The translations under genes were made by a program, and so were the position numbers. This document shows positions 1 through 64,000 of a stretch of DNA of 64,000 bases, one piece after another (within the stretch, counting starts at the first letter, position 1; each line of letters starts with the position of its first letter). The stretch is from the NCBI GenBank assembly GCA_022446905.1, contig JAKVBT010000012.1:4885-68884 (forward strand), read 5' to 3'. The notes below the pieces were generated by a model. That model ran no database searches, had not been told where the DNA came from, and saw only the letters and a list, made by a program, of their open reading frames with translations. Source of the stretch: Phycisphaerales bacterium (GTDB taxonomy: Bacteria; Planctomycetota; Phycisphaerae; Phycisphaerales; SM1A02).

Positions 1-1181
1 CTCAGAGGCGTCACATCCAGCAGCAAGACGTCCTTGACGTCACCCTGAAGCACGCCACCTTGAATGGCAGCACCAATGGCCACGACTTCATCGGGGTTGA
101 TGGATTTATCAAGTTCCGCGGTTCCGAAGATCTGCTTGGCGATCTCCTGCACCTTTGGAATTCTGGTACTGCCACCGACCATCACAACATCACTGACATC
201 ACTGTTGGACAGCCCAGCATCCTTCAGCGCCGTCTTGCACGGCCCTTCCAGTCGCTTGAACAGATCTGCAGCGAGTTCCTCGAACTTTGCCCGAGTCAAC
301 GTGATTTGGAGGTGCTTTGGCCCATTCTGATCTGCTGTGATAAACGGCAGATTGACCGAAGTTTCAAGTTGTTGGGATAGTTCACACTTGGCCTTCTCAG
401 CAGCTTCTTTGAGACGCTGCAAAGCCATGGGATCGTTGCGAATATCAATGCCCTCGGTCTTGCGGAACTCATCCGCAAGGAAGTCGATCAGTGCCTGGTC
501 AAAGTCATCACCGCCAAGGTGGCCATCGCCACTGGTACTGAGGACTTCGAAGACACCGTCGCCGATGTCGAGTACCGAGACATCAAACGTACCGCCACCG
601 AGATCGAAGACCGCGATCTTGGTATTGGTCTTCTTTTCCAGCCCGTAGGCCAGCGCCGCGGCGGTCGGCTCATTAATGATGCGCTCCACCTTGAGACCGG
701 CGATCTCGCCTGCATCCTTGGTGGCTTGCCGCTGGGCATCGTTGAAGTAGGCTGGCACGGTGATGACCGCACTATCAACCTTTTCGCCCAGATAGTCTTC
801 GGCAATCCGCTTCAATTCTCGAAGCAGCATCGCGGAGATCTCTGGCGGGGTGTATTCCTTGTTGTCGCTACCGGCTTGAACCTTGACGAGTTCATCGGCG
901 CCGCCAGTAACAGCGTACGGCACCAGCTTCTCTTCATTTTGGACCTCGTTATGACGGCGGCCCATAAATCGTTTGATCGAGAAGACGGTGTTTTTGGGAT
1001 TCGTCACCTGCTGATGGCGGGCGGGTTCGCCCACAAGCCGATCACCCTTATCGGTGAACGCGATGACACTTGGGGTCGTCCGATTGCCGGACGAGTTAAT
1101 CAGGACCTTGGGCGTGTCGCCTTCCATGACGGCAACGCATGAATTGGTGGTCCCGAGATCGATTCCAATAATCTTGCTCAT
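1..1181 (-). CDS. dnaK: Chaperone DnaK (Hsp70), N-terminal part, truncated by window edge
   Basis: ATP-dependent chaperone that binds unfolded protein with DnaJ and GrpE in the cytosol. The reverse strand reads [20 protein letters not shown], the canonical Hsp70 start, followed by the phosphate-binding motif [10 protein letters not shown], the adenosine motif [10 protein letters not shown] and [10 protein letters not shown]. The visible 393 codons end at the interdomain linker [10 protein letters not shown], so the nucleotide-binding domain is complete and the substrate-binding domain lies outside the window. The ATG at 1179-1181 has GGAAGG about 8 nt upstream. A promoter-like element at 1269-1285 and a leader hairpin at 1226-1258 precede it. 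No dnaJ, grpE or hrcA is visible in the window. Identification is certain; only the 3' end is missing. Confidence 0.97.
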
Positions 1182-1225
1182 GGTGTAATCCTTCCTGGGT
1201 CGGCAGCATCTGGCTGCACGCCCCT

Positions 1226-1258
1226 GTTCAGACCGGCTTCTGAGAACACCGGCTGAAC
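1226..1258 (-). other. Hairpin in dnaK 5' leader
   Basis: GTTCAGACCGG (1226-1236) pairs with CCGGCTGAAC (1249-1258), with one bulged base and a 12-nt loop. It would sit at the 5' end of the dnaK transcript if the element at 1269-1285 is the promoter. It could stabilise the mRNA or respond to temperature; neither can be judged from sequence alone. Confidence 0.4.
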
Positions 1259-1268
1259 ACCTGCTCCT

Positions 1269-1285
1269 GTCGCAAGCGGCGTGCC
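1269..1285 (-). promoter_or_regulatory. Candidate chaperone promoter element upstream of dnaK
   Basis: The coding strand reads GGCACGCCGCTTGCGAC. It differs at two positions from GGCACGCCAGTTGCGAC upstream of an hsp20 gene (44277-44293) and lies at exactly the same distance, 88 nt, from its start codon. GG-N10-GC spacing and the TTGC box match the sigma-54 -24/-12 class. The predicted transcript would begin near 1260, just before the hairpin at 1226-1258. The sigma factor assignment is inference; the sequence match is direct. Confidence 0.6.
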
Positions 1286-1830
1286 GAAATCAGATCCGTT
1301 TGGGATAGAAAAACCCACTTTTTGGCCCGCCGTTGGGGGCCATCACCCCCTGAATGACTGCCAGATTGGCCGGAGGGCAGCCCGAGACGGTTTGAGGGCT
1401 TACGCCACCCTCCTATCGGCATGCACAACAGCCTCGACGATCCCACCGCTGAAAGCACTCCCGCACACACCATGTTCCAAATTGCGAGCCCTCTAGGCAG
1501 TCACTGCAAGACCTCAAGCTCATCCCCTGAGACGACCTCATCGCGATGCGATCGATCACCCCTGCCCCCAAAGCCTGCCCACAGCCGCTCTCAAATTTGC
1601 ATTGAACATCGAGCATCTTCAATCTTCACCTGACCTTGGGGGTCTTGCAGTCACCGGCCCCAGCAAGCCAATTGGTTCAACGAAGCATGGACTGAGTACC
1701 AATGCAAGGTTGCACCACTCCGGTTGGTGATTCAGACAACTCTGAGTTTGAACACCTCAGTAGCAGTTACCAAACCACAATCATTGAACGATAGATTTCA
1801 CAATGGCGCACAATCTGCTAGCGTTTCATT
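1286..1830. other. Intergenic region, no supported gene
   Basis: The stretch between the dnaK promoter element and the next gene has only short overlapping frames (up to about 80 codons) with low-complexity, Ser/Pro/Arg-rich translations and no convincing ribosome binding sites or motifs. It must carry the promoter of the ATP-grasp gene at 1831, but no clear -35/-10 pair stands out. There is no CIRCE inverted repeat. Confidence 0.5.
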
Positions 1831-2862
1831 GTGTTTGTATGCCTCTTAACCAATCAAGACGTCGACGACCCTTCGATCAGCGAGTATGACTGGGCATGCG
1901 ATCCACGCCCCTACTTGCCAGAAGCTGATTGGCACACGGTCGAACTTGGCGATAAAGCAGATTCGCCGCGCGAAGTGCGGGATCTCATCAAACATGGTGT
2001 CGACGGGCGTCCAATCGACGTGTTCTTTAATTTGTGTGACGGCGGAGCAGACCAGGATGACCGCCCTGGCATTGAAGTCATCCGTGTGCTTGAGCGTGCG
2101 AATGCTGCATTTACTGGTGCGACCAGCAAGTGCTTTGAGCCAACTCGAAGTCAAATCAAAAGGGCTTGCAAGCGGTGTGATATTGAGACTCCCAAAGGCA
2201 TCGTGGTTCACACGCAGGCTGATGTGCACCGAGCGGCCAAACGCCTGCGTTTCCCGCTCTTTGTCAAACACCACAATAGTTATGCGAGCATCGATATCAG
2301 TCGCCGCTCCAGAGTGCTCTCCAAATCCGGCCTCATGATTCAAGCAAAAAAGTTCATTGCGCGCCACGGCGCAGCGATGATTGAGGAATACATCGATGGC
2401 GAAGAGTGCACTGTGCTCGTCGCCGAGAACCCGCGCGATCCTGAACGCCCCATCGTCTACCCACCAGTGCAGTATGACTTTCCTGCGGGAGATGATTTTA
2501 AGACGGAAGATCTTAAGTGGGAAACCTTCGAGGGCCTTGGCACCCGGCGGGTCACTAACACCAAACTGGTCGGGCGACTGCGCCGCGAGGCTGCCGACCT
2601 TTTTGTCGAGATGGGGGCTGCGGGATATGCACGCATTGATGTGCGTGTGAACGAGGATGGCGTGCCATACGTCTTGGAGATCAATGCCAACTGTGGCATC
2701 TTCTATCCGAAGCATGCGTACGCCAGTGCCGACGACTGCATTGCCCTAGATTCTGGTGGTCATCCACGATTTGTGCGTCGGCTCATTGCTGTAGCAAAGG
2801 CCAGACAAAGACGCAATGCGTCATACCTCAGTCGGAAAACTAGGCGACTGCAGACAACCTAA
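1831..2862 (+). CDS. ATP-grasp protein, D-alanine-D-alanine ligase-like
   Basis: A 343-residue protein with the ATP-grasp fold. The central region shows LRFPLFVKHHNSYASIDISR (lysine of the ATP-binding strand with a following loop), then AAMIEEYIDGEECTVLV (hinge glutamates) and near the C-terminus ARIDVRVNEDGVPYVLEIN, the metal-binding D...E.N signature of carboxylate-amine ligases. The N-terminal segment VFFNLCDGGADQDDRPGIEV resembles the preATP-grasp half of Ddl enzymes. Length fits Ddl (about 310-360), but no mur genes are nearby, so the substrate is unknown; peptide or amino-acid ligation is an inference. The start is GTG with no obvious Shine-Dalgarno, so the N-terminus is uncertain. Confidence 0.75.
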   Translation: MFVCLLTNQDVDDPSISEYDWACDPRPYLPEADWHTVELGDKADSPREVRDLIKHGVDGRPIDVFFNLCDGGADQDDRPGIEVIRVLERANAAFTGATSKCFEPTRSQIKRACKRCDIETPKGIVVHTQADVHRAAKRLRFPLFVKHHNSYASIDISRRSRVLSKSGLMIQAKKFIARHGAAMIEEYIDGEECTVLVAENPRDPERPIVYPPVQYDFPAGDDFKTEDLKWETFEGLGTRRVTNTKLVGRLRREAADLFVEMGAAGYARIDVRVNEDGVPYVLEINANCGIFYPKHAYASADDCIALDSGGHPRFVRRLIAVAKARQRRNASYLSRKTRRLQTT

Positions 2863-2902
2863 CTCAAGCAAGTTGCGAAGCGGCTAGTTCAGCACCTAGA
2901 TG

Positions 2903-3448
2903 CTATTGCTGTCGCTTGCAGGTGACATCAACTGTCTCTCCTGGTTGCCCATTTTCAAAACTCGTCCAACTGACCTCGATGTGATCCTGATCCACGAATC
3001 GGAATTCAACGGCGCCCATATACATGGCGTCGGGGCTTGCCAGGTTACTGACATCGACCGTGGCGAAAGCAACCCGTTCGGGCGTAATCGCCTCTGCGAC
3101 GAGGAGAGGCTGGTTCTGCGCTGCGCAGTAGTGCTTACAAAGAAGCTGGTCTCCATCAAGATGGAAGACCGTCATCATTTCGTGCGGCTGTCCCGCAAAA
3201 ACTGTTTCCACCACAGCGCTGTCAGCTGCAATGGTTTCATAGGTCACTTCGACCGGGGGCCACTCTGGATTCTCGTACGTACTGAGCCAAGTTCCTTCCA
3301 AGGCACGGAATCGTTCCATGTCTGAGGGCTCCGCCTTAGCTGGAGTTGGTGACCATCCACCAAGATTCTGCTGAGTTTTCTGAGATGCACAGGATGCCAT
3401 GAACAGCACACAGCACCATAAGCCTGTCATCTTCCACATTGTCGACAT
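2903..3448 (-). CDS. Secreted lipoprotein with DUF1579/lipocalin-like domain
   Basis: A 181-residue lipoprotein. The ATG at 3446-3448 has a strong AGGAGG 7 nt upstream, which sets the start; the longer frame from 3487 lacks such a site. The signal peptide MSTMWKMTGLWCCVLFMASC ends in a lipobox (MASC), so the mature protein begins at Cys20 and is anchored by lipid. The mature domain begins FRALEGTWLSTYE and contains MMTVFHLDGDQLLCKHYCAA, a motif I associate with uncharacterised DUF1579-like proteins of about 150 residues. It is divergent from the dus gene at 3673. The ligand and role are unknown. Confidence 0.7.
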   Translation of the reverse strand: MSTMWKMTGLWCCVLFMASCASQKTQQNLGGWSPTPAKAEPSDMERFRALEGTWLSTYENPEWPPVEVTYETIAADSAVVETVFAGQPHEMMTVFHLDGDQLLCKHYCAAQNQPLLVAEAITPERVAFATVDVSNLASPDAMYMGAVEFRFVDQDHIEVSWTSFENGQPGETVDVTCKRQQ

Positions 3449-3672
3449 GCCCAACCCTCCTGCATGGAAAGAAAACGCGCTGACCACAGCCTCCAGAAGT
3501 GGCCCGCATCTTCAAGGCCCATCCTATAGGTACTCAGACCGATTGGTGATGGCTGTCAAACTACCCGGGAAGCAGTTTGCCAATTCATGCCATCATGATT
3601 TCCGACATGGCAGGCAAGCACTGAGTAATGAACCACACAACCTCTTCTTGTTGCTGCACGTACGATGGACGA

Positions 3673-4683
3673 ATGCTCCACATCGGGCCCAAGACGCTGC
3701 AAAGCAAGGTACTCCTTGCCCCAATGGCAGGACACTGCGATTTGCCATTCCGGCTGCTGTGCCGGCAACTTGGCGGCGTTGGCCTCGCCAGCACTGATCT
3801 TTTAAATGTGCACAGTCTGCTGCGCGGGTCCCCCAAAGCGATGAAACTGGCGGCAACGTGCGCCGATGACAACCCACTGTGCATGCAGGTATATGGCAAT
3901 AGCGCCGATCCACTCCCGGAAGCAGGCCTCTGGGCCGTAGATCACGGCGCGTCCATCGTCGATATCAATATGGGTTGTCCGGTTGACAAGGTGGCCAAAA
4001 AGCACGGCGGGTCATTGCTGCTATGTGATGTAGAGGACACTGTGCGTCTGGCAGAGCGGATGGTGGAGACGATCACCCCTAGGACAGGCGTGCCTGTGAC
4101 AGCAAAGATTCGGCTCGGCTGGGATGATGATCGCATCGTCGGTCCCGATCTGGCGCGCCGACTTGAGCAAGTGGGTATCGCTGCAATCACGGTGCATGGC
4201 CGAACGACCGAGCAATTCTTCAAAGGCACGGTTCGACTTGGCGGCATTCGCGAAGTCGTCGAAGCGGTCGATGCCATTCCAGTGATTGGTAATGGCGATA
4301 TCCGATGCGCTGAAGATGCTGCGCAGATGATGGCGATGACCGGCTGCGACGGTGTCATGGTGGCTCGCGGGGCACTCGGGCGGCCGTGGATATTCAGAGA
4401 GATCGATGCCAGACTGTCGGGGCAACCGATCCCCGATCCACCATCCCGACTGGAATGGCTGGGCATCATTGAGCGCCATTTGGATCTCATCCTCGAGTAT
4501 CAGGATGAACGCGCGGTTCTCCACCGCCTGCGCAATGGCATCAGTCGATATGCCAAGGGCATGCATGGAGTCAAACGGCTCAAGGATTCTGTACGCGTCG
4601 CGACGTGTGCTGATGACATCCGCAGTGCCCTACGCATGGTTGGCACACCATCCCCGCCCACCTCACAGGCCGTGATGGCCTGA
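3673..4683 (+). CDS. dus: tRNA-dihydrouridine synthase (DusB-like)
   Basis: FMN-dependent reduction of uridine to dihydrouridine in tRNA, in the cytosol. A TIM barrel begins at [15 protein letters not shown], as in Dus[20 protein letters not shown] carries the catalytic cysteine, followed by [24 protein letters not shown] (FMN/phosphate contact) and the C-terminal FMN phosphate loop VIGNGDIRC and [15 protein letters not shown]. The frame extends upstream to 3628, but family alignment (MLHIGPKTL matching the usual start) favours the ATG at 3673. That gives 336 residues, usual for DusB. It is a monocistronic-looking gene, convergent with gspF. Confidence 0.93.
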
Positions 4684-4698
4684 GATGACCGTGGGTGC

Positions 4699-5946
4699 TT
4701 AGCCAGTGACCACGCTGCTCATCTTGAAGATTGGCAGCAGCAGCGCCATGGCGACAGCGCCAACGAGAATGCCCATGCCGACAATAAGGACAGGCTCAAT
4801 CATTGACGTCGCCTTCTTGATGCCAGATTCCAGATCATCATCGCACTGCGTAGCGATCTTCTCCATCACCTCGGGCAGCTTGGCACTGCGCTCACCTGAC
4901 GACATCATCGATGCCACACTCGGCGGAATCCAGCGGCAGTCTGTGGCAGCACCAGTCATGGGACGACCGTCGCGAACACGATGCTCCATGTCATCCCACA
5001 AGCGGTCAAAAACCACATTGTTGGTCACCCCACGACAAATACGAATGACATCAATCAAGCCAACCCCGCCAGCAAGCAAGGTGCTCATTGTCCGTGATGC
5101 ACGGGCCAAATACACCGTGATGGTGAGTCGACCAATCACCGGCGTTGACAACTTGGCCCAATCAAGCGCCTTCTGCCCAGATCGAGTTCGCCGCCAGAGC
5201 GCCACCCCAACCAGGATGGCAGCCACCGCCGGCACCCAGTACATCCATCCATAACGCAAACCATCACCAATGGCCATCATGATGCGTGTTGCAGGGGGAA
5301 GGTCCGCACCACGCTGCTGATAGATCGCTGCAAACTTAGGAAGTACAGCTACCAGCATGAACATCGTGATCAATAGTGCACTGCCAAACATGATTGCTGG
5401 ATAGGTTGCGGCACCACGGACTTGTTTACGAGTCTTCTCTTCTCGTACGAGATACTCGCCAAGACGTGTGAGCATGAGTGCCATGGTGCCACTGGCCTCG
5501 GAAGCGCGGACCAGACTGACAACAATCGGTGTAAAAATGCGTGGCCAGCGGGCCAAACTGCTCGACAACGGTGTGCCGCCGCAGACGTCATGGTGGATTT
5601 CTCCGACAAGGTCAGAGAACTCCTTGCGACGACCCTGGAGACGGCACGACTCCAAGGCTTCCGGCAGCGGCACACCGGTGTCGAGCATGACACCGAGTTG
5701 TTGACAGAACACAGCCACATCCTCACGTCGAACCCGACGCGCAGCAACACCCCGACGGATTTCCTCGGCATCAAAATCGGGCATGGCGTGACTGGCCGTC
5801 TGGACAGCCGTGACCAACAGACCATCCCCACGCAGCATGGCGGCGATCTCTTCAGGCGATGTTCCTGAAAGTGTTCCAGTGACCACTTCCCCTTCTTGGG
5901 AGCGGGCGCGATAGGAAAACGTATGCTTAGCAGAAGTGGTCGTCAT
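4699..5946 (-). CDS. gspF: Type II secretion/type IV pilus inner-membrane platform protein (GspF/PilC)
   Basis: A 415-residue platform protein that couples the assembly ATPase to pseudopilin or pilin polymerisation. Two copies of the GspF domain are visible: FCQQLGVMLDTGVPLPEALE in the first, and YLARASRTMSTLLAGGVGLI in the second. Three hydrophobic segments are visible (near residues 165-190, 220-235 and 380-405), the last containing the C-terminal IVGMGILVGAVAMALLLPIF. The N-terminal cytoplasmic segment HTFSYRARSQEGEVVTGTLS is also typical of PilC/GspF. The ATG overlaps the gspE stop by 4 bp (5943-5946), indicating translational coupling. It is the last gene of the long minus-strand pilus/secretion operon. 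Confidence 0.93.
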   Translation of the reverse strand: MTTTSAKHTFSYRARSQEGEVVTGTLSGTSPEEIAAMLRGDGLLVTAVQTASHAMPDFDAEEIRRGVAARRVRREDVAVFCQQLGVMLDTGVPLPEALESCRLQGRRKEFSDLVGEIHHDVCGGTPLSSSLARWPRIFTPIVVSLVRASEASGTMALMLTRLGEYLVREEKTRKQVRGAATYPAIMFGSALLITMFMLVAVLPKFAAIYQQRGADLPPATRIMMAIGDGLRYGWMYWVPAVAAILVGVALWRRTRSGQKALDWAKLSTPVIGRLTITVYLARASRTMSTLLAGGVGLIDVIRICRGVTNNVVFDRLWDDMEHRVRDGRPMTGAATDCRWIPPSVASMMSSGERSAKLPEVMEKIATQCDDDLESGIKKATSMIEPVLIVGMGILVGAVAMALLLPIFKMSSVVTG

Positions 5947-7673
5947 GAGATTGCTGCGTACAGGACTTCTTCAGGGGTTGTCAGCCCCGCAGCGACCTTT
6001 TCCATGCCATCATCGCGCAAGGTTCGGAAGCCACCATCAGTCAGGAGCGCACGCAAGGCCTGCAAAGGTGCACCTGAAGCAATAGCTTCGAGCAGCGCTG
6101 CATCTGGCACAAGCAATTCAAAGACCCCGACACGGCCGGCGTATCCCGTTCCTCTGCAGCGGCCACATCCAGTGCCACGCCACAGTTTTCCGGGATCCCC
6201 GCCGGCCGCCTTGATCGCCGCGGCAGCACGCTCATCAGGCTCCGCCGGAGCCTTGCAGTGCGGGCAGATCTTCCGCACTAAACGCTGCGCCAAGACGCCG
6301 CGAAGCGTCGCTGCCACGAGGTAGGGCTCAACGCCGAGATTCACCAACCGCGTCACGGCACTTGGCGCGTCATTGGTGTGCAGCGTCGAGAACACGAGAT
6401 GTCCAGTTAGCGCGGCCTGTGTCACAATGCCCGCTGTTTCATTATCACGCACTTCGCCAACCATGATGATGTCAGGATCTTGACGCAGCATGGCTCGAAG
6501 AGCGCCTGCAAATGTGAATCCAGCTCGCGTGTTGACCTGCGCCTGATTGACACCTGGCAACCGCGCTTCGACTGGGTCTTCAATCGTTGACAGATTGCGA
6601 TCATCAGCGCTAATTGAGCCCAGCACGCTATAGAGCGTTGTCGACTTACCAGATCCCGTTGGACCAGTCACCAGAACCACACCATTTGGAGCTTCGACAA
6701 TCTCTTGCCATGCTTCCAGCATGCGTCCACTGAAGCCCAATTGCTCAAGACCAAGACGGCTGTTGCGGCTGTCAATAATACGGATGACTACTTTTTCGCC
6801 ATGCTTGCCGGGCATGGTCGACACACGCAAGTCGATTGGCCGTCCATCCATCATCACATTGAAGTCGCCATCCTGTGGCACTCGACGTTCAGAAATGTCG
6901 AGGTTGGACATGATCTTGATACGACTGGCGATCGCTGCATGCATGCGATGCGGAGGCGAAAGTTTCTCATACAACCGACCATCAACGCGATAGCGAACGC
7001 GAAGCTTGTTGTCGTCTGGTTCGATATGGATGTCTGAGGCGCCCTCTTGAACAGCCGTGTAGATGATGTAGTTCACCAACTTGACTACTGGGCCGTGACC
7101 AGCAACTTCTTCCAAGTCTGCCAGTTCCGTCGCCTGCCGCTCAATGACTGAGAAGTCTTCATCGGCGATGTCTTCATAAATGTCATCAATGACAAAGACA
7201 TTGGCTGATGGCAACCAACTGCGAATCGCAGATTCAATCTCAGCCTTCGTTGCTGCAACAAGTTCAACCTGATGATCAGTCAAACGCGCAATTTCTTCAG
7301 CCAAAATCAAGTTGCTTGGCTCAATCACCGCCACAGTCAGCACGCCACGCACCAAGAACAGCGGTAGAACGCGATGCTCTTCGATGAATTCACGCGGCAA
7401 CAGATCAATGACTGTCGGATCAGCCGTACGCGCTACATGTCGGACATATGGAACGCCATAACTTTCAGCTAGGGTCTCTACGACTTCATCTTCAGTCGCC
7501 ATCTCTAGCCGCTGCAACACTTCGCCAAGCAAATGAGCATTGTCGTTTTCGCGTTGCCACTCGAGTGCCCGCTCAAGATCAGCCACCGAGATAATGCCAC
7601 GATCAACGAGCCTCTGCCCCAGTGGGCTCTCGTTGGCGAGCTTCATTCCACCTTGTGTCCAGCGGTCACTCAT
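5943..7673 (-). CDS. gspE: Assembly ATPase GspE/PilB with N-terminal MshEN-like domain
   Basis: A 576-residue hexameric ATPase that powers pilus or pseudopilus assembly from the cytoplasmic face. Residues about 15-75 form an MshEN-type domain, with the motif LGQRLVDRGIISVADLERAL at 18-37, a module known to bind cyclic di-GMP in relatives. The ATPase core has Walker A GPTGSGKST (337-345), Walker B-like DPDIIMVGEVRD, the histidine box TGHLVFSTLHTND and the two CxxC pairs (CPHC at 470, CGRC near 505) that bind zinc in GspE/PilB. The start at 7673 overlaps the STAS gene stop (ATGA). The basic residue usually preceding LGxx in MshEN motifs is proline here, so ligand binding needs testing. Confidence 0.95.
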   Translation of the reverse strand: MSDRWTQGGMKLANESPLGQRLVDRGIISVADLERALEWQRENDNAHLLGEVLQRLEMATEDEVVETLAESYGVPYVRHVARTADPTVIDLLPREFIEEHRVLPLFLVRGVLTVAVIEPSNLILAEEIARLTDHQVELVAATKAEIESAIRSWLPSANVFVIDDIYEDIADEDFSVIERQATELADLEEVAGHGPVVKLVNYIIYTAVQEGASDIHIEPDDNKLRVRYRVDGRLYEKLSPPHRMHAAIASRIKIMSNLDISERRVPQDGDFNVMMDGRPIDLRVSTMPGKHGEKVVIRIIDSRNSRLGLEQLGFSGRMLEAWQEIVEAPNGVVLVTGPTGSGKSTTLYSVLGSISADDRNLSTIEDPVEARLPGVNQAQVNTRAGFTFAGALRAMLRQDPDIIMVGEVRDNETAGIVTQAALTGHLVFSTLHTNDAPSAVTRLVNLGVEPYLVAATLRGVLAQRLVRKICPHCKAPAEPDERAAAAIKAAGGDPGKLWRGTGCGRCRGTGYAGRVGVFELLVPDAALLEAIASGAPLQALRALLTDGGFRTLRDDGMEKVAAGLTTPEEVLYAAIS

Positions 7674-8017
7674 GCCACTTGCCCCTTAGCGAACGACTTC
7701 GCCGCAGATTCCAGCGTGTTATGTACTGGCACGCGTCGGTTGAGACGTGTTACCTCCACAGCGGCTGCAGGCTGTCCCCCACCGAGCACTAGCCGAAAGT
7801 GACCTCCAAAACCCTGCACATGATCGTTCATCCACAGCAGCGCTTCGAGACCCGCAGAATCCACTCGCTCACATTCACGCAGGTCAGCAATTAATCGAAT
7901 GCCAGAAGTCATCTGCTCTTCGCATCGTCTCCGCAGAACATCGACATCGTCCGAGACGAGCTCGCCTGCAATCTGCACCACGGTGCCACTTCGATGTGAT
8001 TCCCATTGCAATTTCAT
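7670..8017 (-). CDS. STAS-domain protein (anti-sigma factor antagonist-like)
   Basis: A small cytosolic regulator of 115 residues from the ATG at 8017, which overlaps the HD-GYP stop (ATGA) and has GGAGG 7 nt upstream; the longer in-frame start at 8077 lies inside the upstream gene. The whole protein is one STAS domain: VVQIAGELVSDDVDVLRRRC, then IADLRECERVDSAGLEALLW, in which the serine of DSAGL is the residue phosphorylated in SpoIIAA-type proteins. No partner anti-sigma kinase gene is adjacent; the nearby histidine kinase is of the HisKA class. Its place inside the pilus/secretion operon suggests it controls that machine, which is inference. Confidence 0.8.
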   Translation of the reverse strand: MKLQWESHRSGTVVQIAGELVSDDVDVLRRRCEEQMTSGIRLIADLRECERVDSAGLEALLWMNDHVQGFGGHFRLVLGGGQPAAAVEVTRLNRRVPVHNTLESAAKSFAKGQVA

Positions 8018-9639
8018 GCTGCGTCCTCCATCGGCGTGAGATTGGTTTGTCGATGTGTATCCGCCAGTGCTTCCCACTCAGAGAAGTCCAATGCGAGGAA
8101 GGTCTCGACCAGAGCTGGATCAAATTGTGCTCCAGCATTGGCCCGAATAATCTCGAGCACTTTTGCACGATCCATCGCTGTCCGATACGTTCGTGTTGAA
8201 CACATCGCATCAAAAGCATCTGCCAAGGCAATCAGCCGAGCACAAAGTGGGATGTCTTCTCCGGACAAACCCTCGGGATACCCTTTCCCATCCCAACGCT
8301 CGTGGTGATGCTTAACACCTGGCAGGATGTCATCAAAATTGGGGATGTCCTTGAGAATCGTCCAGCCGATTTCTGGATGGCGTCGAACTTGATCAACTTC
8401 ATGTTGTTCCAGTGCACCAGGCTTACAAAGCACCGTTTCTGGAACACCAATCTTGCCAACATCATGTACCAGCCCGGCGATGTGCATCCGCTGCACATCC
8501 TGGGCGCCCAGCCCGATCGCCTCAGCCAGTTGTCGAGTTAGACAAGCAACTCGTCGCGAGTGACCGCAGGTGTACCGGTCCTTGGCATCAATGGAAGCTG
8601 TAATTGCTTCGAGTGTTCCAAGGAACATTGAATTGACATCCTCGAACAGACCAGCGTTCTCGAGATGAAGTCCAATGTGGGCTGCCGCTGCGGCTAACAA
8701 CTTGATATCAACCGAAGATGGCGTTTCATCCGGCCCCTGCTTATCTCCTGCTACGAGCAATCCGATCACCCGACCATTGCGCCCAATGGCGTGAGCGACG
8801 CCGGCTGTGCCTAGCGAATCGAGTTCAGGATCGTCACCACGAACTGGACCAGCCATCAAAGGGCTATCAAGGTTCTCACGCCCGGCAATACTTGCCAACA
8901 GTGTGCGTAGTGCAGCACGATCACGCGGCGCATCGCCGGACACAATCAGCCTTCCATCGCCTGCACCTTCGCGGTCAATGTAGGCTGCTACCCAAGCATA
9001 CGGCAGCGTATGCAACAACTCCTGACAAACCTGTGCAGCAAATCGATGCGGACGCGACTCCACCGACATCTTGTCAGTAATCGAATACAGCAGATTGATC
9101 TCTTCCCAAGTCTCAGCCAATTCCCGACCAACTTGCTCAAGTGTCTGCTCGCGTCGATGCCGCGCTTGGCGATCAGCCCACAGACGACTAAAGAGCGACC
9201 CCAATCGTGGCACTTCACTGGTCTCGGGTAGTGACATTCGACGCAGTCTTTCACGACAGACGCGGCCATCGAGGCCAATTGCTTGGCACATGGCTGACAA
9301 GTGCTCACTGTCCAACAATTCACGTGTAGGAATCAGTGCACATGTAAAACCGACCGTCGAGCGTCGCTCTTGAAGCAGGGCCGGAGCAGCCCAAAGCCCA
9401 GGAACAAGTTCAACAGCCGTAGGTCGTGCCTGCTCATTCCAAGCCGAGGCAGCCTCCATCAACGATCGCTTGACGAGGGTCGGTGCTTGCAACAAATCAG
9501 CCAGCCAGTCCCGATCACTTCGCCGACTAGTCAATGCGCCATCTGCGGAGCATGAGACCAGCAACAGACCGAGTTCACGCAGCATGGTCTGCAGTTCAGT
9601 GCAGTGCGTACGAACCTGATTGCGGGAGAGTGTCCTCAC
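8014..9639 (-). CDS. HD-GYP cyclic di-GMP phosphodiesterase with GAF-like domain
   Basis: A 541-residue cytosolic protein. Residues about 160-190 look like a coiled coil (REQTLEQVGRELAETWEEIN), residues 190-330 resemble a GAF sensor domain, and residues 340-541 are a full HD-GYP domain: GLVHDVGKIG at 389-398, then HHHERWDGKGYP ending at 455, followed by LADAFDAMCSTRTYR. These are the metal ligands and GYP loop of active c-di-GMP phosphodiesterases. The N-terminal 150 residues are unassigned. Its start overlaps the response regulator stop and its stop overlaps the STAS start, so all three are co-translated. Degrading c-di-GMP next to an MshEN-containing ATPase suggests local control of assembly. 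Confidence 0.92.
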   Translation of the reverse strand: MRTLSRNQVRTHCTELQTMLRELGLLLVSCSADGALTSRRSDRDWLADLLQAPTLVKRSLMEAASAWNEQARPTAVELVPGLWAAPALLQERRSTVGFTCALIPTRELLDSEHLSAMCQAIGLDGRVCRERLRRMSLPETSEVPRLGSLFSRLWADRQARHRREQTLEQVGRELAETWEEINLLYSITDKMSVESRPHRFAAQVCQELLHTLPYAWVAAYIDREGAGDGRLIVSGDAPRDRAALRTLLASIAGRENLDSPLMAGPVRGDDPELDSLGTAGVAHAIGRNGRVIGLLVAGDKQGPDETPSSVDIKLLAAAAAHIGLHLENAGLFEDVNSMFLGTLEAITASIDAKDRYTCGHSRRVACLTRQLAEAIGLGAQDVQRMHIAGLVHDVGKIGVPETVLCKPGALEQHEVDQVRRHPEIGWTILKDIPNFDDILPGVKHHHERWDGKGYPEGLSGEDIPLCARLIALADAFDAMCSTRTYRTAMDRAKVLEIIRANAGAQFDPALVETFLALDFSEWEALADTHRQTNLTPMEDAA

Positions 9640-10034
9640 GCTGCACGCTCCATAATGTCTGTATCAATACCCAGAACCCGACGAACCTGTTCAAGAATGG
9701 TTCGGGGACTAAATGGCTTATTGACCACTTTGCGAACATTCGAGAGTGATGCAGCCTCACTTCCCAAGGCGTATCCACGCGCAGTGAGAATGATCACCGG
9801 AATATCAGCGGTTGCTGCATCACTGAGTAGTGACCTGCACAACTCAATGCCATTGACATATGGCATTTGAAGATCTGTGATCACGAGGTCTGGTTGTGCT
9901 GAAGCAAGCTGGTGCATGGCATCCTCGCCATCGACTGCTGTATCCACAATAAAGCCGCTATTTCGAAGCTTGAGAGACAGCACATGGAGAATGTGGGACT
10001 CATCATCAACAACAAGAATTCGTCGGGACATCAT
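9636..10034 (-). CDS. Single-domain response regulator
   Basis: A 132-residue receiver domain with no output domain. The acidic pocket is VVDDE (Asp10-Asp11), the phosphoacceptor is Asp54 in VITDLQMP, the switch threonine is Thr84 in IILTARG and the conserved lysine is in VNKPFSP (Lys106). All key residues are present, so it should be phosphorylatable. The upstream gene, 6 bp away, encodes the likely cognate histidine kinase; the downstream gene (HD-GYP) overlaps by 4 bp. The pair could act like a split HD-GYP response regulator, in which the receiver works in trans. That last point is inference. Confidence 0.93.
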   Translation of the reverse strand: MMSRRILVVDDESHILHVLSLKLRNSGFIVDTAVDGEDAMHQLASAQPDLVITDLQMPYVNGIELCRSLLSDAATADIPVIILTARGYALGSEAASLSNVRKVVNKPFSPRTILEQVRRVLGIDTDIMERAA

Positions 10035-10040
10035 GCCACC

Positions 10041-11480
10041 TCATGCCGCCAGTTTGGCGGGGGTCTGAGCCATAGGCACCGTGAACCAGAATCGCGAACC
10101 CATTCCAATCGTGGACTCCAAGCCGATCTGGCCTCTGTGCACAGTTTCAATAATGTGGCGACAGAGATTCAGGCCCAGCCCGGTACCCTTCGCCACGCGC
10201 TTGTAATTCTCAACGCGGTAGAACTTTTCAAAGACGTGCTCAGCATCTGCTGGAGCAATTCCAAGGCCGGTGTCGGATACCGCCACATGCACTGAACGCG
10301 TCAAAGTGTCGCTATCGACTGAGACGGTCACCCGCCCACCTTCTGGGGTGTACTTGACAGCGTTGGACAGCAGATTGACCACTACCTGACAAAGCATGTC
10401 CGCATCGCCGTCAACTGTTGCACCCAGTGGTGCAATCTCGGTATGCAGATCAATCCGTCGCGAACGGGCCTGAGGCTCCATCGTCCTGACAGCGGATTCG
10501 ACGAGTTCACGAATGTCAACCTCAGAGCGGTCAATCTCAATGATGCCCGCCTCAATACGACTGATGTTCAGCATATTGTCGACCAGTCGTGACAGCCGTT
10601 CTGTTTCTGCTTGAATGATCTCGTAGAACTCCCGTCGCGTAGCCTCGTCATTTGCTTCACCATCAACCAGCAACTCGACATAGGCCTGCATTGATGACAG
10701 CGGCGTACGCAACTCATGGCTCGCCTTAGAGACAAACTCACTCTTCAACTGAGAGATTTCTCGCTCTCGACTGAGGTCGTGAAGCACTGTGACAACTGCA
10801 GCAGTACGACCGCGATCATCCGGCACGCAAGCCGACACGATCTCGCAGGCTGATTCACCACGAGCACCATGCAATGTGAGTTCGCAACGCCGAGGATCAA
10901 CACCGACACCGGCTTCGAGCGTCTCCTGCATGATTCGTCGAACCATTGAGTCGTCAATGACCTCTGCCATCGGCTTTCCAACAGCATCCGCCGGGTGACA
11001 ACCAAGCATCGCGCCAGCAGCCGCATTGACAAGTGTGATTTCACGGAATGCATTACAGACAACGACCGCTTCGTCCATCACGCCAAGGACCGCCTCGGCC
11101 TGTCGCTGACCGCCGATGGCCATCTTGGCGTTGATTTCGAGTTCACGTTGACGCGTCCGCCATGCAGCCTCTGCCTGACGATGCCGCACTTGATATTCCA
11201 TCATTGTGCGCAGAACACTTCGCAACCATCGCGGTCCCTGTCCTGAGGGCGTTGACCCATGATCTTCTAATTCAGCGCGAAGCCTCATCATGGCACGGTT
11301 CATAGACATAAACGACACAGCCGCCACCATGGAGGTGAACAACACAGCACCAATGACCACCAGCCACGGATCAGCCGTAAGGCCGATGACGTTGGCGGCG
11401 AACATGGTCGCCAGTCCGCTGGTCAGCGAGAGGGCGCCAAGCGCCACACCGCCGAGGATGGATCGCATCAGAGTCTGCAT
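10041..11480 (-). CDS. Membrane sensor histidine kinase with PAS domain
   Basis: A 479-residue kinase from the ATG at 11480 (GAGGT about 6 nt upstream); the frame continues to 11576 but would then overlap the TPR gene. Two hydrophobic helices lie within residues 10-60 with very little periplasmic loop, followed by a helical linker, a PAS domain (about 130-235; VLGVMDEAVVVCNAFREI), HisKA with SHELRTPLSSMQ (phospho-His255) and HATPase_c with N box NLLSNAVKYTPEGG, G1 DTGLGIAP, F box FEKFYRVE and G2 GTGLGLNL. It is complete by motifs. With little periplasmic sensing domain, the signal is probably intracellular or membrane-borne. It sits between pilus structural genes and the assembly ATPase. Confidence 0.93.
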   Translation of the reverse strand: MQTLMRSILGGVALGALSLTSGLATMFAANVIGLTADPWLVVIGAVLFTSMVAAVSFMSMNRAMMRLRAELEDHGSTPSGQGPRWLRSVLRTMMEYQVRHRQAEAAWRTRQRELEINAKMAIGGQRQAEAVLGVMDEAVVVCNAFREITLVNAAAGAMLGCHPADAVGKPMAEVIDDSMVRRIMQETLEAGVGVDPRRCELTLHGARGESACEIVSACVPDDRGRTAAVVTVLHDLSREREISQLKSEFVSKASHELRTPLSSMQAYVELLVDGEANDEATRREFYEIIQAETERLSRLVDNMLNISRIEAGIIEIDRSEVDIRELVESAVRTMEPQARSRRIDLHTEIAPLGATVDGDADMLCQVVVNLLSNAVKYTPEGGRVTVSVDSDTLTRSVHVAVSDTGLGIAPADAEHVFEKFYRVENYKRVAKGTGLGLNLCRHIIETVHRGQIGLESTIGMGSRFWFTVPMAQTPAKLAA

Positions 11481-11512
11481 GCCGACCTCGTGCCGGCCAG
11501 GGGTGCGGTCCG

Positions 11513-12706
11513 TCAGGGACCTTGGGTGCCGTACACCCCTGACACGCTTGCACCATCGGCTGAGCCAGAGGCCCACTTAACCGCGATCTCACGTGCTTTT
11601 TCACTTCCGGAAAAATCCCCCGCTCGATGCCGCACGGAAGACAGCACCGCCCATATCTCCGGTTGGTCCGGGAACTGCTCCGATAACCGCTCAAGTCGAG
11701 TTTCTGCGTCTTGAAGGCGGCCATCCTGCCGCTCCACCAAGGCCCTGAAGAGCTCACGCTCGTATGGGCATGCATCGAGTTGCTCCAACTTGTCAGCAGA
11801 GGACTGGAGACTATTCCAATCGCCGATATCCCACGCGAGTAAGCCAAACTCACGCCAGATGCCTGCATCATCCGGGGAATCCGCGCAAATCAACTTGAAC
11901 ATCGATCTGGCTTCCACAGAACGGCCACTGGCCATGAGTGCTCGGACCTGCAATCGGCGGAGTGCAGGAGAAAGTTCTCCCCATTGATCCTGAATGTACT
12001 CCAGGCGATTGAGACACTCCCCCCACTGCCCAGCACCAAAAGTCATGTGCGCCAAGTCGTGCATCATGCCGCGATCCTCAGGCGCCAACAGCAATGCCGC
12101 CTCGCAGTGACTCACCGCCGCGTCGTGATTGCCACGCAGCATCTCACAATGTCCCTGTAGGTGGCGGAGGCCCGCGTGATGTTCAAAATGGTCCATCCGC
12201 GATGAGATCACCTCATGCGCTTCGTTTACCTGACCTGCAGCAATGAGCGATTCAGCCCATGCCAGCACAAACTGAGGGCGACCCGGATCGGCCTCAGATG
12301 CTTTTGAAAAATGCTCAACGGCCATGTCGTCCTTTGACCAACGTTCGTAGAGGACTCCCAGGTAGTAATGAACCTCGCTGCCCTCTTCACCAAGTGTGAT
12401 CGCTTGCTCGAAACTACGGCGAGCCTCATCAAGCCGATGTTGCTCGACCAGAATGCGCCCAAGAAGCACATACCAAGCTGGCTCTTTGGGAAAGCGGTCA
12501 ATAGCAGACGTCATCAGCATCCGCGCTCGCTCCAACTGCCCCGTTTCAAATGCTGACACCGCCTGCTCGTGAACCATGCGGGCATTGACAGCATCCATGC
12601 GTGAATACGCTTGCCGTCGCATTTCCTTGCCATGCTGACTTGGGCCGCCACAGGCGGAGAGCAGAACCACAACGCCAAGAAGTAATGATGTTGCCAGTCG
12701 ATTCAT
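11513..12706 (-). CDS. TPR-repeat lipoprotein (pilotin/Tad-like assembly factor)
   Basis: A 397-residue lipoprotein. Signal peptide MNRLATSLLLGVVVLLSAC ends in lipobox LSAC, so Cys19 is the lipidated residue. The rest is a TPR array; recognisable units include PAWYVLLGRILVEQHRLDEA and VHYYLGVLYERWSKDDMAVE, then about six more of the 34-residue type to the C-terminus. It overlaps the secretin stop by 4 bp (12703-12706), so it is probably a PilF/PilW-like pilotin or assembly scaffold for the secretin. That role rests on position and architecture, not on a specific family match. Confidence 0.82.
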   Translation of the reverse strand: MNRLATSLLLGVVVLLSACGGPSQHGKEMRRQAYSRMDAVNARMVHEQAVSAFETGQLERARMLMTSAIDRFPKEPAWYVLLGRILVEQHRLDEARRSFEQAITLGEEGSEVHYYLGVLYERWSKDDMAVEHFSKASEADPGRPQFVLAWAESLIAAGQVNEAHEVISSRMDHFEHHAGLRHLQGHCEMLRGNHDAAVSHCEAALLLAPEDRGMMHDLAHMTFGAGQWGECLNRLEYIQDQWGELSPALRRLQVRALMASGRSVEARSMFKLICADSPDDAGIWREFGLLAWDIGDWNSLQSSADKLEQLDACPYERELFRALVERQDGRLQDAETRLERLSEQFPDQPEIWAVLSSVRHRAGDFSGSEKAREIAVKWASGSADGASVSGVYGTQGP

Positions 12707-14751
12707 TGGCGATCCTCCCCGAATGAACCGGCATTCAGACCCCCAGTTAAGGTCACTGGCTCAATGTACTGATTGGACATTCCTGTTGCCTCAGGTTCTT
12801 GCGGCGGCTCCGGGGGCAACACAGGCTGAGGCACGGGACGCTCCTGCTGATCAAAGTTTTCAACTGGCGCAATTGGATCTAATCGTCCTGCAGGAACGAG
12901 ATTCATTTCGCGGTCTAGCAGTCGCTTGTTGATGCTCTTTTCCCAATGCTCCTTGCGATCTCCAGTCAGTTGTTCACGGAACCGATGCAACTCAGGCTGG
13001 CTCATATCCTGACGGAGTGATGCGTTGGCGTAATACAACGCAAGATCTAACTCGCCATTGCGATAAGCCTCAAGCGCATCTCTGTTGTAGTTCGCCGTGA
13101 CTTGATCCCTGCTCCAAGGCAGCAGACCGCTGCGAACACCCATACGAACGGTATCCATGATCTCAAGGCTTTCCTCGCCAATCTCATAGAGCTGCTCGTC
13201 CTTGATGACTGTAGGTGTCAAAAGAAAGATAATTTCAACACGGTCAATCCCGTCATCCTGACCACGAAACATCTGGCCTGCGATAGGAATGTCACCAAGA
13301 AGTGGAACCTGCCGACGCGTCACAACGCTCTTCTCTTGAAAGAACCCGCCAAGCACGATGGTTTCTCCGTTACGCACCCGCACATTGGTAATGATGTCAT
13401 TGGTGGTCTTATCAACCAGTGTGACGGGGGCTCCATTTAAGCCAAGCGCATCACGCTGCACCGCATCCGAGAGACTTGGATGCAGTTCCATACGAATCAT
13501 GTCATTGGGGGCAATAAACGGCCGGAAACTTAACTCAATACCTGTCGGAAGAAACTCCTGACCCTGTGTGGTTGATGTATCTGTCTGCGTCGAAGTCAAG
13601 TAACCAACATCTCGGCCAACATGAATCTTTGCACGCTGTCGATTTAGGCACATGACTTTCGGACGAGCCAATACCGATGTATCCGTCACATCATCGAGGG
13701 CGCGGAGGAAAATCGCAAAGCCATCCTTAATGATGCCCAATGAAAAAGTACTATCACCACTACCGCCAATCGTGCCACGCCCAGCAATGGCATTGTCAGA
13801 TCTGATCTGGCCGGATTGCAGACCATTGACAGCACTCAGTGGACTCACCGGCTCGTTACCACCGAGCAATCCTGCAATCGGAGTAGTGACATCCATGAAG
13901 TCAAGACTTGTCACAAAGGAGAAGTCAATGCCAAACGCATTATTCTCCTGGATCGCAGCCTGCAAAATGGCCGCCTCGACTTGAACCTGGGTGGGCGGCA
14001 CATCAAGATCTTTGATGGTCGAAGCGATGTCATCAAGCACCTCGGCAAAGTCCGTCACTACCAACCGGGCACTAAAGGCCCAAGAGTCACCACCTGCCAA
14101 TGTCTCGTCGACGGCAAAACCTGGAACGACATCGCCCAAGGCTGTCACAGATCCGCGATCTGAGAGCATTGGCTCGACAATGGTCAGACCATTAGCCGCT
14201 GATATGTAATGAAGTTCAAAGACACGGGTTTCAGGTCGACGCCGCGCCTCGATGATCGCGTCCACATCGGCCCGCGGGTGCACATAGATAAAGTTGCCTT
14301 CTTCAATGGATGCGCATCCTCCAACATCGAGTACCGCCTTGAGTGCCTCATCAAAGGTGACGTCATAGAGATTCACACTCACACTGCTAGTGACATCAGG
14401 CCCTGCCAGAATGTTTCGCTGTGAGACCTCTGAAAGCATCTCCAGCATTTGCGTGAGTGGAATGTCACGGGCATTCAAGTTGAAGGTGCCGTAATCGGTC
14501 GCCTCAACATCACTGTCACCTTCAGTTGCAACCCGGGGGCTCTCCCCAACTGTGGCAGCCTCATCGAAAGAAGCTGGAGCTTCGGTTGCAGCAGCAACTT
14601 CGGCATCAGAGGGACTGGGTGGCGTGGTCGTGGGAGCGACCTCGCCCGAGTTATCGGGCGTAGTGACAGCGGCTTCCTGCGCATAGCTGGAAGACGCAAA
14701 CGCAACGACAACAGTCAGCAGTAAGCGCATCGCGGTTCGGTATCGGTCCAT
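12703..14751 (-). CDS. gspD: Outer-membrane secretin (GspD/PilQ family)
   Basis: A 682-residue secretin forming the outer-membrane channel for the pilus or secreted proteins. A signal peptide (MDRYRTAMRLLLTVVVAFAS, then SSYA) is followed by an Ala/Pro/Thr-rich linker, an N0/N1-type region (ARDIPLTQMLEMLSEVSQRN, then IEEGNFIYVHP), and the C-terminal secretin core with VLARPKVMCLNRQRAKIHVG, FLPTGIELSFRPFI, VRNGETIVLGGFF and VPLLGDIPIAGQMFR. After the core there is an unusual extension of about 150 residues with a TPR-like stretch (RDALEAYRNGELDLALYYAN) and a Pro/Glu-rich tail. It overlaps the TPR lipoprotein gene, its likely assembly partner. Confidence 0.95.
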   Translation of the reverse strand: MDRYRTAMRLLLTVVVAFASSSYAQEAAVTTPDNSGEVAPTTTPPSPSDAEVAAATEAPASFDEAATVGESPRVATEGDSDVEATDYGTFNLNARDIPLTQMLEMLSEVSQRNILAGPDVTSSVSVNLYDVTFDEALKAVLDVGGCASIEEGNFIYVHPRADVDAIIEARRRPETRVFELHYISAANGLTIVEPMLSDRGSVTALGDVVPGFAVDETLAGGDSWAFSARLVVTDFAEVLDDIASTIKDLDVPPTQVQVEAAILQAAIQENNAFGIDFSFVTSLDFMDVTTPIAGLLGGNEPVSPLSAVNGLQSGQIRSDNAIAGRGTIGGSGDSTFSLGIIKDGFAIFLRALDDVTDTSVLARPKVMCLNRQRAKIHVGRDVGYLTSTQTDTSTTQGQEFLPTGIELSFRPFIAPNDMIRMELHPSLSDAVQRDALGLNGAPVTLVDKTTNDIITNVRVRNGETIVLGGFFQEKSVVTRRQVPLLGDIPIAGQMFRGQDDGIDRVEIIFLLTPTVIKDEQLYEIGEESLEIMDTVRMGVRSGLLPWSRDQVTANYNRDALEAYRNGELDLALYYANASLRQDMSQPELHRFREQLTGDRKEHWEKSINKRLLDREMNLVPAGRLDPIAPVENFDQQERPVPQPVLPPEPPQEPEATGMSNQYIEPVTLTGGLNAGSFGEDRQ

Positions 14752-14777
14752 TGTTCCTCATGCCTTCTCCCTTCTCC

Positions 14778-15323
14778 TTATCGGTCGTTGGTGGCATTCA
14801 TGCTCAGCCGGTATCTGGCATCGCTGCATTCCAAAATGACGCCACGGTCGACAATTTCAACCACAGTAAATACAAGCCCGGAATCACTGGGAATCGACTC
14901 CCCAGGCCGCCTCGTGCGGCCGTCAATAACGGCGAGCGTGGGCGGCATTGCTGCTTCTAGTCGCATTGCCTTCAATGACTGGCGTGGATCAATCGCCGTT
15001 GAAGTTGAGGCCAACGGCTCATCCTCGCCATGCACTTCAGTTTTGGGGAACCAGGTATCACTTACTTGAAATGGATCACGCACTGGCGTTGACGGAAGAA
15101 GCACTTCCACTGGAGACTCAGGGTGCGCTGTTTCGTGAGGATCAGCCATTGCCAATTCCACAGATCCTTCAGCCAGCGCGGTGCGCGGTATCTGCTTGAT
15201 GACAATCAGACGGGTCCAGAAAAGAAGCGCTACTGCCAATAACGTGCACAGAAGCCCAAATCGCTTGCGATCAGCAGTTAAACGCACCCCGAATCGTCGC
15301 AATTGCAAGAGCATGTTGTTCAT
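14778..15323 (-). CDS. PilP/GspC-like inner-membrane linker protein
   Basis: A 181-residue protein with one N-terminal membrane helix (FGLLCTLLAVALLFW) after a basic cytoplasmic segment, then a Pro/Glu-rich linker and a small C-terminal beta domain (RPGESIPSDSGLVFTVVEI, DRGVILECSDARYRL). That layout and the place between PilO-like and secretin genes match PilP or the HR domain of GspC, which connect the inner-membrane complex to the secretin. PilP is usually a lipoprotein and this is not, so GspC is the closer architecture. Start overlaps the PilO stop (ATGA at 15320-15323). Confidence 0.68.
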   Translation of the reverse strand: MNNMLLQLRRFGVRLTADRKRFGLLCTLLAVALLFWTRLIVIKQIPRTALAEGSVELAMADPHETAHPESPVEVLLPSTPVRDPFQVSDTWFPKTEVHGEDEPLASTSTAIDPRQSLKAMRLEAAMPPTLAVIDGRTRRPGESIPSDSGLVFTVVEIVDRGVILECSDARYRLSMNATNDR

Positions 15324-15892
15324 CTGCCGGTCTCCTTTTCGTTGATCGGCGCGTAGACCAGATCTAGGGACAAAGACGCCTCCAATGCGCAGCGTGCGCG
15401 ATCAGGGTCTGTGTCCTCGCCAAGATTGATGTCCAGACCGGACACCCGCACCAACCTCGGCAGATTTTCCACTCGATCCAACACCGTCCAAATCGAATTG
15501 AAGTCGGCATCCAGATCCATGCGCAGTGGCAGCAACTCAAATTGGGCAGACCCCTTCTGCGGTCGATCCACGACTGCAAATGTTTGATCGAACACACGTT
15601 GACCATCCACAGGCAGCGACAGTGATTGCATCAGCCCAGCAACATCTGCAATCGCGGGAATCTGACGACATTTTTCATCACGGGTACGCCGAGCGACAGC
15701 CAAACGTTCGGTCGCAGTAGTCAACTCTGCTTCTGCAGTGCCCAATCCAGACACCTTTGAGGCAAGTTCTGCTGCCCGAATCTGGCGAGAAGTGCCTTCC
15801 TGCCAATTGGGCCAGGCCGACCACCACACCAGGGCGATAGCCGCAGCCACAGACAGCGAGAGCGCCCAACGTTGTGCACGTACCTGCGTCAT
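15320..15892 (-). CDS. pilO: PilO-like pilus assembly protein
   Basis: A 190-residue bitopic protein. The ATG at 15892 overlaps the PilN stop and has GGAGGAA 8 nt upstream, so the longer frame from 15934 is not used. A membrane helix (ALSLSVAAAIALVWWSAW) is followed by a coiled coil (SKVSGLGTAEAELTTATERL) and a ferredoxin-like C-terminal region (FELLPLRMDLDADFNSIWTV). This is the standard PilO plan; sequence similarity is weak as usual for the family. It forms the inner-membrane alignment complex with the PilN- and PilP-like proteins next to it. Confidence 0.75.
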   Translation of the reverse strand: MTQVRAQRWALSLSVAAAIALVWWSAWPNWQEGTSRQIRAAELASKVSGLGTAEAELTTATERLAVARRTRDEKCRQIPAIADVAGLMQSLSLPVDGQRVFDQTFAVVDRPQKGSAQFELLPLRMDLDADFNSIWTVLDRVENLPRLVRVSGLDINLGEDTDPDRARCALEASLSLDLVYAPINEKETGR

Positions 15893-16566
15893 GGAAGGTT
15901 TCCTCCCATTGTCTGATCTTTCATCAACGCCCACGATGGGCTATTGGGTGGCTGCTCGGCATCTCGCACCATCCATGGCCGATCGAGATCAACAGAAAAC
16001 ACCAGGGTGAAACCCCGAGCACTTCGCCCGCGCACTACACGCGATCGGCTGCCCTCAAGTCGGACCGACTCAAATGGAGCAAGTCCCTCTAAGCGTCTTG
16101 CCAGTGTGGCCACAGCCTCATCAGTAACTGCGAATCCAGCAATCTGACCTTGCAACCTTCGACTTGCAGCATCTTCACCTACAAGACGATCGCGGTCGAC
16201 ATAACTCAGATTCACAGAGTCGAGCGTTGCATCTTCGGGCAGTGCACGCACCAGACCAGCCATCAATGATGACACCGGCACGGGGAGCGCAACTTCGTGA
16301 TACTCATCCATCGCCGCTTCAATCGCGACAGCGGCATCATTGCACTCGGTCGTCTGTGATTCAAGCGATAACGCCCGCTCTGCCAATGCTTCGAGTCTGA
16401 CCAGTTCAGTACCGGCCTGCTCAAAGCGAATTCGAGACCAGGTTGTCAGTGCTCCAGCAACCAGAAGTACAGAAACGCAGATCGTCACCGTTCTTCGCAG
16501 CCGCTGGCCAGCCTGCGCACGCGCACGAATGGCCTCTGGCATCAAATTCAATGGATGCTGCATCAT
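15889..16566 (-). CDS. pilN: PilN-like pilus assembly protein
   Basis: A 225-residue protein starting at the ATG at 16566, which overlaps the PilM stop (ATGA). The short cytoplasmic N-terminus contains HPLNLMPEAIRAR, matching the conserved INLLP-type motif through which PilN binds the groove of PilM. Then come a membrane helix (TVTICVSVLLVAGALTTW), a coiled coil and an alpha/beta domain. The coupled order PilM, PilN, PilO, PilP, secretin is the classical type IV pilus alignment complex order, which supports the identification. Confidence 0.8.
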   Translation of the reverse strand: MMQHPLNLMPEAIRARAQAGQRLRRTVTICVSVLLVAGALTTWSRIRFEQAGTELVRLEALAERALSLESQTTECNDAAVAIEAAMDEYHEVALPVPVSSLMAGLVRALPEDATLDSVNLSYVDRDRLVGEDAASRRLQGQIAGFAVTDEAVATLARRLEGLAPFESVRLEGSRSRVVRGRSARGFTLVFSVDLDRPWMVRDAEQPPNSPSWALMKDQTMGGNLP

Positions 16567-17657
16567 GCTGCCATCCTTTGACTCTGACGACGCGGCGACT
16601 TGCCACGCAAACTCAACCCAGCCACAGCGGCCCAACCACTGATCGGACCACAGGATCCAGCGGTCTGAGCACGAATGTCCGCTGCCAGTGATTGCAGCGT
16701 CCCAGATTGATCATCCTCACGGACTGTCAATCGACAGGAACTGGCGAGCGCCTCTGCCAGCCCAGGCTCACCGGCATGGCATCCCGACAAAACAAGGTAT
16801 TCCGGGCGAGTCCCTCGAATTGACACGCTGTAATGGCGCAAACAGAGCATGGCGTCGCGCGCCAACTCTGAAACCACACTGCGAGTTGCAGCAGTCAACG
16901 CTGCATCCGTAGTCGCATCCATGGTCGTTTCGCCTTCGAGGCGTGCCCAACGAAGTTCGCGTGCGGCCTGCTCATCTAAGTCCAAATGCTCTGCTACTGC
17001 TGCATCGAAGTGCCGACCGCCAATAGCCAGTGACTTACAAAAAGTTGTTCGATGGCCGGACAGCATCAGCAAGGTCGACCCGGTAGGTCCAACATCAAGC
17101 ACAACTCGTGCTGACTGTTGATCCGCGTCGCGACGATACCGTTGACTAAACAATCGGCCCAATCCGCCAAAGTCGGTATCGACAGCAACTGGACGCAATC
17201 CAGCCTCGAGGATGGCCTCTAGCCGTGCACCAAGCCGCTCCGTCGATGCCGCCACAAGGAGTACTTCCTGTCGACTGCCTTCACTCATGCCCACCGGTAG
17301 CCAATCACATTGCAACTGATCACGTGCAATTCCAAATCGATCTGAGGCTTCCCAGACCACTGCTTCCTTCAACTCGGCTTCTGGCATCTGCGGGAATCGG
17401 GTCAGTTGAGTCCAAACCTCACTACGTGGCAAACAGACCACACAACGCCGCCCCGTAAATCCCCCATTGATAAATGCAGTTCGAATGGCGTCTGCTGTGT
17501 GGACCTCAGAAGCCTGAGCCGCTGGAACCCAGCCGGCTCCTGTCACACGCAAGCCGTCACGCTGATCACGGACTTGCAACATGCGAATACCGTCTTCATC
17601 AAAGGCGATGCCCAGATGACCCGTGCTTGATCGTGGGTTTCCAGTCAAGAATCGCAT
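16563..17657 (-). CDS. pilM: PilM-like actin-fold pilus assembly protein
   Basis: A 364-residue cytosolic actin/FtsA-like ATPase that docks on PilN. Features are HLGIAFDEDGIRMLQVRD (phosphate-1 strand), VCLPRSEVWTQLTRFPQMPE with EAVVWEASDRFGI, the usual PilM motif region, and VVLDVGPTGSTLLMLSGH followed by CKSLAIGGRHFDAAVAEHL (phosphate-2 and the GG..D..IA-type motif). Length is usual for PilM. It lies 9 bp after the pseudopilin gene and overlaps pilN. Confidence 0.86.
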   Translation of the reverse strand: MRFLTGNPRSSTGHLGIAFDEDGIRMLQVRDQRDGLRVTGAGWVPAAQASEVHTADAIRTAFINGGFTGRRCVVCLPRSEVWTQLTRFPQMPEAELKEAVVWEASDRFGIARDQLQCDWLPVGMSEGSRQEVLLVAASTERLGARLEAILEAGLRPVAVDTDFGGLGRLFSQRYRRDADQQSARVVLDVGPTGSTLLMLSGHRTTFCKSLAIGGRHFDAAVAEHLDLDEQAARELRWARLEGETTMDATTDAALTAATRSVVSELARDAMLCLRHYSVSIRGTRPEYLVLSGCHAGEPGLAEALASSCRLTVREDDQSGTLQSLAADIRAQTAGSCGPISGWAAVAGLSLRGKSPRRQSQRMAA

Positions 17658-17666
17658 CGCGTGCTC

Positions 17667-18236
17667 CTAGGACACCTTCTCAACAGACATCCGACCAGTG
17701 ACCGGCGCGAGGTTGACCCGCCAAATCACATCACCATCAGACAACTCAATGGACACTGCACCGGCACCCAAACCAGGCGCACTGACAGTGCCGCCTAATC
17801 GATCAAATGTCACGTCCCGACCCCCTGAAGCCACACTAACAGCCGATACGGCAACCTCGGTAAACCGTTCATCAGCCACAAAGTCGACAATGAAGTCACC
17901 GCCACCACGACGTGTCTTCCAAGGATCATCTGAGTACTGCGCGGTTGCTTCATCGAAGGGATCCGCAAAGCTCGAATCCGTAACGTCAATCAAACACCAT
18001 CCGCGGCCATCAGCATAGAAATGCAATCGTCGATACTGCTGACTCGCCACCGCGTCGCACTGCGCCCATGACACATCAGACACCAATTGCTGAACAGCAG
18101 CCTGTACTTCAAGCCCACCGCGATCTGCCAAATGTGGCACAATCAGCGCACCAGAAATGCCCATGATCACCACCGTGATCAGCACTTCTAGAAGGGAAAA
18201 ACCCCTTCGAATCAGATGGTTGGCTGGATACATCAA
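17667..18236 (-). CDS. GspH-like minor pseudopilin
   Basis: A 189-residue protein with a class III signal: the basic leader NHLIRRG is followed by FSLLEVLITVVIMGISGALI, with Gly before Phe+1 and Glu at +5, the site cut and N-methylated by a prepilin peptidase. The C-terminal domain is long and beta-rich, as in GspH/FimT minor pseudopilins, and includes a Gly-rich loop TRRGGGDFIVD. It overlaps the small membrane protein gene by 4 bp. No prepilin peptidase is encoded in the window, so it must come from elsewhere. Confidence 0.85.
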   Translation of the reverse strand: MMYPANHLIRRGFSLLEVLITVVIMGISGALIVPHLADRGGLEVQAAVQQLVSDVSWAQCDAVASQQYRRLHFYADGRGWCLIDVTDSSFADPFDEATAQYSDDPWKTRRGGGDFIVDFVADERFTEVAVSAVSVASGGRDVTFDRLGGTVSAPGLGAGAVSIELSDGDVIWRVNLAPVTGRMSVEKVS

Positions 18237-18535
18237 CGCTTCACGGGCTCCTTCACGCTGACCTTGATGGAGCCTTTCTTGAGCTCACTGCGGAGGCCCT
18301 TCACCTCAGTAGTGAGTTGCTCAAGCAGGCTGATCATGGCTCGGCGCTGCTCATTAGCCAGTGCTGCAGCTGAACCAGCACCCCGCTGTGGAGCCTTGGG
18401 GACGGTCTGGGCCTGGGCTGATGCCACTACAGATGGCGGATCTGCTGCCAAACGGACACCAAGATCAACCGTTAGCAGTACAGCAACCACAGTCAGCATC
18501 ATGGAGAGGTAGGTTTCACGATTCATTGGTTTCAT
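18233..18535 (-). CDS. Small membrane-anchored protein of the pilus operon, unknown function
   Basis: A 100-residue protein with an AAGGAGG site 6 nt before its ATG. It has one N-terminal hydrophobic helix (YLSMMLTVVAVLLTVDLGV), an Ala/Pro/Gln-rich spacer, then an amphipathic helix (MISLLEQLTTEVKGLRSELK) likely to form a coiled coil, and a basic C-terminus. I do not recognise a family. Its position between the major pilin and a pseudopilin, with ATGA coupling to the latter, suggests a structural or regulatory accessory of the machine. Confidence 0.7.
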   Translation of the reverse strand: MKPMNRETYLSMMLTVVAVLLTVDLGVRLAADPPSVVASAQAQTVPKAPQRGAGSAAALANEQRRAMISLLEQLTTEVKGLRSELKKGSIKVSVKEPVKR

Positions 18536-18665
18536 TCGCAGCCTCCTTGCGCCACCTTTGCCATCGGCGTGGCCAAGGGGGGGTCTGGAGTCGAACCGGG
18601 TGAAGAAAGAAGAGATTCAGGGCGAAGGCCTTGGCACAGTCATACGCAAAGGTCCGAGAACGCAA

Positions 18666-18698
18666 CTCGGACACCGGTCCCCTCGACCGGTGTCCGAG
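18666..18698 (-). terminator. Perfect 14-bp hairpin between pilin and downstream operon genes
   Basis: CTCGGACACCGGTC (18666-18679) and GACCGGTGTCCGAG (18685-18698) are perfect complements with a 5-nt loop. It lies about 50 nt after the pilin stop, in front of the small membrane protein gene. The following bases on the transcript are only weakly U-rich (TTGCGTT), so it may be a partial terminator or a 3' stabilising stem-loop that raises pilin mRNA over the rest of the operon. Confidence 0.6.
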
Positions 18699-18747
18699 AT
18701 ATGTGTTTCCGGACGTGATGGTGTATCTCCACCATCGTGAGGGCAAA

Positions 18748-19146
18748 TCACCAAGCTGCGACTGCCGCGATGTCCTGAGCATCTCCGCCGTCACCATCGC
18801 CATCGACATCGCCCGAGCCACTGTACGCAAGGGTCAAGCTGCCACTGGCGTAACTTTCCGTGAATCCTGCGGGCCATGTCACGGTTGCACTACGAATGTA
18901 GCCACCATTGTTCAAATCGGTGGACCATGTCGCATCGGCCGGATAGGCACCATTTTGCGAGTAGTACAACTCAATCTGACTGCGCATGGACTGCAACTGA
19001 GTCCGGGCTGAACTGATTGAGGCGTCATCGGCGGCATTGGTGAATTGCGGGACCACAATTGCGGCCAGAATGCCGAGAATCACGACAACAATAAGGATTT
19101 CGATGAGCGTAAAGCCACTGCGGGCACTGCGAGTTCGATAGGTCAT
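18748..19146 (-). CDS. Type IV pilin / GspG-like major pseudopilin
   Basis: A 132-residue pilin. The ATG at 19146 gives the leader MTYRTRSARSG followed by FTLIEILIVVVILGILAAIV, with the canonical Gly/Phe cleavage site and Glu+5. The hydrophobic helix continues into VPQFTNAADDASISSARTQL, as in GspG and type IV pilins. The C-terminus ends with an Asp/Gly run (DVDGDGDGGDAQD) that looks like a calcium-binding loop, as is known in GspG. The longer frame to 19203 adds an atypical leader and is not favoured. It is the first gene of the minus-strand operon and is divergent from the glycosyltransferase. Confidence 0.92.
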   Translation of the reverse strand: MTYRTRSARSGFTLIEILIVVVILGILAAIVVPQFTNAADDASISSARTQLQSMRSQIELYYSQNGAYPADATWSTDLNNGGYIRSATVTWPAGFTESYASGSLTLAYSGSGDVDGDGDGGDAQDIAAVAAW

Positions 19147-19370
19147 TTTCACATCAAGCTCCACACCAGTGATCCAGCAACCCACGCGGTCGTTGGCATG
19201 CACCAGACTGAGAATCGGGTCTGCTCAAACAATCGACATGGCACCCTTGACGATTCACTCAGGAGCCCATCTTGGCCTCATTTTCCATACCCTCAGACAC
19301 TGTCCCCACCGGCATAGCCCGTACAGATCCACCTTACGCTCCCCGACCAAGCCCCGTACCATTCCCACCC

Positions 19371-20246
19371 ATGCGAATCAGCGCCTTCACATTCCTGCGT
19401 AATGGGGTACAACTGGCCTACCCCTTTGTTGAGAGCATTCGCTCCGCACTGCCCCTTGTCGACGAGTACATCGTGGCCTTGGGACCAAGTGATGACGGAA
19501 CTCGCGAGGCCATTGAAGCCATCGATGACCCGCGGATTCGAATCATCGATACACAGTGGAATGGCGCTACAGGACGGGGCTTTGTCTACGGACAACAGAA
19601 GATGATTGGCCTCTTCAACACTACCGGCGACTGGTCGCTCTACCTCGAAGGTGATGAAGTACTCCACGAGCGCGATATTGATGCCATCCGTGACCTTGCC
19701 GAACGTGCTGATCGCCAGCCCCATGTCGAGGCCATCGCATTTCAATACCACCACTTCTACGGCACACCTGAACTTGTCGCCACTGGCCCCGCGTGGTATC
19801 GCGTCGAGCCTCGGATGATTCGCAACCATGACATCCGAGTCATCTCGCCCGGGGGCCTGTACTTCATCGTGCTCGACCAGAACAAGAAAGGCCGGTATCC
19901 CCGGGCTGTCGAGACCGATGCAACAATTCATCACTATGGCTGGGTACGGCCCATCGATTCTCATCACCGCAAGGCCAAGCAGGTCAGTGGATATTGGGGG
20001 ACACCCCGAGAAAAAGCCAACCCCTATGAGAATGTCGACGCCTCAATCCTGAAACCCTTCGAAGGGTCACATCCCGCGATCATGTCGGAGTGGCTCTCAA
20101 GTACAGCAAACACAGTATTCACGCCGAATCCAGACTATCAACTGACCAAACGAGATCGTCGTCAGCGCATCAAGCGATCAATTGAGAAAGTCACCGGTTT
20201 AGATCTGTGCAAACGACACCACCGTCGTGTCAAGATCTCTCAGTGA
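19371..20246 (+). CDS. Family 2-like glycosyltransferase
   Basis: A 291-residue cytosolic protein from the ATG at 19371 (the frame runs back to 19272 but the homologous start is MRISAFTFLRNG). It has a GT-A-type opening, FTFLRNGVQLAYPFVESI then VDEYIVALGPSDDGTRE, and a putative metal-binding acidic motif in WSLYLEGDEVLHE, which replaces the usual DxD. Further on are basic and aromatic segments (HHYGWVRPI). The acceptor and donor are unknown. It is convergent with the sulfotransferase-like gene and overlaps it by 7 bp; together they may decorate a surface glycan. Confidence 0.8.
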   Translation: MRISAFTFLRNGVQLAYPFVESIRSALPLVDEYIVALGPSDDGTREAIEAIDDPRIRIIDTQWNGATGRGFVYGQQKMIGLFNTTGDWSLYLEGDEVLHERDIDAIRDLAERADRQPHVEAIAFQYHHFYGTPELVATGPAWYRVEPRMIRNHDIRVISPGGLYFIVLDQNKKGRYPRAVETDATIHHYGWVRPIDSHHRKAKQVSGYWGTPREKANPYENVDASILKPFEGSHPAIMSEWLSSTANTVFTPNPDYQLTKRDRRQRIKRSIEKVTGLDLCKRHHRRVKISQ

Positions 20247-21133
20247 TCCGCATATGCCACTTTTGCCCAACGGCATTCGAAATCGGCACGCTGTTTTGCT
20301 GTAAAAAATAACTCTGCCCAACTAGATTCCAGCAGCGCAGTTCGGAACTCAGTGTCCTGAGCAATCAAGCGCTGCACACGCTCATACTGTGCACGACCAG
20401 CTCGTTCGCTTGACTGATTGGCACGACCAACGCGTGGCACTGACAAACCCATGACTGAACTCAATGCTTCAGCCTTGCACCCATCGTCAAGGTGCGTTGA
20501 CAAAATCATTGTTTTAAATCGACCACGATCGTAGATCGACCAACCTCTTTCCGAATCAAATCCGTCAACATGAGGACGAATGTGAGTGACTGGAGTGAAC
20601 TCATGGTCCCACCAAGACCAGACACCAAACTGCGGAAAGTGCGATTGAAACACCTGCATCCAATCATCATCCGAGAGCATGGCGGGGTCAATCTTGCGCC
20701 AAGAGCGCAACCACCTCTGAATGCCGAAGTACAGCCAAGAAACAGTGGTGGCAACCGGATCACGAACGAGCGAAATGGTCGTGTACTCAACCGATGAGTC
20801 AGTCAGAAGCTTGTGCAATGGCCACTGAGTAGGTTCGGAGTGCTGCACCATTCCACCTGCGAGAATCGACGTCACCGGTTCAAACTTCGTGGTGAAATGG
20901 CACGGTCGCAGTACATGCGTATGGAAGACCTCAACATTGGGCAATTCGTGCAAAGCCTGCTCGACACTTCGTGAAGCTGTCTTTGGATGGCTATATACAA
21001 TTACTGGCCGCCGGCCCAGCCGAATCGCCTCTCGCAGGCGGCGATCTTCCCGTTTTACTTTGCGCCAATGATTCCAACGCCGATCAAGGCGAGGAAAACG
21101 CACTGAGGTAGTTACGCCAAATACACGGGCCAT
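20240..21133 (-). CDS. Sulfotransferase-like / capsular polysaccharide synthesis-type protein
   Basis: A 297-residue protein with the two PAPS-binding signatures of sulfotransferase-like enzymes: VIVYSHPKTASRSVEQALHE near residue 44 (5'-phosphosulfate loop, with the Lys-Thr-x-Ser core) and ISLVRDPVATTVSWLYFG near 120 (3'-phosphate loop with Arg and Ser). VFHTHVLRP between them recalls the capsular polysaccharide protein family PF10364. The N-terminus is basic without a membrane helix, so it is probably cytosolic. Substrate is unknown. Its convergent neighbour is a glycosyltransferase. Confidence 0.65.
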   Translation of the reverse strand: MARVFGVTTSVRFPRLDRRWNHWRKVKREDRRLREAIRLGRRPVIVYSHPKTASRSVEQALHELPNVEVFHTHVLRPCHFTTKFEPVTSILAGGMVQHSEPTQWPLHKLLTDSSVEYTTISLVRDPVATTVSWLYFGIQRWLRSWRKIDPAMLSDDDWMQVFQSHFPQFGVWSWWDHEFTPVTHIRPHVDGFDSERGWSIYDRGRFKTMILSTHLDDGCKAEALSSVMGLSVPRVGRANQSSERAGRAQYERVQRLIAQDTEFRTALLESSWAELFFTAKQRADFECRWAKVAYADH

Positions 21134-21212
21134 GTTTGGATTGTAGAGTCATTTGATCACCCCAAGATCTTGCGTCTCCATGGTAGAATCAGCATTCCCT
21201 TAGGAGTGGCCC

Positions 21213-22457
21213 ATGGTCCGAATCAAACCATTTGAAGCCATTCGTCCCCCTGCCCCCCAGGCACCTCGTGTGTCCTCTCCGCCTTATGACGTGATCGACA
21301 CCTCGGAGGCAAGGGCATTGGCGGACGGCAATCCGGATTCATTTCTACATGTGATTCGTCCGGAGATCGATCTACCCGACGACACCAACCCGTATGACGA
21401 CTCGGTGTATCAGGCAGCAGCTGCTGGCCTGCAACAACTGATGACAAACGGAGCCTTGGCACGCGATAACGCGCCGGGCTTATTCCTTTACCGCCAAACT
21501 TGGAATGGCCGTAGTCAAACTGGACTGGTGTGCTGTTGCCACGTCGATGACTACCGAAAGGATGTTATCCGTAAACACGAGAAGACCAGGGCCGACAAAG
21601 AGGATGACCGAACACGACATGTGTTGTCACTGGACGCCCACACTGGGCCAGTGTTTTTGACCTATCGAGACCAATCACAGATTGACACGGCCGTCGCCGA
21701 TGACTCAACCCACCGACCGCTGTACCACTTTGTCACTCCAGATGGAGTGACACACACCGCGTGGTCCATTCGCGACCCTCATAAATACGTGAACCTATTT
21801 GAATCAGTGCCTTTGGCCTATGTCGCAGATGGCCACCATCGCAGCGCCAGTGCTGAGCGAGCTGCTGCGGAACACCAGAGTGGCAACAATAATCACGATG
21901 GCACGGAAGAATACAATTGGTTCCTGTCGGTCTTGTTTCCTGCAAGCCAGTTGAGCATTCTTCCATATAACAGGTTTGTGGGTGATCTCAACGGGCACAC
22001 CGAAAGCGAATTGGTCGAAGCACTACGACGCATTGGTGAACTTCTACCAACGGATGAGCCAATGCCTGATCGGCCAGGAAGTTTTGGGGTGCATCTCGGT
22101 GGTCAGTGGTACACACTCTGCCTCGATGAAGGCAGCATCGATTGGGCAGACCCCATTGGCTCATTGGATGTGTCCTTACTTCAGGACCGCGTGCTCGGCC
22201 CCTTGCTTGGCATCCAAGACCCAAGAGTTGACAGTCGAATCAAGTTCATCGGTGGCATTCGAGGAATTGAAGCACTTGAATGTGCCACGGAGCAGGGCGG
22301 CATTGCATTCGCCATGACACCAACCAGCATTGATCAGTTGCTTAGCGTTGCCGATGCCGGGCAGTGCATGCCGCCTAAGTCAACATGGTTTGAGCCTAAG
22401 TTACGCAGTGGTCTCTTTATCCACGCTCTTGATACTCGCGCTGCAGTGGTGTCATGA
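21213..22457 (+). CDS. DUF1015 family protein linked to serine synthesis genes
   Basis: A 414-residue protein with the DUF1015 hallmarks: IKPFEAIRPP at the start, SSPPYDVID, FLHVIRPEID, VIRKHEKTRADKEDDR in the middle (basic cluster likely at an active site) and the signature YVADGHHRSASAERAAAE. AGGAG precedes the ATG by 7 nt. The gene is followed after 29 bp by serA and then serC. DUF1015 genes recur beside serA/serC in many anaerobes and planctomycetes, yet no phosphoserine phosphatase is visible here. A role in the last step or in regulating the pathway is a hypothesis. Confidence 0.85.
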   Translation: MVRIKPFEAIRPPAPQAPRVSSPPYDVIDTSEARALADGNPDSFLHVIRPEIDLPDDTNPYDDSVYQAAAAGLQQLMTNGALARDNAPGLFLYRQTWNGRSQTGLVCCCHVDDYRKDVIRKHEKTRADKEDDRTRHVLSLDAHTGPVFLTYRDQSQIDTAVADDSTHRPLYHFVTPDGVTHTAWSIRDPHKYVNLFESVPLAYVADGHHRSASAERAAAEHQSGNNNHDGTEEYNWFLSVLFPASQLSILPYNRFVGDLNGHTESELVEALRRIGELLPTDEPMPDRPGSFGVHLGGQWYTLCLDEGSIDWADPIGSLDVSLLQDRVLGPLLGIQDPRVDSRIKFIGGIRGIEALECATEQGGIAFAMTPTSIDQLLSVADAGQCMPPKSTWFEPKLRSGLFIHALDTRAAVVS

Positions 22458-22486
22458 GCCCCCAAACACTCTAAACGGAGCACATC

Positions 22487-23752
22487 ATGCAGGCCCATGC
22501 CATCATCGATGACTCGCCAATGTCCGCTGTCACCGAAACCACTTCGATTCTGATCGCTGACGCATTCAGTCCGCAAGGCATTGCGCACCTAGAGTCTTTG
22601 GGCTGCCGTGTCCTCTTGGATGCTGCCCTTGATGGCGATGCCTTGATCGATGCTATCGGAGAAAAACAACCTGATGTTGTCATCGTGCGCTCGACCAAAC
22701 TCCCATCAGAGGTCTTCGCTGCTGCCGAAACACTAAGTCTCGTCGTTCGCGCTGGTGCTGGATATGACACCATCGATGTCGCCGCTGCATCTGCACGCGG
22801 TATTTCAGTTGCAAACTGTCCGGGCATGAATGCCATTGCCGTTGCAGAACTGGCATGGGGGTTGATCTTGTCTTGCGATCGCCGAATCCCTGACCAGACA
22901 GCCGACCTTCGCAATGGAGTTTGGGCGAAAAAGGAATACGCCAAAGCATCTGGTCTCTTTGGCAGAACGCTGGGGATCGTTGGCCTCGGTCGCATCGGAC
23001 AGGAAATTGCCACACGAGGTCGTGCCTTTGGCATGAAGGTGGTGGCCTGGAGCAGATCACTGACGCAGGAACGTGCCGATGCAATTGGTGTGGGGTATTG
23101 CGAATCGCTGAACAATCTTGCCAAAATGAGCGATGTCGTATCGGTCAATGTGGCCGCCCTTTCAGACACGGCGAAACTGATCGATGACGCATTCTTTGAT
23201 GCGATGAAGCCAGGATCAACCATCGTCAACACAAGCCGCGGAAGCGTCATTGATCATGAGGCTCTCGCATCTGCCATTCAAGACAAGCAGATTCGCGCTG
23301 GCCTTGATGTGTTTCAGAATGAACCAAAAGGTGGCGATCAGTCTTTTGAGAACGGGATCGTGTCCAAACCTGGGGTGTATGGCACGCATCATGTTGGCGC
23401 TTCGACCAATCAAGCCCAGGAAGCCATTGCCTCTGAGGCAGTTCGAATTGTAGAAACCTGGATGAACTCAGGCGAAGTACCTAATTGCGTCAACATCGCA
23501 TCATCGACAGCAGCATCTACTTTGCTAACAATTCGACACCTCAACCAGCCAGGGGTATTGGCTCATGTCTTCGAGATTCTGGGGAGTTCGAAGACCAATG
23601 TCGAAGAAATGGAAAATGTTGTCTATGAAGGCGCTACGGCTGCATGCGCTCGAATCCAGATCAGCGGCACCCTGGGAACCACTGACCTCGAACACATTAA
23701 TGATCACAGCGCTGTCTTGAGTGTTTCCACATCCCCCATTACGGCTTCTTGA
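22487..23752 (+). CDS. serA: D-3-phosphoglycerate dehydrogenase
   Basis: A 421-residue NAD-dependent enzyme that oxidises 3-phosphoglycerate, the first step of serine synthesis. GGAG lies 6 nt before the ATG. The catalytic domain shows VVRAGAGYDTIDVAAAS and ELAWGLILSCDRRIPDQTAD; the Rossmann fold shows TLGIVGLGRIGQEIA; the catalytic Arg/Glu/His are in VNTSRGSVIDHEAL, LDVFQNEP and GTHHVGAST. The C-terminal 80 residues (LLTIRHLNQPGVLAHVFEIL) are an ACT domain, the usual serine-feedback site. It is shorter than E. coli-like type by small loops only. Confidence 0.95.
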   Translation: MQAHAIIDDSPMSAVTETTSILIADAFSPQGIAHLESLGCRVLLDAALDGDALIDAIGEKQPDVVIVRSTKLPSEVFAAAETLSLVVRAGAGYDTIDVAAASARGISVANCPGMNAIAVAELAWGLILSCDRRIPDQTADLRNGVWAKKEYAKASGLFGRTLGIVGLGRIGQEIATRGRAFGMKVVAWSRSLTQERADAIGVGYCESLNNLAKMSDVVSVNVAALSDTAKLIDDAFFDAMKPGSTIVNTSRGSVIDHEALASAIQDKQIRAGLDVFQNEPKGGDQSFENGIVSKPGVYGTHHVGASTNQAQEAIASEAVRIVETWMNSGEVPNCVNIASSTAASTLLTIRHLNQPGVLAHVFEILGSSKTNVEEMENVVYEGATAACARIQISGTLGTTDLEHINDHSAVLSVSTSPITAS

Positions 23753-23771
23753 GTTGCAGGAACGATCCCAT

Positions 23772-24890
23772 ATGACGCCTTCCACGACGATCGAATCGAT
23801 AACACGATCCACCCTGAACTTCTCCGCCGGGCCGGCGATACTCCCGGAGTGCGTACTTCAACAGGCATCGAAGGATGTACTCGAGCTTGATGGCACAGGC
23901 ATTAGTGTTCTTGAGCACAGCCACCGCAGTCCCTCCATCGATCGTGTCTTTGAAGAAGCCGAAGCGAGTTGTCGTGCAGTTGGCGATATACCAGACAGCT
24001 TCAAGGTGCTTTTTCTGCAAGGCGGGGCCTCAATGCAGTTTGGCATGCTTCCGCTCAACTTTCTTCCAGACGGCCGCACTGCCGACTACGTAGATACGGG
24101 CTCTTGGACGAGCAAAGCCATCAAAGATGCATCGTGTGTTGGGCAGGTACACACTGCATGGTCTGGGAAGGATGGCGGATATCGGCACATCCCTGATCGA
24201 ACCGAAATCAAGTGGTCCGATGACCCTGCTTATGCCTGCTACTGCACGAACAACACAATCTATGGCACGCGATGGAATACACCCCCGTCATCCAAAGCGC
24301 CCCTCATTGCTGATATGAGCAGTGACATCTTCAGTCGCCCAATTGACTGGAGTGCACATTCCATGGTCTATGCCGGTGCCCAAAAGAACATTGGCCCAGC
24401 TGGAGTCACGGTGGTAATCATCCACGAAGATCTACTAGCACAGTGCAACGCCAATCTTCCCACAATGCTCCGATATGACATCCATGCAGACAAGGGGTCC
24501 CGGTACAACACACCACCTGTTTTCGCTGTGTACTGCGCCGGACTTGTCTTTAAGTGGATTCTCGACTGTGGCGGTCTTGCGGCAATGGAACGCCATAATG
24601 AAGACAAAGCGGGCATCATCTACAACGCAATCGATGACTCTGATGGCTTCTACACCCCACACGCTGATTCAGATTGCCGTAGCACAATGAATATTCCATT
24701 TACAACACCTTCGCCTGAACTCGACGCTAAGTTCATTGCTGAAGCAACTGCACAAGATATGCACAATCTGAAGGGACACCGAAGTGTTGGAGGAATTCGG
24801 GCATCGATTTACAATGCCTTCCCAGAACAAGGCTGCATCCGACTTGGAAATTTCATGGCCGAGTTTGCCACAGCACATCGAAAAGCCTGA
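23772..24890 (+). CDS. serC: Phosphoserine aminotransferase
   Basis: A 372-residue PLP enzyme that converts 3-phosphohydroxypyruvate and glutamate to phosphoserine. The ATG at 23772, preceded by GCAGGAA, gives the standard start close to LNFSAGPAILPECVL. FLQGGASMQFGMLPLNFL and the PLP-lysine motif YAGAQKNIGPAGVTVVII are present, as is the C-terminal GHRSVGGIRASIYNAFP that binds substrate phosphate. It completes the DUF1015-serA-serC operon, 19 bp after serA, and is convergent with the fructosamine kinase. Confidence 0.96.
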   Translation: MTPSTTIESITRSTLNFSAGPAILPECVLQQASKDVLELDGTGISVLEHSHRSPSIDRVFEEAEASCRAVGDIPDSFKVLFLQGGASMQFGMLPLNFLPDGRTADYVDTGSWTSKAIKDASCVGQVHTAWSGKDGGYRHIPDRTEIKWSDDPAYACYCTNNTIYGTRWNTPPSSKAPLIADMSSDIFSRPIDWSAHSMVYAGAQKNIGPAGVTVVIIHEDLLAQCNANLPTMLRYDIHADKGSRYNTPPVFAVYCAGLVFKWILDCGGLAAMERHNEDKAGIIYNAIDDSDGFYTPHADSDCRSTMNIPFTTPSPELDAKFIAEATAQDMHNLKGHRSVGGIRASIYNAFPEQGCIRLGNFMAEFATAHRKA

Positions 24891-24891
24891 C

Positions 24892-25752
24892 CTAGATCAG
24901 CAATGATGCCCGATCAAGGACCCCCGACACGTAGGTCCTACCAAATAGATGCACATGATTGAGCAAGTGCAGTAGTTGGCCCGCCGCCATCCGCTCCTTC
25001 CTCGCAGGCTCATCACCCCGACACTCAAGCCAGGAACGCTCAAACTCCGCGGGCACACCTCCGAAAAGAGCAGCCATTGCCATATCCACCATTGGATCGG
25101 CCACGATGCAAGCCGGATCAATCAACGCAACAGATCCATCAGGCATCACATGCATGTTGCCACGCCACAGATCTCCATGCGTCAGCGACGGGCCAGGATC
25201 ATGGGGGATTCGGCGAGGCAGTTGATCGACCGCTCGCTCTACCAGCGCAATCTGTCCTCGTGTCAAGTAACCGCCATCACGACAACTACGAATCAGTGGC
25301 TCGAGGCAGTACACAATGAGCCATCGACACCAATCACCATCGCGACCACCCTTAAACCGAGTGTGACCAATATAGAAATCCACGTCGGTTCCATAAGTGT
25401 CCTCGACTTGATAAGCATGCATATCTGCCAGATCTCTCCCCGCTCTAGCCCAATCTCCATCGCTTCCTTCGGGAAGAAATTCCATGACCAATACACTGAC
25501 ATCATCTAGATCAACAAGCCCAATGACCTCAGGAACACGCATTGTTCGCGTTGAAGCAATCGTGTTCAGGCCCACATGTTCGCAGGCCAGCCTGTCCCGG
25601 TGTCTCGATCCATAAACCAACTTACAAACCACACGAGTGCCATCATCAAGCGTGACCATCCTGACCTCCTGGAGATCATCTCCAGAAAGCGGAAGGATTG
25701 ACTTTGGTGGCCTAAGCGATAGCGTGCGCAATGCTTCCGCAACAGGAGTCAC
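24892..25752 (-). CDS. Fructosamine/ketosamine 3-kinase family protein
   Basis: A 286-residue kinase of the aminoglycoside-phosphotransferase fold. VVCKLVYGSRHRDRLACEHV gives the ATP-binding Lys and helix Glu, VLVMEFLPEG the hinge, and LTHGDLWRGNMHVMPDGSVA plus LIDPACIVADPMVDMAMAAL the catalytic loop and metal aspartate, with the HGDLWxGN form typical of fructosamine 3-kinases. Family members phosphorylate ketosamines on glycated proteins so that they fall off. It overlaps the phosphatase gene by 4 bp, a pairing reported for bacterial homologues. The bacterial substrate is usually ribulosamine or erythrulosamine; here it is unknown. Confidence 0.85.
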   Translation of the reverse strand: MTPVAEALRTLSLRPPKSILPLSGDDLQEVRMVTLDDGTRVVCKLVYGSRHRDRLACEHVGLNTIASTRTMRVPEVIGLVDLDDVSVLVMEFLPEGSDGDWARAGRDLADMHAYQVEDTYGTDVDFYIGHTRFKGGRDGDWCRWLIVYCLEPLIRSCRDGGYLTRGQIALVERAVDQLPRRIPHDPGPSLTHGDLWRGNMHVMPDGSVALIDPACIVADPMVDMAMAALFGGVPAEFERSWLECRGDEPARKERMAAGQLLHLLNHVHLFGRTYVSGVLDRASLLI

Positions 25753-26234
25753 GACTGCAGTCCGTGTCTTTCCACCAATTCATCAAGCAAATGTTGAATA
25801 GCGACATCTAGAAGATCGAAGACCTTCTGAAAACCGTCCTCACCGCCGTAGTAAGGATCCGGCACATCGCGTACTCGGCTGGGGTGATGCTGCAACATAA
25901 GCGCGATCCTCGCCGTTCCATGACCAAGATTGATGACATCATTGTAATTTGACTGATCCATGCACAACACGTGATCAAACTCGTTTAAATCTTGTGCATC
26001 AATCTGCCTCGCCGCTCCATCGACCACGACTCCTTTTGATGCTGCGGTACTGCGCATCCGATCGTCCGGTTGCTGACCACGGTGCCATCCGCCAGTACCT
26101 GCCGAGTCGATATGAAAGTGGCCTATTAGATTGCGCGATGTTGCATGGTGACGAAAGAGGCATTCAGCCATTGGGCTGCGACAAATATTGCCCATGCATA
26201 CAAAGAGCACGCTGACCTCTGAAGCACTGGTCAT
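25749..26234 (-). CDS. Low-molecular-weight protein-tyrosine phosphatase
   Basis: A 161-residue cytosolic phosphatase. The P-loop is VLFVCMGNICRSPMAECLF with the CX5R catalytic Cys and Arg, and the general acid is the aspartate in VRDVPDPYYGGEDGFQKVFD. It is sandwiched with 4-bp overlaps between the WecA-like gene and the fructosamine kinase gene. Two roles are possible: as the Wzb partner that dephosphorylates the Wzc-like kinase upstream (27577-29772), or as a phosphatase of protein-bound ketosamine phosphates with its downstream neighbour. Sequence alone does not separate them. Confidence 0.92.
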   Translation of the reverse strand: MTSASEVSVLFVCMGNICRSPMAECLFRHHATSRNLIGHFHIDSAGTGGWHRGQQPDDRMRSTAASKGVVVDGAARQIDAQDLNEFDHVLCMDQSNYNDVINLGHGTARIALMLQHHPSRVRDVPDPYYGGEDGFQKVFDLLDVAIQHLLDELVERHGLQS

Positions 26235-27487
26235 GAATCGGATTGACGCGCTTTCATGGCTCGCCTCCCCATCACGATTCCTGCAACAGCGACTCCACCG
26301 AAGATCGCAATGAATACCAGATAGATGCCCATGACCCGAAGTTCATGAGTCAATGAGAGCGCTGCCAACGCCACTCCAATAGATGCAAGCACCGCCTCAA
26401 TAGACCACATCCCAATGACGGCCAGTTTGACAGTGCCCAGACTTCGTTTCAATATGTGGTGGAGGTGATTTGCATCTGGCGAAGATGCGGGAAGCCCTTG
26501 CACTTTGCGGCGGAAGATGGCTAGCACCGTATCGACGATTGGCAATCCGAAGACGATCAGGCCCGCCAAAACAAAGTGCGTCTGGCCCATCTCGCCCAGC
26601 ATGAGCACAATGGTGACGCAGGTGTACCCCAACAACAAACTCCCCGTGTCTCCCAAAAAAATCTGGGCTGGGTTGAAGTTGTACACAAGAAAGGCCAGTG
26701 TGGCCCCAATGACAGCCATGCACAGACTCGTCCTCGCGCCTGCAAGTGTGATCCCTTCACTCTCCAGAATATGCTGAGACAAGGTTGACTCGATCTGGCC
26801 CAAACTTGAAGTTGTTAGATGCAGGGTCATCAGAAGTGAGATCATCAGCAGACCACCAGCAATAATCATGGTGGTGCCACTAAGCAAGCCATCGAGCCCA
26901 TCAATGAGGTTTGAAGCATTGCACCCGCCGAGCACAAAAACAGCCACTAGGCCAACGCCCACCCACTCGGTGATATTCACGTACCACACCGCACCTGCGA
27001 TCGACACATCAAACCCAATCTGTCCGTGTCCAGTGAAATAGGCAAGAAAGGCTGCCGCAGTCTGCGTGCCAATACCGCCGTAGAGTGACATCAACCCTGC
27101 TGCGACCAATAAACCTACAGTTTTAAACCACGGATCAAGCCCCCAGACATCATCGATGAAACCTGTTGCAGTGACTGCCATCATTGCCACCACAACCGAT
27201 ATAGGAACGGGCCTAAAAGAGATCGGCGCATCAATGGTGTAACTCACAGCAATCCCGACAATCAGCCCAACAAAGACTGCAATGCCACCGAGATAGGCGA
27301 TGGGACGGCTATGCAGTTTTCTCGCATCATCAGGCCGATCAACGACATTTGTCGCAATTGCAATGGAACGAATAACAGGCGTTGCCACAAGTGTCGCAGC
27401 CCAAGCTGCCACAAGCACTGGCAGATAACTAGCCATGAGGCCCCAAAGAGACCAATCCCCCACCGGAGTCACAACCGTAGCAATCAC
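26231..27487 (-). CDS. Polyprenyl-phosphate GlcNAc/hexose-1-phosphate transferase (MraY/WecA family)
   Basis: A 418-residue polytopic enzyme that starts glycan synthesis by loading a sugar-1-phosphate on undecaprenyl phosphate. About 11 hydrophobic segments are visible. Diagnostic motifs: KLHSRPIAYLGGIAVFVGL, FIDDVWGL, CNASNLIDGLDGLLSGTT, FLGDTGSLLLGY (catalytic DDxxD-type and magnesium aspartates) and a C-terminal cytosolic histidine motif ASSPDANHLHHIL, which marks WecA/TagO rather than MraY. It overlaps the phosphatase by 4 bp and lies 89 bp after the Wzc-like kinase. Confidence 0.93.
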   Translation of the reverse strand: MIATVVTPVGDWSLWGLMASYLPVLVAAWAATLVATPVIRSIAIATNVVDRPDDARKLHSRPIAYLGGIAVFVGLIVGIAVSYTIDAPISFRPVPISVVVAMMAVTATGFIDDVWGLDPWFKTVGLLVAAGLMSLYGGIGTQTAAAFLAYFTGHGQIGFDVSIAGAVWYVNITEWVGVGLVAVFVLGGCNASNLIDGLDGLLSGTTMIIAGGLLMISLLMTLHLTTSSLGQIESTLSQHILESEGITLAGARTSLCMAVIGATLAFLVYNFNPAQIFLGDTGSLLLGYTCVTIVLMLGEMGQTHFVLAGLIVFGLPIVDTVLAIFRRKVQGLPASSPDANHLHHILKRSLGTVKLAVIGMWSIEAVLASIGVALAALSLTHELRVMGIYLVFIAIFGGVAVAGIVMGRRAMKARQSDS

Positions 27488-27576
27488 TGCACAGACACTC
27501 CAAGAAGCCCTGTAGATGGACGTGTGGTTTCAGCCACGCGACACAGCTCCAATGCTGAAGAACACTCGCAAGACAA

Positions 27577-29772
27577 TCAGTCTTGATCGTCCTCCTCTTC
27601 CTGACCGTAGCTTGCCATGACCTCGTAGTTACGACGGAAGTAGCCGCCAATTGCCTGGCGCGGCCGATTCAGCACCGCGCCAAGGAATTCGGCCGAAGCC
27701 TCATTCAACTCACGCGCAAGCCGGGCGATCAGGCCACGTTCCTCTTGATTGGCACGAACCACAAGTATGGCCGCATCGGAACGCATCGCAACTTGTGTCG
27801 CATCTGATGCCGCCACTGCTGGCGCGACGTCAATCAATACGTAATCAAAGCGTGTACGCAGTTCAGCAAGCACACCTGCGAGTCGTTCATCATCAAGCCG
27901 CTCAGGAAGACGACAAGAGACTGTGCCAGCAGGAACAACCGCAACCTTCGAAGCAGTCTTAATAGCTGCCTCATCAATCGTTGAAGAACCCGCCAAGAGA
28001 TCACCTAACCCAGTTGCATCATTGGATAGGCCAAACATCTCACCTGCATATGGTCGTCTAAAGTTTGCATCAACCATACAGACGGAATGCCCCTTCGCCA
28101 CTATCGCCAAGGCGAGATTGCCACACAGAGTGGTGGTGCCTGCGCCGGGCATTCCACCAGCAACCATCAGCGTAGAGTGCCCCTGATGTGACATCCCTCG
28201 CAACACCACTGTCGCCAGTTGCCTGACGGACTCGGCAGTCACACCCGACGGATGCTCAGCGAGAATCAACTCCGCATCCTCGGGTTCGGCTGGATCATCA
28301 TCAATATCAGCTACTGCACCCAACACAGTGACACCTGGAATGACTGCGAGGTCCGCGATCGACCGGACACGCTTCTCCGTCAACTCCCTCAAGAAGATCC
28401 AACCGAGATACCCCGCAAAACACACAAGGACCCCACCAGGTATCACAATCTCAGCCCGTGGGAAACTTGGCTCGCGCGGCAATTCTGCAGGTCCAACCTG
28501 TCGTACCCGCGAGGCATCTGATCGCAGTTTCATCAAGCGGAGTGCTCGGAGCAATTGAGCAGACTCATCACGCTGCAGTTCCAAGTTCTCACGCTGTGTC
28601 TTGAAATACTGGTATTGAGATGTGTCCGCTGCAAGGTCCCTGAGCAGACCATCCTTAGCCTCAAGTTCATTTTCTAAAGAGGAAATGACTTTCTCAAGCC
28701 GTTCTCTCTCTGAAGACAATGTCCTCATCCTTGCTGTCAGATTACGCTGCAGCAACTCCTCTTCTTTGAGCCGAATCTGCTCAGTGAGCCCGCGCACCTG
28801 GCGCTCAATTTGTCGCACCTGAGGCGTGTCTTCATTGAACTTCTCACGAAGTGAACGTTCTTCAGCTCGAAGAATCTCAAGTCGATTGAACTGCTGAACG
28901 AGGGTTGGGTCCATATGCGCCTCAACCTCGTCCTCCTCTGTGGGCTCCATTGTCCCTTCAACCTTCATGGCCGTTTGCTGATACTGGGTCTTGGCAGAAG
29001 TCAACAACCTTTGCGATTCTGCCAATGATGTTGCGAGCGCTTCGACTTCCAAAGCAGCCTGAGAGAATCGAGGATCGTCCAGTGTGGTAATACCCTTTTC
29101 CACAATGAATGAATTGATCTGCTCGCCAATATCCTGCAATGCAAGCAAGACCAGTCGCTCTTGCTCACGAAAGACTGTTTCATTAGAGGCGAACTGCTGA
29201 TCATCAAGCCGCTTTAACTTACGAATGTAGGATGCAGCCACAGCATCCAGCACAACTGGCACATCCGTAGCAACATGCCAAGACCAACGAATGGCAAAGA
29301 GATTGGTTCCACGAAGAACTGGCGTGCGAAGCGTATCCTCCAATTCGTCGACAGCCTGAGCCACCTGAGGCTGGCCAGTCGTTGGGTCAATAAACCACGT
29401 CTGCATCCAGTTGGTAGCAACTACCGCGGGGCTCTCCAATGCGGTAGAGAGAACATCACGTTGCATCAGCAACGCTGTCTGCGTTCGTGCCACACGCTCC
29501 ACTTCTTCATCCTTCAGCGCTTCGGCCGTACCAATGTCTGTAGATTCCGCTAGGCCAGGACGTACTTCAAACAACACCTCTGAGGAGAACAGCGGATACA
29601 AACGCCCAAAAAGTAAGAACGCCGCAGCACCTACAAAGCCTCCGATGATCAGCGAGGCAAGAAGGCCGACAATGTGTTGCCGCACCACACGCACTGGGTC
29701 GATTGTGGGCCGCCGCTGCGGCGCCGCCATGGGGCGAGAGCGTTGGCCGGGCGGGATTGGTGCGGTACTCAT
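27577..29772 (-). CDS. Wzc-like polysaccharide co-polymerase and tyrosine kinase with altered Walker A
   Basis: A 731-residue inner-membrane protein controlling chain length. A Wzz domain spans roughly residues 25-170 with a first helix (HIVGLLASLIIGGFVGAAAF), a long coiled coil covers about 180-410, the second helix precedes residue 465, and a cytosolic BY-kinase domain fills 500-731. The kinase has Walker A' VDANFRRPYAGE and Walker B YVLIDVAPA, but the Walker A reads MPGAGTTTLCGNL, with Thr in place of the catalytic Lys. The C-terminus carries three tyrosines (GGYFRRNYEVMASYGQ) as in autokinases. The Lys loss questions normal ATP hydrolysis, although related planctomycete proteins may use this variant. 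Confidence 0.9.
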   Translation of the reverse strand: MSTAPIPPGQRSRPMAAPQRRPTIDPVRVVRQHIVGLLASLIIGGFVGAAAFLLFGRLYPLFSSEVLFEVRPGLAESTDIGTAEALKDEEVERVARTQTALLMQRDVLSTALESPAVVATNWMQTWFIDPTTGQPQVAQAVDELEDTLRTPVLRGTNLFAIRWSWHVATDVPVVLDAVAASYIRKLKRLDDQQFASNETVFREQERLVLLALQDIGEQINSFIVEKGITTLDDPRFSQAALEVEALATSLAESQRLLTSAKTQYQQTAMKVEGTMEPTEEDEVEAHMDPTLVQQFNRLEILRAEERSLREKFNEDTPQVRQIERQVRGLTEQIRLKEEELLQRNLTARMRTLSSERERLEKVISSLENELEAKDGLLRDLAADTSQYQYFKTQRENLELQRDESAQLLRALRLMKLRSDASRVRQVGPAELPREPSFPRAEIVIPGGVLVCFAGYLGWIFLRELTEKRVRSIADLAVIPGVTVLGAVADIDDDPAEPEDAELILAEHPSGVTAESVRQLATVVLRGMSHQGHSTLMVAGGMPGAGTTTLCGNLALAIVAKGHSVCMVDANFRRPYAGEMFGLSNDATGLGDLLAGSSTIDEAAIKTASKVAVVPAGTVSCRLPERLDDERLAGVLAELRTRFDYVLIDVAPAVAASDATQVAMRSDAAILVVRANQEERGLIARLARELNEASAEFLGAVLNRPRQAIGGYFRRNYEVMASYGQEEEDDQD

Positions 29773-29807
29773 TGCTGATTCCTCATGCGGGTGAAGGGTC
29801 TCATGAC

Positions 29808-32800
29808 TCAGCGCCCTGCGTCAAGCGACTTGCGAACTTCCTCAATCTGCTGCTGCATCGGTTGATCTGAGGCAAGATGATCAGCCTGAAGGAGGTGGTC
29901 TCTTGCCTCGTCAAACCGCCCTTCTGCAACAAGAATACGAGCCATGTGAAGATGCCCGGAGGCACTTGGCTGCTGACGGATCGATTGTGATACCTGATCT
30001 TTACCCTGAGCCTGCAAACCGGCATTCCAAGCAGTCCATCCTGCAGTGTCCAGAACTCGAGAATCTCGAGGCTGCAGCGAAATAGCCTTCTCCATATAGG
30101 GCATCGCGTCCTTTGCCCGATCCAGCCGGTCTGTCATGAGTTCCGCCAAATTCAACATAGATTCAATGTCGTTGGGATTGAGCCCCAACAGGGTCTGGCG
30201 AGCAATCGCGGCTTTCTCGTAGCGACCGGTTAACTCATGAATGGTCGCCATGGTGTCGACAAATGATGGGTTCCGAGGCGACAACTGAACCGCTTGTGCC
30301 GCATACACCTCTGCCTCCTCGGGCTTCTGCATAGTCGTTGCCAGAAGATAGGCGTAGTTATTGAGCGCAGTTGGGTCATTTGGTGACAGTTCAACTAATC
30401 GGAAGAAGGCATCGGCTGCTGCAGGCGCATCATCATTCCGCAAGTGCAATGAACCCAGGTACTGGAGATCGATAATGAGTTGCTTATCGTTTGCCTTCGC
30501 GATGGCCTCATTTTGATACTGGATTGCCAATGTCAAATCTTCTGGTTGGCCACGAAGACCATAAAATCTTGCGAGGCCGCGATGATCCCATTTGGTCTTG
30601 TTGCCAGCAGTTACCTCCTCAACTATTGCCACAGCGTCACTGTCAGATCCACTGGGGTAGAGAGCATACAAGTCCTCATACCAACTGATGAGAGTCACCG
30701 GAAATTCTGCATCCGCTGCAATTGATTGATCGTATGCAGCGCGTGCTTCACGCAATGATTCGCGGCTTCGTGAGGCCAGCCCAAGACCCGACTCCGCACG
30801 AGCTCTCAACCCAATGAGACGTCCACTTTCGGGGAATTCTGCACGATGATTGGCAATCGCGGCCATAGCCGCTTCATAGTCCCACTCACGAGTCGTCAAA
30901 GTCGCATTTGTAAGCGCCATGAGTCGCCGCCTGGTTGGCTCCAAATCCCAAGCGCTGATGTACGCCGTTGTCGCATCCTTAATACTTTCTGGATAATTCA
31001 CAAGAAAGTCTCCAAGCAAGCCATGCCAGTAAGGATCTCGTGGCGACTGCGCAATCGCAGAGCGAATCGTATTGATGGCCCTCGTTGGAGCACCTGCCGC
31101 CTGATGCGTATTTACCAAAGCTCGTCGAACGTCCCGATTTCCAGGCTGACGCCTCAAAAAGGCCTCAAGGTCGAGAACCGCCCGGCGGGGTTCACCCATC
31201 GCAACGAGTACTTCAGCGCGAGACGTCACGAGATCCGGATCTTGACTCGCCACTTCCATCCCAGCATCTGCATAACGCAGTGCTTCTTCAAGTAATGCGC
31301 GATTCAGCGTTCTAGCATGCTCACGGATCAACGACTGAATCATCGCTGCGTATGGGGCTGCTCGCGTAGGCTCAATCTGACTGGCTCGGTCTAAAGCCTC
31401 GCGGTAATTCTTGGCTGCTGTAGCAACGCCTTCCGCATTACCTTGAGCCTCCGCCTGTTGTCCGCGCTGCAAGGCCACACCAGCAGTCAAATTCGCAACC
31501 TGATAGTTGTCTGGATTCTCTTCTTCCAGGTCTTGAAGCAGGCTTTCTGCCTCGTCAAGTTGCCTGAGTTGTAAGAGGCAATCGACAATTCGAAGGCGGG
31601 CATCCAAGTCACCAATCTTTTCCGCAACACCACGAAGGTATGGAAGCGCCTCATCACACTCCCCTGACTCATGTAGGGCGAATGCAAGTTGGGTATCGAT
31701 ATCCAGAAGTTTCGGATTCTGTGACTCTCTGTACTTGAGAAGGATCTTCTTCGCGTCCCATCCACGATCTGAATTCGAAAGCAATGAGGCGGCCCGAAGC
31801 ACATTCGGCACAAACTCGTCATCACTTTGATTTGCATCAAGGAATCGGGTCAGTCGCGGAAGCATCTCTTCACGTCGACCAACCTCACGCAGCAAGGTGG
31901 CATGCTGAAGAGCCCGCAACATTGTCGGATCATCTTCATCGCCCAATGCATCGACAATCTGTTCAATCGCGTCCAGCCACTCTAACTTCAGTGTGTTGAG
32001 TAATTCGGCCTGCCTTCTGGAGTCCAGCGCTAACCACTCACGCCCAGTAAACCTTGGACGACCAACTGAATCGAGCATCAATGAGAATTCCGGCTCATAG
32101 GATGCGAGGAGCCCTGCATACCACATAGAAGCCGCCGGGTCATCTGGGGAAGCAAGCCAATCACGCTTCCGCTCAGCCAATGCCTTTTGCTTGGAGCCAT
32201 ACGCGGCCTCAATCTGCAACCATTGATTGCGCAAATCCATATCCTGTGGCGCACGAGCAGATGCTTCTGCAAGCAAGATCACTGCGCGGCTTGGATCTCC
32301 TCCTTGCATAAGGTGCATCGCAGTGAGTTGCCGCAGAGATTCCAAGTCGGATGGGTCGCGCCGTACCGCTGTATCAAGAGCGATCTTGGCCTCCTCTAAA
32401 TCACCAGCACCGCGCATTGAACGGCCAAGGGTGATCCAAGTTTGATTCCGCCAAGGCGCCTCCTCAGTCGCTCGGCGAGCTGCTGTTGCTGCTGATTCAT
32501 ACAGCCCCTGCGCTTGCTCCGATCGTCCTTCGAACTCCGCAACTTCGGCTTGACGCAGATACCAACGCGCCTCAGCCAGATTGCCACCAGCTTGGTCGAC
32601 ATCGCTCTCGCGAGCAAACTCCACCAGCATTTCAGCCTCATCAAACTTCTGTTCTTTAAGCAGGTCCTCAAACACAATCGCAAATGCGCCAGTATTGCTC
32701 TTTGACAAGGCCATCACGTCTGCAGACATCTCCTCCGCCGCAGCTCTCGCCCTTGCGACAATTTCGAGATTCTCTGCTGCCGACTTAGGATCTGATGTCT

Positions 32801-34898
32801 GCTCAGCCGCCATCAATTCACGCGACTCTGCTAACACTATTAAACCGGCATAGATCGTCACCAGCTTGTCATCATCCGACAGGTTTCTTGACTCCACCAT
32901 TGCTGACACACGAGAAACTGGATCTGGATTTTCGAGAGTTAGTTTGACGTTCTTCAACAAATCACTATCAGGCGATAGTGAAAGAGCATGATTCAACGTA
33001 ACCAGCGCTTCCTCTATTCGATCCAACTTGGCTTGAGTCAGAGCCAGTGCAGACAAAAGGCGAACATCGTCGGGGTGCTCTAGGGCAAACGACTGAAGCA
33101 GGTCAAGCGCTGCAGAAATTTGACCTTCTCGATCCAGAAGATCGGCCTGAGCAATTGCCTTCAAGATCGGATCACGAATTTCATCTGGCTGGGGCGCTTG
33201 GCCTCCGCTCGATTCCAGAGCCACACGTACAGATTCTTCAACTCGAGCCACATCAGGGTTTGATTCGCGGACTGAAGACGGAATTGCCTCAAGGATCACC
33301 AAGGCCTCTTCATAATCGCGCATTCGAACATACAAGGAAGCCAATAAGAGACGATTTTGTGAGAGTCGAGGCGCCGCCGCTATCGCTTGCTTCAATCGCT
33401 CTGCCGCCAGCCCAGGCTGGCCGATCTGCTCCAGCGAGTCAGCTGCAATTCGATAGATCTCTGCTGGCAAGGTATTGGTTCGCCGAATGGCCTCCTCCAG
33501 CGCACGTACTGTTTTGGAGTACTCACCATTCTGATACGCAATACGTCCGTCTGCGACGAGAATGAGAGGATGCTCCTGATCTCCATCAAGCAATCCAACG
33601 AGCACATCTCGCGCCTCACTTGAGGCTGCCGCCAGTTCTGCCGAATCAGCCTCTGATCGGCGGTCAATAAGTACCTCTAGGATCTCATTTGCTGCTCGGA
33701 CTCGGCTCGCAGCCTGCAAGAACGAGTTCATAGACACAGGGAGTGTCTCGCCGTCCAACACCTCCTGAGCCCACTTCGCTGATTCTTCGAGATCGCCAAC
33801 TTCGCGGGAAGTACTGGCCAAGCGCACCATCATGTCAAAATCACGAGGATGAATCTCTAACCATGCTTGCATGATGGCCTGAGAACGCTCATCGCCATTA
33901 TCCAAATCGATCATTTCAAGAAACTGCAACAAGTCGAGCACATGATGCCGCGAGATTGAGCTCAGCTGACCTTGCACAATGGCCTCTGCTTGTTCGAGTC
34001 GATCATTGAGTTGAACAAGTGCAGACTCGATGTCCTCCCGACCACGGGCGTCGGCGAGCAACTCATGAATGTATAGATGGCGGATCACTGCCAGAAGGGT
34101 CGCAACTCCTTCGGGATTCGAATCGATGGCGCGATCATAGGTCTCCTGAGCCATCTCAAGATTGATGCTTTCCTGCCTCGTGTTGCCCTGTAATCCCAAC
34201 CTTCGAGCGACGGCCATGCGACCGAATGCAAGGTGGGCCATTCCTTCATCGCTGTTTGGCTCTAACTCGACATAGCGCGTAAGTTCCGCTTCGCCGGGAA
34301 AACGAACATGACCAGTTTCATCGACATCTCCAAGGAAGTCGTTCTCCCCCATGCGCATCTTGGCCACGCCATTCAAGAACAACAGACGATTGCCCAGCGG
34401 CGTACCCTCAGCACGATGTCGACTCAGTATCTCTGTCTGTCGTTCCAGCCCCGCCCACAGTTGTGACTGACCAGTGTTCCATGCAGCCTGATGCCATTCT
34501 TCCATTGCCTCCTCAAACGCAACGTCGTTCGACGGCACCAGATTGGCCCTCTGCCCTAAGGCATGGAGGTACTCCGGATACAACTCAGCAGCACGCTCTC
34601 GACTCTCTGGAATGTAGACACGATACGCATTCACTCGCTTCTGATGCGCCTCTGCGTTTCCCGGCTCATGTTTCAAAGCCCGGCCATAGTGCTTTAGGGC
34701 ACTGAGGTACTTGCCCTCTTCAACGCGTGCATCACCAGCCGCCAAATTGCGAGATACCCCGCTCTGGATCTGTAGATATACCAGCCCTGCTCCAATGCCA
34801 AAAAGTATGACTGCGCTGAGGCCAATAATGCTCAAGAGCCGCTTATTTACCTGACGCTTCTTTGACTTGCGACCCTTACGGGATTTCTTGGTGCTCAT
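29808..34898 (-). CDS. Giant TPR-repeat membrane protein of the exosortase/polysaccharide locus
   Basis: A 1696-residue protein with a very basic cytoplasmic N-terminus (STKKSRKGRKSKKRQVNKR), one membrane helix (LLSIIGLSAVILFGIGAGLV) and then tens of TPR-like helix pairs over the whole length, for example YLSALKHYGRALKHEPGNAE and VLDTAGWTAWNAG. It is probably periplasmic beyond residue 43. Size, position between the exosortase and the Wzc-like kinase, and composition match the large TPR proteins (PrsT-like) of exosortase/EPS systems. It would scaffold polymerisation or export. I cannot count repeats exactly by eye. Confidence 0.85.
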   Translation of the reverse strand: MSTKKSRKGRKSKKRQVNKRLLSIIGLSAVILFGIGAGLVYLQIQSGVSRNLAAGDARVEEGKYLSALKHYGRALKHEPGNAEAHQKRVNAYRVYIPESRERAAELYPEYLHALGQRANLVPSNDVAFEEAMEEWHQAAWNTGQSQLWAGLERQTEILSRHRAEGTPLGNRLLFLNGVAKMRMGENDFLGDVDETGHVRFPGEAELTRYVELEPNSDEGMAHLAFGRMAVARRLGLQGNTRQESINLEMAQETYDRAIDSNPEGVATLLAVIRHLYIHELLADARGREDIESALVQLNDRLEQAEAIVQGQLSSISRHHVLDLLQFLEMIDLDNGDERSQAIMQAWLEIHPRDFDMMVRLASTSREVGDLEESAKWAQEVLDGETLPVSMNSFLQAASRVRAANEILEVLIDRRSEADSAELAAASSEARDVLVGLLDGDQEHPLILVADGRIAYQNGEYSKTVRALEEAIRRTNTLPAEIYRIAADSLEQIGQPGLAAERLKQAIAAAPRLSQNRLLLASLYVRMRDYEEALVILEAIPSSVRESNPDVARVEESVRVALESSGGQAPQPDEIRDPILKAIAQADLLDREGQISAALDLLQSFALEHPDDVRLLSALALTQAKLDRIEEALVTLNHALSLSPDSDLLKNVKLTLENPDPVSRVSAMVESRNLSDDDKLVTIYAGLIVLAESRELMAAEQTSDPKSAAENLEIVARARAAAEEMSADVMALSKSNTGAFAIVFEDLLKEQKFDEAEMLVEFARESDVDQAGGNLAEARWYLRQAEVAEFEGRSEQAQGLYESAATAARRATEEAPWRNQTWITLGRSMRGAGDLEEAKIALDTAVRRDPSDLESLRQLTAMHLMQGGDPSRAVILLAEASARAPQDMDLRNQWLQIEAAYGSKQKALAERKRDWLASPDDPAASMWYAGLLASYEPEFSLMLDSVGRPRFTGREWLALDSRRQAELLNTLKLEWLDAIEQIVDALGDEDDPTMLRALQHATLLREVGRREEMLPRLTRFLDANQSDDEFVPNVLRAASLLSNSDRGWDAKKILLKYRESQNPKLLDIDTQLAFALHESGECDEALPYLRGVAEKIGDLDARLRIVDCLLQLRQLDEAESLLQDLEEENPDNYQVANLTAGVALQRGQQAEAQGNAEGVATAAKNYREALDRASQIEPTRAAPYAAMIQSLIREHARTLNRALLEEALRYADAGMEVASQDPDLVTSRAEVLVAMGEPRRAVLDLEAFLRRQPGNRDVRRALVNTHQAAGAPTRAINTIRSAIAQSPRDPYWHGLLGDFLVNYPESIKDATTAYISAWDLEPTRRRLMALTNATLTTREWDYEAAMAAIANHRAEFPESGRLIGLRARAESGLGLASRSRESLREARAAYDQSIAADAEFPVTLISWYEDLYALYPSGSDSDAVAIVEEVTAGNKTKWDHRGLARFYGLRGQPEDLTLAIQYQNEAIAKANDKQLIIDLQYLGSLHLRNDDAPAAADAFFRLVELSPNDPTALNNYAYLLATTMQKPEEAEVYAAQAVQLSPRNPSFVDTMATIHELTGRYEKAAIARQTLLGLNPNDIESMLNLAELMTDRLDRAKDAMPYMEKAISLQPRDSRVLDTAGWTAWNAGLQAQGKDQVSQSIRQQPSASGHLHMARILVAEGRFDEARDHLLQADHLASDQPMQQQIEEVRKSLDAGR

Positions 34899-34903
34899 GT
34901 TCT

Positions 34904-36733
34904 TTAGGGTTCCGTTGATACAACTTGCTGGCTCTGCACATCAGGCCAGTCGGGCAGCAGCCGCATCACATGCGGCAGCATAGGCGCGAGAAATTCCGAC
35001 GAGTACTCCACAAACTCCTCAGTACCGAAAGATTGATCGCCAGTCGCGACCAATTGAATCTTGCAGTAGTAAGCATATTTTTCTCCACCAGTGAATGCAG
35101 TCATCTTGACCCCACTGGGGGAAGCACACCAGCGACCATTGGCGACAAAAAAGTAGCCAGCATGTATACGGCCGTCTGGATTCTTAGGATCTCTAAACTC
35201 GATGTGTCGATACAGTTGTGGGCCAACCGGCAGATGGATGCGCTGCGATTCGCCAGTCAGTGGGTCTTCCAATAAAACATGCGGCACCGCTTGACCATTA
35301 ATTTGATGGCGATCATCTACTAACCAGTCAGATGCCACCATTTCAAATGGTCGATTCTCCGGGGCAGGTGATTGCTGCACCTTTCCCCCTGCCTCAATGC
35401 ACCGATCTGGCACATGAGGAACTGAATCGACCTGGCCGGTGTAATACGCCACGTGAAACTGCACTGGAGGGAGTTCCGGACGATCCTGATTGACATAGAT
35501 ACGACTGATATAACTCTTCGTGCCCAACTGTTCAGTTGTCGCAGTATCAAGTTGAAGATCCTGAACCATCTGCCAAGAACCAAGTGTTGACGGCGTCAAG
35601 GAGATTGGATGCCGAAGAGCGATTGGCTCGCTGCGTAAATGCACATTGAGCCACGATGCGACGGCCTGAAAGGCAGCGCCGCCAATGACTAGCAGGACTA
35701 CTGAACTGATAAAGACCGTAGACAGGCGACCTGCAAACCGAATCTCAAGGGGTTGATCATCCGCGGCGGTGGACTCAACATCATCTTCTTCAACCAGAAC
35801 AACATGTTTGAGAACCCACATGACTCCGAGGTAAATGAAGAAGGCGGGGATCAACCAGAGCATGCCAATCATCGAATGAAAGTCGCCTGCGGCAAATCCC
35901 GAGTCATAAGTTGCCAGGATGCCAAGTGTCATGACCCGAAATATGTTGATGATGATGGCTGTCGGTATGGCCGCCAGCACAAGAAGCACACGCTGCCACA
36001 AAGTGTCTAGCCCGCTCCAAGCCATTGCAACACCGAGCGCAAGAAAGGCCACAAGCATGCGCATGCCACTGCATGCTTCTGCGACATTGACTGGAACATC
36101 TCGACCATCGTCAAATATGTGAATGGTGTGCCCATCGCGAGAAACGTCAAAACCAATCATGGCGAGACCAAACTCGGCGCCATGAGTGGCAATGCCCTGA
36201 AGCCGAAACGTCAGCACTTCAAGCAAGCCCTGCGAGATCGTCTGGCTAAAGATCACCAAATACGCCACTGGAAACCACAGCCACCGCATCGCACGCCAAC
36301 CACAAAATGCAAGTACCAAGCCAAAGATCACAAGGCCAACACCAGCGCCTTGGAAATTGTGATGCCGAGCCCATACCGGCCCAAGAGAAACAAGACTGAA
36401 CCAAGCAATACCCATCAATACAAGCAGAAGGCCAATGAAACTTGGCCTAAACGGCTCTGCCAGAATCCTCCTGCGACTGACCCAGACAAACCACCCGGCA
36501 ATGAATGGGATGACCAGCGTGTGACCCCAGTCCGCCTGAAACTCGATTGCAAACCTCACCTGCCGCTCAAGAAAGATCCAAAAGACAGCAATGAAGACCA
36601 CTAGCAAGATCAAACCATGCGCAAAGAAACGCTGAGGCGTAATGGCTCTTGCCATCTCCTGAGGAATCGGCGGAATGCTGAGCGGATCGGTCATCGAATC
36701 GTTGCAGCGAACACTGTTGTCTGTATGAGCCAC
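34904..36733 (-). CDS. Exosortase fused to EpsI-type domain
   Basis: A 609-residue protein whose first 310 residues have about eight membrane helices and the exosortase catalytic triad: Cys221 in VAEACSGMRML, Arg266 in IINIFRVMTLG and His286 in GDFHSMIGMLW. After an acidic cytosolic loop comes another helix (VFISSVVLLVIGGAAFQAV) and an EpsI-like periplasmic domain with YYTGQVDSVPHVPDRCIEAG. Exosortases cleave C-terminal PEP-CTERM-like sorting signals; EpsI domains accompany them in polysaccharide loci. I see no protein with such a signal in the window. The start is GTG at 36733; the ATG at 36694 is an alternative. Confidence 0.9.
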   Translation of the reverse strand: MAHTDNSVRCNDSMTDPLSIPPIPQEMARAITPQRFFAHGLILLVVFIAVFWIFLERQVRFAIEFQADWGHTLVIPFIAGWFVWVSRRRILAEPFRPSFIGLLLVLMGIAWFSLVSLGPVWARHHNFQGAGVGLVIFGLVLAFCGWRAMRWLWFPVAYLVIFSQTISQGLLEVLTFRLQGIATHGAEFGLAMIGFDVSRDGHTIHIFDDGRDVPVNVAEACSGMRMLVAFLALGVAMAWSGLDTLWQRVLLVLAAIPTAIIINIFRVMTLGILATYDSGFAAGDFHSMIGMLWLIPAFFIYLGVMWVLKHVVLVEEDDVESTAADDQPLEIRFAGRLSTVFISSVVLLVIGGAAFQAVASWLNVHLRSEPIALRHPISLTPSTLGSWQMVQDLQLDTATTEQLGTKSYISRIYVNQDRPELPPVQFHVAYYTGQVDSVPHVPDRCIEAGGKVQQSPAPENRPFEMVASDWLVDDRHQINGQAVPHVLLEDPLTGESQRIHLPVGPQLYRHIEFRDPKNPDGRIHAGYFFVANGRWCASPSGVKMTAFTGGEKYAYYCKIQLVATGDQSFGTEEFVEYSSEFLAPMLPHVMRLLPDWPDVQSQQVVSTEP

Positions 36734-36742
36734 ATCACGCTA

Positions 36743-38308
36743 TTAACGGAAGTTCACTGGAGGCGCGCCGAACACGTCATTACCAAAGTTGCGGTCCAGA
36801 AGGAACCCAAATCCATAGTTCATCCTGAACCCATTTCGGAACACGGCCAGTGGATACGCAAACCAATTTGTCCCGACGAGAATGTGATCATTGGGTTTTA
36901 GCACTACATCTGGCTCTGTGCGGCGGCGAATGGCACCAAGATCCAGACGAATGGTTGCCTCTCGGCCCTCATCAAGCTGCCGCACAAGATCAACACGATC
37001 TGGAATAGCCAAACTGCTCAGCCCGCCCGCCATGGCGATGACGCGGCTCAGGGTGATCCTGTCCGTTGATGGCAGCGCATATGCATTTGGCTGACGCACT
37101 TCACCACTGATGTACACCAGACCCACCTCAGGACCATCTACATAAATCTGATCACTCGGACGAATGATGAGATTGAGATCCATATCACCGTGCGAAAGGC
37201 GCTTGTATGGAACCTCAATGACCCGTTCGACAATCAGATCCCCAGCATTCAGCTCATCTCCATCACCACTTTTGCTCGGCCCAACTGAAGCATGCCGGCG
37301 CTGCACCCAACGATTCTGATCTGGGAGGAAGACATATGGGGTTGACTCTTCATGGTGTCCCATTCCATGCGCAGCGTTCCCTGCGACATGCGGAAGTCTC
37401 ACGGCCGCAGGCGTGAGATCTTCTATGTCAATAGGCGGCGCAGCGGAATCTTCCCATGCGCCTGGACTCGGAGCAGGGGCCACTTCAGTAGATCCACTCT
37501 GTTTTTCCGCCGGCACAGAGGGGGCATCCTGCAATTGATTAATCAGTGACTCAATATCAACAGGCGCCTCACTTGACGCCCTCTTTGTCTCTGATGCTGG
37601 ACGATCACCACGCCTCATTTCATGCCAGGGTGGATGCAGATCACGATCCACTGCCACCTGCCGGACGACATAAATCCTCCTTGTCGACAGGGGCACTCCT
37701 CCTGCCATCGCAAGTGCATCCAGCAATCGCAGATTCGGATCCTGCAATGTGAACCGACCAGGCTGGTTGATATGCCCATAAAGGGTGTATGTCAGCGCCC
37801 CACCTTCCATCAGGTTGACATTCACCGTCGGATTGGACATGACATTCTTCGAGAGTTGAGCAACAATCTCTTCATGAAGTTCCGGAATGGTGTAGCCCGC
37901 TGCGGGTATCGCCCCAAGCGTAGGTATCTGCAACTCCCCTGCCGGATCAACTCGACCAGTGAATGGGAAGAACTGCCCTGGGGTATACAACTCGTAAATC
38001 TGAACCTCGATGACATCACCCGGGTGGAGCCGGTATCCAAGATCACTTGGCAAAAGATCTTCGCGCGTCACTGAGGTGGTTTTGCCCCACGGATCCGCTG
38101 CGGGCTCGATGGCTGCAATACGATCAAGGACTGGCATGGTGACCGGAGTCGTACCGAAATAGCCCGTCTTCGAGGGGTCGAAGAAGCTATTGACTTGACA
38201 GCCAGCGGAACCCAGTACCGTCAGGCCAAGCAGAGCAGAGAGCACGCGCCATGATCGCTTCGGCTTGGGGGCTCGGTTGAACTTGGGTCTCACGCTGAGG
38301 CTCTCCAC
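36743..38308 (-). CDS. Wza-like polysaccharide export lipoprotein (Poly_export/SLBB)
   Basis: A 521-residue outer-membrane export protein. The basic N-terminus and helix (VLSALLGLTVLGSAGC) end in a lipobox. The Poly_export domain holds YRLHPGDVIEVQIYELYTPG and VDPAGELQIPTLGAIPAAGY; two SLBB domains follow, YTLYGHINQPGRFTLQDPN and VYISGEVRQPNAYALPSTDR, separated by a Glu/Pro-rich insert of about 130 residues that is absent from typical Wza. It probably starts at GTG. This is the first gene of the minus-strand polysaccharide operon and is divergent from lipA. Confidence 0.92.
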   Translation of the reverse strand: MESLSVRPKFNRAPKPKRSWRVLSALLGLTVLGSAGCQVNSFFDPSKTGYFGTTPVTMPVLDRIAAIEPAADPWGKTTSVTREDLLPSDLGYRLHPGDVIEVQIYELYTPGQFFPFTGRVDPAGELQIPTLGAIPAAGYTIPELHEEIVAQLSKNVMSNPTVNVNLMEGGALTYTLYGHINQPGRFTLQDPNLRLLDALAMAGGVPLSTRRIYVVRQVAVDRDLHPPWHEMRRGDRPASETKRASSEAPVDIESLINQLQDAPSVPAEKQSGSTEVAPAPSPGAWEDSAAPPIDIEDLTPAAVRLPHVAGNAAHGMGHHEESTPYVFLPDQNRWVQRRHASVGPSKSGDGDELNAGDLIVERVIEVPYKRLSHGDMDLNLIIRPSDQIYVDGPEVGLVYISGEVRQPNAYALPSTDRITLSRVIAMAGGLSSLAIPDRVDLVRQLDEGREATIRLDLGAIRRRTEPDVVLKPNDHILVGTNWFAYPLAVFRNGFRMNYGFGFLLDRNFGNDVFGAPPVNFR

Positions 38309-38521
38309 ACTCGTTCCGCCCAGGGCCAGTATGCGGACTGTACCCCACTAAAGCAGTCCAGACGGGCCATTATCGACCTTAAGGCACCCGTGCGCTCACA
38401 TTCAGTGCCAATCTGGTGTCCGCCTCTCCAGTATCCAAACGCTTTGGCACCCCCATGGGTGCGCGCGGACCGCTGAATTTCCCTGAGATTTCTCAACGCA
38501 CAGCCTCGATATCATGTCGTG

Positions 38522-39559
38522 ATGTCCAAGTCGCCCGGTTTGAAGAGCGTGACCCAGCGGCATCCCCGCCCTTTGGGGGGTGACACAGCCCGTGGGCATC
38601 GGCAGGAGGCGATTTTCAGTCTGTCCGATCAAGTGCTTTCGAATACGGCACAGCAGTCCCTACTGCATGGGCGGAAGCCATCGTGGATCAGAGCACCAAT
38701 GCCCGGTGGCGATGCCTATCTCCGAACCAAAGAAACTATTGAGGCCAATCAGCTCCACACCGTCTGCCAGGAAGCTTCCTGCCCCAACATCGGTGAATGC
38801 TGGGCCCGTGGCACCGCCACGATCATGATTTTGGGTGATGTGTGTACTCGATCGTGTGGATTCTGCAATGTCAAAACAGGCAGACCTCCAATGACCGATT
38901 TGGATGAGCCAAGAAGAGTCGCCAACGCACTGTCAGGAACTGACTTGCAGCACATTGTCATCACCTCTGTCGACCGTGATGACCTCCCAGATGGTGGGGC
39001 TGCAATTTGGGCAGAGACAATTGAGCGTGTACACCATGCATGCCCCGGCATGACTGTCGAAGTGTTGACTGGAGACTTTCAAGGCGATCTTGATGCCTTG
39101 CAACTGGTCATGGACGCCAAACCCGAAATCTTGGCCCACAACGTTGAGACCGTTCCTCGCATGCACCCCGCGGTCCGCCCCCAAGCCCGATATGAGCGAT
39201 CGCTGCAGGTTTTGACTCACATCCATGAAGGCGGACTGGTTGCCAAGACCAGCCTGATGGTCGGTATTGGCGAACGAGATGACGAACTCGAAGCGACCAT
39301 TCATGACATCGCAGATGTCAGTAGCACCGACATCTTGACCATCGGTCAATACCTGCAACCCACCCGCAACCACCTCCCGATTCACCGCTGGGTACCCCCA
39401 TCAACCTTTGATCACTGGAAACAGGTTGGCCTCCATGCGGGATTTCGTGTGGTTGAGTCTGGGCCGCTGGTGCGGAGTTCTTACCACGCCGATGCTCAAG
39501 CACGCTTGGCCGAGGTCTCGACCGGACTCGCTGGGCCCCCGACTTCAATGCCCAATTGA
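38522..39559 (+). CDS. lipA: Lipoyl synthase
   Basis: A 345-residue radical-SAM enzyme that inserts two sulfurs into octanoyl groups on lipoyl domains. The auxiliary cluster motif is VCQEASCPNIGECW (CX4CX5C) and the radical-SAM cluster is CTRSCGFCNV (CX3CX2C). KPSWIRAPMPGG, VDRDDLPDGGAAIWAETI, LAHNVETVPRMHPAVRP, and the C-terminal SGPLVRSSYHADAQ (third serine ligand region) all match. The N-terminal 50 residues before KPSWIR are longer than usual and the start is uncertain; ATG at 38522 is chosen over GTG 38519. No lipB is seen nearby. Confidence 0.95.
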   Translation: MSKSPGLKSVTQRHPRPLGGDTARGHRQEAIFSLSDQVLSNTAQQSLLHGRKPSWIRAPMPGGDAYLRTKETIEANQLHTVCQEASCPNIGECWARGTATIMILGDVCTRSCGFCNVKTGRPPMTDLDEPRRVANALSGTDLQHIVITSVDRDDLPDGGAAIWAETIERVHHACPGMTVEVLTGDFQGDLDALQLVMDAKPEILAHNVETVPRMHPAVRPQARYERSLQVLTHIHEGGLVAKTSLMVGIGERDDELEATIHDIADVSSTDILTIGQYLQPTRNHLPIHRWVPPSTFDHWKQVGLHAGFRVVESGPLVRSSYHADAQARLAEVSTGLAGPPTSMPN

Positions 39560-39670
39560 AGCATCGAATTCCTCCCACTTCCTCCCTATAGGTGCGATGA
39601 TTTCAATGCTTTGCAGGCAAGCGCCTCGCAGGGGTGATCTGATCGCGCATCGCCAAGCCAAAGCCCCAAA

Positions 39671-39705
39671 CGACTGCACGGCCTTGAATCAAGGCCGTGC
39701 AGTCG
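39671..39705. terminator. Perfect 16-bp hairpin downstream of lipA
   Basis: CGACTGCACGGCCTTG (39671-39686) and CAAGGCCGTGCAGTCG (39690-39705) are perfect complements with an AAT loop. It lies 110 nt past the lipA stop and 135 nt before the ClC gene. A purine run (GAGAGAGAGG) rather than a U tract follows on the plus strand, so a simple intrinsic terminator is doubtful, though the structure must be very stable in RNA. Confidence 0.5.
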
Positions 39706-39840
39706 GAGAGAGAGGAGAGAGAGTCGTGTGAGGGGATGCAAAGTGCATCCAATAGGGACAACCCTGATGGGCAGTCTGGCCTTTCGGACTTCCCCGAAGA
39801 AATGTAGGATTGTGCCAAATCGCCCACTTAGAGCCCTGGA

Positions 39841-41487
39841 ATGCCCCCAAACGCCTTGCCCAAACCGACTGACCAGTCTGAATCCCCAGTCCCGCCCACG
39901 AGCATTGCTCCGCTGGAGACGTGGAAGGACCGGTTTTTCTCATTCCGAGCGCTCGCCCTGATTCTGATTGCCATTGGGGCTGCAGCCCTCACAGGCTTGG
40001 TAGCGCTCTACTTTCGGCAGGCCGACATTTACGGCTCAGACATGTTTCTGCAGCTGCACGGCATGGACACGATTCTGGGGGTATCCCTTCCTGGAGGCAC
40101 TGGAGTCTGGTTGTCTGCGGCGCTAGTCATCGTGGCCATGGTGGCGATCATCGTCCTGCGCGACACATTCTTCCCGGGAACCGAAGGGACCGGCATCCCA
40201 CAAGCCATTGCCTGCTTGAAAGTGCCCGACTCTGGGTTTCGCAAGTACATGCTGTCGATCCGGATCGCGATTGGCAAAATCATCCTGCTCACCATGGGTC
40301 TGTTTGGAGGCATGACCATTGGCCGCGAGGGTCCCTCTGTGCATGTTGGGGCCTGCCTCATGTACCTGGTCACCAAAGTCCGCCGTTTCCCTGATCATCT
40401 CGTGCAACGCGGGCTCATTCTTGCAGGGGGTGGTGCAGGTATTGCAGCAGCCTTTAACGCGCCCATTGCCGGAATGATCTTTGCCTTCGAAGAGATCGGA
40501 AGGTCATTTGAGAAGAACAACGCAGCCACCATTGTCCGCACGGTGCTCATCGCATCATTGGTGGTCATTGCGAGCCTTGGCTGGGACTACCTGTTCTACG
40601 GGCAGGTCACTCATGAGTTTGGCTTTGAACCACTGCACTGGCTCTGCGCCGCGATCATCGGCGTCATCGGTGGGTTCTTGGGTGGTTTTTTTGCACTCTT
40701 GGTAGTCCGTGGTACGCCCATCGTGACACGCTGCCTCAGACGTGCACGCTGGCTGACGGCAGCAGGACTCGGCTTAGCACTGGCCATCACTGGCATCCTG
40801 TCACAGGGACAAAGCTATGGCAGTGGTTACCCCCAAGCGCGGGCCATCCTGATCTACCGGGACACTGATTACTACCAGACCTTAGGGGTATCCCACGACG
40901 CCGACCAAGAGGCGATTCGCATGGCCTATGAAAATCTGGCCCATGCACAGACACTGCTGGATGACAAAGGTCACGTGATCGAGCGAACGCTTGAAATCGA
41001 AGGTGCGTATAAGACACTCAGCGATCCAAATGAACGAGCCTATTACGACCGGTGGGTCGTCGATCAGGGGGACTACCCATGGTGGTATGCCCCTGCGAAG
41101 GCAACGGGCTCCTTTTTCAGCCTGATCAGCGGCATTCCCGGGGGCTTGTTCGACCCCAGCCTCTCAGTTGGCGCTGGCCTAGGCGATATCTGCGCGGACG
41201 TCTGCCATGACTTCTTTGGCGGCATTCGGCCACAGTTTGTCATTCTTTTATTCATGGTGGCCTATTTTGCAGGAGTCGTTCAGAGCCCGATTACGGTCTT
41301 TGTGATCATGATTGAAATGACCGACGCACGGTACGCGACGTTGCCGCTGATGATGACTGCCATCATCGCGTATGAATGCTCATCGCTGGTCTGCAAAACC
41401 GCGATCTATGAAGCATTAGCTGAGATCTTCCTCGGGAATGTGAAGAAGCGTGCACAAGCCAAGGGCGAACAGGTGCCAAGTGGGTAG
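39841..41487 (+). CDS. ClC-family chloride channel/transporter with inserted J-like domain
   Basis: A 548-residue polytopic membrane protein. ClC selectivity motifs are intact: GTGIPQA (116-120), [10 protein letters not shown] with gating Glu163, [11 protein letters not shown] (435-443, the GxFxP motif) and a tyrosine at 498 in DARYATLP. Between [10 protein letters not shown] (to 336) and [10 protein letters not shown] (424), where other ClC proteins carry one or two short helices, there is a soluble segment [20 protein letters not shown] ... [16 protein letters not shown] (343-405) that matches a DnaJ J-domain apart from lacking HPD. No CBS domains follow. The sequence is continuous, with no frameshift or stop, so the insertion is genuine. 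Transport mode (channel or proton exchanger) is open. Confidence 0.92.
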
Positions 41488-41499
41488 GCCGCCCTACCC
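41482..41499 (+). terminator. Weak hairpin overlapping the ClC stop codon
   Basis: GGGTAGG (41482-41488) pairs with CCTACCC (41493-41499) over a 4-nt loop; the ClC stop codon lies inside the left arm. No U tract follows, so termination would be inefficient and the sigma factor gene 120 nt on could be partly read through. Confidence 0.35.
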
Positions 41500-41539
41500 T
41501 GACTACTGATACGACCAACACAATCGTTAGTTCAATCAA

Positions 41540-41556
41540 GGGCTTGCAAATTGCGC
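41540..41556 (+). promoter_or_regulatory. Possible sigma-54-like promoter of the sigma factor gene
   Basis: GGGCTTGCAAATTGCGC contains GG, ten bases, then GC, and a TTGCG box, resembling the chaperone element at 1269-1285 and 44277-44293 at about 11 of 17 positions. It is 65 nt before the start at 41622. The match is weaker than the three chaperone sites and could be chance. Confidence 0.3.
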
Positions 41557-41559
41557 GAA

Positions 41560-41607
41560 CCTGTGATGGGGGTCATCGCGTAACAGGCTCCGCGGCGTGT
41601 TTGCCGC
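41560..41607 (+). other. Structured 5' leader of the sigma factor gene
   Basis: CCTGTGATG (41560-41568) pairs in two nested parts with CATC (41574-41577) and ACAGG (41583-41587); a second hairpin GCGGC/GCCGC follows (41592-41596 with 41603-41607), ending 14 nt before the start codon. No clear Shine-Dalgarno is seen, so folding near the start may control translation. This is a prediction only. Confidence 0.35.
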
Positions 41608-41621
41608 CCGCAGAGCACCAC

Positions 41622-42464
41622 ATGGTTGAACAAAAGCCCCAATCGGATCTCGATCTGTATTTTCGCGACATCGGTCGAATTGAATTACTTGAACAGGCTG
41701 AAGAACGACGCTTAGCGTGGCGCATCATCAACGATGCATGCCCCTCGGCCAAGTCACACATGATTCAAGCCAACCTTCGCCTGGTTGTCAGCATCGCCAA
41801 GAGGTATGCCGCCCGCGGTGTATCCATGGCTGATTTAATCAACGAGGGCAACTTAGGTCTGATTCGAGCCGTTGAGCGATTCGACCCGGCCCTAGGCCAT
41901 CGATTCTCGACCTATGCCACCTGGTGGATCCGCAAGACGATCAAACAAACGCTGGAAGCAGTTGGTCATCCCATGCACATCCCTGCATACATGCAGCGGC
42001 GGATGGCCGCATGGAGTGAAACTCTACAGAGATTGCAAAACGAACTTGGGCGAGCGCCAACCCCCAAGGAAATGGCGGCAGCCATGCATGTCCCAAGATG
42101 CAAACTTGACCTCATTCACCGCACAATGGCTGCAACACGATCCAACCTCCGTTGGCATGCTGATCGCGAAGGCAGCCTGCAAAGCGCCGCTGGTCATCAC
42201 CCAGATGTTTCCAGTGAACCGGTTGATGCGGATATCGAACAATCTGACGACTTGGCGAAAGTCGCAGAGATACTCCAATCCCTTGATGACATTCAGGCCA
42301 AGGTCGTACGGATGCGGTTTGGCTTAGATGGCCAAACGCCACGCACTTTGCATGAAACGAGTCTTGAAGTTGGGCTGACGCGTGAGCGCGTACGTCAAAT
42401 TGAACATCGCACACTGACACAGATCCGGCACGCTTTCAACTATCGGTCACGCCGAGCGGGCTGA
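41622..42464 (+). CDS. Sigma-70 family RNA polymerase sigma factor (group 2)
   Basis: A 280-residue sigma factor lacking region 1.1. Region 1.2 is [20 protein letters not shown]; region 2 includes [39 protein letters not shown] and [15 protein letters not shown] (core and -10 binding); region 3 begins at [12 protein letters not shown]; region 4 contains [20 protein letters not shown], the -35 helix-turn-helix. The ATG at 41622 is chosen because the frame upstream (from 41544) encodes no sigma-like residues. It is a non-essential-type paralogue of RpoD by size. Lying between a ClC gene and an Hsp20 cluster, it may direct a stress regulon; that is inference. Confidence 0.93.
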
Positions 42465-42472
42465 GTGTGCCG

Positions 42473-43078
42473 TCACGAATCGTGTGCCACTGGCCCGCGA
42501 GCGATTGGCACAGTGGCCGCATTCCACAGTGCCATCAACATCATGCCAAGCATGATCAGTTGAATTCCAAATAGCAGCCCTGGTGCCCACAGCGCATCTG
42601 AGGGATACCACGCCAGCAGCAAAATGCCCAACAGCAGTCCGGCACAACCACTGAGGACTTGCAGTCCCGGGGCAACCGTTGATCGCCAAGGCACACCAAG
42701 AAGATCACTGAGACCACGAAGGAGCGAGAAGATGGCTAACACAAGTGTCATTGCTTGAAGACCTTCAAAAGGCCAGATCAATAGCAGCGCACCCAATATG
42801 AGCAGCAACATCCCAGAGAGCGCTGTAGAACCACGATGCTCGCCACCACCAGCACCACTGCGAATCAAACCCAAGACACCGATCAGGACACACAGAACAC
42901 CGAGAAGAACATCAACCCAGAGACTCGCTACCCCAGCAAAAACAATGGCAAGAAAGCCACCGATCAGGCAGATGATGCCCTCTATGAGAAGAACCTGACG
43001 TCCCTGCCGCAGCAAGTTCAGGACTTCACCAGGGGTCGGGGACATCGGGCTGGTCGCGGAAGATGTTGATTCGGTCAT
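42473..43078 (-). CDS. HdeD/DUF308-like membrane protein
   Basis: A 201-residue membrane protein from the ATG at 43078 (GGAGC about 9 nt upstream). Six hydrophobic helices are visible, arranged in pairs: LLIEGIICLIGGFLAIVFAG, VDVLLGVLCVLIGVLGLIRS, LSGMLLLILGALLLIWPFEG, then three more, with HdeD-type repeats of Gly and Trp-Pro. HdeD in E. coli is linked to acid resistance at high cell density. It ends 8 bp from the convergent sigma factor gene and lies downstream of the Hsp20 genes in the same direction. Confidence 0.82.
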   Translation of the reverse strand: MTESTSSATSPMSPTPGEVLNLLRQGRQVLLIEGIICLIGGFLAIVFAGVASLWVDVLLGVLCVLIGVLGLIRSGAGGGEHRGSTALSGMLLLILGALLLIWPFEGLQAMTLVLAIFSLLRGLSDLLGVPWRSTVAPGLQVLSGCAGLLLGILLLAWYPSDALWAPGLLFGIQLIMLGMMLMALWNAATVPIARGPVAHDS

Positions 43079-43136
43079 GTCATGTGCTCCAAGAACAGTT
43101 CGTATCAACTTGGCATGCTACCGCTGAGAAGAACAA

Positions 43137-43237
43137 CACGGGACCCAATCCGAAGATGGATCCCGTGTGCATGAGCGAGTCGTTGGTGGAGCGGGAGGAA
43201 GGAGCTTCCATTGGAGAGGTCGCGCCGCGACTCGCTC
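43137..43237 (-). terminator. Nested inverted repeats between hsp20 and hdeD-like gene
   Basis: CACGGGA (43137-43143) pairs with TCCCGTG (43161-43167), and GAGCGAGTCG (43173-43182) pairs with CGACTCGCTC (43228-43237) around an inner GGAAG/CTTCC stem. They fill the 184-nt gap after the last hsp20 gene. They probably end or attenuate transcription from the hsp20 genes; no long U run follows. Confidence 0.45.
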
Positions 43238-43262
43238 GGAAGCGTGCGACCGAGAGAGGAGA

Positions 43263-43673
43263 TCAGGCAGTACGCACCTCAATTCGACGGGCCTTGGCTG
43301 GCACGACCTTGGGCAAGGTCACCTGAAGGACGCCATCGCTGTAGTCAGCAACGATGTCCTCGGCTGAGATTCCCGATCCGATTCTGAAGGATCGGTGGAA
43401 GTCAGCAATACCATATTCCTGATGGCGGACTCGGCCGAGATCGAGATAGCGATCTTCGACAGTTGCATCAATAGTCAGCATTTTGTCTTCGACTGAGATC
43501 TCAATCCCGTCGAGCGATACGCCAGGCATGTCTGCAACGACGAGATACCGGTCTTCGGTCTCATAGACATCAACTGGAGCGCGATAACTCTGTGGTCGTT
43601 TGATGGCAGATTCAGAAACGCATGTGCCAGTCGTGCAGCTATTGATTTGCTTGTTGGTAGTGTTCGTAGTCAT
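43263..43673 (-). CDS. hsp20: Small heat-shock protein Hsp20 (copy 1)
   Basis: A 136-residue sHsp with AGGAG 8 nt before the ATG. The alpha-crystallin domain runs from about residue 30: APVDVYETEDRYLVVADMPG, VSLDGIEISVEDKMLTIDAT, FHRSFRIGSGISAEDIVADY and the characteristic DGVLQVTLPK. The N-terminal arm is short and has two cysteines (SCTTGTC). A C-terminal I-x-I-like tail (RRIEVRTA) may bind neighbouring dimers. It lies 51 bp after copy 2 in the same direction and is probably cotranscribed. Confidence 0.93.
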   Translation of the reverse strand: MTTNTTNKQINSCTTGTCVSESAIKRPQSYRAPVDVYETEDRYLVVADMPGVSLDGIEISVEDKMLTIDATVEDRYLDLGRVRHQEYGIADFHRSFRIGSGISAEDIVADYSDGVLQVTLPKVVPAKARRIEVRTA

Positions 43674-43724
43674 CTCATGTACTCCTGTACAGTTTGATTG
43701 CTTGAGGATGTTTTGGGTTTGATT

Positions 43725-44189
43725 TCACCGTTGAGTGATGGCAACCCGATGCGTGCGGCACAAATCAGACTTGGGAAGTTCGATGGCGAGAATGCCGTTC
43801 TCAAGACTGGCTTCAATGGTTTCATCTCCGACGCCTTCCGGAAGGCGAAATGATCGCTCGAAACGAACCGCTGATCGCTCGCGGCGGATCGTTTCTGCGT
43901 TGTCAATGAGTTCCACGTTGCGGGTGCCTTCGATGGTCAGAATACGATCGGTGATACTGACTTCTAGATCCTTTGCGGAAACGCCTGGCATCTCAGCTTC
44001 AACAATGACAGTGTCATCACGCTCGATAACGTTGATGGCGGGGTTGGCACGCATAGAATCGAGGAAGTGCGGATGGGGAAGCATGGCGCCGAGCGAAGGC
44101 GTGGCGACACGGTCAAAGAGACGATCCAGTTCATTCCGGAGATTGGATACCGCGTTTGATGCGGGTGTGAGCATTGTTCGAGTAGTCAT
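43725..44189 (-). CDS. hsp20: Small heat-shock protein Hsp20 (copy 2)
   Basis: A 154-residue sHsp from the ATG at 44189, with GGAGC 7 nt upstream; the frame continues to 44474 but the extra residues are not protein-like and cover a promoter and terminator. Typical N-terminal arm (LRNELDRLFDRVATPSLGAM) and alpha-crystallin domain: INVIERDDTVIVEAEMPGVS, RILTIEGTRNVE, RFERSFRLPEGVGDETIEAS, ENGILAIELPK, and basic tail. It is preceded by the shared element at 44277-44293. Confidence 0.93.
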   Translation of the reverse strand: MTTRTMLTPASNAVSNLRNELDRLFDRVATPSLGAMLPHPHFLDSMRANPAINVIERDDTVIVEAEMPGVSAKDLEVSITDRILTIEGTRNVELIDNAETIRRERSAVRFERSFRLPEGVGDETIEASLENGILAIELPKSDLCRTHRVAITQR

Positions 44190-44248
44190 GGCTGTGCTCC
44201 TATTGTTCTGCCAGGCTTGGCTGCCTAGCAATTGAATTCTGTGGTCCA

Positions 44249-44264
44249 GGCGGCGCTTGCCGCC
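44249..44264 (-). other. Hairpin at predicted 5' end of hsp20 copy 2 transcript
   Basis: GGCGGC (44249-44254) and GCCGCC (44259-44264) form a 6-bp GC stem with a 4-nt loop, just downstream of the transcription start expected from the element at 44277-44293. dnaK and hsp20 copy 4 have hairpins in the same place. Confidence 0.45.
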
Positions 44265-44276
44265 TCTATCAATGAG

Positions 44277-44293
44277 GTCGCAACTGGCGTGCC
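44277..44293 (-). promoter_or_regulatory. Candidate chaperone promoter element upstream of hsp20 copy 2
   Basis: The coding strand reads GGCACGCCAGTTGCGAC, and with its upstream bases TTGGCACG-N4-TTGC it fits the sigma-54 -24/-12 consensus perfectly (GG-N10-GC). It lies 88 nt before the start codon, identical to the dnaK element. It may be a sigma-54 promoter or the site of another stress regulator. Confidence 0.65.
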
Positions 44294-44405
44294 AACAGCA
44301 ATGTGTGCTGATTCGCTTCCCTAACCGACTTGAGTCAACCTTCGACTGCCACATGCAACAACTGGGTGCCAGCTTGGCAAGTCGCGTCAAGCCACTGAAC
44401 TGCAC

Positions 44406-44444
44406 AAAAAGGGCGCCGGGACGGAAGAGCCCGTCCCGACGCCC
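44406..44444 (-). terminator. Intrinsic terminator after hsp20 copy 3
   Basis: On the minus strand GGGCGTCGGGACGG and CCGTCCCGGCGCCC form a 14-bp GC stem with one mismatch and a short loop, followed at once by TTTTTGTG. It lies 33 nt after the stop of the 44478-45488 gene. This is the clearest rho-independent terminator in the window and separates the sHsp cluster into two transcription units. Confidence 0.85.
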
Positions 44445-44477
44445 GGCGGTTGCCCACCGAAGGATTCTGTTCATGCA

Positions 44478-45488
44478 TCATGCTGCTTGGCAGACTGTCA
44501 ATGCATCTGCAATGGACATCTTGGGAAGCACTAGTTTGAGGATCCCACCAGCCATGCTGGCGGAGATATCACGCACATCGATGTCCTGACCGACGTTGAA
44601 TTCTCGTCGCCAGATCTTGTTAAAGGACTTTTCGCGAAGCAAGGATCGCTTACTTCCGGCATAGAAACCAGATCGTGAGCAGACGGCTTCGATGATGAGT
44701 TTGCCATCCTGAATGGTCACATCAACATCTTCACTGACGGCTCCTGGGACTTCAGCCTCGAGGATGTAGGTGCCGCCATCATCAAAGATGTCGACCTTCA
44801 TTGGGGCCACCTCACTCGCAGGTGCATTGCCGAGCATGGCGGAGCTATAGGTTCCCAAACCATCCATTGGGCTGTTGACCTGTGTAGCAAACAGGCCAGT
44901 TTGCATGCCGGAGAACTCACTTCCGGCGATCCCGGAGACGCTGCCGCTGATCGTGTTGAACGCTTGCAGGTTGTTGAAGAGGGAGTTGATGGCCACCACA
45001 TTCAAGATTGGCAGGCCGATGATCTGCAGTTGCTGACGAATCAGAGTCGGGTTGACCAGTGCCTGAGCAGCCCACTGACCGGCCAGATGCAGGTTGCGCT
45101 GTGCGACGATGAGCAGGGCCTTGGCCAGGATCATGTCCTGCATGGCGATCTTGATGAACTTCTGAGTCGTCCATTGGCAGGAACCAGCGATTCGATTGAG
45201 TTTGGTGACGAAAATCGGATCGATGGAGTTCAATTTTGACACGGCCTGTGTCAGCGTCGGGTCGATGGCATCAAACTGATTGAACATTGGGGTGGAGAAC
45301 TGTCCATAGGTGGTGTCTGCACCGGACCAGATGTCGCTTCCAGCAAAGCAGTTGGTGGTCGGACTCACGCCAGTTTGAGCGTCCAGCCCGAAGCTGCCAT
45401 TGCGGCTGTAGCCGTTGCGGCTGAAGCCTTTGGTTTCTGTATAGACGGTGCGATCGATGTTGTTTTTGACCTGTACTTTGATTGACAT
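44478..45488 (-). CDS. Hsp20-domain protein with a long novel N-terminal region (copy 3)
   Basis: A 336-residue protein, over twice the size of a normal sHsp. Residues about 228-325 are an alpha-crystallin domain (MKVDIFDDGGTYILEAEVPG, VDVTIQDGKLIIEAVCSR, SFNKIWRREFNVGQDIDVRD, AGGILKLVLPK). Residues 1-225 match nothing I recognise: an Asn/Gly/Thr-rich start (FSRNGYSRNGSFGLD), then an amphipathic or hydrophobic helical part (IAMQDMILAKALLIVAQRNL; IIGLPILNVVAINSLFNNL) and a Ser/Gly-rich linker. No signal peptide is evident. AAGGAA precedes the ATG. It lies 30 bp after copy 4 and is followed by a terminator. Confidence 0.85.
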   Translation of the reverse strand: MSIKVQVKNNIDRTVYTETKGFSRNGYSRNGSFGLDAQTGVSPTTNCFAGSDIWSGADTTYGQFSTPMFNQFDAIDPTLTQAVSKLNSIDPIFVTKLNRIAGSCQWTTQKFIKIAMQDMILAKALLIVAQRNLHLAGQWAAQALVNPTLIRQQLQIIGLPILNVVAINSLFNNLQAFNTISGSVSGIAGSEFSGMQTGLFATQVNSPMDGLGTYSSAMLGNAPASEVAPMKVDIFDDGGTYILEAEVPGAVSEDVDVTIQDGKLIIEAVCSRSGFYAGSKRSLLREKSFNKIWRREFNVGQDIDVRDISASMAGGILKLVLPKMSIADALTVCQAA

Positions 45489-45518
45489 TTTCGAATTCCT
45501 TTAAGGCTGTGGAACCGA

Positions 45519-46028
45519 TCAGGAATCCGACGCAGGTCCGCACCAGCGCGAACGTTCGTCGGGGTCCTGAGTTCCGGATGATGTGTCGGTACGAGCAGCG
45601 ATCGACGATCGATCCGCGTCCGCCCGTGCCGTCACCATGCGGCCTGCAGCAATACCGCCCAAGCCGTCAGTACCGTGGGCTTTGGTGGCGCTTGTCGCGT
45701 CATCCGTTTGCCCAAGAGGGATCAAGATGTGCACCAAGCCATTCTTGGCGCGGATGACCTGAATCCGCCCACGTGGACGGCGATGCAGTGTGAGTCGAGT
45801 GGTGATCTTGTCGATACCCAACTGCACTTCTGCATCCCGGTCGCGAGAGGACTCAATGGTCAGGATTCGCCCATGCAAGCGAACCGAAATGTCCTCATTC
45901 TGGGTCACGGAAAGTCCCGTCATGATCATGAGCCACTGGTCGGGCAGCATCCGGCACTGCAGGCCGGGATCTTGAAGCAGATTTGCCCAGGTGTTCGGCG
46001 TCGTGTCGATGTACGTGCTGTTGATCAT
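45519..46028 (-). CDS. Divergent Hsp20-like protein (copy 4)
   Basis: A 169-residue protein from the ATG at 46028 (GGAG 8 nt upstream); the longer frame to 46187 runs through leader hairpins. Its middle follows the sHsp pattern, with MIMTGLSVTQNEDISVRLHG, RILTIESSRDRDAEVQ and NGLVHILIPLGQ, but the usual A-x-x-x-n-G-v-L core is NGLVHILIP and the N-terminal arm is short (MINSTYIDTTPNTWANLLQD). The C-terminal 45 residues are Ala/Ser/Asp-rich and look disordered. I regard it as a degenerate alpha-crystallin domain protein. It opens a two-gene unit with copy 3 and has its own shared promoter element. Confidence 0.65.
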   Translation of the reverse strand: MINSTYIDTTPNTWANLLQDPGLQCRMLPDQWLMIMTGLSVTQNEDISVRLHGRILTIESSRDRDAEVQLGIDKITTRLTLHRRPRGRIQVIRAKNGLVHILIPLGQTDDATSATKAHGTDGLGGIAAGRMVTARADADRSSIAARTDTSSGTQDPDERSRWCGPASDS

Positions 46029-46041
46029 GACGGGACTCCGT

Positions 46042-46075
46042 GGCCCTTTGAGGGCCGTGCCCTCACTGTGAGGGC
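46042..46075 (-). other. Paired hairpins in the 5' leader of hsp20 copy 4
   Basis: GGCCCT/AGGGCC (46042-46047 with 46051-46056) and GCCCTCAC/GTGAGGGC (46059-46066 with 46068-46075) form two adjacent stems. The AGGGC and GCCCT arms can also cross-pair, so two alternative folds exist. The first stem ends about 3 nt before the Shine-Dalgarno GGAGT (46035-46039 region). An RNA thermometer is possible but untested. Confidence 0.45.
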
Positions 46076-46085
46076 GAGGAGTCAA

Positions 46086-46102
46086 GTCACAACTGGCGTA
46101 CC
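46086..46102 (-). promoter_or_regulatory. Candidate chaperone promoter element upstream of hsp20 copy 4
   Basis: The coding strand reads GGTACGCCAGTTGTGAC, 15 of 17 identical to the copy 2 element and 13 of 17 to the dnaK element. It is 58 nt from the start codon. The -12 GC is GT here, so a sigma-54 reading is less perfect than at the other two sites. A leader hairpin begins about 11 nt downstream. Confidence 0.55.
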
Positions 46103-46347
46103 CAAATCTGGCACAGCCCTGAGATTCACAGATAACAATCAAAATGCAGCGTTCAACGTGCATCAGTGCACATTCGCTGCTGAACATGCTGGCACTTCAT
46201 CCTCTGGTGACCGCATCCGATATGCCTGGACCGCCTGCCAAGCAAAGTGCCCACGCGCTTATTGGGATGGCGTCAACGCAGGCCTGCTTCGCAAGAACAG
46301 CGATTCCAATGCATATGCAGGGCTCCTGCCACGCTGGCAGCAGATTG
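46103..46347. other. Intergenic region between hsp20 copy 4 and apbE
   Basis: No gene is supported. It contains a long imperfect hairpin (46146-46180) described separately. Open frames on the plus strand cross it but have no start context or recognisable motif and run on into the antisense of apbE. Confidence 0.5.
46146..46180 (-). terminator. Possible terminator downstream of apbE
   Basis: GCAGCG (46146-46151) pairs with CGCTGC (46175-46180), with an inner GTGCA/TGCAC stem (46158-46162 with 46167-46171). On the minus strand the stem is followed by ATTTTGATTGTTATC, a moderately U-rich run. It lies 168 nt past the apbE stop. Confidence 0.4.
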
Positions 46348-47274
46348 TCAGGGTCGACAGGCACCCTCAATCACATCAATGCCGTCCATGCCATCAATCA
46401 CAGTCCGAAGCCCCTCTGCCCCCAACACGCAGGCCGCTGATGCCAACGCATCTGCCAAGGCCGCCGTGGGCGCAATGACCGTGATGTCTTGATGGCGACC
46501 AACCCATTGGCCAGTCCTCGGGTCCAATAGATGTGACCAGGCACCATCCTCAACATCAATGTGCTGTTGCTGGAAGCCAGAGGTCGCCACGCCACAGTGT
46601 TGAAGCATCCACACCTGCGATAAACCCAAACGCCCGACACGCCACCCATCACTGCCCGGCGGCGGTGCGCCAAGTGACATGTCGCCACCGATGTCCACCA
46701 TTGCTTGCAACACATTGTGATCTGCCAACACATGAATCGCCTGGTCTGCGGCCCACCCCTTTCCAATGCCTCCGAAATCCAACCAAGGAATAGGCGCACG
46801 TAGTCGAATACGGGATGCTGGGATGTCCACTTCCAAAGTGCCCACGGAAGACGGCCCAAAGGGCTTCGGGGCCGTTGCGACCGAACGCCACCCCCGCCAG
46901 GCATCGGTGGCGCGACCGCATCGCACATCAAAAGCCCCACCGGTCCACTCCCGGACTGATTCTGCCACAGCAAGCGGCTCGATCAATGTGTCACTGACAG
47001 CAATCCACGTGTCGACTGGAGCATCACGTAAGACGATGACCTCGGAGTCCGTGCGATAGTCACTCAGAACGTCTTCAATGGCTGCAATGCGACTGAAGGC
47101 CGCCTCAGCTGCCCTGCGAGCAATTTGCTCATTGGTCGAATAGAGCACGATCCGGGCTTCCGTTCCCATGCGTACGCGGCGATACTCAAATCGCTGCTGA
47201 GACCCCATACAGCCGGCTGTAGTCAGCGTGATCAGCAGTACTATGGCTGAGATCATGTTCGAGCTACCTATCAC
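46348..47274 (-). CDS. apbE: FAD:protein FMN transferase (ApbE), lipoprotein
   Basis: A protein of about 308 residues that flavinylates target proteins on threonine with FMN from FAD, in the periplasm. The N-terminal helix AIVLLITLTTAGC ends in a lipobox. ApbE motifs: MGTEARIVLY, RIAAIEDVLSDYRTDSEV, GGAFDVRCGRATDAW, WLDFGGIGKGWAADQA (magnesium/FAD region), MVDIGGDMSLG, and SHLLDPRTGQWV with the C-terminal TALADALASAACVLG. The start is uncertain: GTG at 47274 follows AGAAGGAG by 10 nt, whereas ATG at 47256 would share bases with the opposite gene's ATG. No flavinylation target is recognisable nearby. Confidence 0.88.
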   Translation of the reverse strand: MIGSSNMISAIVLLITLTTAGCMGSQQRFEYRRVRMGTEARIVLYSTNEQIARRAAEAAFSRIAAIEDVLSDYRTDSEVIVLRDAPVDTWIAVSDTLIEPLAVAESVREWTGGAFDVRCGRATDAWRGWRSVATAPKPFGPSSVGTLEVDIPASRIRLRAPIPWLDFGGIGKGWAADQAIHVLADHNVLQAMVDIGGDMSLGAPPPGSDGWRVGRLGLSQVWMLQHCGVATSGFQQQHIDVEDGAWSHLLDPRTGQWVGRHQDITVIAPTAALADALASAACVLGAEGLRTVIDGMDGIDVIEGACRP

Positions 47275-48031
47275 GCTTGCGGCACTCCTTCTAGGCACCG
47301 ATGCCACCTATACGCAGCCTGTACCCGGGACCTCACTCAGTATCACCATGATGCGCGTCTCGTGCGCGGAGGACAGTCCTCCTATCTGGATTGCCCGCGA
47401 TGAAATCTGCTGGGATCACTATGACGCATTGGTGTACCAACTGGACGTGCCGAAGGATCAGACACCCGAAGATGGGGGCGTCACGCGACCGACCAAGCCG
47501 TATCTCATGGCCGATCGCGGCTGGGGCCATGCGGGCTACCCGGCACTGAGTGTGAATCACACAGGTGCTGAAGCCTTCTGCAAATGGTTGACAGCCAAAA
47601 CCGGACGCCCTTGGCGTCTTCCAACCGAGTCAGAGTGGATGGCCTTATGCGCCCGCAGTGGAGTCACCGCTGAGACCCTTCAGGAGCATGCCTGGGTCAA
47701 GGACAATGCCAAACGCAAAACACACCCCATCGGAACCAAGGCCTCCGATGCCAATGGCCTCAATGACTTTCATGGCAATGTGGCCGAGTGGGTCACGACC
47801 CAAGATGGCAAACATGTTCTGATGGGCACTACCTTTCTAGATACATCCAATGATGCATTATGTGATGCACGACGCATCCCAGTAGCTGAGTGGAACGACA
47901 CCGACCCACAAATTCCCAAGAGCATTTGGTGGCTTTCTGACGCGCCATTTGCGGGTTTCCGTGTCGTCTGTGACACTTTGCCCAAGGACGGGGATGCTGA
48001 TGGTCAAGAGCAGGAGACGGAAACACCATGA
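47243..48031 (+). CDS. FGE-sulfatase (SUMF1-like) domain protein
   Basis: A protein of about 262 residues; start could be 47243 or 47255, both overlapping the divergent apbE start. The N-terminus (MFELPITLAALLLG) may be a weak signal peptide. The FGE fold is clear from AFCKWLTAKTGRPWRLPTES, EWMALCARSG, ANGLNDFHGNVAEWV and the end motif FAGFRVVCD. Several family-typical Gly-rich core parts are shortened, so formylglycine-generating activity is doubtful; many such proteins are binding or accessory domains. Its stop overlaps the next gene by ATGA, making it the first gene of the four-gene operon. Confidence 0.85.
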   Translation: MAEIMFELPITLAALLLGTDATYTQPVPGTSLSITMMRVSCAEDSPPIWIARDEICWDHYDALVYQLDVPKDQTPEDGGVTRPTKPYLMADRGWGHAGYPALSVNHTGAEAFCKWLTAKTGRPWRLPTESEWMALCARSGVTAETLQEHAWVKDNAKRKTHPIGTKASDANGLNDFHGNVAEWVTTQDGKHVLMGTTFLDTSNDALCDARRIPVAEWNDTDPQIPKSIWWLSDAPFAGFRVVCDTLPKDGDADGQEQETETP

Positions 48032-49347
48032 CAGAGCAATCTCACAATCAGGAAGTGTCGCGCCGAAAGTTTGTGGCTGCTGGCAGCATGACCATGGGCG
48101 CTCTAGCAGCCACTGCACCCATGTCCATGGCTTGGGCCGCAGGTGATGATCGCATTCGTGTGGGCTTGATTGGATGCGGAGGACGAGGCACCGGCGCCGC
48201 CAGCCAAGCGCTTCGAGCTGATGATGGGGTCGTCCTGTACGCCATGGGCGATGCATTTTCTGATCGACTACAGACCAGCCACAATCACCTCAGCAATCAG
48301 TTCAATGAACGAGTAGATGTTCCTGAGCCGCGACGCTTTGTTGGTTTTGATGCGTATCAGCAGGTCATCGACAGCGGTGTCGATGTTGTGATTCTCACGA
48401 CACCTCCCCACTTCCGACCAGATCACTTTGAGGCTGCGGTTGCTGGCGGGAAACACATCTTCATGGAGAAGCCGATGGCGGTTGACGGACCTGGCGTGCG
48501 CAAAGTGCTTGAGCACGCACAACAGGCACGAGCCAAGGGCCTTCATGTCATGGGCGGTTTTTGCTGGAGGTATAACCACCCAAACCGCGAGTGCTATCAG
48601 CGCATTCATGACGGGGCGATTGGCGACGTGGTGTCGGCGCACTCGACCTACCTCACTGCCCCCCTTGGCACCAAGCCACGCCAGGACGGCTGGTCCGACA
48701 TGGAATGGCAACTGCGCAATTGGCAGCACTTCAATTGGCTAAGCGGCGATCACATTGCAGAGCAGGCCTGTCATGCAATCGACAAAATCAACTGGGCAAA
48801 GAACGGCCAGAGGCCAACTAAAGCCATCGCGCTTGGCGGGCGACAGATGCGTGAAACGCCCGAGTCTGGCAATGTCTACGACCACTTCTCGGTGATGTAC
48901 GTCTACGAAGATGGCTCACGCTGTTTCCATGACTGCCGCCAGATGCCTGGGTGCTGGAACGACAATACCGAGTACCTGATCGGCACCAAAGGCAACTGCT
49001 ATGTGAACTCCTGGGGCCCCACCCAGATCATCGAAGGTCCCAATGCCTGGGAATACGAAGGGCCCAATCCGAACATGTATCAAGTCGAGCATGATGAGCT
49101 CTTCCAAGCCATTCGGGGAAATCGTGATCGCATTGATGACACCGAAGACATGATGACCAGCACACTGATGTCCATCATGGGTCGCATGAGTGCATACAGC
49201 GGGCAGCAGGTAACTTGGAATGATGCGATTGAAAGCACTGACCGCCTTGGTCCAGCGACTTATGAAATGGGCGAACTGCCAGTGATCTCTGTCTCGGTGC
49301 CAGGCCGTGCCGGATCCTGGGATGAATGGAATGGAACCGCAACATGA
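48028..49347 (+). CDS. Tat-exported Gfo/Idh/MocA oxidoreductase (first copy)
   Basis: A 439-residue NAD(P)-dependent sugar oxidoreductase with a twin-arginine signal (SRRKFVAAGSMTMGALAATA). The Rossmann nucleotide motif is VGLIGCGGRGTGAASQAL, the family motif EKPMAVD with lysine follows the strand HIFMEKPMAVDGPGVRK, and the C-terminal beta domain shows ITEQ-like DHIAEQACHAIDKINW with the catalytic His. It is coupled to the FGE gene by a 4-bp overlap and to the second copy by ATGA at 49344-49347. Periplasmic location implies a tightly bound cofactor, as in glucose-fructose oxidoreductase. Confidence 0.92.
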   Translation: MTEQSHNQEVSRRKFVAAGSMTMGALAATAPMSMAWAAGDDRIRVGLIGCGGRGTGAASQALRADDGVVLYAMGDAFSDRLQTSHNHLSNQFNERVDVPEPRRFVGFDAYQQVIDSGVDVVILTTPPHFRPDHFEAAVAGGKHIFMEKPMAVDGPGVRKVLEHAQQARAKGLHVMGGFCWRYNHPNRECYQRIHDGAIGDVVSAHSTYLTAPLGTKPRQDGWSDMEWQLRNWQHFNWLSGDHIAEQACHAIDKINWAKNGQRPTKAIALGGRQMRETPESGNVYDHFSVMYVYEDGSRCFHDCRQMPGCWNDNTEYLIGTKGNCYVNSWGPTQIIEGPNAWEYEGPNPNMYQVEHDELFQAIRGNRDRIDDTEDMMTSTLMSIMGRMSAYSGQQVTWNDAIESTDRLGPATYEMGELPVISVSVPGRAGSWDEWNGTAT

Positions 49348-50636
49348 ACATTGACCGCCGCACGTTTCTAAACACAAGCGTCGCTGGCGCACTCGCGGCA
49401 CCCTCTATTGCCCATGCCGCATTTGCATCGGGGACAGAACGACTCGGGGTTGGCGTGATTGGCTGCGGAGGGCGTGGCACCGGCGCCGCTTTTAATGCTG
49501 TCGCTGCATCCTCAGACGTTGACATCGTTGCCCTTGGCGATGTCTACAGCGACCGACTGAATGGAAGTCGGGGCCACATGCAGAAACTTGAAAATCGCTT
49601 GAAAGTCACTGATGGCGATTGTTTTACTGGCTGGGATGCCTATCAGCAGGTCATTGCTCATCCAGAAGTAGATCTGGTCATCCTAGCGACGCCACCACAT
49701 TTCCGGCCCATGCATTTTCATCACGCTGTTGCCAATGGCAAACATGTCTTTATGGAAAAGCCGGTTGCCGTTGACCCTGCAGGCGTGCGCAAAGTCATCG
49801 CCGCAGCTGCCGTTGCTGACGCAAAGAACCTATCAGTCGTCGCTGGCACACAGCGGCGACATGAAGCCTGCTATTTGGAAACCATGCGCCGTATTCGGGA
49901 TGGGGAGATTGGCGAACCCGTGTCTGCAACTTGCTATTGGAATCAAGGTGGCCTGTGGTCGAATGATCGACAGACAAATTGGACTGACATGGATTGGCAA
50001 TTGCGCAACTGGCTGTATTTCACATGGCTCAGCGGCGACCACATTACTGAACAGCATGTCCATAATCTGGATGCCGTGAACTGGGCATTGGGCGCCCACC
50101 CACGATCCGCAACCGGAGTCGGAGGACGACAGACGCGCATCGATCCACGTTTTGGCCATGGGTTTGATCACTTTGCGATTGACTACGAATATCCCGGTGG
50201 CGTGCATGCAATGAGCATGTGCCGACAAGCTGATGGATGCGCTGGACGCGTGGAAGAGATTGTGCAAGGCACCAAGGGACGCAGTGTGACTAGCAGTGGA
50301 CGTGCACGATTTGAGGGAGGGCCGACTTGGAGTTACCAAGACGAAAATCCAAACCCCTATGTCGTTGAGCACCGGAATCTCCAAGCAAGCATTCGTGAAC
50401 AAGGGCCCCGCTTCAACGAAGGCCGGCGAATTGCTGAATCGACCCTGACTGCAATCATGGGTCGCATGAGTGCCTACAGTGGTAAGACGATCACTTGGGA
50501 AGAGGCGATGCAAGCTGATCTGGACTTGACACCACCTGCATATGCTTTTGGCGATCTAGATACCCCGATGATTGCTCGACCTGGCACCACGAGCATGACT
50601 GACACCCTTTGGCCAAACCAGCAGGAGATTGCATGA
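49344..50636 (+). CDS. Tat-exported Gfo/Idh/MocA oxidoreductase (second copy)
   Basis: A 430-residue paralogue of the preceding protein, clearly alike in VGVIGCGGRGTGAAFNAV, YQQVIAHPEVDLVILATPPH, HVFMEKPVAVDPAGVRKVI and GDHITEQHVHNLDAVNWALG. The Tat signal is MNIDRRTFLNTSVAGALAAP. The start at 49344 overlaps the previous stop. The tandem pair probably arose by duplication; differing substrate-binding loops suggest an oxidation and a reduction step, or two sugars, in one pathway. Confidence 0.92.
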   Translation: MNIDRRTFLNTSVAGALAAPSIAHAAFASGTERLGVGVIGCGGRGTGAAFNAVAASSDVDIVALGDVYSDRLNGSRGHMQKLENRLKVTDGDCFTGWDAYQQVIAHPEVDLVILATPPHFRPMHFHHAVANGKHVFMEKPVAVDPAGVRKVIAAAAVADAKNLSVVAGTQRRHEACYLETMRRIRDGEIGEPVSATCYWNQGGLWSNDRQTNWTDMDWQLRNWLYFTWLSGDHITEQHVHNLDAVNWALGAHPRSATGVGGRQTRIDPRFGHGFDHFAIDYEYPGGVHAMSMCRQADGCAGRVEEIVQGTKGRSVTSSGRARFEGGPTWSYQDENPNPYVVEHRNLQASIREQGPRFNEGRRIAESTLTAIMGRMSAYSGKTITWEEAMQADLDLTPPAYAFGDLDTPMIARPGTTSMTDTLWPNQQEIA

Positions 50637-51646
50637 TGAGCATGGACCGGCGCACATTTGTTGCTACTGGCCTGGCCGGCGCTGTTGGCGCCCTGGCGCA
50701 TGCCAAGCAAGAGAACGATCCGTATCCACCAGACTTTCCACCTGATGGCCCCCAGGATGCGCCTCAAAAGCCCACAGGGCCCACTGATGCTCCGCAGTCC
50801 AAACGTGCTCCATGGGAACGCTCTACAGCGGACCCATTCACCCTCGATTATGCGCCCCACTTCGGGCTGTTTCATCACCACGCTGGTGGTGATCCGATCG
50901 ACCAGATTGACTTCATGGCAGAGGCTGGCTTCCGGTCCATCGAAGACAACGGCATGCGAGGCCGCAGCGAGGATGACCAGCGACGCATTGCCAATGCACT
51001 AGCACGACATGACATGCGCATGGGCGTCTTTGTCATGAACATGGATGGAGCCTGGCGGCCCAGTTTGACTACGGGAGATGCAGGTGAACGCGCCCTCTTC
51101 GTGCAAAATGCCCGTGACTCTATTGAGGTCGCCAAACGAGTCAACGCAAAATGGATGACTGTCGTACCAGGGATGGTGACAGATGATCTCGATGAAGAGG
51201 CCCAAATGCGTCATGTCGTTGAGTCACTGAAACAAGCAGCCGATGTGCTCGAGCCACACGGACTCGTCATGGTCTGCGAGCCGCTGAACTGGCGCGACCA
51301 CCATGGGCTGTATCTCCGATACACGCCACAAGCCGCGGAGATTATGAAACGGGTCGATTCTCCCTCCTGCATGATTCTGCAGGACCTCTATCACCAGCAG
51401 GCCACCGAGGGCAATCTCATCGATCACATGAATAGCGCCTGGGACTACATCCCGTATTTCCAAGTTGGCGACAACCCCGGTCGACGCGAACCGGGAACTG
51501 GCGAGATCAACTACGCCAACGTCTTCAAGCACATGCATGAACGAGGCTACACGGGCATCGTCGGCATGGAGCACGGAAAGAGCATGGGCGGTAAGGAAGG
51601 CGAGATCAAGTTGATCGAAGCCTACCGCACTGTTGACCCTTCATAG
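50633..51646 (+). CDS. Tat-exported TIM-barrel sugar isomerase/epimerase-like protein
   Basis: A 337-residue protein with a Tat signal (MDRRTFVATGLAGAVGALAH) and an AP-endonuclease-2/xylose isomerase-like barrel: FMAEAGFRSIEDNGM, MTVVPGMVTDDLDEE, LVMVCEPLNWRDHHGLYL (Glu metal ligand), CMILQDLYHQQATEGNLIDH (Asp/His), YFQVGDNPGRREPGTGEINY (Asp-x-x-Gly) and IVGMEHGKS (final Glu). These fit hydroxypyruvate isomerase-like or 3-keto-sugar enzymes. It overlaps the second oxidoreductase by ATGA. The adjacent, convergent transporter could take up the product. Confidence 0.9.
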   Translation: MMSMDRRTFVATGLAGAVGALAHAKQENDPYPPDFPPDGPQDAPQKPTGPTDAPQSKRAPWERSTADPFTLDYAPHFGLFHHHAGGDPIDQIDFMAEAGFRSIEDNGMRGRSEDDQRRIANALARHDMRMGVFVMNMDGAWRPSLTTGDAGERALFVQNARDSIEVAKRVNAKWMTVVPGMVTDDLDEEAQMRHVVESLKQAADVLEPHGLVMVCEPLNWRDHHGLYLRYTPQAAEIMKRVDSPSCMILQDLYHQQATEGNLIDHMNSAWDYIPYFQVGDNPGRREPGTGEINYANVFKHMHERGYTGIVGMEHGKSMGGKEGEIKLIEAYRTVDPS

Positions 51647-52975
51647 TCAACTTGCCCGAGACGATCGGCCTCCTGGATAGAACGCGAGCAGCAAACCAAG
51701 ACAAACAACCGCTGCATACATTGGGACCGAGAACAGCATCGACCAATCCATACTGCTGCTCCCGTCTGTATTTGCGATCTTGGCCATTTCACCAATGAGG
51801 CCTGCGACGTAACTGCCAACGATGATGCCGATGCCGACAATGACCAGATTGAAGAGGTTCTGCGCACTGGCCTTGACATCATCCGTGCATTCCTCGTCCA
51901 CGACCATGAACGCTACAAAGATGAAGCACCCGAAGCAGAGACCGTGCAGTGCTACGCCCGCAATCAAGAGACCGATTTCCGCAATGCCTGTCACACTATG
52001 AATCCACTCAATTTGTGAGAAGAGGAACATACGCAGTGCGTACGCAGCCAAGCCAATAGCCAGCAATGACTTTCGAGACCAGATGCCCGCAACCAGTGGT
52101 ATCAGAAAGAGGACAAGGATCTCACTCATCTGACCAATGGTCATCAGGCCGCCCCCTCCAACTCCAAACACGCTATTGATCGCTTCAATAGCCCCCTCGC
52201 CCTGCTTCTGGTATTCACCTAAGAATTCAGATGTATAGACAAAGTAGAACTGGTGAATCATGCTGACTGGCACTGCCAAGAGGAACAGTGTCAACAGCGG
52301 GTTCTTTCTAACTTCTTGAATGGCTTCGGCGGTTGCTGAAGCTTGTTCGCCCTCTTGAGGTGGCGTCCCTGGCAATGTAAAGCAGTAGACACCCATTACC
52401 ACACCAAGCAAAGCGCTGAGCTTAAAGGCATCTTGCATGCCCATGGCCCACTCGTCTTGGGGATAGGAATGCAGCAGCCATTGCCCGATGCCAATTCCGA
52501 CAACAATCCAACCAACCGTGCCCCAAACACGAACGAGTCCAAAGTCACGGTCACGGTTTGGCATGTGATGAAATGCCAATGAATTGGTGAGCGCAATCGT
52601 TGGCGCATAGATAAGTGAGTACAGAATGGAGATGCCGAAGAACACCCAATAGGACTCAATGGCGGCCAACTGCCAAACCACGATGGCACCAATCAAGTGA
52701 CTGATGCCAAGGTACTTTTCCGTATTGAACCAGCGATCAGCAATCTGCCCGGCAATAAACGGGCCAAGAATGGCGCCCACCCCGCCAGCCATGAACATCC
52801 ACCCAATCTGACCAGGCTCAAATCCCCGATAGTCCTTCAAGAATGGATAGAGCAGTGGAAGCCATGCCCCCCAGATCGCGTACTGCAGGAACATCATGAA
52901 TGAAAGACGAGACCCAAGACCCAAACCCATCTTGGGCGGATCTTGGAAGCGGGGTTGATTGGTCAGTGTTGTCAT
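51647..52975 (-). CDS. MFS transporter, nucleoside/H+ symporter (NupG-like) family
   Basis: A 442-residue permease with 12 hydrophobic helices. The start is the ATG at 52975. The N-terminus has LSFMMFLQYAIWGAWLPLLY and EPGQIGWMFMAGGVGAILGP, the hallmarks of the nucleoside:H+ symporter family, and AGQIADRWFNTEKYLGISHL is the A-like loop. The stop is adjacent to that of the TIM-barrel gene (convergent, no gap). Its substrate is probably a nucleoside or a sugar; coupling with the neighbouring oxidoreductase operon is position-based inference. Confidence 0.88.
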   Translation of the reverse strand: MTTLTNQPRFQDPPKMGLGLGSRLSFMMFLQYAIWGAWLPLLYPFLKDYRGFEPGQIGWMFMAGGVGAILGPFIAGQIADRWFNTEKYLGISHLIGAIVVWQLAAIESYWVFFGISILYSLIYAPTIALTNSLAFHHMPNRDRDFGLVRVWGTVGWIVVGIGIGQWLLHSYPQDEWAMGMQDAFKLSALLGVVMGVYCFTLPGTPPQEGEQASATAEAIQEVRKNPLLTLFLLAVPVSMIHQFYFVYTSEFLGEYQKQGEGAIEAINSVFGVGGGGLMTIGQMSEILVLFLIPLVAGIWSRKSLLAIGLAAYALRMFLFSQIEWIHSVTGIAEIGLLIAGVALHGLCFGCFIFVAFMVVDEECTDDVKASAQNLFNLVIVGIGIIVGSYVAGLIGEMAKIANTDGSSSMDWSMLFSVPMYAAVVCLGLLLAFYPGGRSSRAS

Positions 52976-53025
52976 GACCGAAAGGTATAGCAGATCGCCC
53001 TCAATTCGGCAGGTACCATGCACCC

Positions 53026-54066
53026 ATGACACGCATCGTCGACCTCCGCAGCGACACAGTGACGCAACCCACTGAAGCCATGAAGGCCGCCATGATGGCT
53101 GCTCCGCTTGGGGATGACGTCCTTGGGGATGAGCCGACCGTCATGGCTTTGCAGGACCGCTGCGCCGCCCTCTTTGGCAAAGAAGCAGCGTGCTTTGTGC
53201 CCTCAGGGTCCATGGCCAACCAAACTGCCATTTACGCCCATACCCGACATGGCCAAGAGATCATCTGTCATGAAGACAGTCACATCTACTGCTACGAAGC
53301 AGGCGCCTGGGCGGCGATGTCAGGATGTTCCATTGCGATGCTCCGCGGGCCACGCGGTCAGTTCACTGCTGTGGATGTAGCGAATGCCATTCGCATGGAT
53401 GATCACCACTTCCCCATCAGTCGTCTTCTGGTGGTTGAGAACACACAGAATCGTGGCGGCGGCGCTATCTGGCCACAGGACCAACTACACGCGGTCACTT
53501 CTGAAGCTCGCCGGCACGGGCTCCGTTGCCATCTGGATGGCGCCAGAATCTGGAACGCCTGCGCGGCTACGGGCATCAGCCCAGATTCCTGGGCCGCGCC
53601 ATTCGACACCATTTCAGCTTGCTTTTCGAAAGGACTCGGCTGCCCGGTCGGCTCCATTGTCTGTGGTGATGCCGAAACCATCGCACGGGTACACCGAGCC
53701 CGAAAGATGTTTGGCGGCACCATGCGGCAGAGCGGCATTCTTGCTGCCGCAGCCTTGTATGCGCTGGATCATCATCTTGACCGACTTCAGGATGATCATG
53801 CCCATGCCAAAATGCTGGCCAACACGCTCGCTGCTTGTCCTGGCGTCTCCATTGAACCTTCAGAGGTGGAGACCAATATTGTGTATTTCGATGTGCAATC
53901 CGACGCTTCAGCCATTGCCACAGCACTTCAGGAGCGAGGCGTTCATATCCTCGACACCGGACCACGGACACTTCGGGCAGTCACCAGCCTGGCAGTGTCC
54001 TTGGAGGATGTAGAGCATGCCTGCTCCATCTTCCAAGCACACTTTTGCAAGGAGCCTGTGACATGA
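53026..54066 (+). CDS. Low-specificity L-threonine aldolase
   Basis: A 346-residue PLP enzyme cleaving threonine (and allo-threonine) to glycine and acetaldehyde. The N-terminus IVDLRSDTVTQPTEAMKAAM, APLGDDVLGDEPTV, VPSGSMANQTAIYAH, the aspartate in HLDGARIWNA and the Schiff-base lysine in CFSKGLGCPVGSIVCG are all family hallmarks. It is divergent from the transporter (50 bp) and translationally coupled to the pyrophosphatase by ATGA at 54063-54066. Confidence 0.95.
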   Translation: MTRIVDLRSDTVTQPTEAMKAAMMAAPLGDDVLGDEPTVMALQDRCAALFGKEAACFVPSGSMANQTAIYAHTRHGQEIICHEDSHIYCYEAGAWAAMSGCSIAMLRGPRGQFTAVDVANAIRMDDHHFPISRLLVVENTQNRGGGAIWPQDQLHAVTSEARRHGLRCHLDGARIWNACAATGISPDSWAAPFDTISACFSKGLGCPVGSIVCGDAETIARVHRARKMFGGTMRQSGILAAAALYALDHHLDRLQDDHAHAKMLANTLAACPGVSIEPSEVETNIVYFDVQSDASAIATALQERGVHILDTGPRTLRAVTSLAVSLEDVEHACSIFQAHFCKEPVT

Positions 54067-54581
54067 GTGCCAACTACATGGACCTTCCCAGCGGGCCGAA
54101 TCCCCCGGAAGTGCTCAATGCCGTCATTGAAATCCCTCCGGGTAGCGCCAACAAGTATGAATACGACAAGACACTGAATGTCTTTCGACTCGACCGCACG
54201 CTCTTTAGCCCTGTGCATTACCCAGGGGCCTATGGCTTCGTCCCCCGCACATTGGCGGAAGATGGTGACCCACTTGACATTCTCGTCATGTTGGAGGGGC
54301 ACTGTTTCACCGGCGCGTTGGTGGAAGTGCGTCCCCTCGGCGTGCTGGAAATGAAAGATGACAAGGGATTGGATCACAAGATCCTTGCAGTGCCGACCAA
54401 TGATCCGCGCAAGGTAGAGATGCACGGGCTACAAAATGTTCCGAGACACACACTGCGCGAAATCGACTACTTCTTCCATATCTACAAAGAACTGGAAGGC
54501 AAGGAAACCGATACCTACGGATGGCAGGATCGCGTGGAAGCGTTCCGAATCATTGAGGAATCGATTGCAAGCTATGGCTGA
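54063..54581 (+). CDS. ppa: Family I inorganic pyrophosphatase
   Basis: A 172-residue magnesium-dependent enzyme that hydrolyses pyrophosphate to phosphate. Active-site segments include VIEIPPGSANKYEYDK, YPGAYGFVPRTLAEDGDPLD, ILVMLEG with EMKDDKGLDHKILAVP, in which the DxDPxD aspartates bind metal. Length matches the E. coli enzyme. The start overlaps the threonine aldolase stop; the stop overlaps the convergent giant secreted protein by 10 bp. Confidence 0.96.
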   Translation: MSANYMDLPSGPNPPEVLNAVIEIPPGSANKYEYDKTLNVFRLDRTLFSPVHYPGAYGFVPRTLAEDGDPLDILVMLEGHCFTGALVEVRPLGVLEMKDDKGLDHKILAVPTNDPRKVEMHGLQNVPRHTLREIDYFFHIYKELEGKETDTYGWQDRVEAFRIIEESIASYG

Positions 54582-57500
54582 TAGCAAGTCTCGCCCATCG
54601 AATCGATGACAGCGAGTAGATCCGGCAACCCAACATGCAGGTCACGCTTGGCTGGTGCGACATCGGCTCGTGAGAATCGACTCCCAATCTTGAGCGGCCC
54701 CCACGCGTGCAATACGGCAATGAGGTCCATCACATCGACTTGTTGATCCTCGGTAATGTCGCAGATGCAAGACTGCATTGGCCCGTCGGCATCGCCGAGG
54801 TAAAAGTAACCGCACTCCTGAACTACACCGCCGCCCAGATCCGTCAAACAACCCAGCCCGATCTCGATGCCGTCATGAACTCCAGATACATCACAGTCAT
54901 CCCATGCATGCACTGACTGACATATGTCACCTGCTGCAGACAGATCTGTTTGCGCAAAGTTGGCCGGGATACCGAGCCCGTCAGATGGGCCGACAATCGC
55001 CGTGACTACAGGCACCTCGAGCCAGATGGCTTCGAAGGCCCCATCCGGATGCAAGACCAGCTGCACGCTGACCGAATCACTTGAACTGGCACCCGCACCG
55101 GAATACATCGGAACATCAAGCCATGTCACCGCTGTCGATCCACCGGGACCTGTTCCCAAAAGCACCTGCCCTCCACTAGATGGATCTAGATCCGTGCGAT
55201 AGGCCGCGATACCCGGGATCATGAAGTGATCGACCGGCAAAGCTTCGTAGCCGCCGCCCGCAGTGCCGAATGTCACATACCCATTATCACTGACATACAT
55301 CTCATTAAAGGTGTTTCCGGCAAATGGGAATGAGAAACCGATATCGACAAGCAGCGATGTTTCGTCCTGCAGCCCAAGGTTGGTGCCGCCGAGCGGATCA
55401 ATCTGGAACTCAAGCGCGGGCGTCGAACAGACTGTCCAGTACGAACTGGCTCCCTGCCCTACCCAGCGGACCTGCTGGTTAATCAGATCGCAGTCCAAAC
55501 TGTAGTGCTCAACACCCCATCGTGGTTCGCCAGGAATGGTGAGCTCGCACTGATCAGCCACATCATTTTCATTGCAATCTGCAAACGGCGTCGCAGCCTG
55601 GGGATCGCAGTTCAAAGCATCGGACAGATCTGTTTCTCTGAAGAAGGGCGGAACGCCCAATCCCACAGATACGCCAACTACAGCATTGTCAACATCTACC
55701 AGATCCCAAGTCGTTTCAAATGCACCATTGGGATGCAAGACCAGTTGCACACGGTTCAGTCGAGTGGGCTGTTGCCACAAGGGAAGGTCCATCCAAGTCA
55801 CAACGACAGAGTTGGCTGGGCCGATACCGACGCGCACATCACCTGAGACAGAAGGGTCCAGGTCGGTAAAGAGGGCGCTGATGCGCATCATCGAGAAGTG
55901 GGCTGACAAAGAGGGAATGTAGTTCGTATCAAAGGTATCGAACGTGATATAGCCATTGCTTCCAATGCGAATATTGTCCCACCACTGACCCGCAAATGGG
56001 AATGAAAATGGCATGGGGTACTCCACCGAGTCATCATCCGCCATGCTGAGCACCGTGTGATTGGTTGGATCAATCCAGGCACCAGTTCCAGAAATGGTGC
56101 AGTAGCCCCATGCACTGGACGCATCCACAGGCGGCACCCATCGCCCCCCCAATCCACCAAGGTCGAGATCTTCAACGAAATATTCGCTCATCAGATCAAC
56201 GGCATGAGCAAATCCACAGGTGTCAATGACCCCGTCGTTATCACAATCCAACAGTGGGTCCACCAAGATTTGACACCAGTCGAGGACGCCGTCTGCATCA
56301 CAGTCAAGGAGCGGATCAACTGCTATTTCACAAGAGTCGATGAGACCATTGAGATCGCAATCAATCGCCGGATCGTATGCCTGACAAACATCCAATACGC
56401 CGTCGCCATTGCAGTCCAGCGTTGGATCATCGCCGAGCTCACAACTATCAACGAGACCATTCTCGTCACAGTCAAGCGCCGGATCGTATGCCTGACAAAC
56501 ATCCAATACACCGTCGCCATTGCAATCCAGTGTTGGATCTTCATCGAACTCACAGGTGTCAATGAGTCCATTTCCATCGCAGTCATAGTTGTACCACTGA
56601 GAGTTAACCTGACAAACGTCCAATTCGCCATCGGCATTGCAGTCAAGTGATGGGTCCGTTGCCATTTCGCAACTGTCAAGATTGCCATTGGCGTCACAGT
56701 CGAACAAAGGCCCTTCATACGCGACTTGACAGGCATCATGCCAGCCATCGCCGTCACAATCCACCTCTGCACCCAGCAGCAGTACTTCCATCAGATCGAA
56801 TCGAAAGTCTTCATTGCAATCGCCATTGCGATCACTGGCAATGACATCAAGATTGAACGCGCGGCCCTGCCCATCGCTCGACATCGGCGCTCCGGTCCAG
56901 ACCGAAATGACATCGGTGTCCCATTCTTGAACAACCGCCAGGCCAATGGCTACGGAATGGCCAGCAGCGGAATGTGGATCTCCGAAAGCCACGATCTGCT
57001 GCTCTGGCCAATCGAGATCCGACTCCCCATCGCCACCGCTAAAGGACATGATGGCGCCCTGCACCAAGCCATTTGGATCACGCCAACCTGGCGCCCCGAG
57101 CAAAATGAGTCCACGAGATGCTTGCTCATCGCCATTGACGGTGATATCCAAGCCAACCACCGATGAGCCCGCTTGATCCCAGCTCTGCCCACCACCCATG
57201 GTCAACTTGGTTCCATCCATGAAGCTTCCACCGGACTCGATGGGGTCGTACAACCAGGCAGCGCCAGCCTGTGATCCAAGTTCATTGTCACCGGGAGACC
57301 CAACCAAGAGCGCCATCCCTTGTGAAGTGTGCACAAGATCGACCGCAGCGCCATAGCGTGCCCACGCATGAGGCATTTCAGAAGTCAGTGACTGCTGAAA
57401 CTGCCACTGGCCGTCGTACCACTCAAAGACTTCAACCATGCCTTGGCTGCCGCTATACCTCGGAGCGCCAACGATGACATAGCCGTTCTCGATATCAACT

Positions 57501-58189
57501 GCCGTTCCAAAGCGTGCCCCCGCCTGTGGCGCATGGGAGACAAGCACAGTACTTGGCGCAAACGAACCTTCGATTTCCGCAATGGTCCAGGTCCAAGCCT
57601 GACCCACAGTCATGACCTCTACATCATCATCCTCTGAAGCATCAAGGTCTGCACCCCAGGCCCCCGCAACAATCAGACCGTCGTCAATAGCTACATCACA
57701 CCCCAGATAATCACCCGGATGGATGCCCGGTGCTTCCAACATCAGGTCGGTACGGATGCTGCTGGGAAGCACATCATCAGTAAGGTCAACAACCCAAACA
57801 CTGCCGTGATCATCACCATAGCGCCAAGCCCCAACAACGAGAATGCCATCATCAATCGCTACTGCATCACCAAATCGGGCGCCAGCCTCGGGTATTTCTG
57901 GACGAACAGTCGAGACATGTGTCCACTGCCAGGGCATGCCCTCCAGTGAGGCTTCTGTAGCAGTTCGCATATAGACATCGACGGCACCACTCTGGGGGCC
58001 ATCGTGCGCATCGCCTGGCCGACCCACCACCGCCAAATGGCCATCTACAGCCACATCAGCGCCGTGCCCTGCCATGACAGATGAACCGCTCCAATCACTG
58101 ATTTGTGTGAAGAAGTCCGTAGGTGCCGTGACTGCAAAGGCGGGTTGCCCCAGCAGAACTGTGATAAGAACACTTGATCTGAAAGGCAT
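54572..58189 (-). CDS. Giant secreted protein with FG-GAP propeller, Cys/Asp repeats and dockerin-like C-terminus
   Basis: A 1205-residue protein from the ATG at 58189 (GGGAGGGCC upstream), with signal peptide MPFRSSVLITVLLGQPAFA. The N-terminal 450 residues hold FG-GAP-like repeats with GDAVAIDDGILVVGAWRYGD, NGYVIVGAPRYSGSQ and similar units, suggesting a beta-propeller. Next come about ten DCxxxGxxDxC repeats in a 38-residue double unit (DNA 56211-56762), likely calcium-binding. Two copies of a domain of about 190 residues follow (SNGYITF, LFTDLDP, LVLHPNGAFE against DNGYVTF, YRTDLDP, LVLHPDGAFE). The C-terminus (DQQVDVMDLIAVLHAWG) is dockerin-like. Probably an extracellular surface or matrix protein. 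Confidence 0.85.
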   Translation of the reverse strand: MPFRSSVLITVLLGQPAFAVTAPTDFFTQISDWSGSSVMAGHGADVAVDGHLAVVGRPGDAHDGPQSGAVDVYMRTATEASLEGMPWQWTHVSTVRPEIPEAGARFGDAVAIDDGILVVGAWRYGDDHGSVWVVDLTDDVLPSSIRTDLMLEAPGIHPGDYLGCDVAIDDGLIVAGAWGADLDASEDDDVEVMTVGQAWTWTIAEIEGSFAPSTVLVSHAPQAGARFGTAVDIENGYVIVGAPRYSGSQGMVEVFEWYDGQWQFQQSLTSEMPHAWARYGAAVDLVHTSQGMALLVGSPGDNELGSQAGAAWLYDPIESGGSFMDGTKLTMGGGQSWDQAGSSVVGLDITVNGDEQASRGLILLGAPGWRDPNGLVQGAIMSFSGGDGESDLDWPEQQIVAFGDPHSAAGHSVAIGLAVVQEWDTDVISVWTGAPMSSDGQGRAFNLDVIASDRNGDCNEDFRFDLMEVLLLGAEVDCDGDGWHDACQVAYEGPLFDCDANGNLDSCEMATDPSLDCNADGELDVCQVNSQWYNYDCDGNGLIDTCEFDEDPTLDCNGDGVLDVCQAYDPALDCDENGLVDSCELGDDPTLDCNGDGVLDVCQAYDPAIDCDLNGLIDSCEIAVDPLLDCDADGVLDWCQILVDPLLDCDNDGVIDTCGFAHAVDLMSEYFVEDLDLGGLGGRWVPPVDASSAWGYCTISGTGAWIDPTNHTVLSMADDDSVEYPMPFSFPFAGQWWDNIRIGSNGYITFDTFDTNYIPSLSAHFSMMRISALFTDLDPSVSGDVRVGIGPANSVVVTWMDLPLWQQPTRLNRVQLVLHPNGAFETTWDLVDVDNAVVGVSVGLGVPPFFRETDLSDALNCDPQAATPFADCNENDVADQCELTIPGEPRWGVEHYSLDCDLINQQVRWVGQGASSYWTVCSTPALEFQIDPLGGTNLGLQDETSLLVDIGFSFPFAGNTFNEMYVSDNGYVTFGTAGGGYEALPVDHFMIPGIAAYRTDLDPSSGGQVLLGTGPGGSTAVTWLDVPMYSGAGASSSDSVSVQLVLHPDGAFEAIWLEVPVVTAIVGPSDGLGIPANFAQTDLSAAGDICQSVHAWDDCDVSGVHDGIEIGLGCLTDLGGGVVQECGYFYLGDADGPMQSCICDITEDQQVDVMDLIAVLHAWGPLKIGSRFSRADVAPAKRDLHVGLPDLLAVIDSMGETCYQP
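56211..56762 (-). repeat. Tandem coding repeats for Cys/Asp calcium-binding units
   Basis: About ten units of the type DC-x(3)-G-x(2)-D-x-C, alternating as a 38-residue (114-nt) double unit: DCNGDGVLDVCQAYDPA then LDCDENGLVDSCELGDDPTL, with one double unit nearly identical to the next. DNA similarity is high in the middle, so recent unit duplication is likely. Confidence 0.75.
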
Positions 58190-58337
58190 CTGGCCCTCCC
58201 ACGTGCTGACTATGGGCCGACATAGGCAATGGTGAACCACAGTGGCGGCGGAGCCTGAAAATCACTCACTCCTTGTCCGCACAAACCGAATTTACCGCCA
58301 TTTCAGGAGCTCTGCCAGCGTTACCGCCCTCAGACCC

Positions 58338-61300
58338 TCAAGGAAGGCGATACCAGCCAGCCATCACCGAATCGACCTGCCCATCGCCGTCTGAATCGAT
58401 CGGGAAGCACAACAGATCTTCGATAGCGTCGTCCGGGCATCCACCCCAAGCCTGAATGACCCCAATGAGCTCAGACGAGTCGATCATTCCATCGCCTTCG
58501 AGCATGCCATCAGAGGCTTCTGGCAGGAAGTCCGCTCGGAACGCATTGGCATCACCGGCATGTACAGGGCCCCAGTGCGACAGAACGGCAAGGAGATCCT
58601 GTAGATCGACCTGACCATCCCAGCCGGCAACATCACTCGGACACCACCATTGGCTATAGCAGTCGTGGTCACAAGTGTCGGCACGGCCATTGCCATTTGA
58701 GTCCGGCAGATTCTCCGCATGATCTGGAATGCCATTGAAGTTGCAGTCAGCACTTCGCATCGAGCCACGAGCGTTCCCGTCACATTCATCAGGCCGACCA
58801 TTGCCATCCAGATCGACGCTGGTGCCATTGGCGATATCACAAGAGTCCGGCACACCATTGACCTGACAGTCGCAGTAGTCCGGGTCATATTGATCGGAAT
58901 CACTGCAGTCAACCGTGCCATCATTGGCACGAACTAAGTCAAGAATGTCATTCACACCAGTGTTGTTGCAGTCTTCGTACGCCGCTGCATATTGGATCAC
59001 AGCACCGGTATCCACATTGGTGCCTTGTATCCCTGGAGCTCCAACATAAATCATGTTTCCATTGGCAACCGAATCTGCCGTTGCCGCCACAACGCGCCCA
59101 AAGTCATCACCTTCACTTGGGTTTCGGCTTGCAAGGCGGCCGATTTCCTTCCAATCATCATCCACCAGTGTCCAAGCCCAGACATATCCAACTTCATCGC
59201 CATCAATATCTTTGGCGCGAGGTGCCCCAGCAATGATGGTTTCTCCGTCGGCTGCCAGTTCGATGGACTCACCAAAACGCTCAGCAGAATCAGCAACAGG
59301 TGTCGAGAACCTAGACACAAACGAAACAGTGTTGTCAACAGCAACTTCATACAGCCGTACAGCGCCGGTGCGAGGGTCATCATTCAGCGCCCCCGGCGCA
59401 GATATCAGCACGCGAGCTGTGCCGTCATCGAGCACATGCAAGTCAATCGATTCGCCAAAGTACGCATGGCCCAACTCACCATGGTCAGCAATGAGCCCAG
59501 CCTCTGTCCATTCATCACCTGACCGGCGATAGAAGAAGACAGCCCCAGCATCCCACGCTGTGTCACCGTCGTTCCAGAATGGGGCCCCGACAGCAAGCAA
59601 GTCGCCCTCGACCGCCAGTGAGGCCCCGAAGCCACTTCGCCAAGACAATCCCTCGGGCCGTAAAATTGGCTCACCCTCAGTCCACTGGTCCAAGGTGTTC
59701 CGGTAGAACACATTGACCTGCATACCAGCCGGAGCTTGGACATTTCCGTTGCCCGGATCACCTAAAAGCAGAACATCATTTTCCAAGGCAACCGAAGTTC
59801 CAGCGTTCGCAGATGGGAAACCCTCCTCCGAAACGAGATACGCCTCTTCATCCCAGACATTGGGGCCTTGGGTCCAGACTTGGACGTATCCACTGGCCAT
59901 GGCAATGCGACGCTCTGGACCAAGTGGCAAAGTGTCATCCAGATCAGTATCCACAGCCTTTGCACTAAATCCAGAATCTGCCGAAATCAGATTCTGGGTC
60001 CACACCAGTTCTTGCGCCTCAGTGTCGTATTCATACGTCGTCGCCCGCATCACAGTGCCGTCCACTGTTGACAACGTGACGAACAAACTCCCATCATCGC
60101 TCACCGTAATTTTGTCACCAATCTGATCGCCTGCTTCAGCACCAGGCGTCAGGATTCGATCATCTTCGGCGATCAAACCACAGACCTTCACCCCATTGAT
60201 TGGAGCGTCATCACAGGAGGTCCCCTCCCCACGGTAGGTGCCACCTGCAGACCAGCAGTTCAACTGTTCATGATCGGGAAGCATGATGCACTCGCCAAAA
60301 TCATCACCAAGACAGCAGGCGCCATAGGTGAACACGGTGCCCGTCCCGAGCAAAAGCTGCGCTGCGCCCTCGACGTTTGGCTGATAGGGACCAAATGCAT
60401 CCAAATCTGTATCCCAACCATCACCTGGGGCTGTCGGGGAACTCAGTGGATCAGTGACTAGGGAGTAGAACTCCGCACCAGTCAATGGTGCGCCTGTGAC
60501 CTCAAGAGCCAAGCCCTGCAAGGCTGCAGCTGCTCCAGCCACAATCGGTGCGGCCGAAGATGTGCCCCCAAATTCCGTCGTGTAAAACTGTTCACGGCCA
60601 ATGCCTGCTTGAGGGACAAGATCGCCATAGCCGAGTGTGGCCACTTCCGAGCCCCATCCCTGCAACTTCACTTGAGACCCAAAGCAACTGAAGTCAAGTC
60701 GATCATGCCGATCGTCAGGAGTGCCCGCGCCAATCATGAACTGTCCTGTCGGCCCGTTCGCACTGATCCAACTCCGGTGGTACTCAAATTCTGGACCGTC
60801 GTAATTGAACGCATTATTCCCTGCGGATGAAATCACAATGACTCCAGCAGACACTGCCGCCTGCGCCGCGAGATAGTTGTCCAGCGTGGTCATTTCCATA
60901 TTGACGGTCGGACAGCAACCTGAGTTCTCGCCCGAAGAACAGCAGAATGGGTAACAGGGCTGGAAGGCACAATCTTCTAGGTCCGAAAGGCCGTACCATG
61001 GGGACACGGATCCCATGGTGCAATACACAATGGTGCCTTGTGGAAGATTAGTTGCCGCATCTGCAAGGCCATTGGCCCACTGCCCAGCCCAGAAGTATCC
61101 AGTTGCTTCCGGGGCCATTCCACCCATGCCATACTCGCCAGCATGGTTGGGATCGGCACTCTCCTTGGCCAGCACAATCCCAAGACCGGCAGAGCCATGG
61201 TCGTCAGGCACAATGCCTGTACGAGGCGTGACGTAGCAAAGGTCTTCATGCAATATGTCATACCCCGCCGGATCGATGTATCCAAGCGTCACATTGCCAC

Positions 61301-61931
61301 CCAAAATCCCTGGGGCGCCATCCTCATCTGGATCAATGACGCCAGGGACAAGCCGTGCGCCAATGATGCCCAATCCACCAGACACATCATTATTGTCGCG
61401 ATACCCCTGTAGGTCCCTGTAGTCCGGTGTGGTCGGCGCATAGTCCGTATCACCACACCATGCCTCAAAACGAACTGGAGGCATGTCGACATGAAGCCAT
61501 GCCTGTTCCACAAGATCCGATGCGTTGAGCGTCTGGGCAACCAGCAAACGATGCTCTGCTGGCACATGTACCCGGAACATGCCGGCAAGGTCTGCTTGGG
61601 CTTTTGTAGTCCGCTGTAGGCCCACCACCTGTAATCGATTGAGATCGGCTTCGCTCACCGATGTGATCACTGGCTCCAATGTCGCGCCATAGTTTTGAAG
61701 CACGACTGCAAGATCATGGACATCACGACCAGCCAGACTGACCAACTTGCCAGCGCGAATCCGAGCTCGGACGCCATCGTGAAACTTCACGCTTGCCGTC
61801 ACCATGGACAGATCCTCAACTGGAGCAACAACCGCCATCTTCTGAACTGGGTTGCGAGCCTCGACGATTCCAGACCATCCAAATGGGGCTACCAGCCCAA
61901 GGATCACTACGGCACGACCAATATGCTTCAT
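58338..61931 (-). CDS. Secreted subtilisin-like (S8) protease with FG-GAP repeats and dockerin-like C-terminus
   Basis: A 1197-residue protein from the ATG at 61931, with a signal peptide (HIGRAVVILGLVAPFGWSG). Residues about 180-480 are an S8 protease: Asp220 in LGYIDPAGYD, His245 in DDHGSAGLGIVLAKES, Asn in SSAGNNAFNYDG and Ser458 in GGTSSAAPIVAGAAAAL. A Cys-rich insert (CAFQPCYPFCCSSGENSGCC) interrupts the protease domain. FG-GAP-like repeats fill about 580-930 (AVGAPFWNDGDTAWDAGAVF, IIAGAPRAKD). A Cys/Asp segment and a dockerin-like pair (GWDGQVDLQDLLAVLSHWG, DSSELIGVIQAWGG) end it. It shares architecture with the neighbour downstream and likely works outside the cell. Confidence 0.9.
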   Translation of the reverse strand: MKHIGRAVVILGLVAPFGWSGIVEARNPVQKMAVVAPVEDLSMVTASVKFHDGVRARIRAGKLVSLAGRDVHDLAVVLQNYGATLEPVITSVSEADLNRLQVVGLQRTTKAQADLAGMFRVHVPAEHRLLVAQTLNASDLVEQAWLHVDMPPVRFEAWCGDTDYAPTTPDYRDLQGYRDNNDVSGGLGIIGARLVPGVIDPDEDGAPGILGGNVTLGYIDPAGYDILHEDLCYVTPRTGIVPDDHGSAGLGIVLAKESADPNHAGEYGMGGMAPEATGYFWAGQWANGLADAATNLPQGTIVYCTMGSVSPWYGLSDLEDCAFQPCYPFCCSSGENSGCCPTVNMEMTTLDNYLAAQAAVSAGVIVISSAGNNAFNYDGPEFEYHRSWISANGPTGQFMIGAGTPDDRHDRLDFSCFGSQVKLQGWGSEVATLGYGDLVPQAGIGREQFYTTEFGGTSSAAPIVAGAAAALQGLALEVTGAPLTGAEFYSLVTDPLSSPTAPGDGWDTDLDAFGPYQPNVEGAAQLLLGTGTVFTYGACCLGDDFGECIMLPDHEQLNCWSAGGTYRGEGTSCDDAPINGVKVCGLIAEDDRILTPGAEAGDQIGDKITVSDDGSLFVTLSTVDGTVMRATTYEYDTEAQELVWTQNLISADSGFSAKAVDTDLDDTLPLGPERRIAMASGYVQVWTQGPNVWDEEAYLVSEEGFPSANAGTSVALENDVLLLGDPGNGNVQAPAGMQVNVFYRNTLDQWTEGEPILRPEGLSWRSGFGASLAVEGDLLAVGAPFWNDGDTAWDAGAVFFYRRSGDEWTEAGLIADHGELGHAYFGESIDLHVLDDGTARVLISAPGALNDDPRTGAVRLYEVAVDNTVSFVSRFSTPVADSAERFGESIELAADGETIIAGAPRAKDIDGDEVGYVWAWTLVDDDWKEIGRLASRNPSEGDDFGRVVAATADSVANGNMIYVGAPGIQGTNVDTGAVIQYAAAYEDCNNTGVNDILDLVRANDGTVDCSDSDQYDPDYCDCQVNGVPDSCDIANGTSVDLDGNGRPDECDGNARGSMRSADCNFNGIPDHAENLPDSNGNGRADTCDHDCYSQWWCPSDVAGWDGQVDLQDLLAVLSHWGPVHAGDANAFRADFLPEASDGMLEGDGMIDSSELIGVIQAWGGCPDDAIEDLLCFPIDSDGDGQVDSVMAGWYRLP

Positions 61932-62107
61932 CGAATCTCGCTCCAAGTGCGTTGGCTCACACGGAACCCCGAAATGACGTCTTCCTGCTATTCGCCCCAT
62001 CAAGATGATGGGATGCCACCAGCCCATTGAACCGCCGAATATACGGCCCTGCCAGTGATTTGAAGACTATATCTCATCCTGAGAGGGGCTGACATAGGCT
62101 CTCTTGG

Positions 62108-62533
62108 TCAATCCCATCGCTTCGACCGCTCCTGCTTACGCTGCCCGCGTCGTTGTTTGGCCTCAAGACGCCGTGCCCGGCTCGCTTTGGTGGGTTTGGT
62201 CGCCCGCCGAACCTTGACTGGCCGCAAGGCCTCTGCCAGAAGCGTGGCCAGCCGCGTCCGGGCTTCAGCCATATTTCGCCCTTGTTGTCGGTGCCGCCCA
62301 CACATGACCTGAAGGCACTGATCGGCAGTCAACCGGTGTCCCAGCCGCCGATGGATCATCCCCAGACGCACCGGACCGAGAATGCCTGCTGCTTGGGCGA
62401 GGTCGAGCTGGAGGGTCACACGTGTTTGGACACGATTGAGCCGCTGCCCCCCAGGCCCCGAGGCGGTGGAGGTATGTACCTGGAGACACCGTCCTGGAAT
62501 CGTGACTCTTTGATTGATGATCAGATCATCCAT
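62108..62533 (-). CDS. arfB: Peptidyl-tRNA hydrolase ArfB-like ribosome rescue factor
   Basis: A 141-residue release-factor-like protein that hydrolyses peptidyl-tRNA on stalled ribosomes. The catalytic GGQ lies in STASGPGGQRLNRVQTRV and the basic C-terminal tail (TKPTKASRARRLEAKQRRGQ) is the part that inserts in the mRNA channel. The ATG at 62533 gives the ArfB start (MDDLIINQRVTIPG). It is divergent from the RlmL-like gene, 66 bp between starts. Confidence 0.93.
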   Translation of the reverse strand: MDDLIINQRVTIPGRCLQVHTSTASGPGGQRLNRVQTRVTLQLDLAQAAGILGPVRLGMIHRRLGHRLTADQCLQVMCGRHRQQGRNMAEARTRLATLLAEALRPVKVRRATKPTKASRARRLEAKQRRGQRKQERSKRWD

Positions 62534-62599
62534 TGGCCTGCAATCACCTGTAGTCTGTCTCGACGTGCCGCGCCCCAACTCCGCGCGACCGCCATCGAT

Positions 62600-63787
62600 A
62601 TGGACTGTAGCCGCTCAACCACCCTGCGTATCACCGGAACAGCGGGCCTGATTGATGTCCTCCAAGAGGAGGTCATCGCATTGGGCCTGTCCTGCGATGC
62701 AGTCGATGCCACTGCAGTTGAAGTTCAAGGTTCGCTGCTGGACGCCATGCGGCTGAATCTCCATTTGACCACTGCGATGTCTGTACGTGCGTTGGTCGAG
62801 CGCTTCCCATGCGACGACCCCGACACGCTGTACCGACACATCAACAACCTCCCCTGGGATGACATGATCCCTGCCGATGGATATCTCACGGTGACATCCA
62901 GTGTGCGGCATCCCTCCATCTCCAACACCATGTTCGCCAATGTGCGGGTGAAGGACGCCATCGTCGATCGCATTCGAAAAGTGCATGGCGCTCGACCTGA
63001 TTCAGGATCTGACCCACGCGGTGTCGTGGTGTACCTCCACTGGTCCGGATCAACAGCATCAATCTGGCTTGATACATCTGGCCGGAAACTGTCCGATCGC
63101 GGCTATCGCCGCATGCCTCACCGAGCGCCGATGCGCGAGACGATCGCTGCAGCCATTCTTCGGAAGGCACATTGGACTGGTGACACACCACTGGTCGTGC
63201 CAATGTGCGGCAGTGGCACGATTGCGATTGAAGCAGCGCTCATGGCCTCCGGACGACCGCCAGGGCTACTCCGCACAACCCCCTTTGGCTTTGAACATCT
63301 GATTGGATTCGACCGCGCACAGTGGCAGGCCATCCGCGCCGAAGCCACGCCTTCAAAATCCCGCCGCCGACAACCACTTCCCCAAATCATTGCCAACGAC
63401 ATCGACCCTGAAGCGTTGCAAGCAATCGAACGAAACGCTCAGACTGCTGGCTGCGCGCAGCACATTGCATGTTCCGTATGTGATTTCCGTGACACCCCGT
63501 TGCCTTCATCGCCCGGAACCATCGTGTATCACCCAGGGTATGGACTGCGACTTGGAGAAGATGAGTCGCTCGAACCGCTATATAAGCACATCGGTGATCA
63601 TATGAAGCAACAGTGCGGCGGTTGGCAAGGGTGGGTGTTTACAGGAAACCTTGAATTGGCTAAACGCATCGGACTACGACCATCGTGTCGAATTCCAGTG
63701 CGACATGCCAATTTGGAGGCTCGCCTACTTGGTTTCGAACTCTGGCAGGGGTCTGACGACCCAGCCTCGCAAGGGGCCGCCTCATGA
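62600..63787 (+). CDS. RlmL-like rRNA guanine-N2 methyltransferase with altered NPPY motif
   Basis: A 395-residue protein from the ATG at 62600; the open frame runs upstream to 62153 but there it is antisense to arfB. An N-terminal THUMP-like half (TGTAGLIDVLQEEVIALGLS; LLDAMRLNLHLTTAMSVRAL) is followed by an SAM-dependent domain with motif I VPMCGSGTIAIEAALMASGR and NDIDPEALQAIERNAQTAG. In place of the usual NPPYGERL catalytic loop it has YHPGYGLRLG, with Asn replaced by His, so base-flipping chemistry could be altered. It overlaps the next gene by ATGA. Confidence 0.85.
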   Translation: MDCSRSTTLRITGTAGLIDVLQEEVIALGLSCDAVDATAVEVQGSLLDAMRLNLHLTTAMSVRALVERFPCDDPDTLYRHINNLPWDDMIPADGYLTVTSSVRHPSISNTMFANVRVKDAIVDRIRKVHGARPDSGSDPRGVVVYLHWSGSTASIWLDTSGRKLSDRGYRRMPHRAPMRETIAAAILRKAHWTGDTPLVVPMCGSGTIAIEAALMASGRPPGLLRTTPFGFEHLIGFDRAQWQAIRAEATPSKSRRRQPLPQIIANDIDPEALQAIERNAQTAGCAQHIACSVCDFRDTPLPSSPGTIVYHPGYGLRLGEDESLEPLYKHIGDHMKQQCGGWQGWVFTGNLELAKRIGLRPSCRIPVRHANLEARLLGFELWQGSDDPASQGAAS

Positions 63788-64000
63788 AACTCCTGCTCAT
63801 CATGCTCACGGTGGTCGTAACGCCAACCACCCCAGTCCAGCAATCCTCTCCAAACGTCACGGTCATTGGCGCAAGCGCCTCGGCTGGTTGGGGTGTCGTC
63901 GTGCAACAATCAACCAATGCCGATCAGAAACCGCGACTTCATCATCGACATATCCACCTTGGAGATGTCCTTGACGCCATCATCACACCAGCCTCTTCCA
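63784..64000 (+). CDS. Secreted SGNH-hydrolase-like protein, N-terminal part
   Basis: The first 72 codons of a gene that runs off the window. A short signal-like helix (MKLLLIMLTVVVTPTTPVQQ) is followed by VTVIGASASAGWGV, which looks like block I of SGNH/GDSL hydrolases (Gly-x-Ser with the nucleophile). The ATG overlaps the methyltransferase stop (ATGA). Only the start is seen, so the family is tentative. Confidence 0.45.
   Translation, partial: MKLLLIMLTVVVTPTTPVQQSSPNVTVIGASASAGWGVVVQQSTNADQKPRLHHRHIHLGDVLDAIITPASS

Follow-up and report, generated by a model that had tools for sequence, protein, structure and literature searches.

Here we report that four signalling genes, encoding a histidine kinase (HK), a stand-alone receiver (REC), an HD-GYP phosphodiesterase and a STAS protein, lie within a type IV pilus-like operon of a Phycisphaerales bacterium, and that this cassette is real, conserved and a variation on known pilus control. 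With moderate confidence, we read it as a class-wide cassette that ties a kinase-controlled, partner-switch-tuned c-di-GMP phosphodiesterase to a type IV pilus-like machine, the receptor probably not being the operon's own ATPase in textbook MshE mode. This reading draws directly on gene identity, gene order, conservation, intact active-site residues and the lost MshEN contacts of the ATPase.

Based on Pfam and NCBIfam profiles and ORFs, the six signalling and assembly genes of the window (the whole 64,000-nucleotide stretch analysed) were found intact on the minus strand at 4699-11480, where the first-pass annotation had put them, and its placing of kinase, lone receiver, HD-GYP and STAS genes between the secretin/TPR and ATPase/platform genes was borne out by the profile searches. 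In transcription order, the operon runs from a pilin gene (19203) to the platform gene (end 4699), as listed here together with its neighbour:

18748..19203, minus strand: GspG-like/major-pilin-like pilin, the operon's first gene (profiles)
18233..18535, minus strand: 100-aa protein, matching no Pfam/NCBIfam family, position conserved in many relatives
17667..18236, minus strand: GspH-like minor pilin (profiles)
16563..17657, minus strand: PilM (profiles)
15889..16635, minus strand: PilN (profiles)
15320..15934, minus strand: PilO (profiles)
14778..15323, minus strand: PilP-position protein, matching no Pfam/NCBIfam family, position conserved in many relatives
12703..14751, minus strand: secretin (PilQ 199.9 bits, GspD 193.6 bits, both below cut-off)
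11513..12706, minus strand: TPR protein with a lipobox-like Cys near its N-terminus (PilW/PrsT-like scores below cut-off)
10041..11480, minus strand: histidine kinase (HK) with PAS, HisKA and HATPase_c, PhoR/PnpS-like (Pfam/NCBIfam)
9636..10034, minus strand: stand-alone receiver (REC), 132 aa, without output domain (profile)
8014..9639, minus strand: HD-GYP phosphodiesterase, 541 aa, with a weak GAF and an N-terminal domain of no recognised kin (profiles, model)
7670..8017, minus strand: STAS protein, 115 aa, SpoIIAA/RsbV (anti-anti-sigma) type, with Ser54 (profiles, model)
5943..7673, minus strand: GspE/PilB assembly ATPase (E) with a modified N-terminal MshEN domain (profiles)
4699..5946, minus strand: GspF/PilC platform protein (F) (profiles)
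3628-4683, plus strand: neighbouring dihydrouridine synthase gene, converging on the operon end

Of the five junctions between HK and F, four are 4-bp overlaps (GTGA at REC/HD-GYP; ATGA at HD-GYP/STAS, STAS/E and E/F), in agreement with the earlier description of genes almost all joined by ATGA overlaps; the HK/REC junction is a 6-bp gap, and TPR and HK are 32 bp apart if HK starts at the ATG at 11480. The pilus set is T4aP-like, with PilM-N-O, secretin, ATPase, platform and class III prepilins; the ATPase and secretin score below the PilB and PilQ cut-offs, and PilP is unrecognised. No retraction ATPase is encoded within the operon, and three PilT-family ATPases were found elsewhere in the genome.

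Conservation of the gene order was assessed in an even draw of 150 genomes of the class with an HD-GYP match threshold of 1e-60. HD-GYP was found in 97 of them, 67 of which have the ATPase gene immediately downstream, spanning 16 of 21 families; 62 of the 67 ATPase matches with at least 54% identity in this class sample adjoin HD-GYP, and among the five that do not, two (G166 and G062) are partial matches, G166 starting at contig base 3. Profile annotation covered 56 loci, 20 of which were picked for HD-GYP/ATPase adjacency, so the adjacency counts within them are conditioned on locus choice, 97/150 and 67/150 being unconditioned. HD-GYP is present in 55 of these 56 loci and all six genes in 40 of the 55, in the same order in 40/40; the longer order M-N-O-Q-TPR-HK-REC-HDGYP-STAS-E-F, judged by ORF ends, is kept in 34/34 loci holding all of these genes. 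REC and HD-GYP lie within 300 bp of each other in 49/49 loci (4- or 1-bp overlap in 22), HD-GYP and STAS within 300 bp in 50/50 (overlap in 35), and STAS immediately precedes E in 50/50 loci with both (overlap in 13).

The HD-GYP search also gave a match in 40/40 close relatives, although several of these matches are no more than generic HD-GYPs, and 36 of their loci were studied (G019, G030, G036 and G038 were left out). HK-REC-HD-GYP-STAS-E-F order was observed in 25 of the 36, as far as contigs reach (that of L060 ends after HK); L069 has HD-GYP-STAS-E-F without HK and REC, L050 retains REC and HD-GYP, L071 retains HD-GYP alone, and seven relatives (L061-L066, L075) have secretin and TPR genes with the cassette absent at that place. 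As REC occurs without HK in L050, L160 and L173, and HD-GYP without either in L069, the chain is not obligate. The same cassette genes were found in metagenome-assembled Planctomycetota records among L080-L083, L086, L089 and L090, several being labelled Phycisphaerales or Phycisphaerae and L083 'Candidatus Kuenenia'. A gene order unique to this genome, a possibility raised by the first-pass annotation, is thus ruled out by close relatives and class sample alike, and order and content kept across many genera and families indicate that the arrangement is not due to chance.

Active-site residues of HK, receiver and HD-GYP enzyme are intact across the cassettes, as judged from aligned residues counted with the window included and with matches covering <60% of a profile left out. 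The kinase, in which two hydrophobic N-terminal stretches are discernible by eye and a large periplasmic domain is absent, has invariant catalytic H/N/D/G residues (46/46). The receiver has its acidic pair D10 and D11, the phospho-acceptor D54 and K106 in 50/50 and T84 in 48/50 (Ser in the other two), and the HD-GYP protein has its metal-binding and signature residues H360, H392, D393, K396, H421, H445, H446 and D474 in 55/55, with the GYP signature in 54/55 (one Pro exception). One GAF model detects its GAF domain in 25 of 36 orthologues, the window protein scoring below the cut-off. The HD-GYP structural model (mean pLDDT 83.3), whose pTM of 0.46 makes the domain arrangement uncertain, resembles the c-di-GMP phosphodiesterase 4mcw (PmGH, the Persephonella GAF-HD-GYP phosphodiesterase) and c-di-GMP-bound DvhD (9rbz). 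The top profile match (5z7c, 8.8e-63) is a 3′3′-cGAMP phosphodiesterase, at least as strong as the c-di-GMP ones, so the substrate may be c-di-GMP or a related dinucleotide.

No fusion of REC and HD-GYP in a single ORF was found among the loci tested. The N-terminal 150 aa of HD-GYP were considered as a receiver docking domain, prompted by L069, in which this region and REC are both lost; the idea was rejected because HD-GYPs without the region (L200-L203, L205-L207, L213) still have a REC gene, i.e. the region is dispensable for co-occurrence with REC.

The window ATPase matches MshEN (PF05157, 62.6 bits versus a cut-off of 23.1), T2SSE (443.8 bits) and the NCBIfam c-di-GMP motif model NF053729 (44.8 versus 38), and the MshEN-like motif described earlier therefore stands at the level of domain models, but its c-di-GMP-contact motifs depart from the consensus. 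According to PMC5013675 and PMC12002112, the MshEN motif RLGxx(L/V/I)(L/V/I)xxG(L/V/I)(L/V/I)xxxxLxxxLxxQ occurs twice. The window counterparts run from P17LG to Q40 and from L48LG to S71, with L48 for Arg and S71 for Gln in motif II; the Pro for the leading Arg pointed out by the first-pass annotation is found in motif I (P17), but the larger change in motif II had been overlooked. Across 50 cassette ATPases, motif I begins with Pro in 21, Gln in 18, Arg in 7 and other residues in 4 and ends in Gln (Q24) in 50/50, while motif II begins with Leu in 50/50 and has at position 24 Ala (23), Ser (11), Gly (11) or others (5), never Gln. The strict motif is passed by 2/50 for motif I and 0/50 for motif II, the authors' relaxed pattern by 26/50 and 0/50, and most cassette ATPases are without three of the four R/Q contacts.

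Twenty paralogous ATPases, tried as a canonical-MshEN control, failed in this role, their motifs being even more degraded than those of the cassette: motif I Gln and the Gly of the two motifs, kept in 50/50 cassette ATPases, occur in 14/20, 4/20 and 3/20 paralogues, whose linker is shorter in the alignment, leaving a gap at position 1 of motif II. Published mutants bear on the replaced contacts: MshE R9A abolishes c-di-GMP regulation (PMC4624772), and in the reconstructed PilF GSPII-A domain Ser for the motif II Arg abolishes binding and both Gln are needed (PMC12002112). Taken with the lost contacts, these mutants predict weak or no MshE-mode binding by the cassette ATPase, and c-di-GMP binding in textbook MshE form is not supported by its sequence. 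A cassette-like ATPase (RVG..., LLGE...) is also found at L184 (G177:C30:1097930-1099830), in a genome without an HD-GYP match at 1e-60; here nature itself separates the N-domain signature from the cassette and so allows their dependence to be probed.

Genome-wide, two GGDEF domains, two HD-GYP matches and seven MshEN were identified, together with no EAL and no PilZ domain in an assembly that is 96% complete, so these absences are likely, not certain; with so few components, the system appears small and tractable. The other MshEN proteins of the genome also deviate from the motif. In one of them (C45:451067), both motifs begin with Arg or Lys and have Gln at position 24, and its gene adjoins a PilT gene, making it a candidate receptor. 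A 170-aa ORF at L007 (G000:C45:273243-273491) consists almost only of MshEN with motif I near consensus and may be a stand-alone c-di-GMP binder.

The STAS protein retains Ser54 of the D-S motif in 52/52, and its structural model (pLDDT 93.7) has the SpoIIAA/RsbV fold, with matches to 4hyl, 1thn and 6m36; in both sequence and fold it is nearer to SpoIIAA/RsbV/TM1442, MlaB also appearing in the profile search (0.00028), and its TIGR00377 score (36.5 bits) is below the cut-off of 53.45. Possible partner-switch components, i.e. one HATPase_c_2 (RsbW-type kinase) and three SpoIIE phosphatase domains, are encoded on contigs other than that of the window. Switch proteins acting on c-di-GMP enzymes have precedents in SiaC-SiaD (PMC8457831) and HsbA/HsbD (PMC5085249); the SiaABCD and HptB-HsbA-HsbD systems of Pseudomonas aeruginosa thus resemble the cassette in tying a switch protein to a c-di-GMP enzyme, but that enzyme is a diguanylate cyclase there and a phosphodiesterase within a pilus operon here. 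Overlaps being commonest at HD-GYP/STAS (35/50 versus 13/50 at STAS/E) favours STAS acting with HD-GYP, which is suggestive only.

We infer the following chain. The membrane histidine kinase would phosphorylate the stand-alone receiver, which in turn would act on the separate GAF/HD-GYP protein, a 'split RpfG', and set its phosphodiesterase activity, so that c-di-GMP or a related dinucleotide may be lowered while the machine is being produced. A second, Ser-phosphorylation (partner-switch) input would come from the SpoIIAA-type STAS protein, for which HD-GYP is a likelier target than a sigma factor.

Other readings of the same genes were weighed against this chain. The first-pass annotation had suggested a possible circuit closed through the ATPase, in which HD-GYP lowers local c-di-GMP and the MshEN domain of the same operon's GspE senses it. 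MshEN scores above both the Pfam and NF053729 cut-offs, the constraint on motif I Gln and on the Gly of both motifs, unlike in paralogues, and the 62/67 close ATPases adjoining HD-GYP speak for such a loop, but Arg and Gln of motif II are each found in 0/50 and Arg of motif I in 7/50, and the MshE R9A and PilF GSPII-A Ser/Gln mutants lose regulation or binding (PMC4624772, PMC12002112). The circuit is thus not supported as stated; we consider it unlikely, its closing step being doubtful in textbook form, and the operon's own ATPase is probably not a receptor in textbook MshE mode. The invariant Gly and first Gln of cassette ATPases, unlike in paralogues, make an altered pocket possible, and it is conceivable, if somewhat improbable, that MshEN was remodelled in this lineage, with the pocket glycines, leucines and first Gln kept and the Arg and second Gln contacts replaced, and now senses another ligand or a protein such as STAS, in a loop with the operon's split-RpfG phosphodiesterase.

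MlaB binds MlaF, and STAS might likewise bind and gate the assembly ATPase, with HD-GYP acting on pools sensed elsewhere. STAS standing directly before E wherever both occur, the altered yet conserved ATPase N-domain as a potential protein docking site and the MlaB profile match are consistent with this; the closer kinship of STAS to SpoIIAA/RsbV/TM1442 and its commoner overlaps with HD-GYP than with E argue against it, and we regard it as quite unlikely. Least of all do we expect genomic hitch-hiking, in which an ordinary kinase/receiver/HD-GYP set is merely co-transcribed with pilus genes: the seven relatives in which secretin and TPR genes stand with no cassette next to them would fit it, but the order is fixed in 16 families, with overlaps, and rearranged loci (L084, L113, L128) still hold cassette genes beside E and F.

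These rearranged loci come from a wider survey limited to 80 loci chosen by HD-GYP similarity, which therefore yields no frequency; four of the 80 are of interest besides class-type ones. In both L084 (Planctomycetota) and L113 (Phycisphaerae label), REC, HD-GYP, HK, STAS, E and F are followed, not preceded, by M-N-O-P and a pilin, and HK stands after HD-GYP in L084; L144 (Dehalococcoidia label) has HD-GYP-E-F. In L128:7514-20831 (Deltaproteobacteria label), HK-REC-HD-GYP-E-F-pilin is followed by M-N-O-P without STAS, the same idea in another phylum. With the L084 HD-GYP as query, 9 of 199 phylum genomes match at 1e-70, the window's included and all belonging to the same taxonomic order as the window, which is a weak negative for this cassette type because the L084 protein is nearer to the second HD-GYP copy.

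A second REC/HD-GYP pair adjoins another pilus-type set (F, M, N and pilins, some with E) on the opposite strand, at L076:8264-10366, L078:8078-10137, L077 (REC 9097, HD-GYP 9438) and L085 (REC 9444, HD-GYP 9830), so pairing of receiver and HD-GYP with pilus loci occurs twice in the group. An extra ATPase gene was observed between E and F in L173:3800-4921, L162:4242-5495, L163:4043-5308 and L167:14096-15238; that of L173 is PilT (TIGR01420, 422.9 bits), pointing to a retractable pilus, and the other three are weak E-profile matches.

In RpfG-type regulators, REC is fused to HD-GYP under histidine-kinase control, and such regulators are reported to influence type IV pili in Xanthomonas. The cassette likewise combines receiver and HD-GYP under a histidine kinase, but as separate ORFs, with a GAF on HD-GYP, within a pilus operon and with an added STAS gene. 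It shares with PmGH the GAF and HD-GYP architecture and fold, at 24% identity and with an extra N-terminal domain and a separate receiver. Like MshE of the MSHA pilus, its assembly ATPase has an N-terminal MshEN, but mostly without three of the four R/Q contacts and with a phosphodiesterase encoded in the same operon. PilSR and FimX-PilZ-PilB also place type IV pilus assembly under two-component or c-di-GMP control; in contrast, this genome has no PilZ and the cassette receiver has no DNA-binding output. In searches of the open-licence PMC literature, we found no description of such an operon (including HD-GYP, response regulator, GspE and STAS together) and no report on T4P control in this class.

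To our knowledge, c-di-GMP control of pili has been described mainly in proteobacteria, whose enzyme genes generally lie apart from the pilus genes. In the present case, a structural pilus operon carries four signalling genes in fixed order across a class, which indicates a probable coupling of pilus assembly to signalling. The altered MshEN illustrates that annotation from domain models alone can overcall c-di-GMP binding. If the remodelled MshEN loop were true, the pilus machine would contain its own complete controller, combining kinase, partner switch and second messenger.

Follow-up and report, generated by a model that had tools for sequence, protein, structure and literature searches.

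The ClC gene and its surroundings

The window analysed here is a stretch of 64,000 nucleotides from a contig of a Phycisphaerales bacterium. Its features of interest, a gene for a ClC-family anion transporter with a J-like domain inside it and a group of conserved neighbours, are listed in Table 1.

Table 1. Coordinates of the ClC gene, its internal features and its conserved neighbours in the window.
Feature	Position	Strand	Basis
Lipoyl synthase, conserved neighbour	38519..39559	+	Pfam Radical_SAM, LIAS_N; kept in relatives
Gene of the ClC-family anion transporter, including the J-like domain	39841..41487	+	548 aa; Pfam PF00654; CLC-ec1 alignment
GTGIP motif, residues 116-120	40186..40200	+	Sequence; invariant in ortholog alignment A1
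GREGP motif with gating glutamate, residues 161-165	40321..40335	+	Sequence; invariant in alignment A1
Helix L, residues 330-339, upstream border of insert	40828..40857	+	AF2 helix order A-R; GSGYPQA motif
J-like domain, residues 343-405, four predicted helices (344-348, 356-369, 381-394, 396-405)	40867..41055	+	Pfam, AF2, structural alignment
TLL at the place of HPD, residues 371-373 (L372 invariant)	40951..40959	+	Alignments
Helix M, residues 416-429, downstream border of insert	41086..41127	+	AF2; PWHY/PWWY start in common with J-less orthologues
GLFDP motif, start of helix N, residues 435-439	41143..41157	+	Sequence; invariant in alignment A1
Sigma-70 family factor, conserved neighbour	41544..42464	+	Best NCBIfam RpoS/RpoD, below cut-offs
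DUF308 membrane protein, conserved neighbour	42473..43108	-	Pfam PF03729; kept in relatives
Three HSP20 small heat-shock protein genes, conserved neighbours	43263..45488	-	Pfam PF00011; kept in relatives

The ClC protein matches Voltage_CLC (PF00654) over residues 101-513 with an E value of 2.3e-71. When a profile of 13 orthologues was compared with the solved CLCs, the best match was 3nd0 (E 2.5e-22), and structural alignment of the whole-protein model with CLC-ec1 (1ots_A) gave a Z score of 35.3 and an rmsd of 3.5 over 409 residues. The three ClC motifs are intact and the frame is open, as an earlier note on this DNA had read from its letters, and the pore tyrosine, Y523, is likewise invariant in alignment A1. 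The protein thus belongs to the CLC family by sequence profile, fold, the GxGxP, GREGP and GxFxP motifs and the pore tyrosine. With the CLC Cl-/H+ exchangers CLC-ec1 and cyanobacterial 3nd0, it shares the fold, the helix order from A to R, the GxGIP, GREGP and GxFxP motifs, the gating glutamate, the EE pair and the pore tyrosine, and its residues E163 and E217/E218 are compatible with an exchanger. Unlike these proteins, it has a J-like domain in the L-M loop. NCBIfam's ClC and DnaJ models hit both parts as well, though with scores under their full-protein cut-offs, and no C-terminal CBS domain was matched by Pfam.

The sigma factor gene lies directly 3′ of the ClC gene on the same strand, and the pairing is kept in the J-carriers examined, except in an outlier genome, G286. 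The DUF308 protein is presumably HdeD-like. The third HSP20 gene (44478-45488) encodes an N-terminal part of about 230 residues ahead of the HSP20 domain. The genome has one clear DnaK; its gene (G000:C4:4269-6056) overlaps the start of the window, at window positions 1-1172 on the minus strand.

A predicted J-domain fold and the features it has lost

The earlier note had described residues 343-405 as J-domain-like, at exactly positions 40867-41055, and the Pfam search agrees: DnaJ (PF00226) matches residues 343-403 with 36.6 bits, above the cut-off of 27.8, and over the full profile (1-63 of 63). A 108-residue piece searched alone against Pfam gave DnaJ with an E value of 1.3e-10 and no other family above cut-off. 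Each of the 13 aligned orthologues has matches to the ClC and the DnaJ families, and the profile made from 13 orthologues matches, over the insert only, Thermus DnaJ2 (E 1.2e-11).

AlphaFold2 was run on 13 sequences without templates. The whole-protein model has a pLDDT of 73.9 and a pTM of 0.75, and block means of pLDDT are 77-91 over residues 341-400 and 72 at 401-410. By our assignment, the modelled helices follow the CLC order A to R, and the four J helices fall between L and M; two single-residue bridges flank the loop at the place of HPD. The isolated insert aligns best with a J-domain chain of Tetrahymena complex I (Z 10.6, 66 residues, 2.5 Å) and then with many J-domains, which Foldseek also returns. 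The models agree with the sequence profiles. A J-domain fold is therefore predicted for the insert, both alone and in context, which is the outcome of the structure prediction that the earlier note had asked for; family profile and fold alike place the insert among J-domains.

The HPD tripeptide is absent from all 18 inserts (0/13 in those counted) but is present in 20/20 of the ordinary J-domains of the phylum that were compared. TLL stands in its place in the window protein, as the earlier note had seen. The mean net charge of helix II is -1.1 in the inserts versus +2.2 in the ordinary J-domains, and that of the whole domain is -7.3 versus -0.8. The inserts do not have the basic Hsp70-binding face of helix II: its basic residues are lost, as is the phenylalanine of KFK, and 13/13 inserts have E in place of the lysine of 'KR'. 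Fold-core columns are kept, e.g., D1, Y3, A12, A20, Y21, A51, L55, R61, Y64, and D65. E398, W405, and L372 are invariant in the inserts and lie outside the usual J-domain core. Replacement of the H or the D of HPD abolishes Hsp70 stimulation in every system tested (review, PMC8215388). Judged from these alignments, the inserts have lost the Hsp70 determinants.

The insert thus has in common with the J-domains of DnaJ and CbpA (Thermus DnaJ2, 4j80; E. coli DnaJ) the four-helix fold and core residues. Unlike them, it is acidic, lacks HPD and a basic helix II, sits inside a transporter and is expected outside the cytoplasm. It has the properties of the J-like class, defined as a J-fold without HPD (PMC9407819). 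The NdhU/CRRL protein of chloroplast NDH, where a J-like protein is a subunit (PMC9407819), and Pam16 likewise have an HPD-less J-like fold and belong to, or are bound to, a membrane complex; against the NDH chain 9grx_U, the insert gives a Z score of 8.3 and an rmsd of 3.8 over 81 residues. NdhU/CRRL and Pam16 are, however, separate organelle proteins, whereas the insert lies within a bacterial ion transporter. The earlier note had called the architecture unusual, and in the open-licence literature we too found no paper describing a J-domain in a ClC.

One ancient insertion, kept under purifying selection

The insert is found at the same position in 18 genomes, which belong, apart from one outlier, to three genera within a single family of planctomycetes (Phycisphaerales); the carriers are a group of marine bacteria. 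In a profile search of 181 genomes of the window's family, 17 proved to encode the complete protein, insert included. All 9 genomes assigned to the window's genus have kept the insert, and it is also present in genera g61 and g50. Other ClCs of the family match the profile as separate halves, with nothing between profile positions of about 330 and 402. The matches in L061 and L064 (genomes G100 and G099) show one in-frame TGA each, though their reading frames stay open over 606 and 539 aa; the TGA probably sits at the edge of the match.

The outlier, G286 (locus L112), comes from another family of the phylum and is the sole carrier outside the window's family in the searches made. Its gene is without the lipA/sigma/HSP20 neighbourhood, and the insert is absent from five other genomes of its family; a transfer or a mis-binned contig is possible. 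With a profile of the insert plus flanks, evenly drawn samples were searched: 397 genomes of the class gave no carrier outside the family, and 392 of the phylum gave G286 alone. A search of plasmids returned nothing beyond 67 bases matching a chloride channel gene of Octadecabacter. The profile searches covered family, class and phylum, together with one contig scan with short exact peptide patterns, and the insert may occur more widely than in the family and G286.

A tree built from the ClC core, with the insert left out, splits the 18 carriers from all J-less sequences with a support of 0.997. The J-less orthologues of g5 and g8 occupy the same syntenic locus, beside lipA and the sigma factor, DUF308 and HSP20 genes. 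It follows from these shared neighbours that the comparison is between true orthologues, and that the neighbourhood is older than the insert. The J-less proteins have a short linker where the carriers have about 65-70 more residues. The earlier note had taken the J-like segment to replace a region of the ClC; since the J-less orthologues hold an entire ClC, it is instead an insertion, added in place of the short linker. No clean loss of the insert was seen among the ClCs of the carrier clade. The carriers are one clade, which descends from one ancient insertion. A 66-column J-domain tree groups the inserts (0.969) and does not resolve the donor.

In the pairs with computable dS among the ten closest, the dN/dS of the insert is 0.07-0.31 and that of the core is 0.02-0.07 (Nei-Gojobori); these ratios are rough, as dS is saturated or infinite in several cases. 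The insert is under purifying selection. It nevertheless changes much faster than the ClC core, with a mean pairwise identity of 47% versus 78%.

Side of the membrane and possible role

The established topology of CLCs assigns each loop to the cytosolic or the non-cytosolic side. In the group of the window's ClC, the loops that are cytosolic in CLCs are mostly rich in K and R and the others are poor: there are about 3 K/R per loop in D-E, F-G, H-I, and J-K, and 0-0.8 in B-C, I-J, K-L, and N-O. The L-M linker of the J-less orthologues has 0.2 per sequence. The L-M loop of ClC-5 is on the extracellular/luminal side (PMC11962092). From the L-M position and the positive-inside pattern, the insert should therefore be periplasmic, away from DnaK, and not on the cytosolic face where the earlier note had expected it. 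To our knowledge, the periplasm has neither Hsp70 nor an ATP pool. The earlier note would have given up its J-domain reading if the topology came out as outside. An outside position would remove the Hsp70 part of that reading, but the J-fold itself stands.

We suggest the following course of events. A J-domain would have been inserted once, in the ancestor of these planctomycetes, into the L-M loop of a ClC that already lay within a stress-gene neighbourhood. Placed outside the cytoplasm, far from DnaK and ATP, it would have lost HPD and the Hsp70-binding surface and kept its fold. Given the loss of the residues needed for Hsp70, the insert is probably a reused fold that acts as a cap or regulator. 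We hypothesize that it is a built-in extracytoplasmic cap, which would stabilise the periplasmic face and/or tune the access of ions and protons to the outer vestibule; alternatively, it may bind a periplasmic partner. Mammalian CLCs offer a model of how it might work, in which separate subunits do the same. OSTM1 forms a stabilising cap over CLC-7 on the luminal side (PMC7440919). TMEM9 proteins inhibit ClC-3, -4, and -5, via their carboxy-terminal and not their luminal domain (PMC11962092). Both place an extracytoplasmic part against the luminal side of a CLC, as proposed for the insert, but they are separate animal proteins and not J-domains, so the comparison is one of working only. A cap that is part of the transporter is the simplest reading that joins the facts about OSTM1, TMEM9 and NDH, and we give slightly better than an even chance to an Hsp70-independent J-like module that is built into the ClC and caps or regulates it on its extracytoplasmic side. 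The 'gating module' of the earlier note is a possible reading and lies close to this explanation.

The main rival is that the insert is a tolerated passenger, a J-domain that landed by accident in a permissive loop, need only fold harmlessly and has no role of its own. The loop can indeed be permissive: the L-M loop of ClC-5 accepts 163 foreign residues and the protein stays functional with reduced current (PMC11962092). The fast evolution of the insert also suits a loosely constrained passenger and counts against a cap. We nevertheless regard a passenger as unlikely, since the insert has been kept throughout the window's genus and in g61 and g50 without a clean loss, its dN/dS is well below 1, and the invariant E398, W405, and L372 are not what the core of a J-domain would demand. 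A chance origin or an artefact of assembly or reading frame, which the derivation of the relatives from metagenome-assembled genomes might suggest, has a negligible probability and is ruled out by the same junctions in 18 assemblies, in proteins about 59-76% identical to that of the window whose frames run unbroken through the insert.

The conserved neighbourhood bears on another reading, in which the insert is an Hsp70-independent periplasmic chaperone or an envelope-stress sensor coupled to the transporter. The HSP20, DUF308 and sigma-70 genes have stayed with the ClC gene through rearrangement, but we set them aside as a sign of a chaperone role, because the J-less loci of g5 and g8 have them too; the outlier G286 carries the gene without them. 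Moreover, we know of no lone J-domain, without client-binding domains, that is a holdase, and we consider this reading improbable. Still far less probable is a cytosolic co-chaperone domain that docks Hsp70, the idea which the earlier note had put first. The clear J-domain homology and the DnaK encoded by the genome speak for it; the absence of HPD from every insert, given what changes of its H or D do to Hsp70 stimulation (PMC8215388), the lost basic side and KFK phenylalanine, the lysine-to-E change in 'KR' and an L-M loop that is extracellular by homology and charge pattern speak against it.

Bacterial CLCs are model transporters and are usually viewed as bare membrane cores, and the regulation of eukaryotic CLCs has been sought in cytosolic CBS domains and in separate β-subunits. 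In the built-in cap reading, the planctomycete protein might be a ClC with a fused extracytoplasmic regulatory subunit, a former Hsp70 J-domain that gates or stabilises an anion transporter, to which we assign a little less than an even chance. If true, the outer face would have gained a fold of the chaperone system, and a J-domain would clearly have become independent of Hsp70. With a pair of orthologues from before and after the insertion at one locus, what the insert does can be tested directly.
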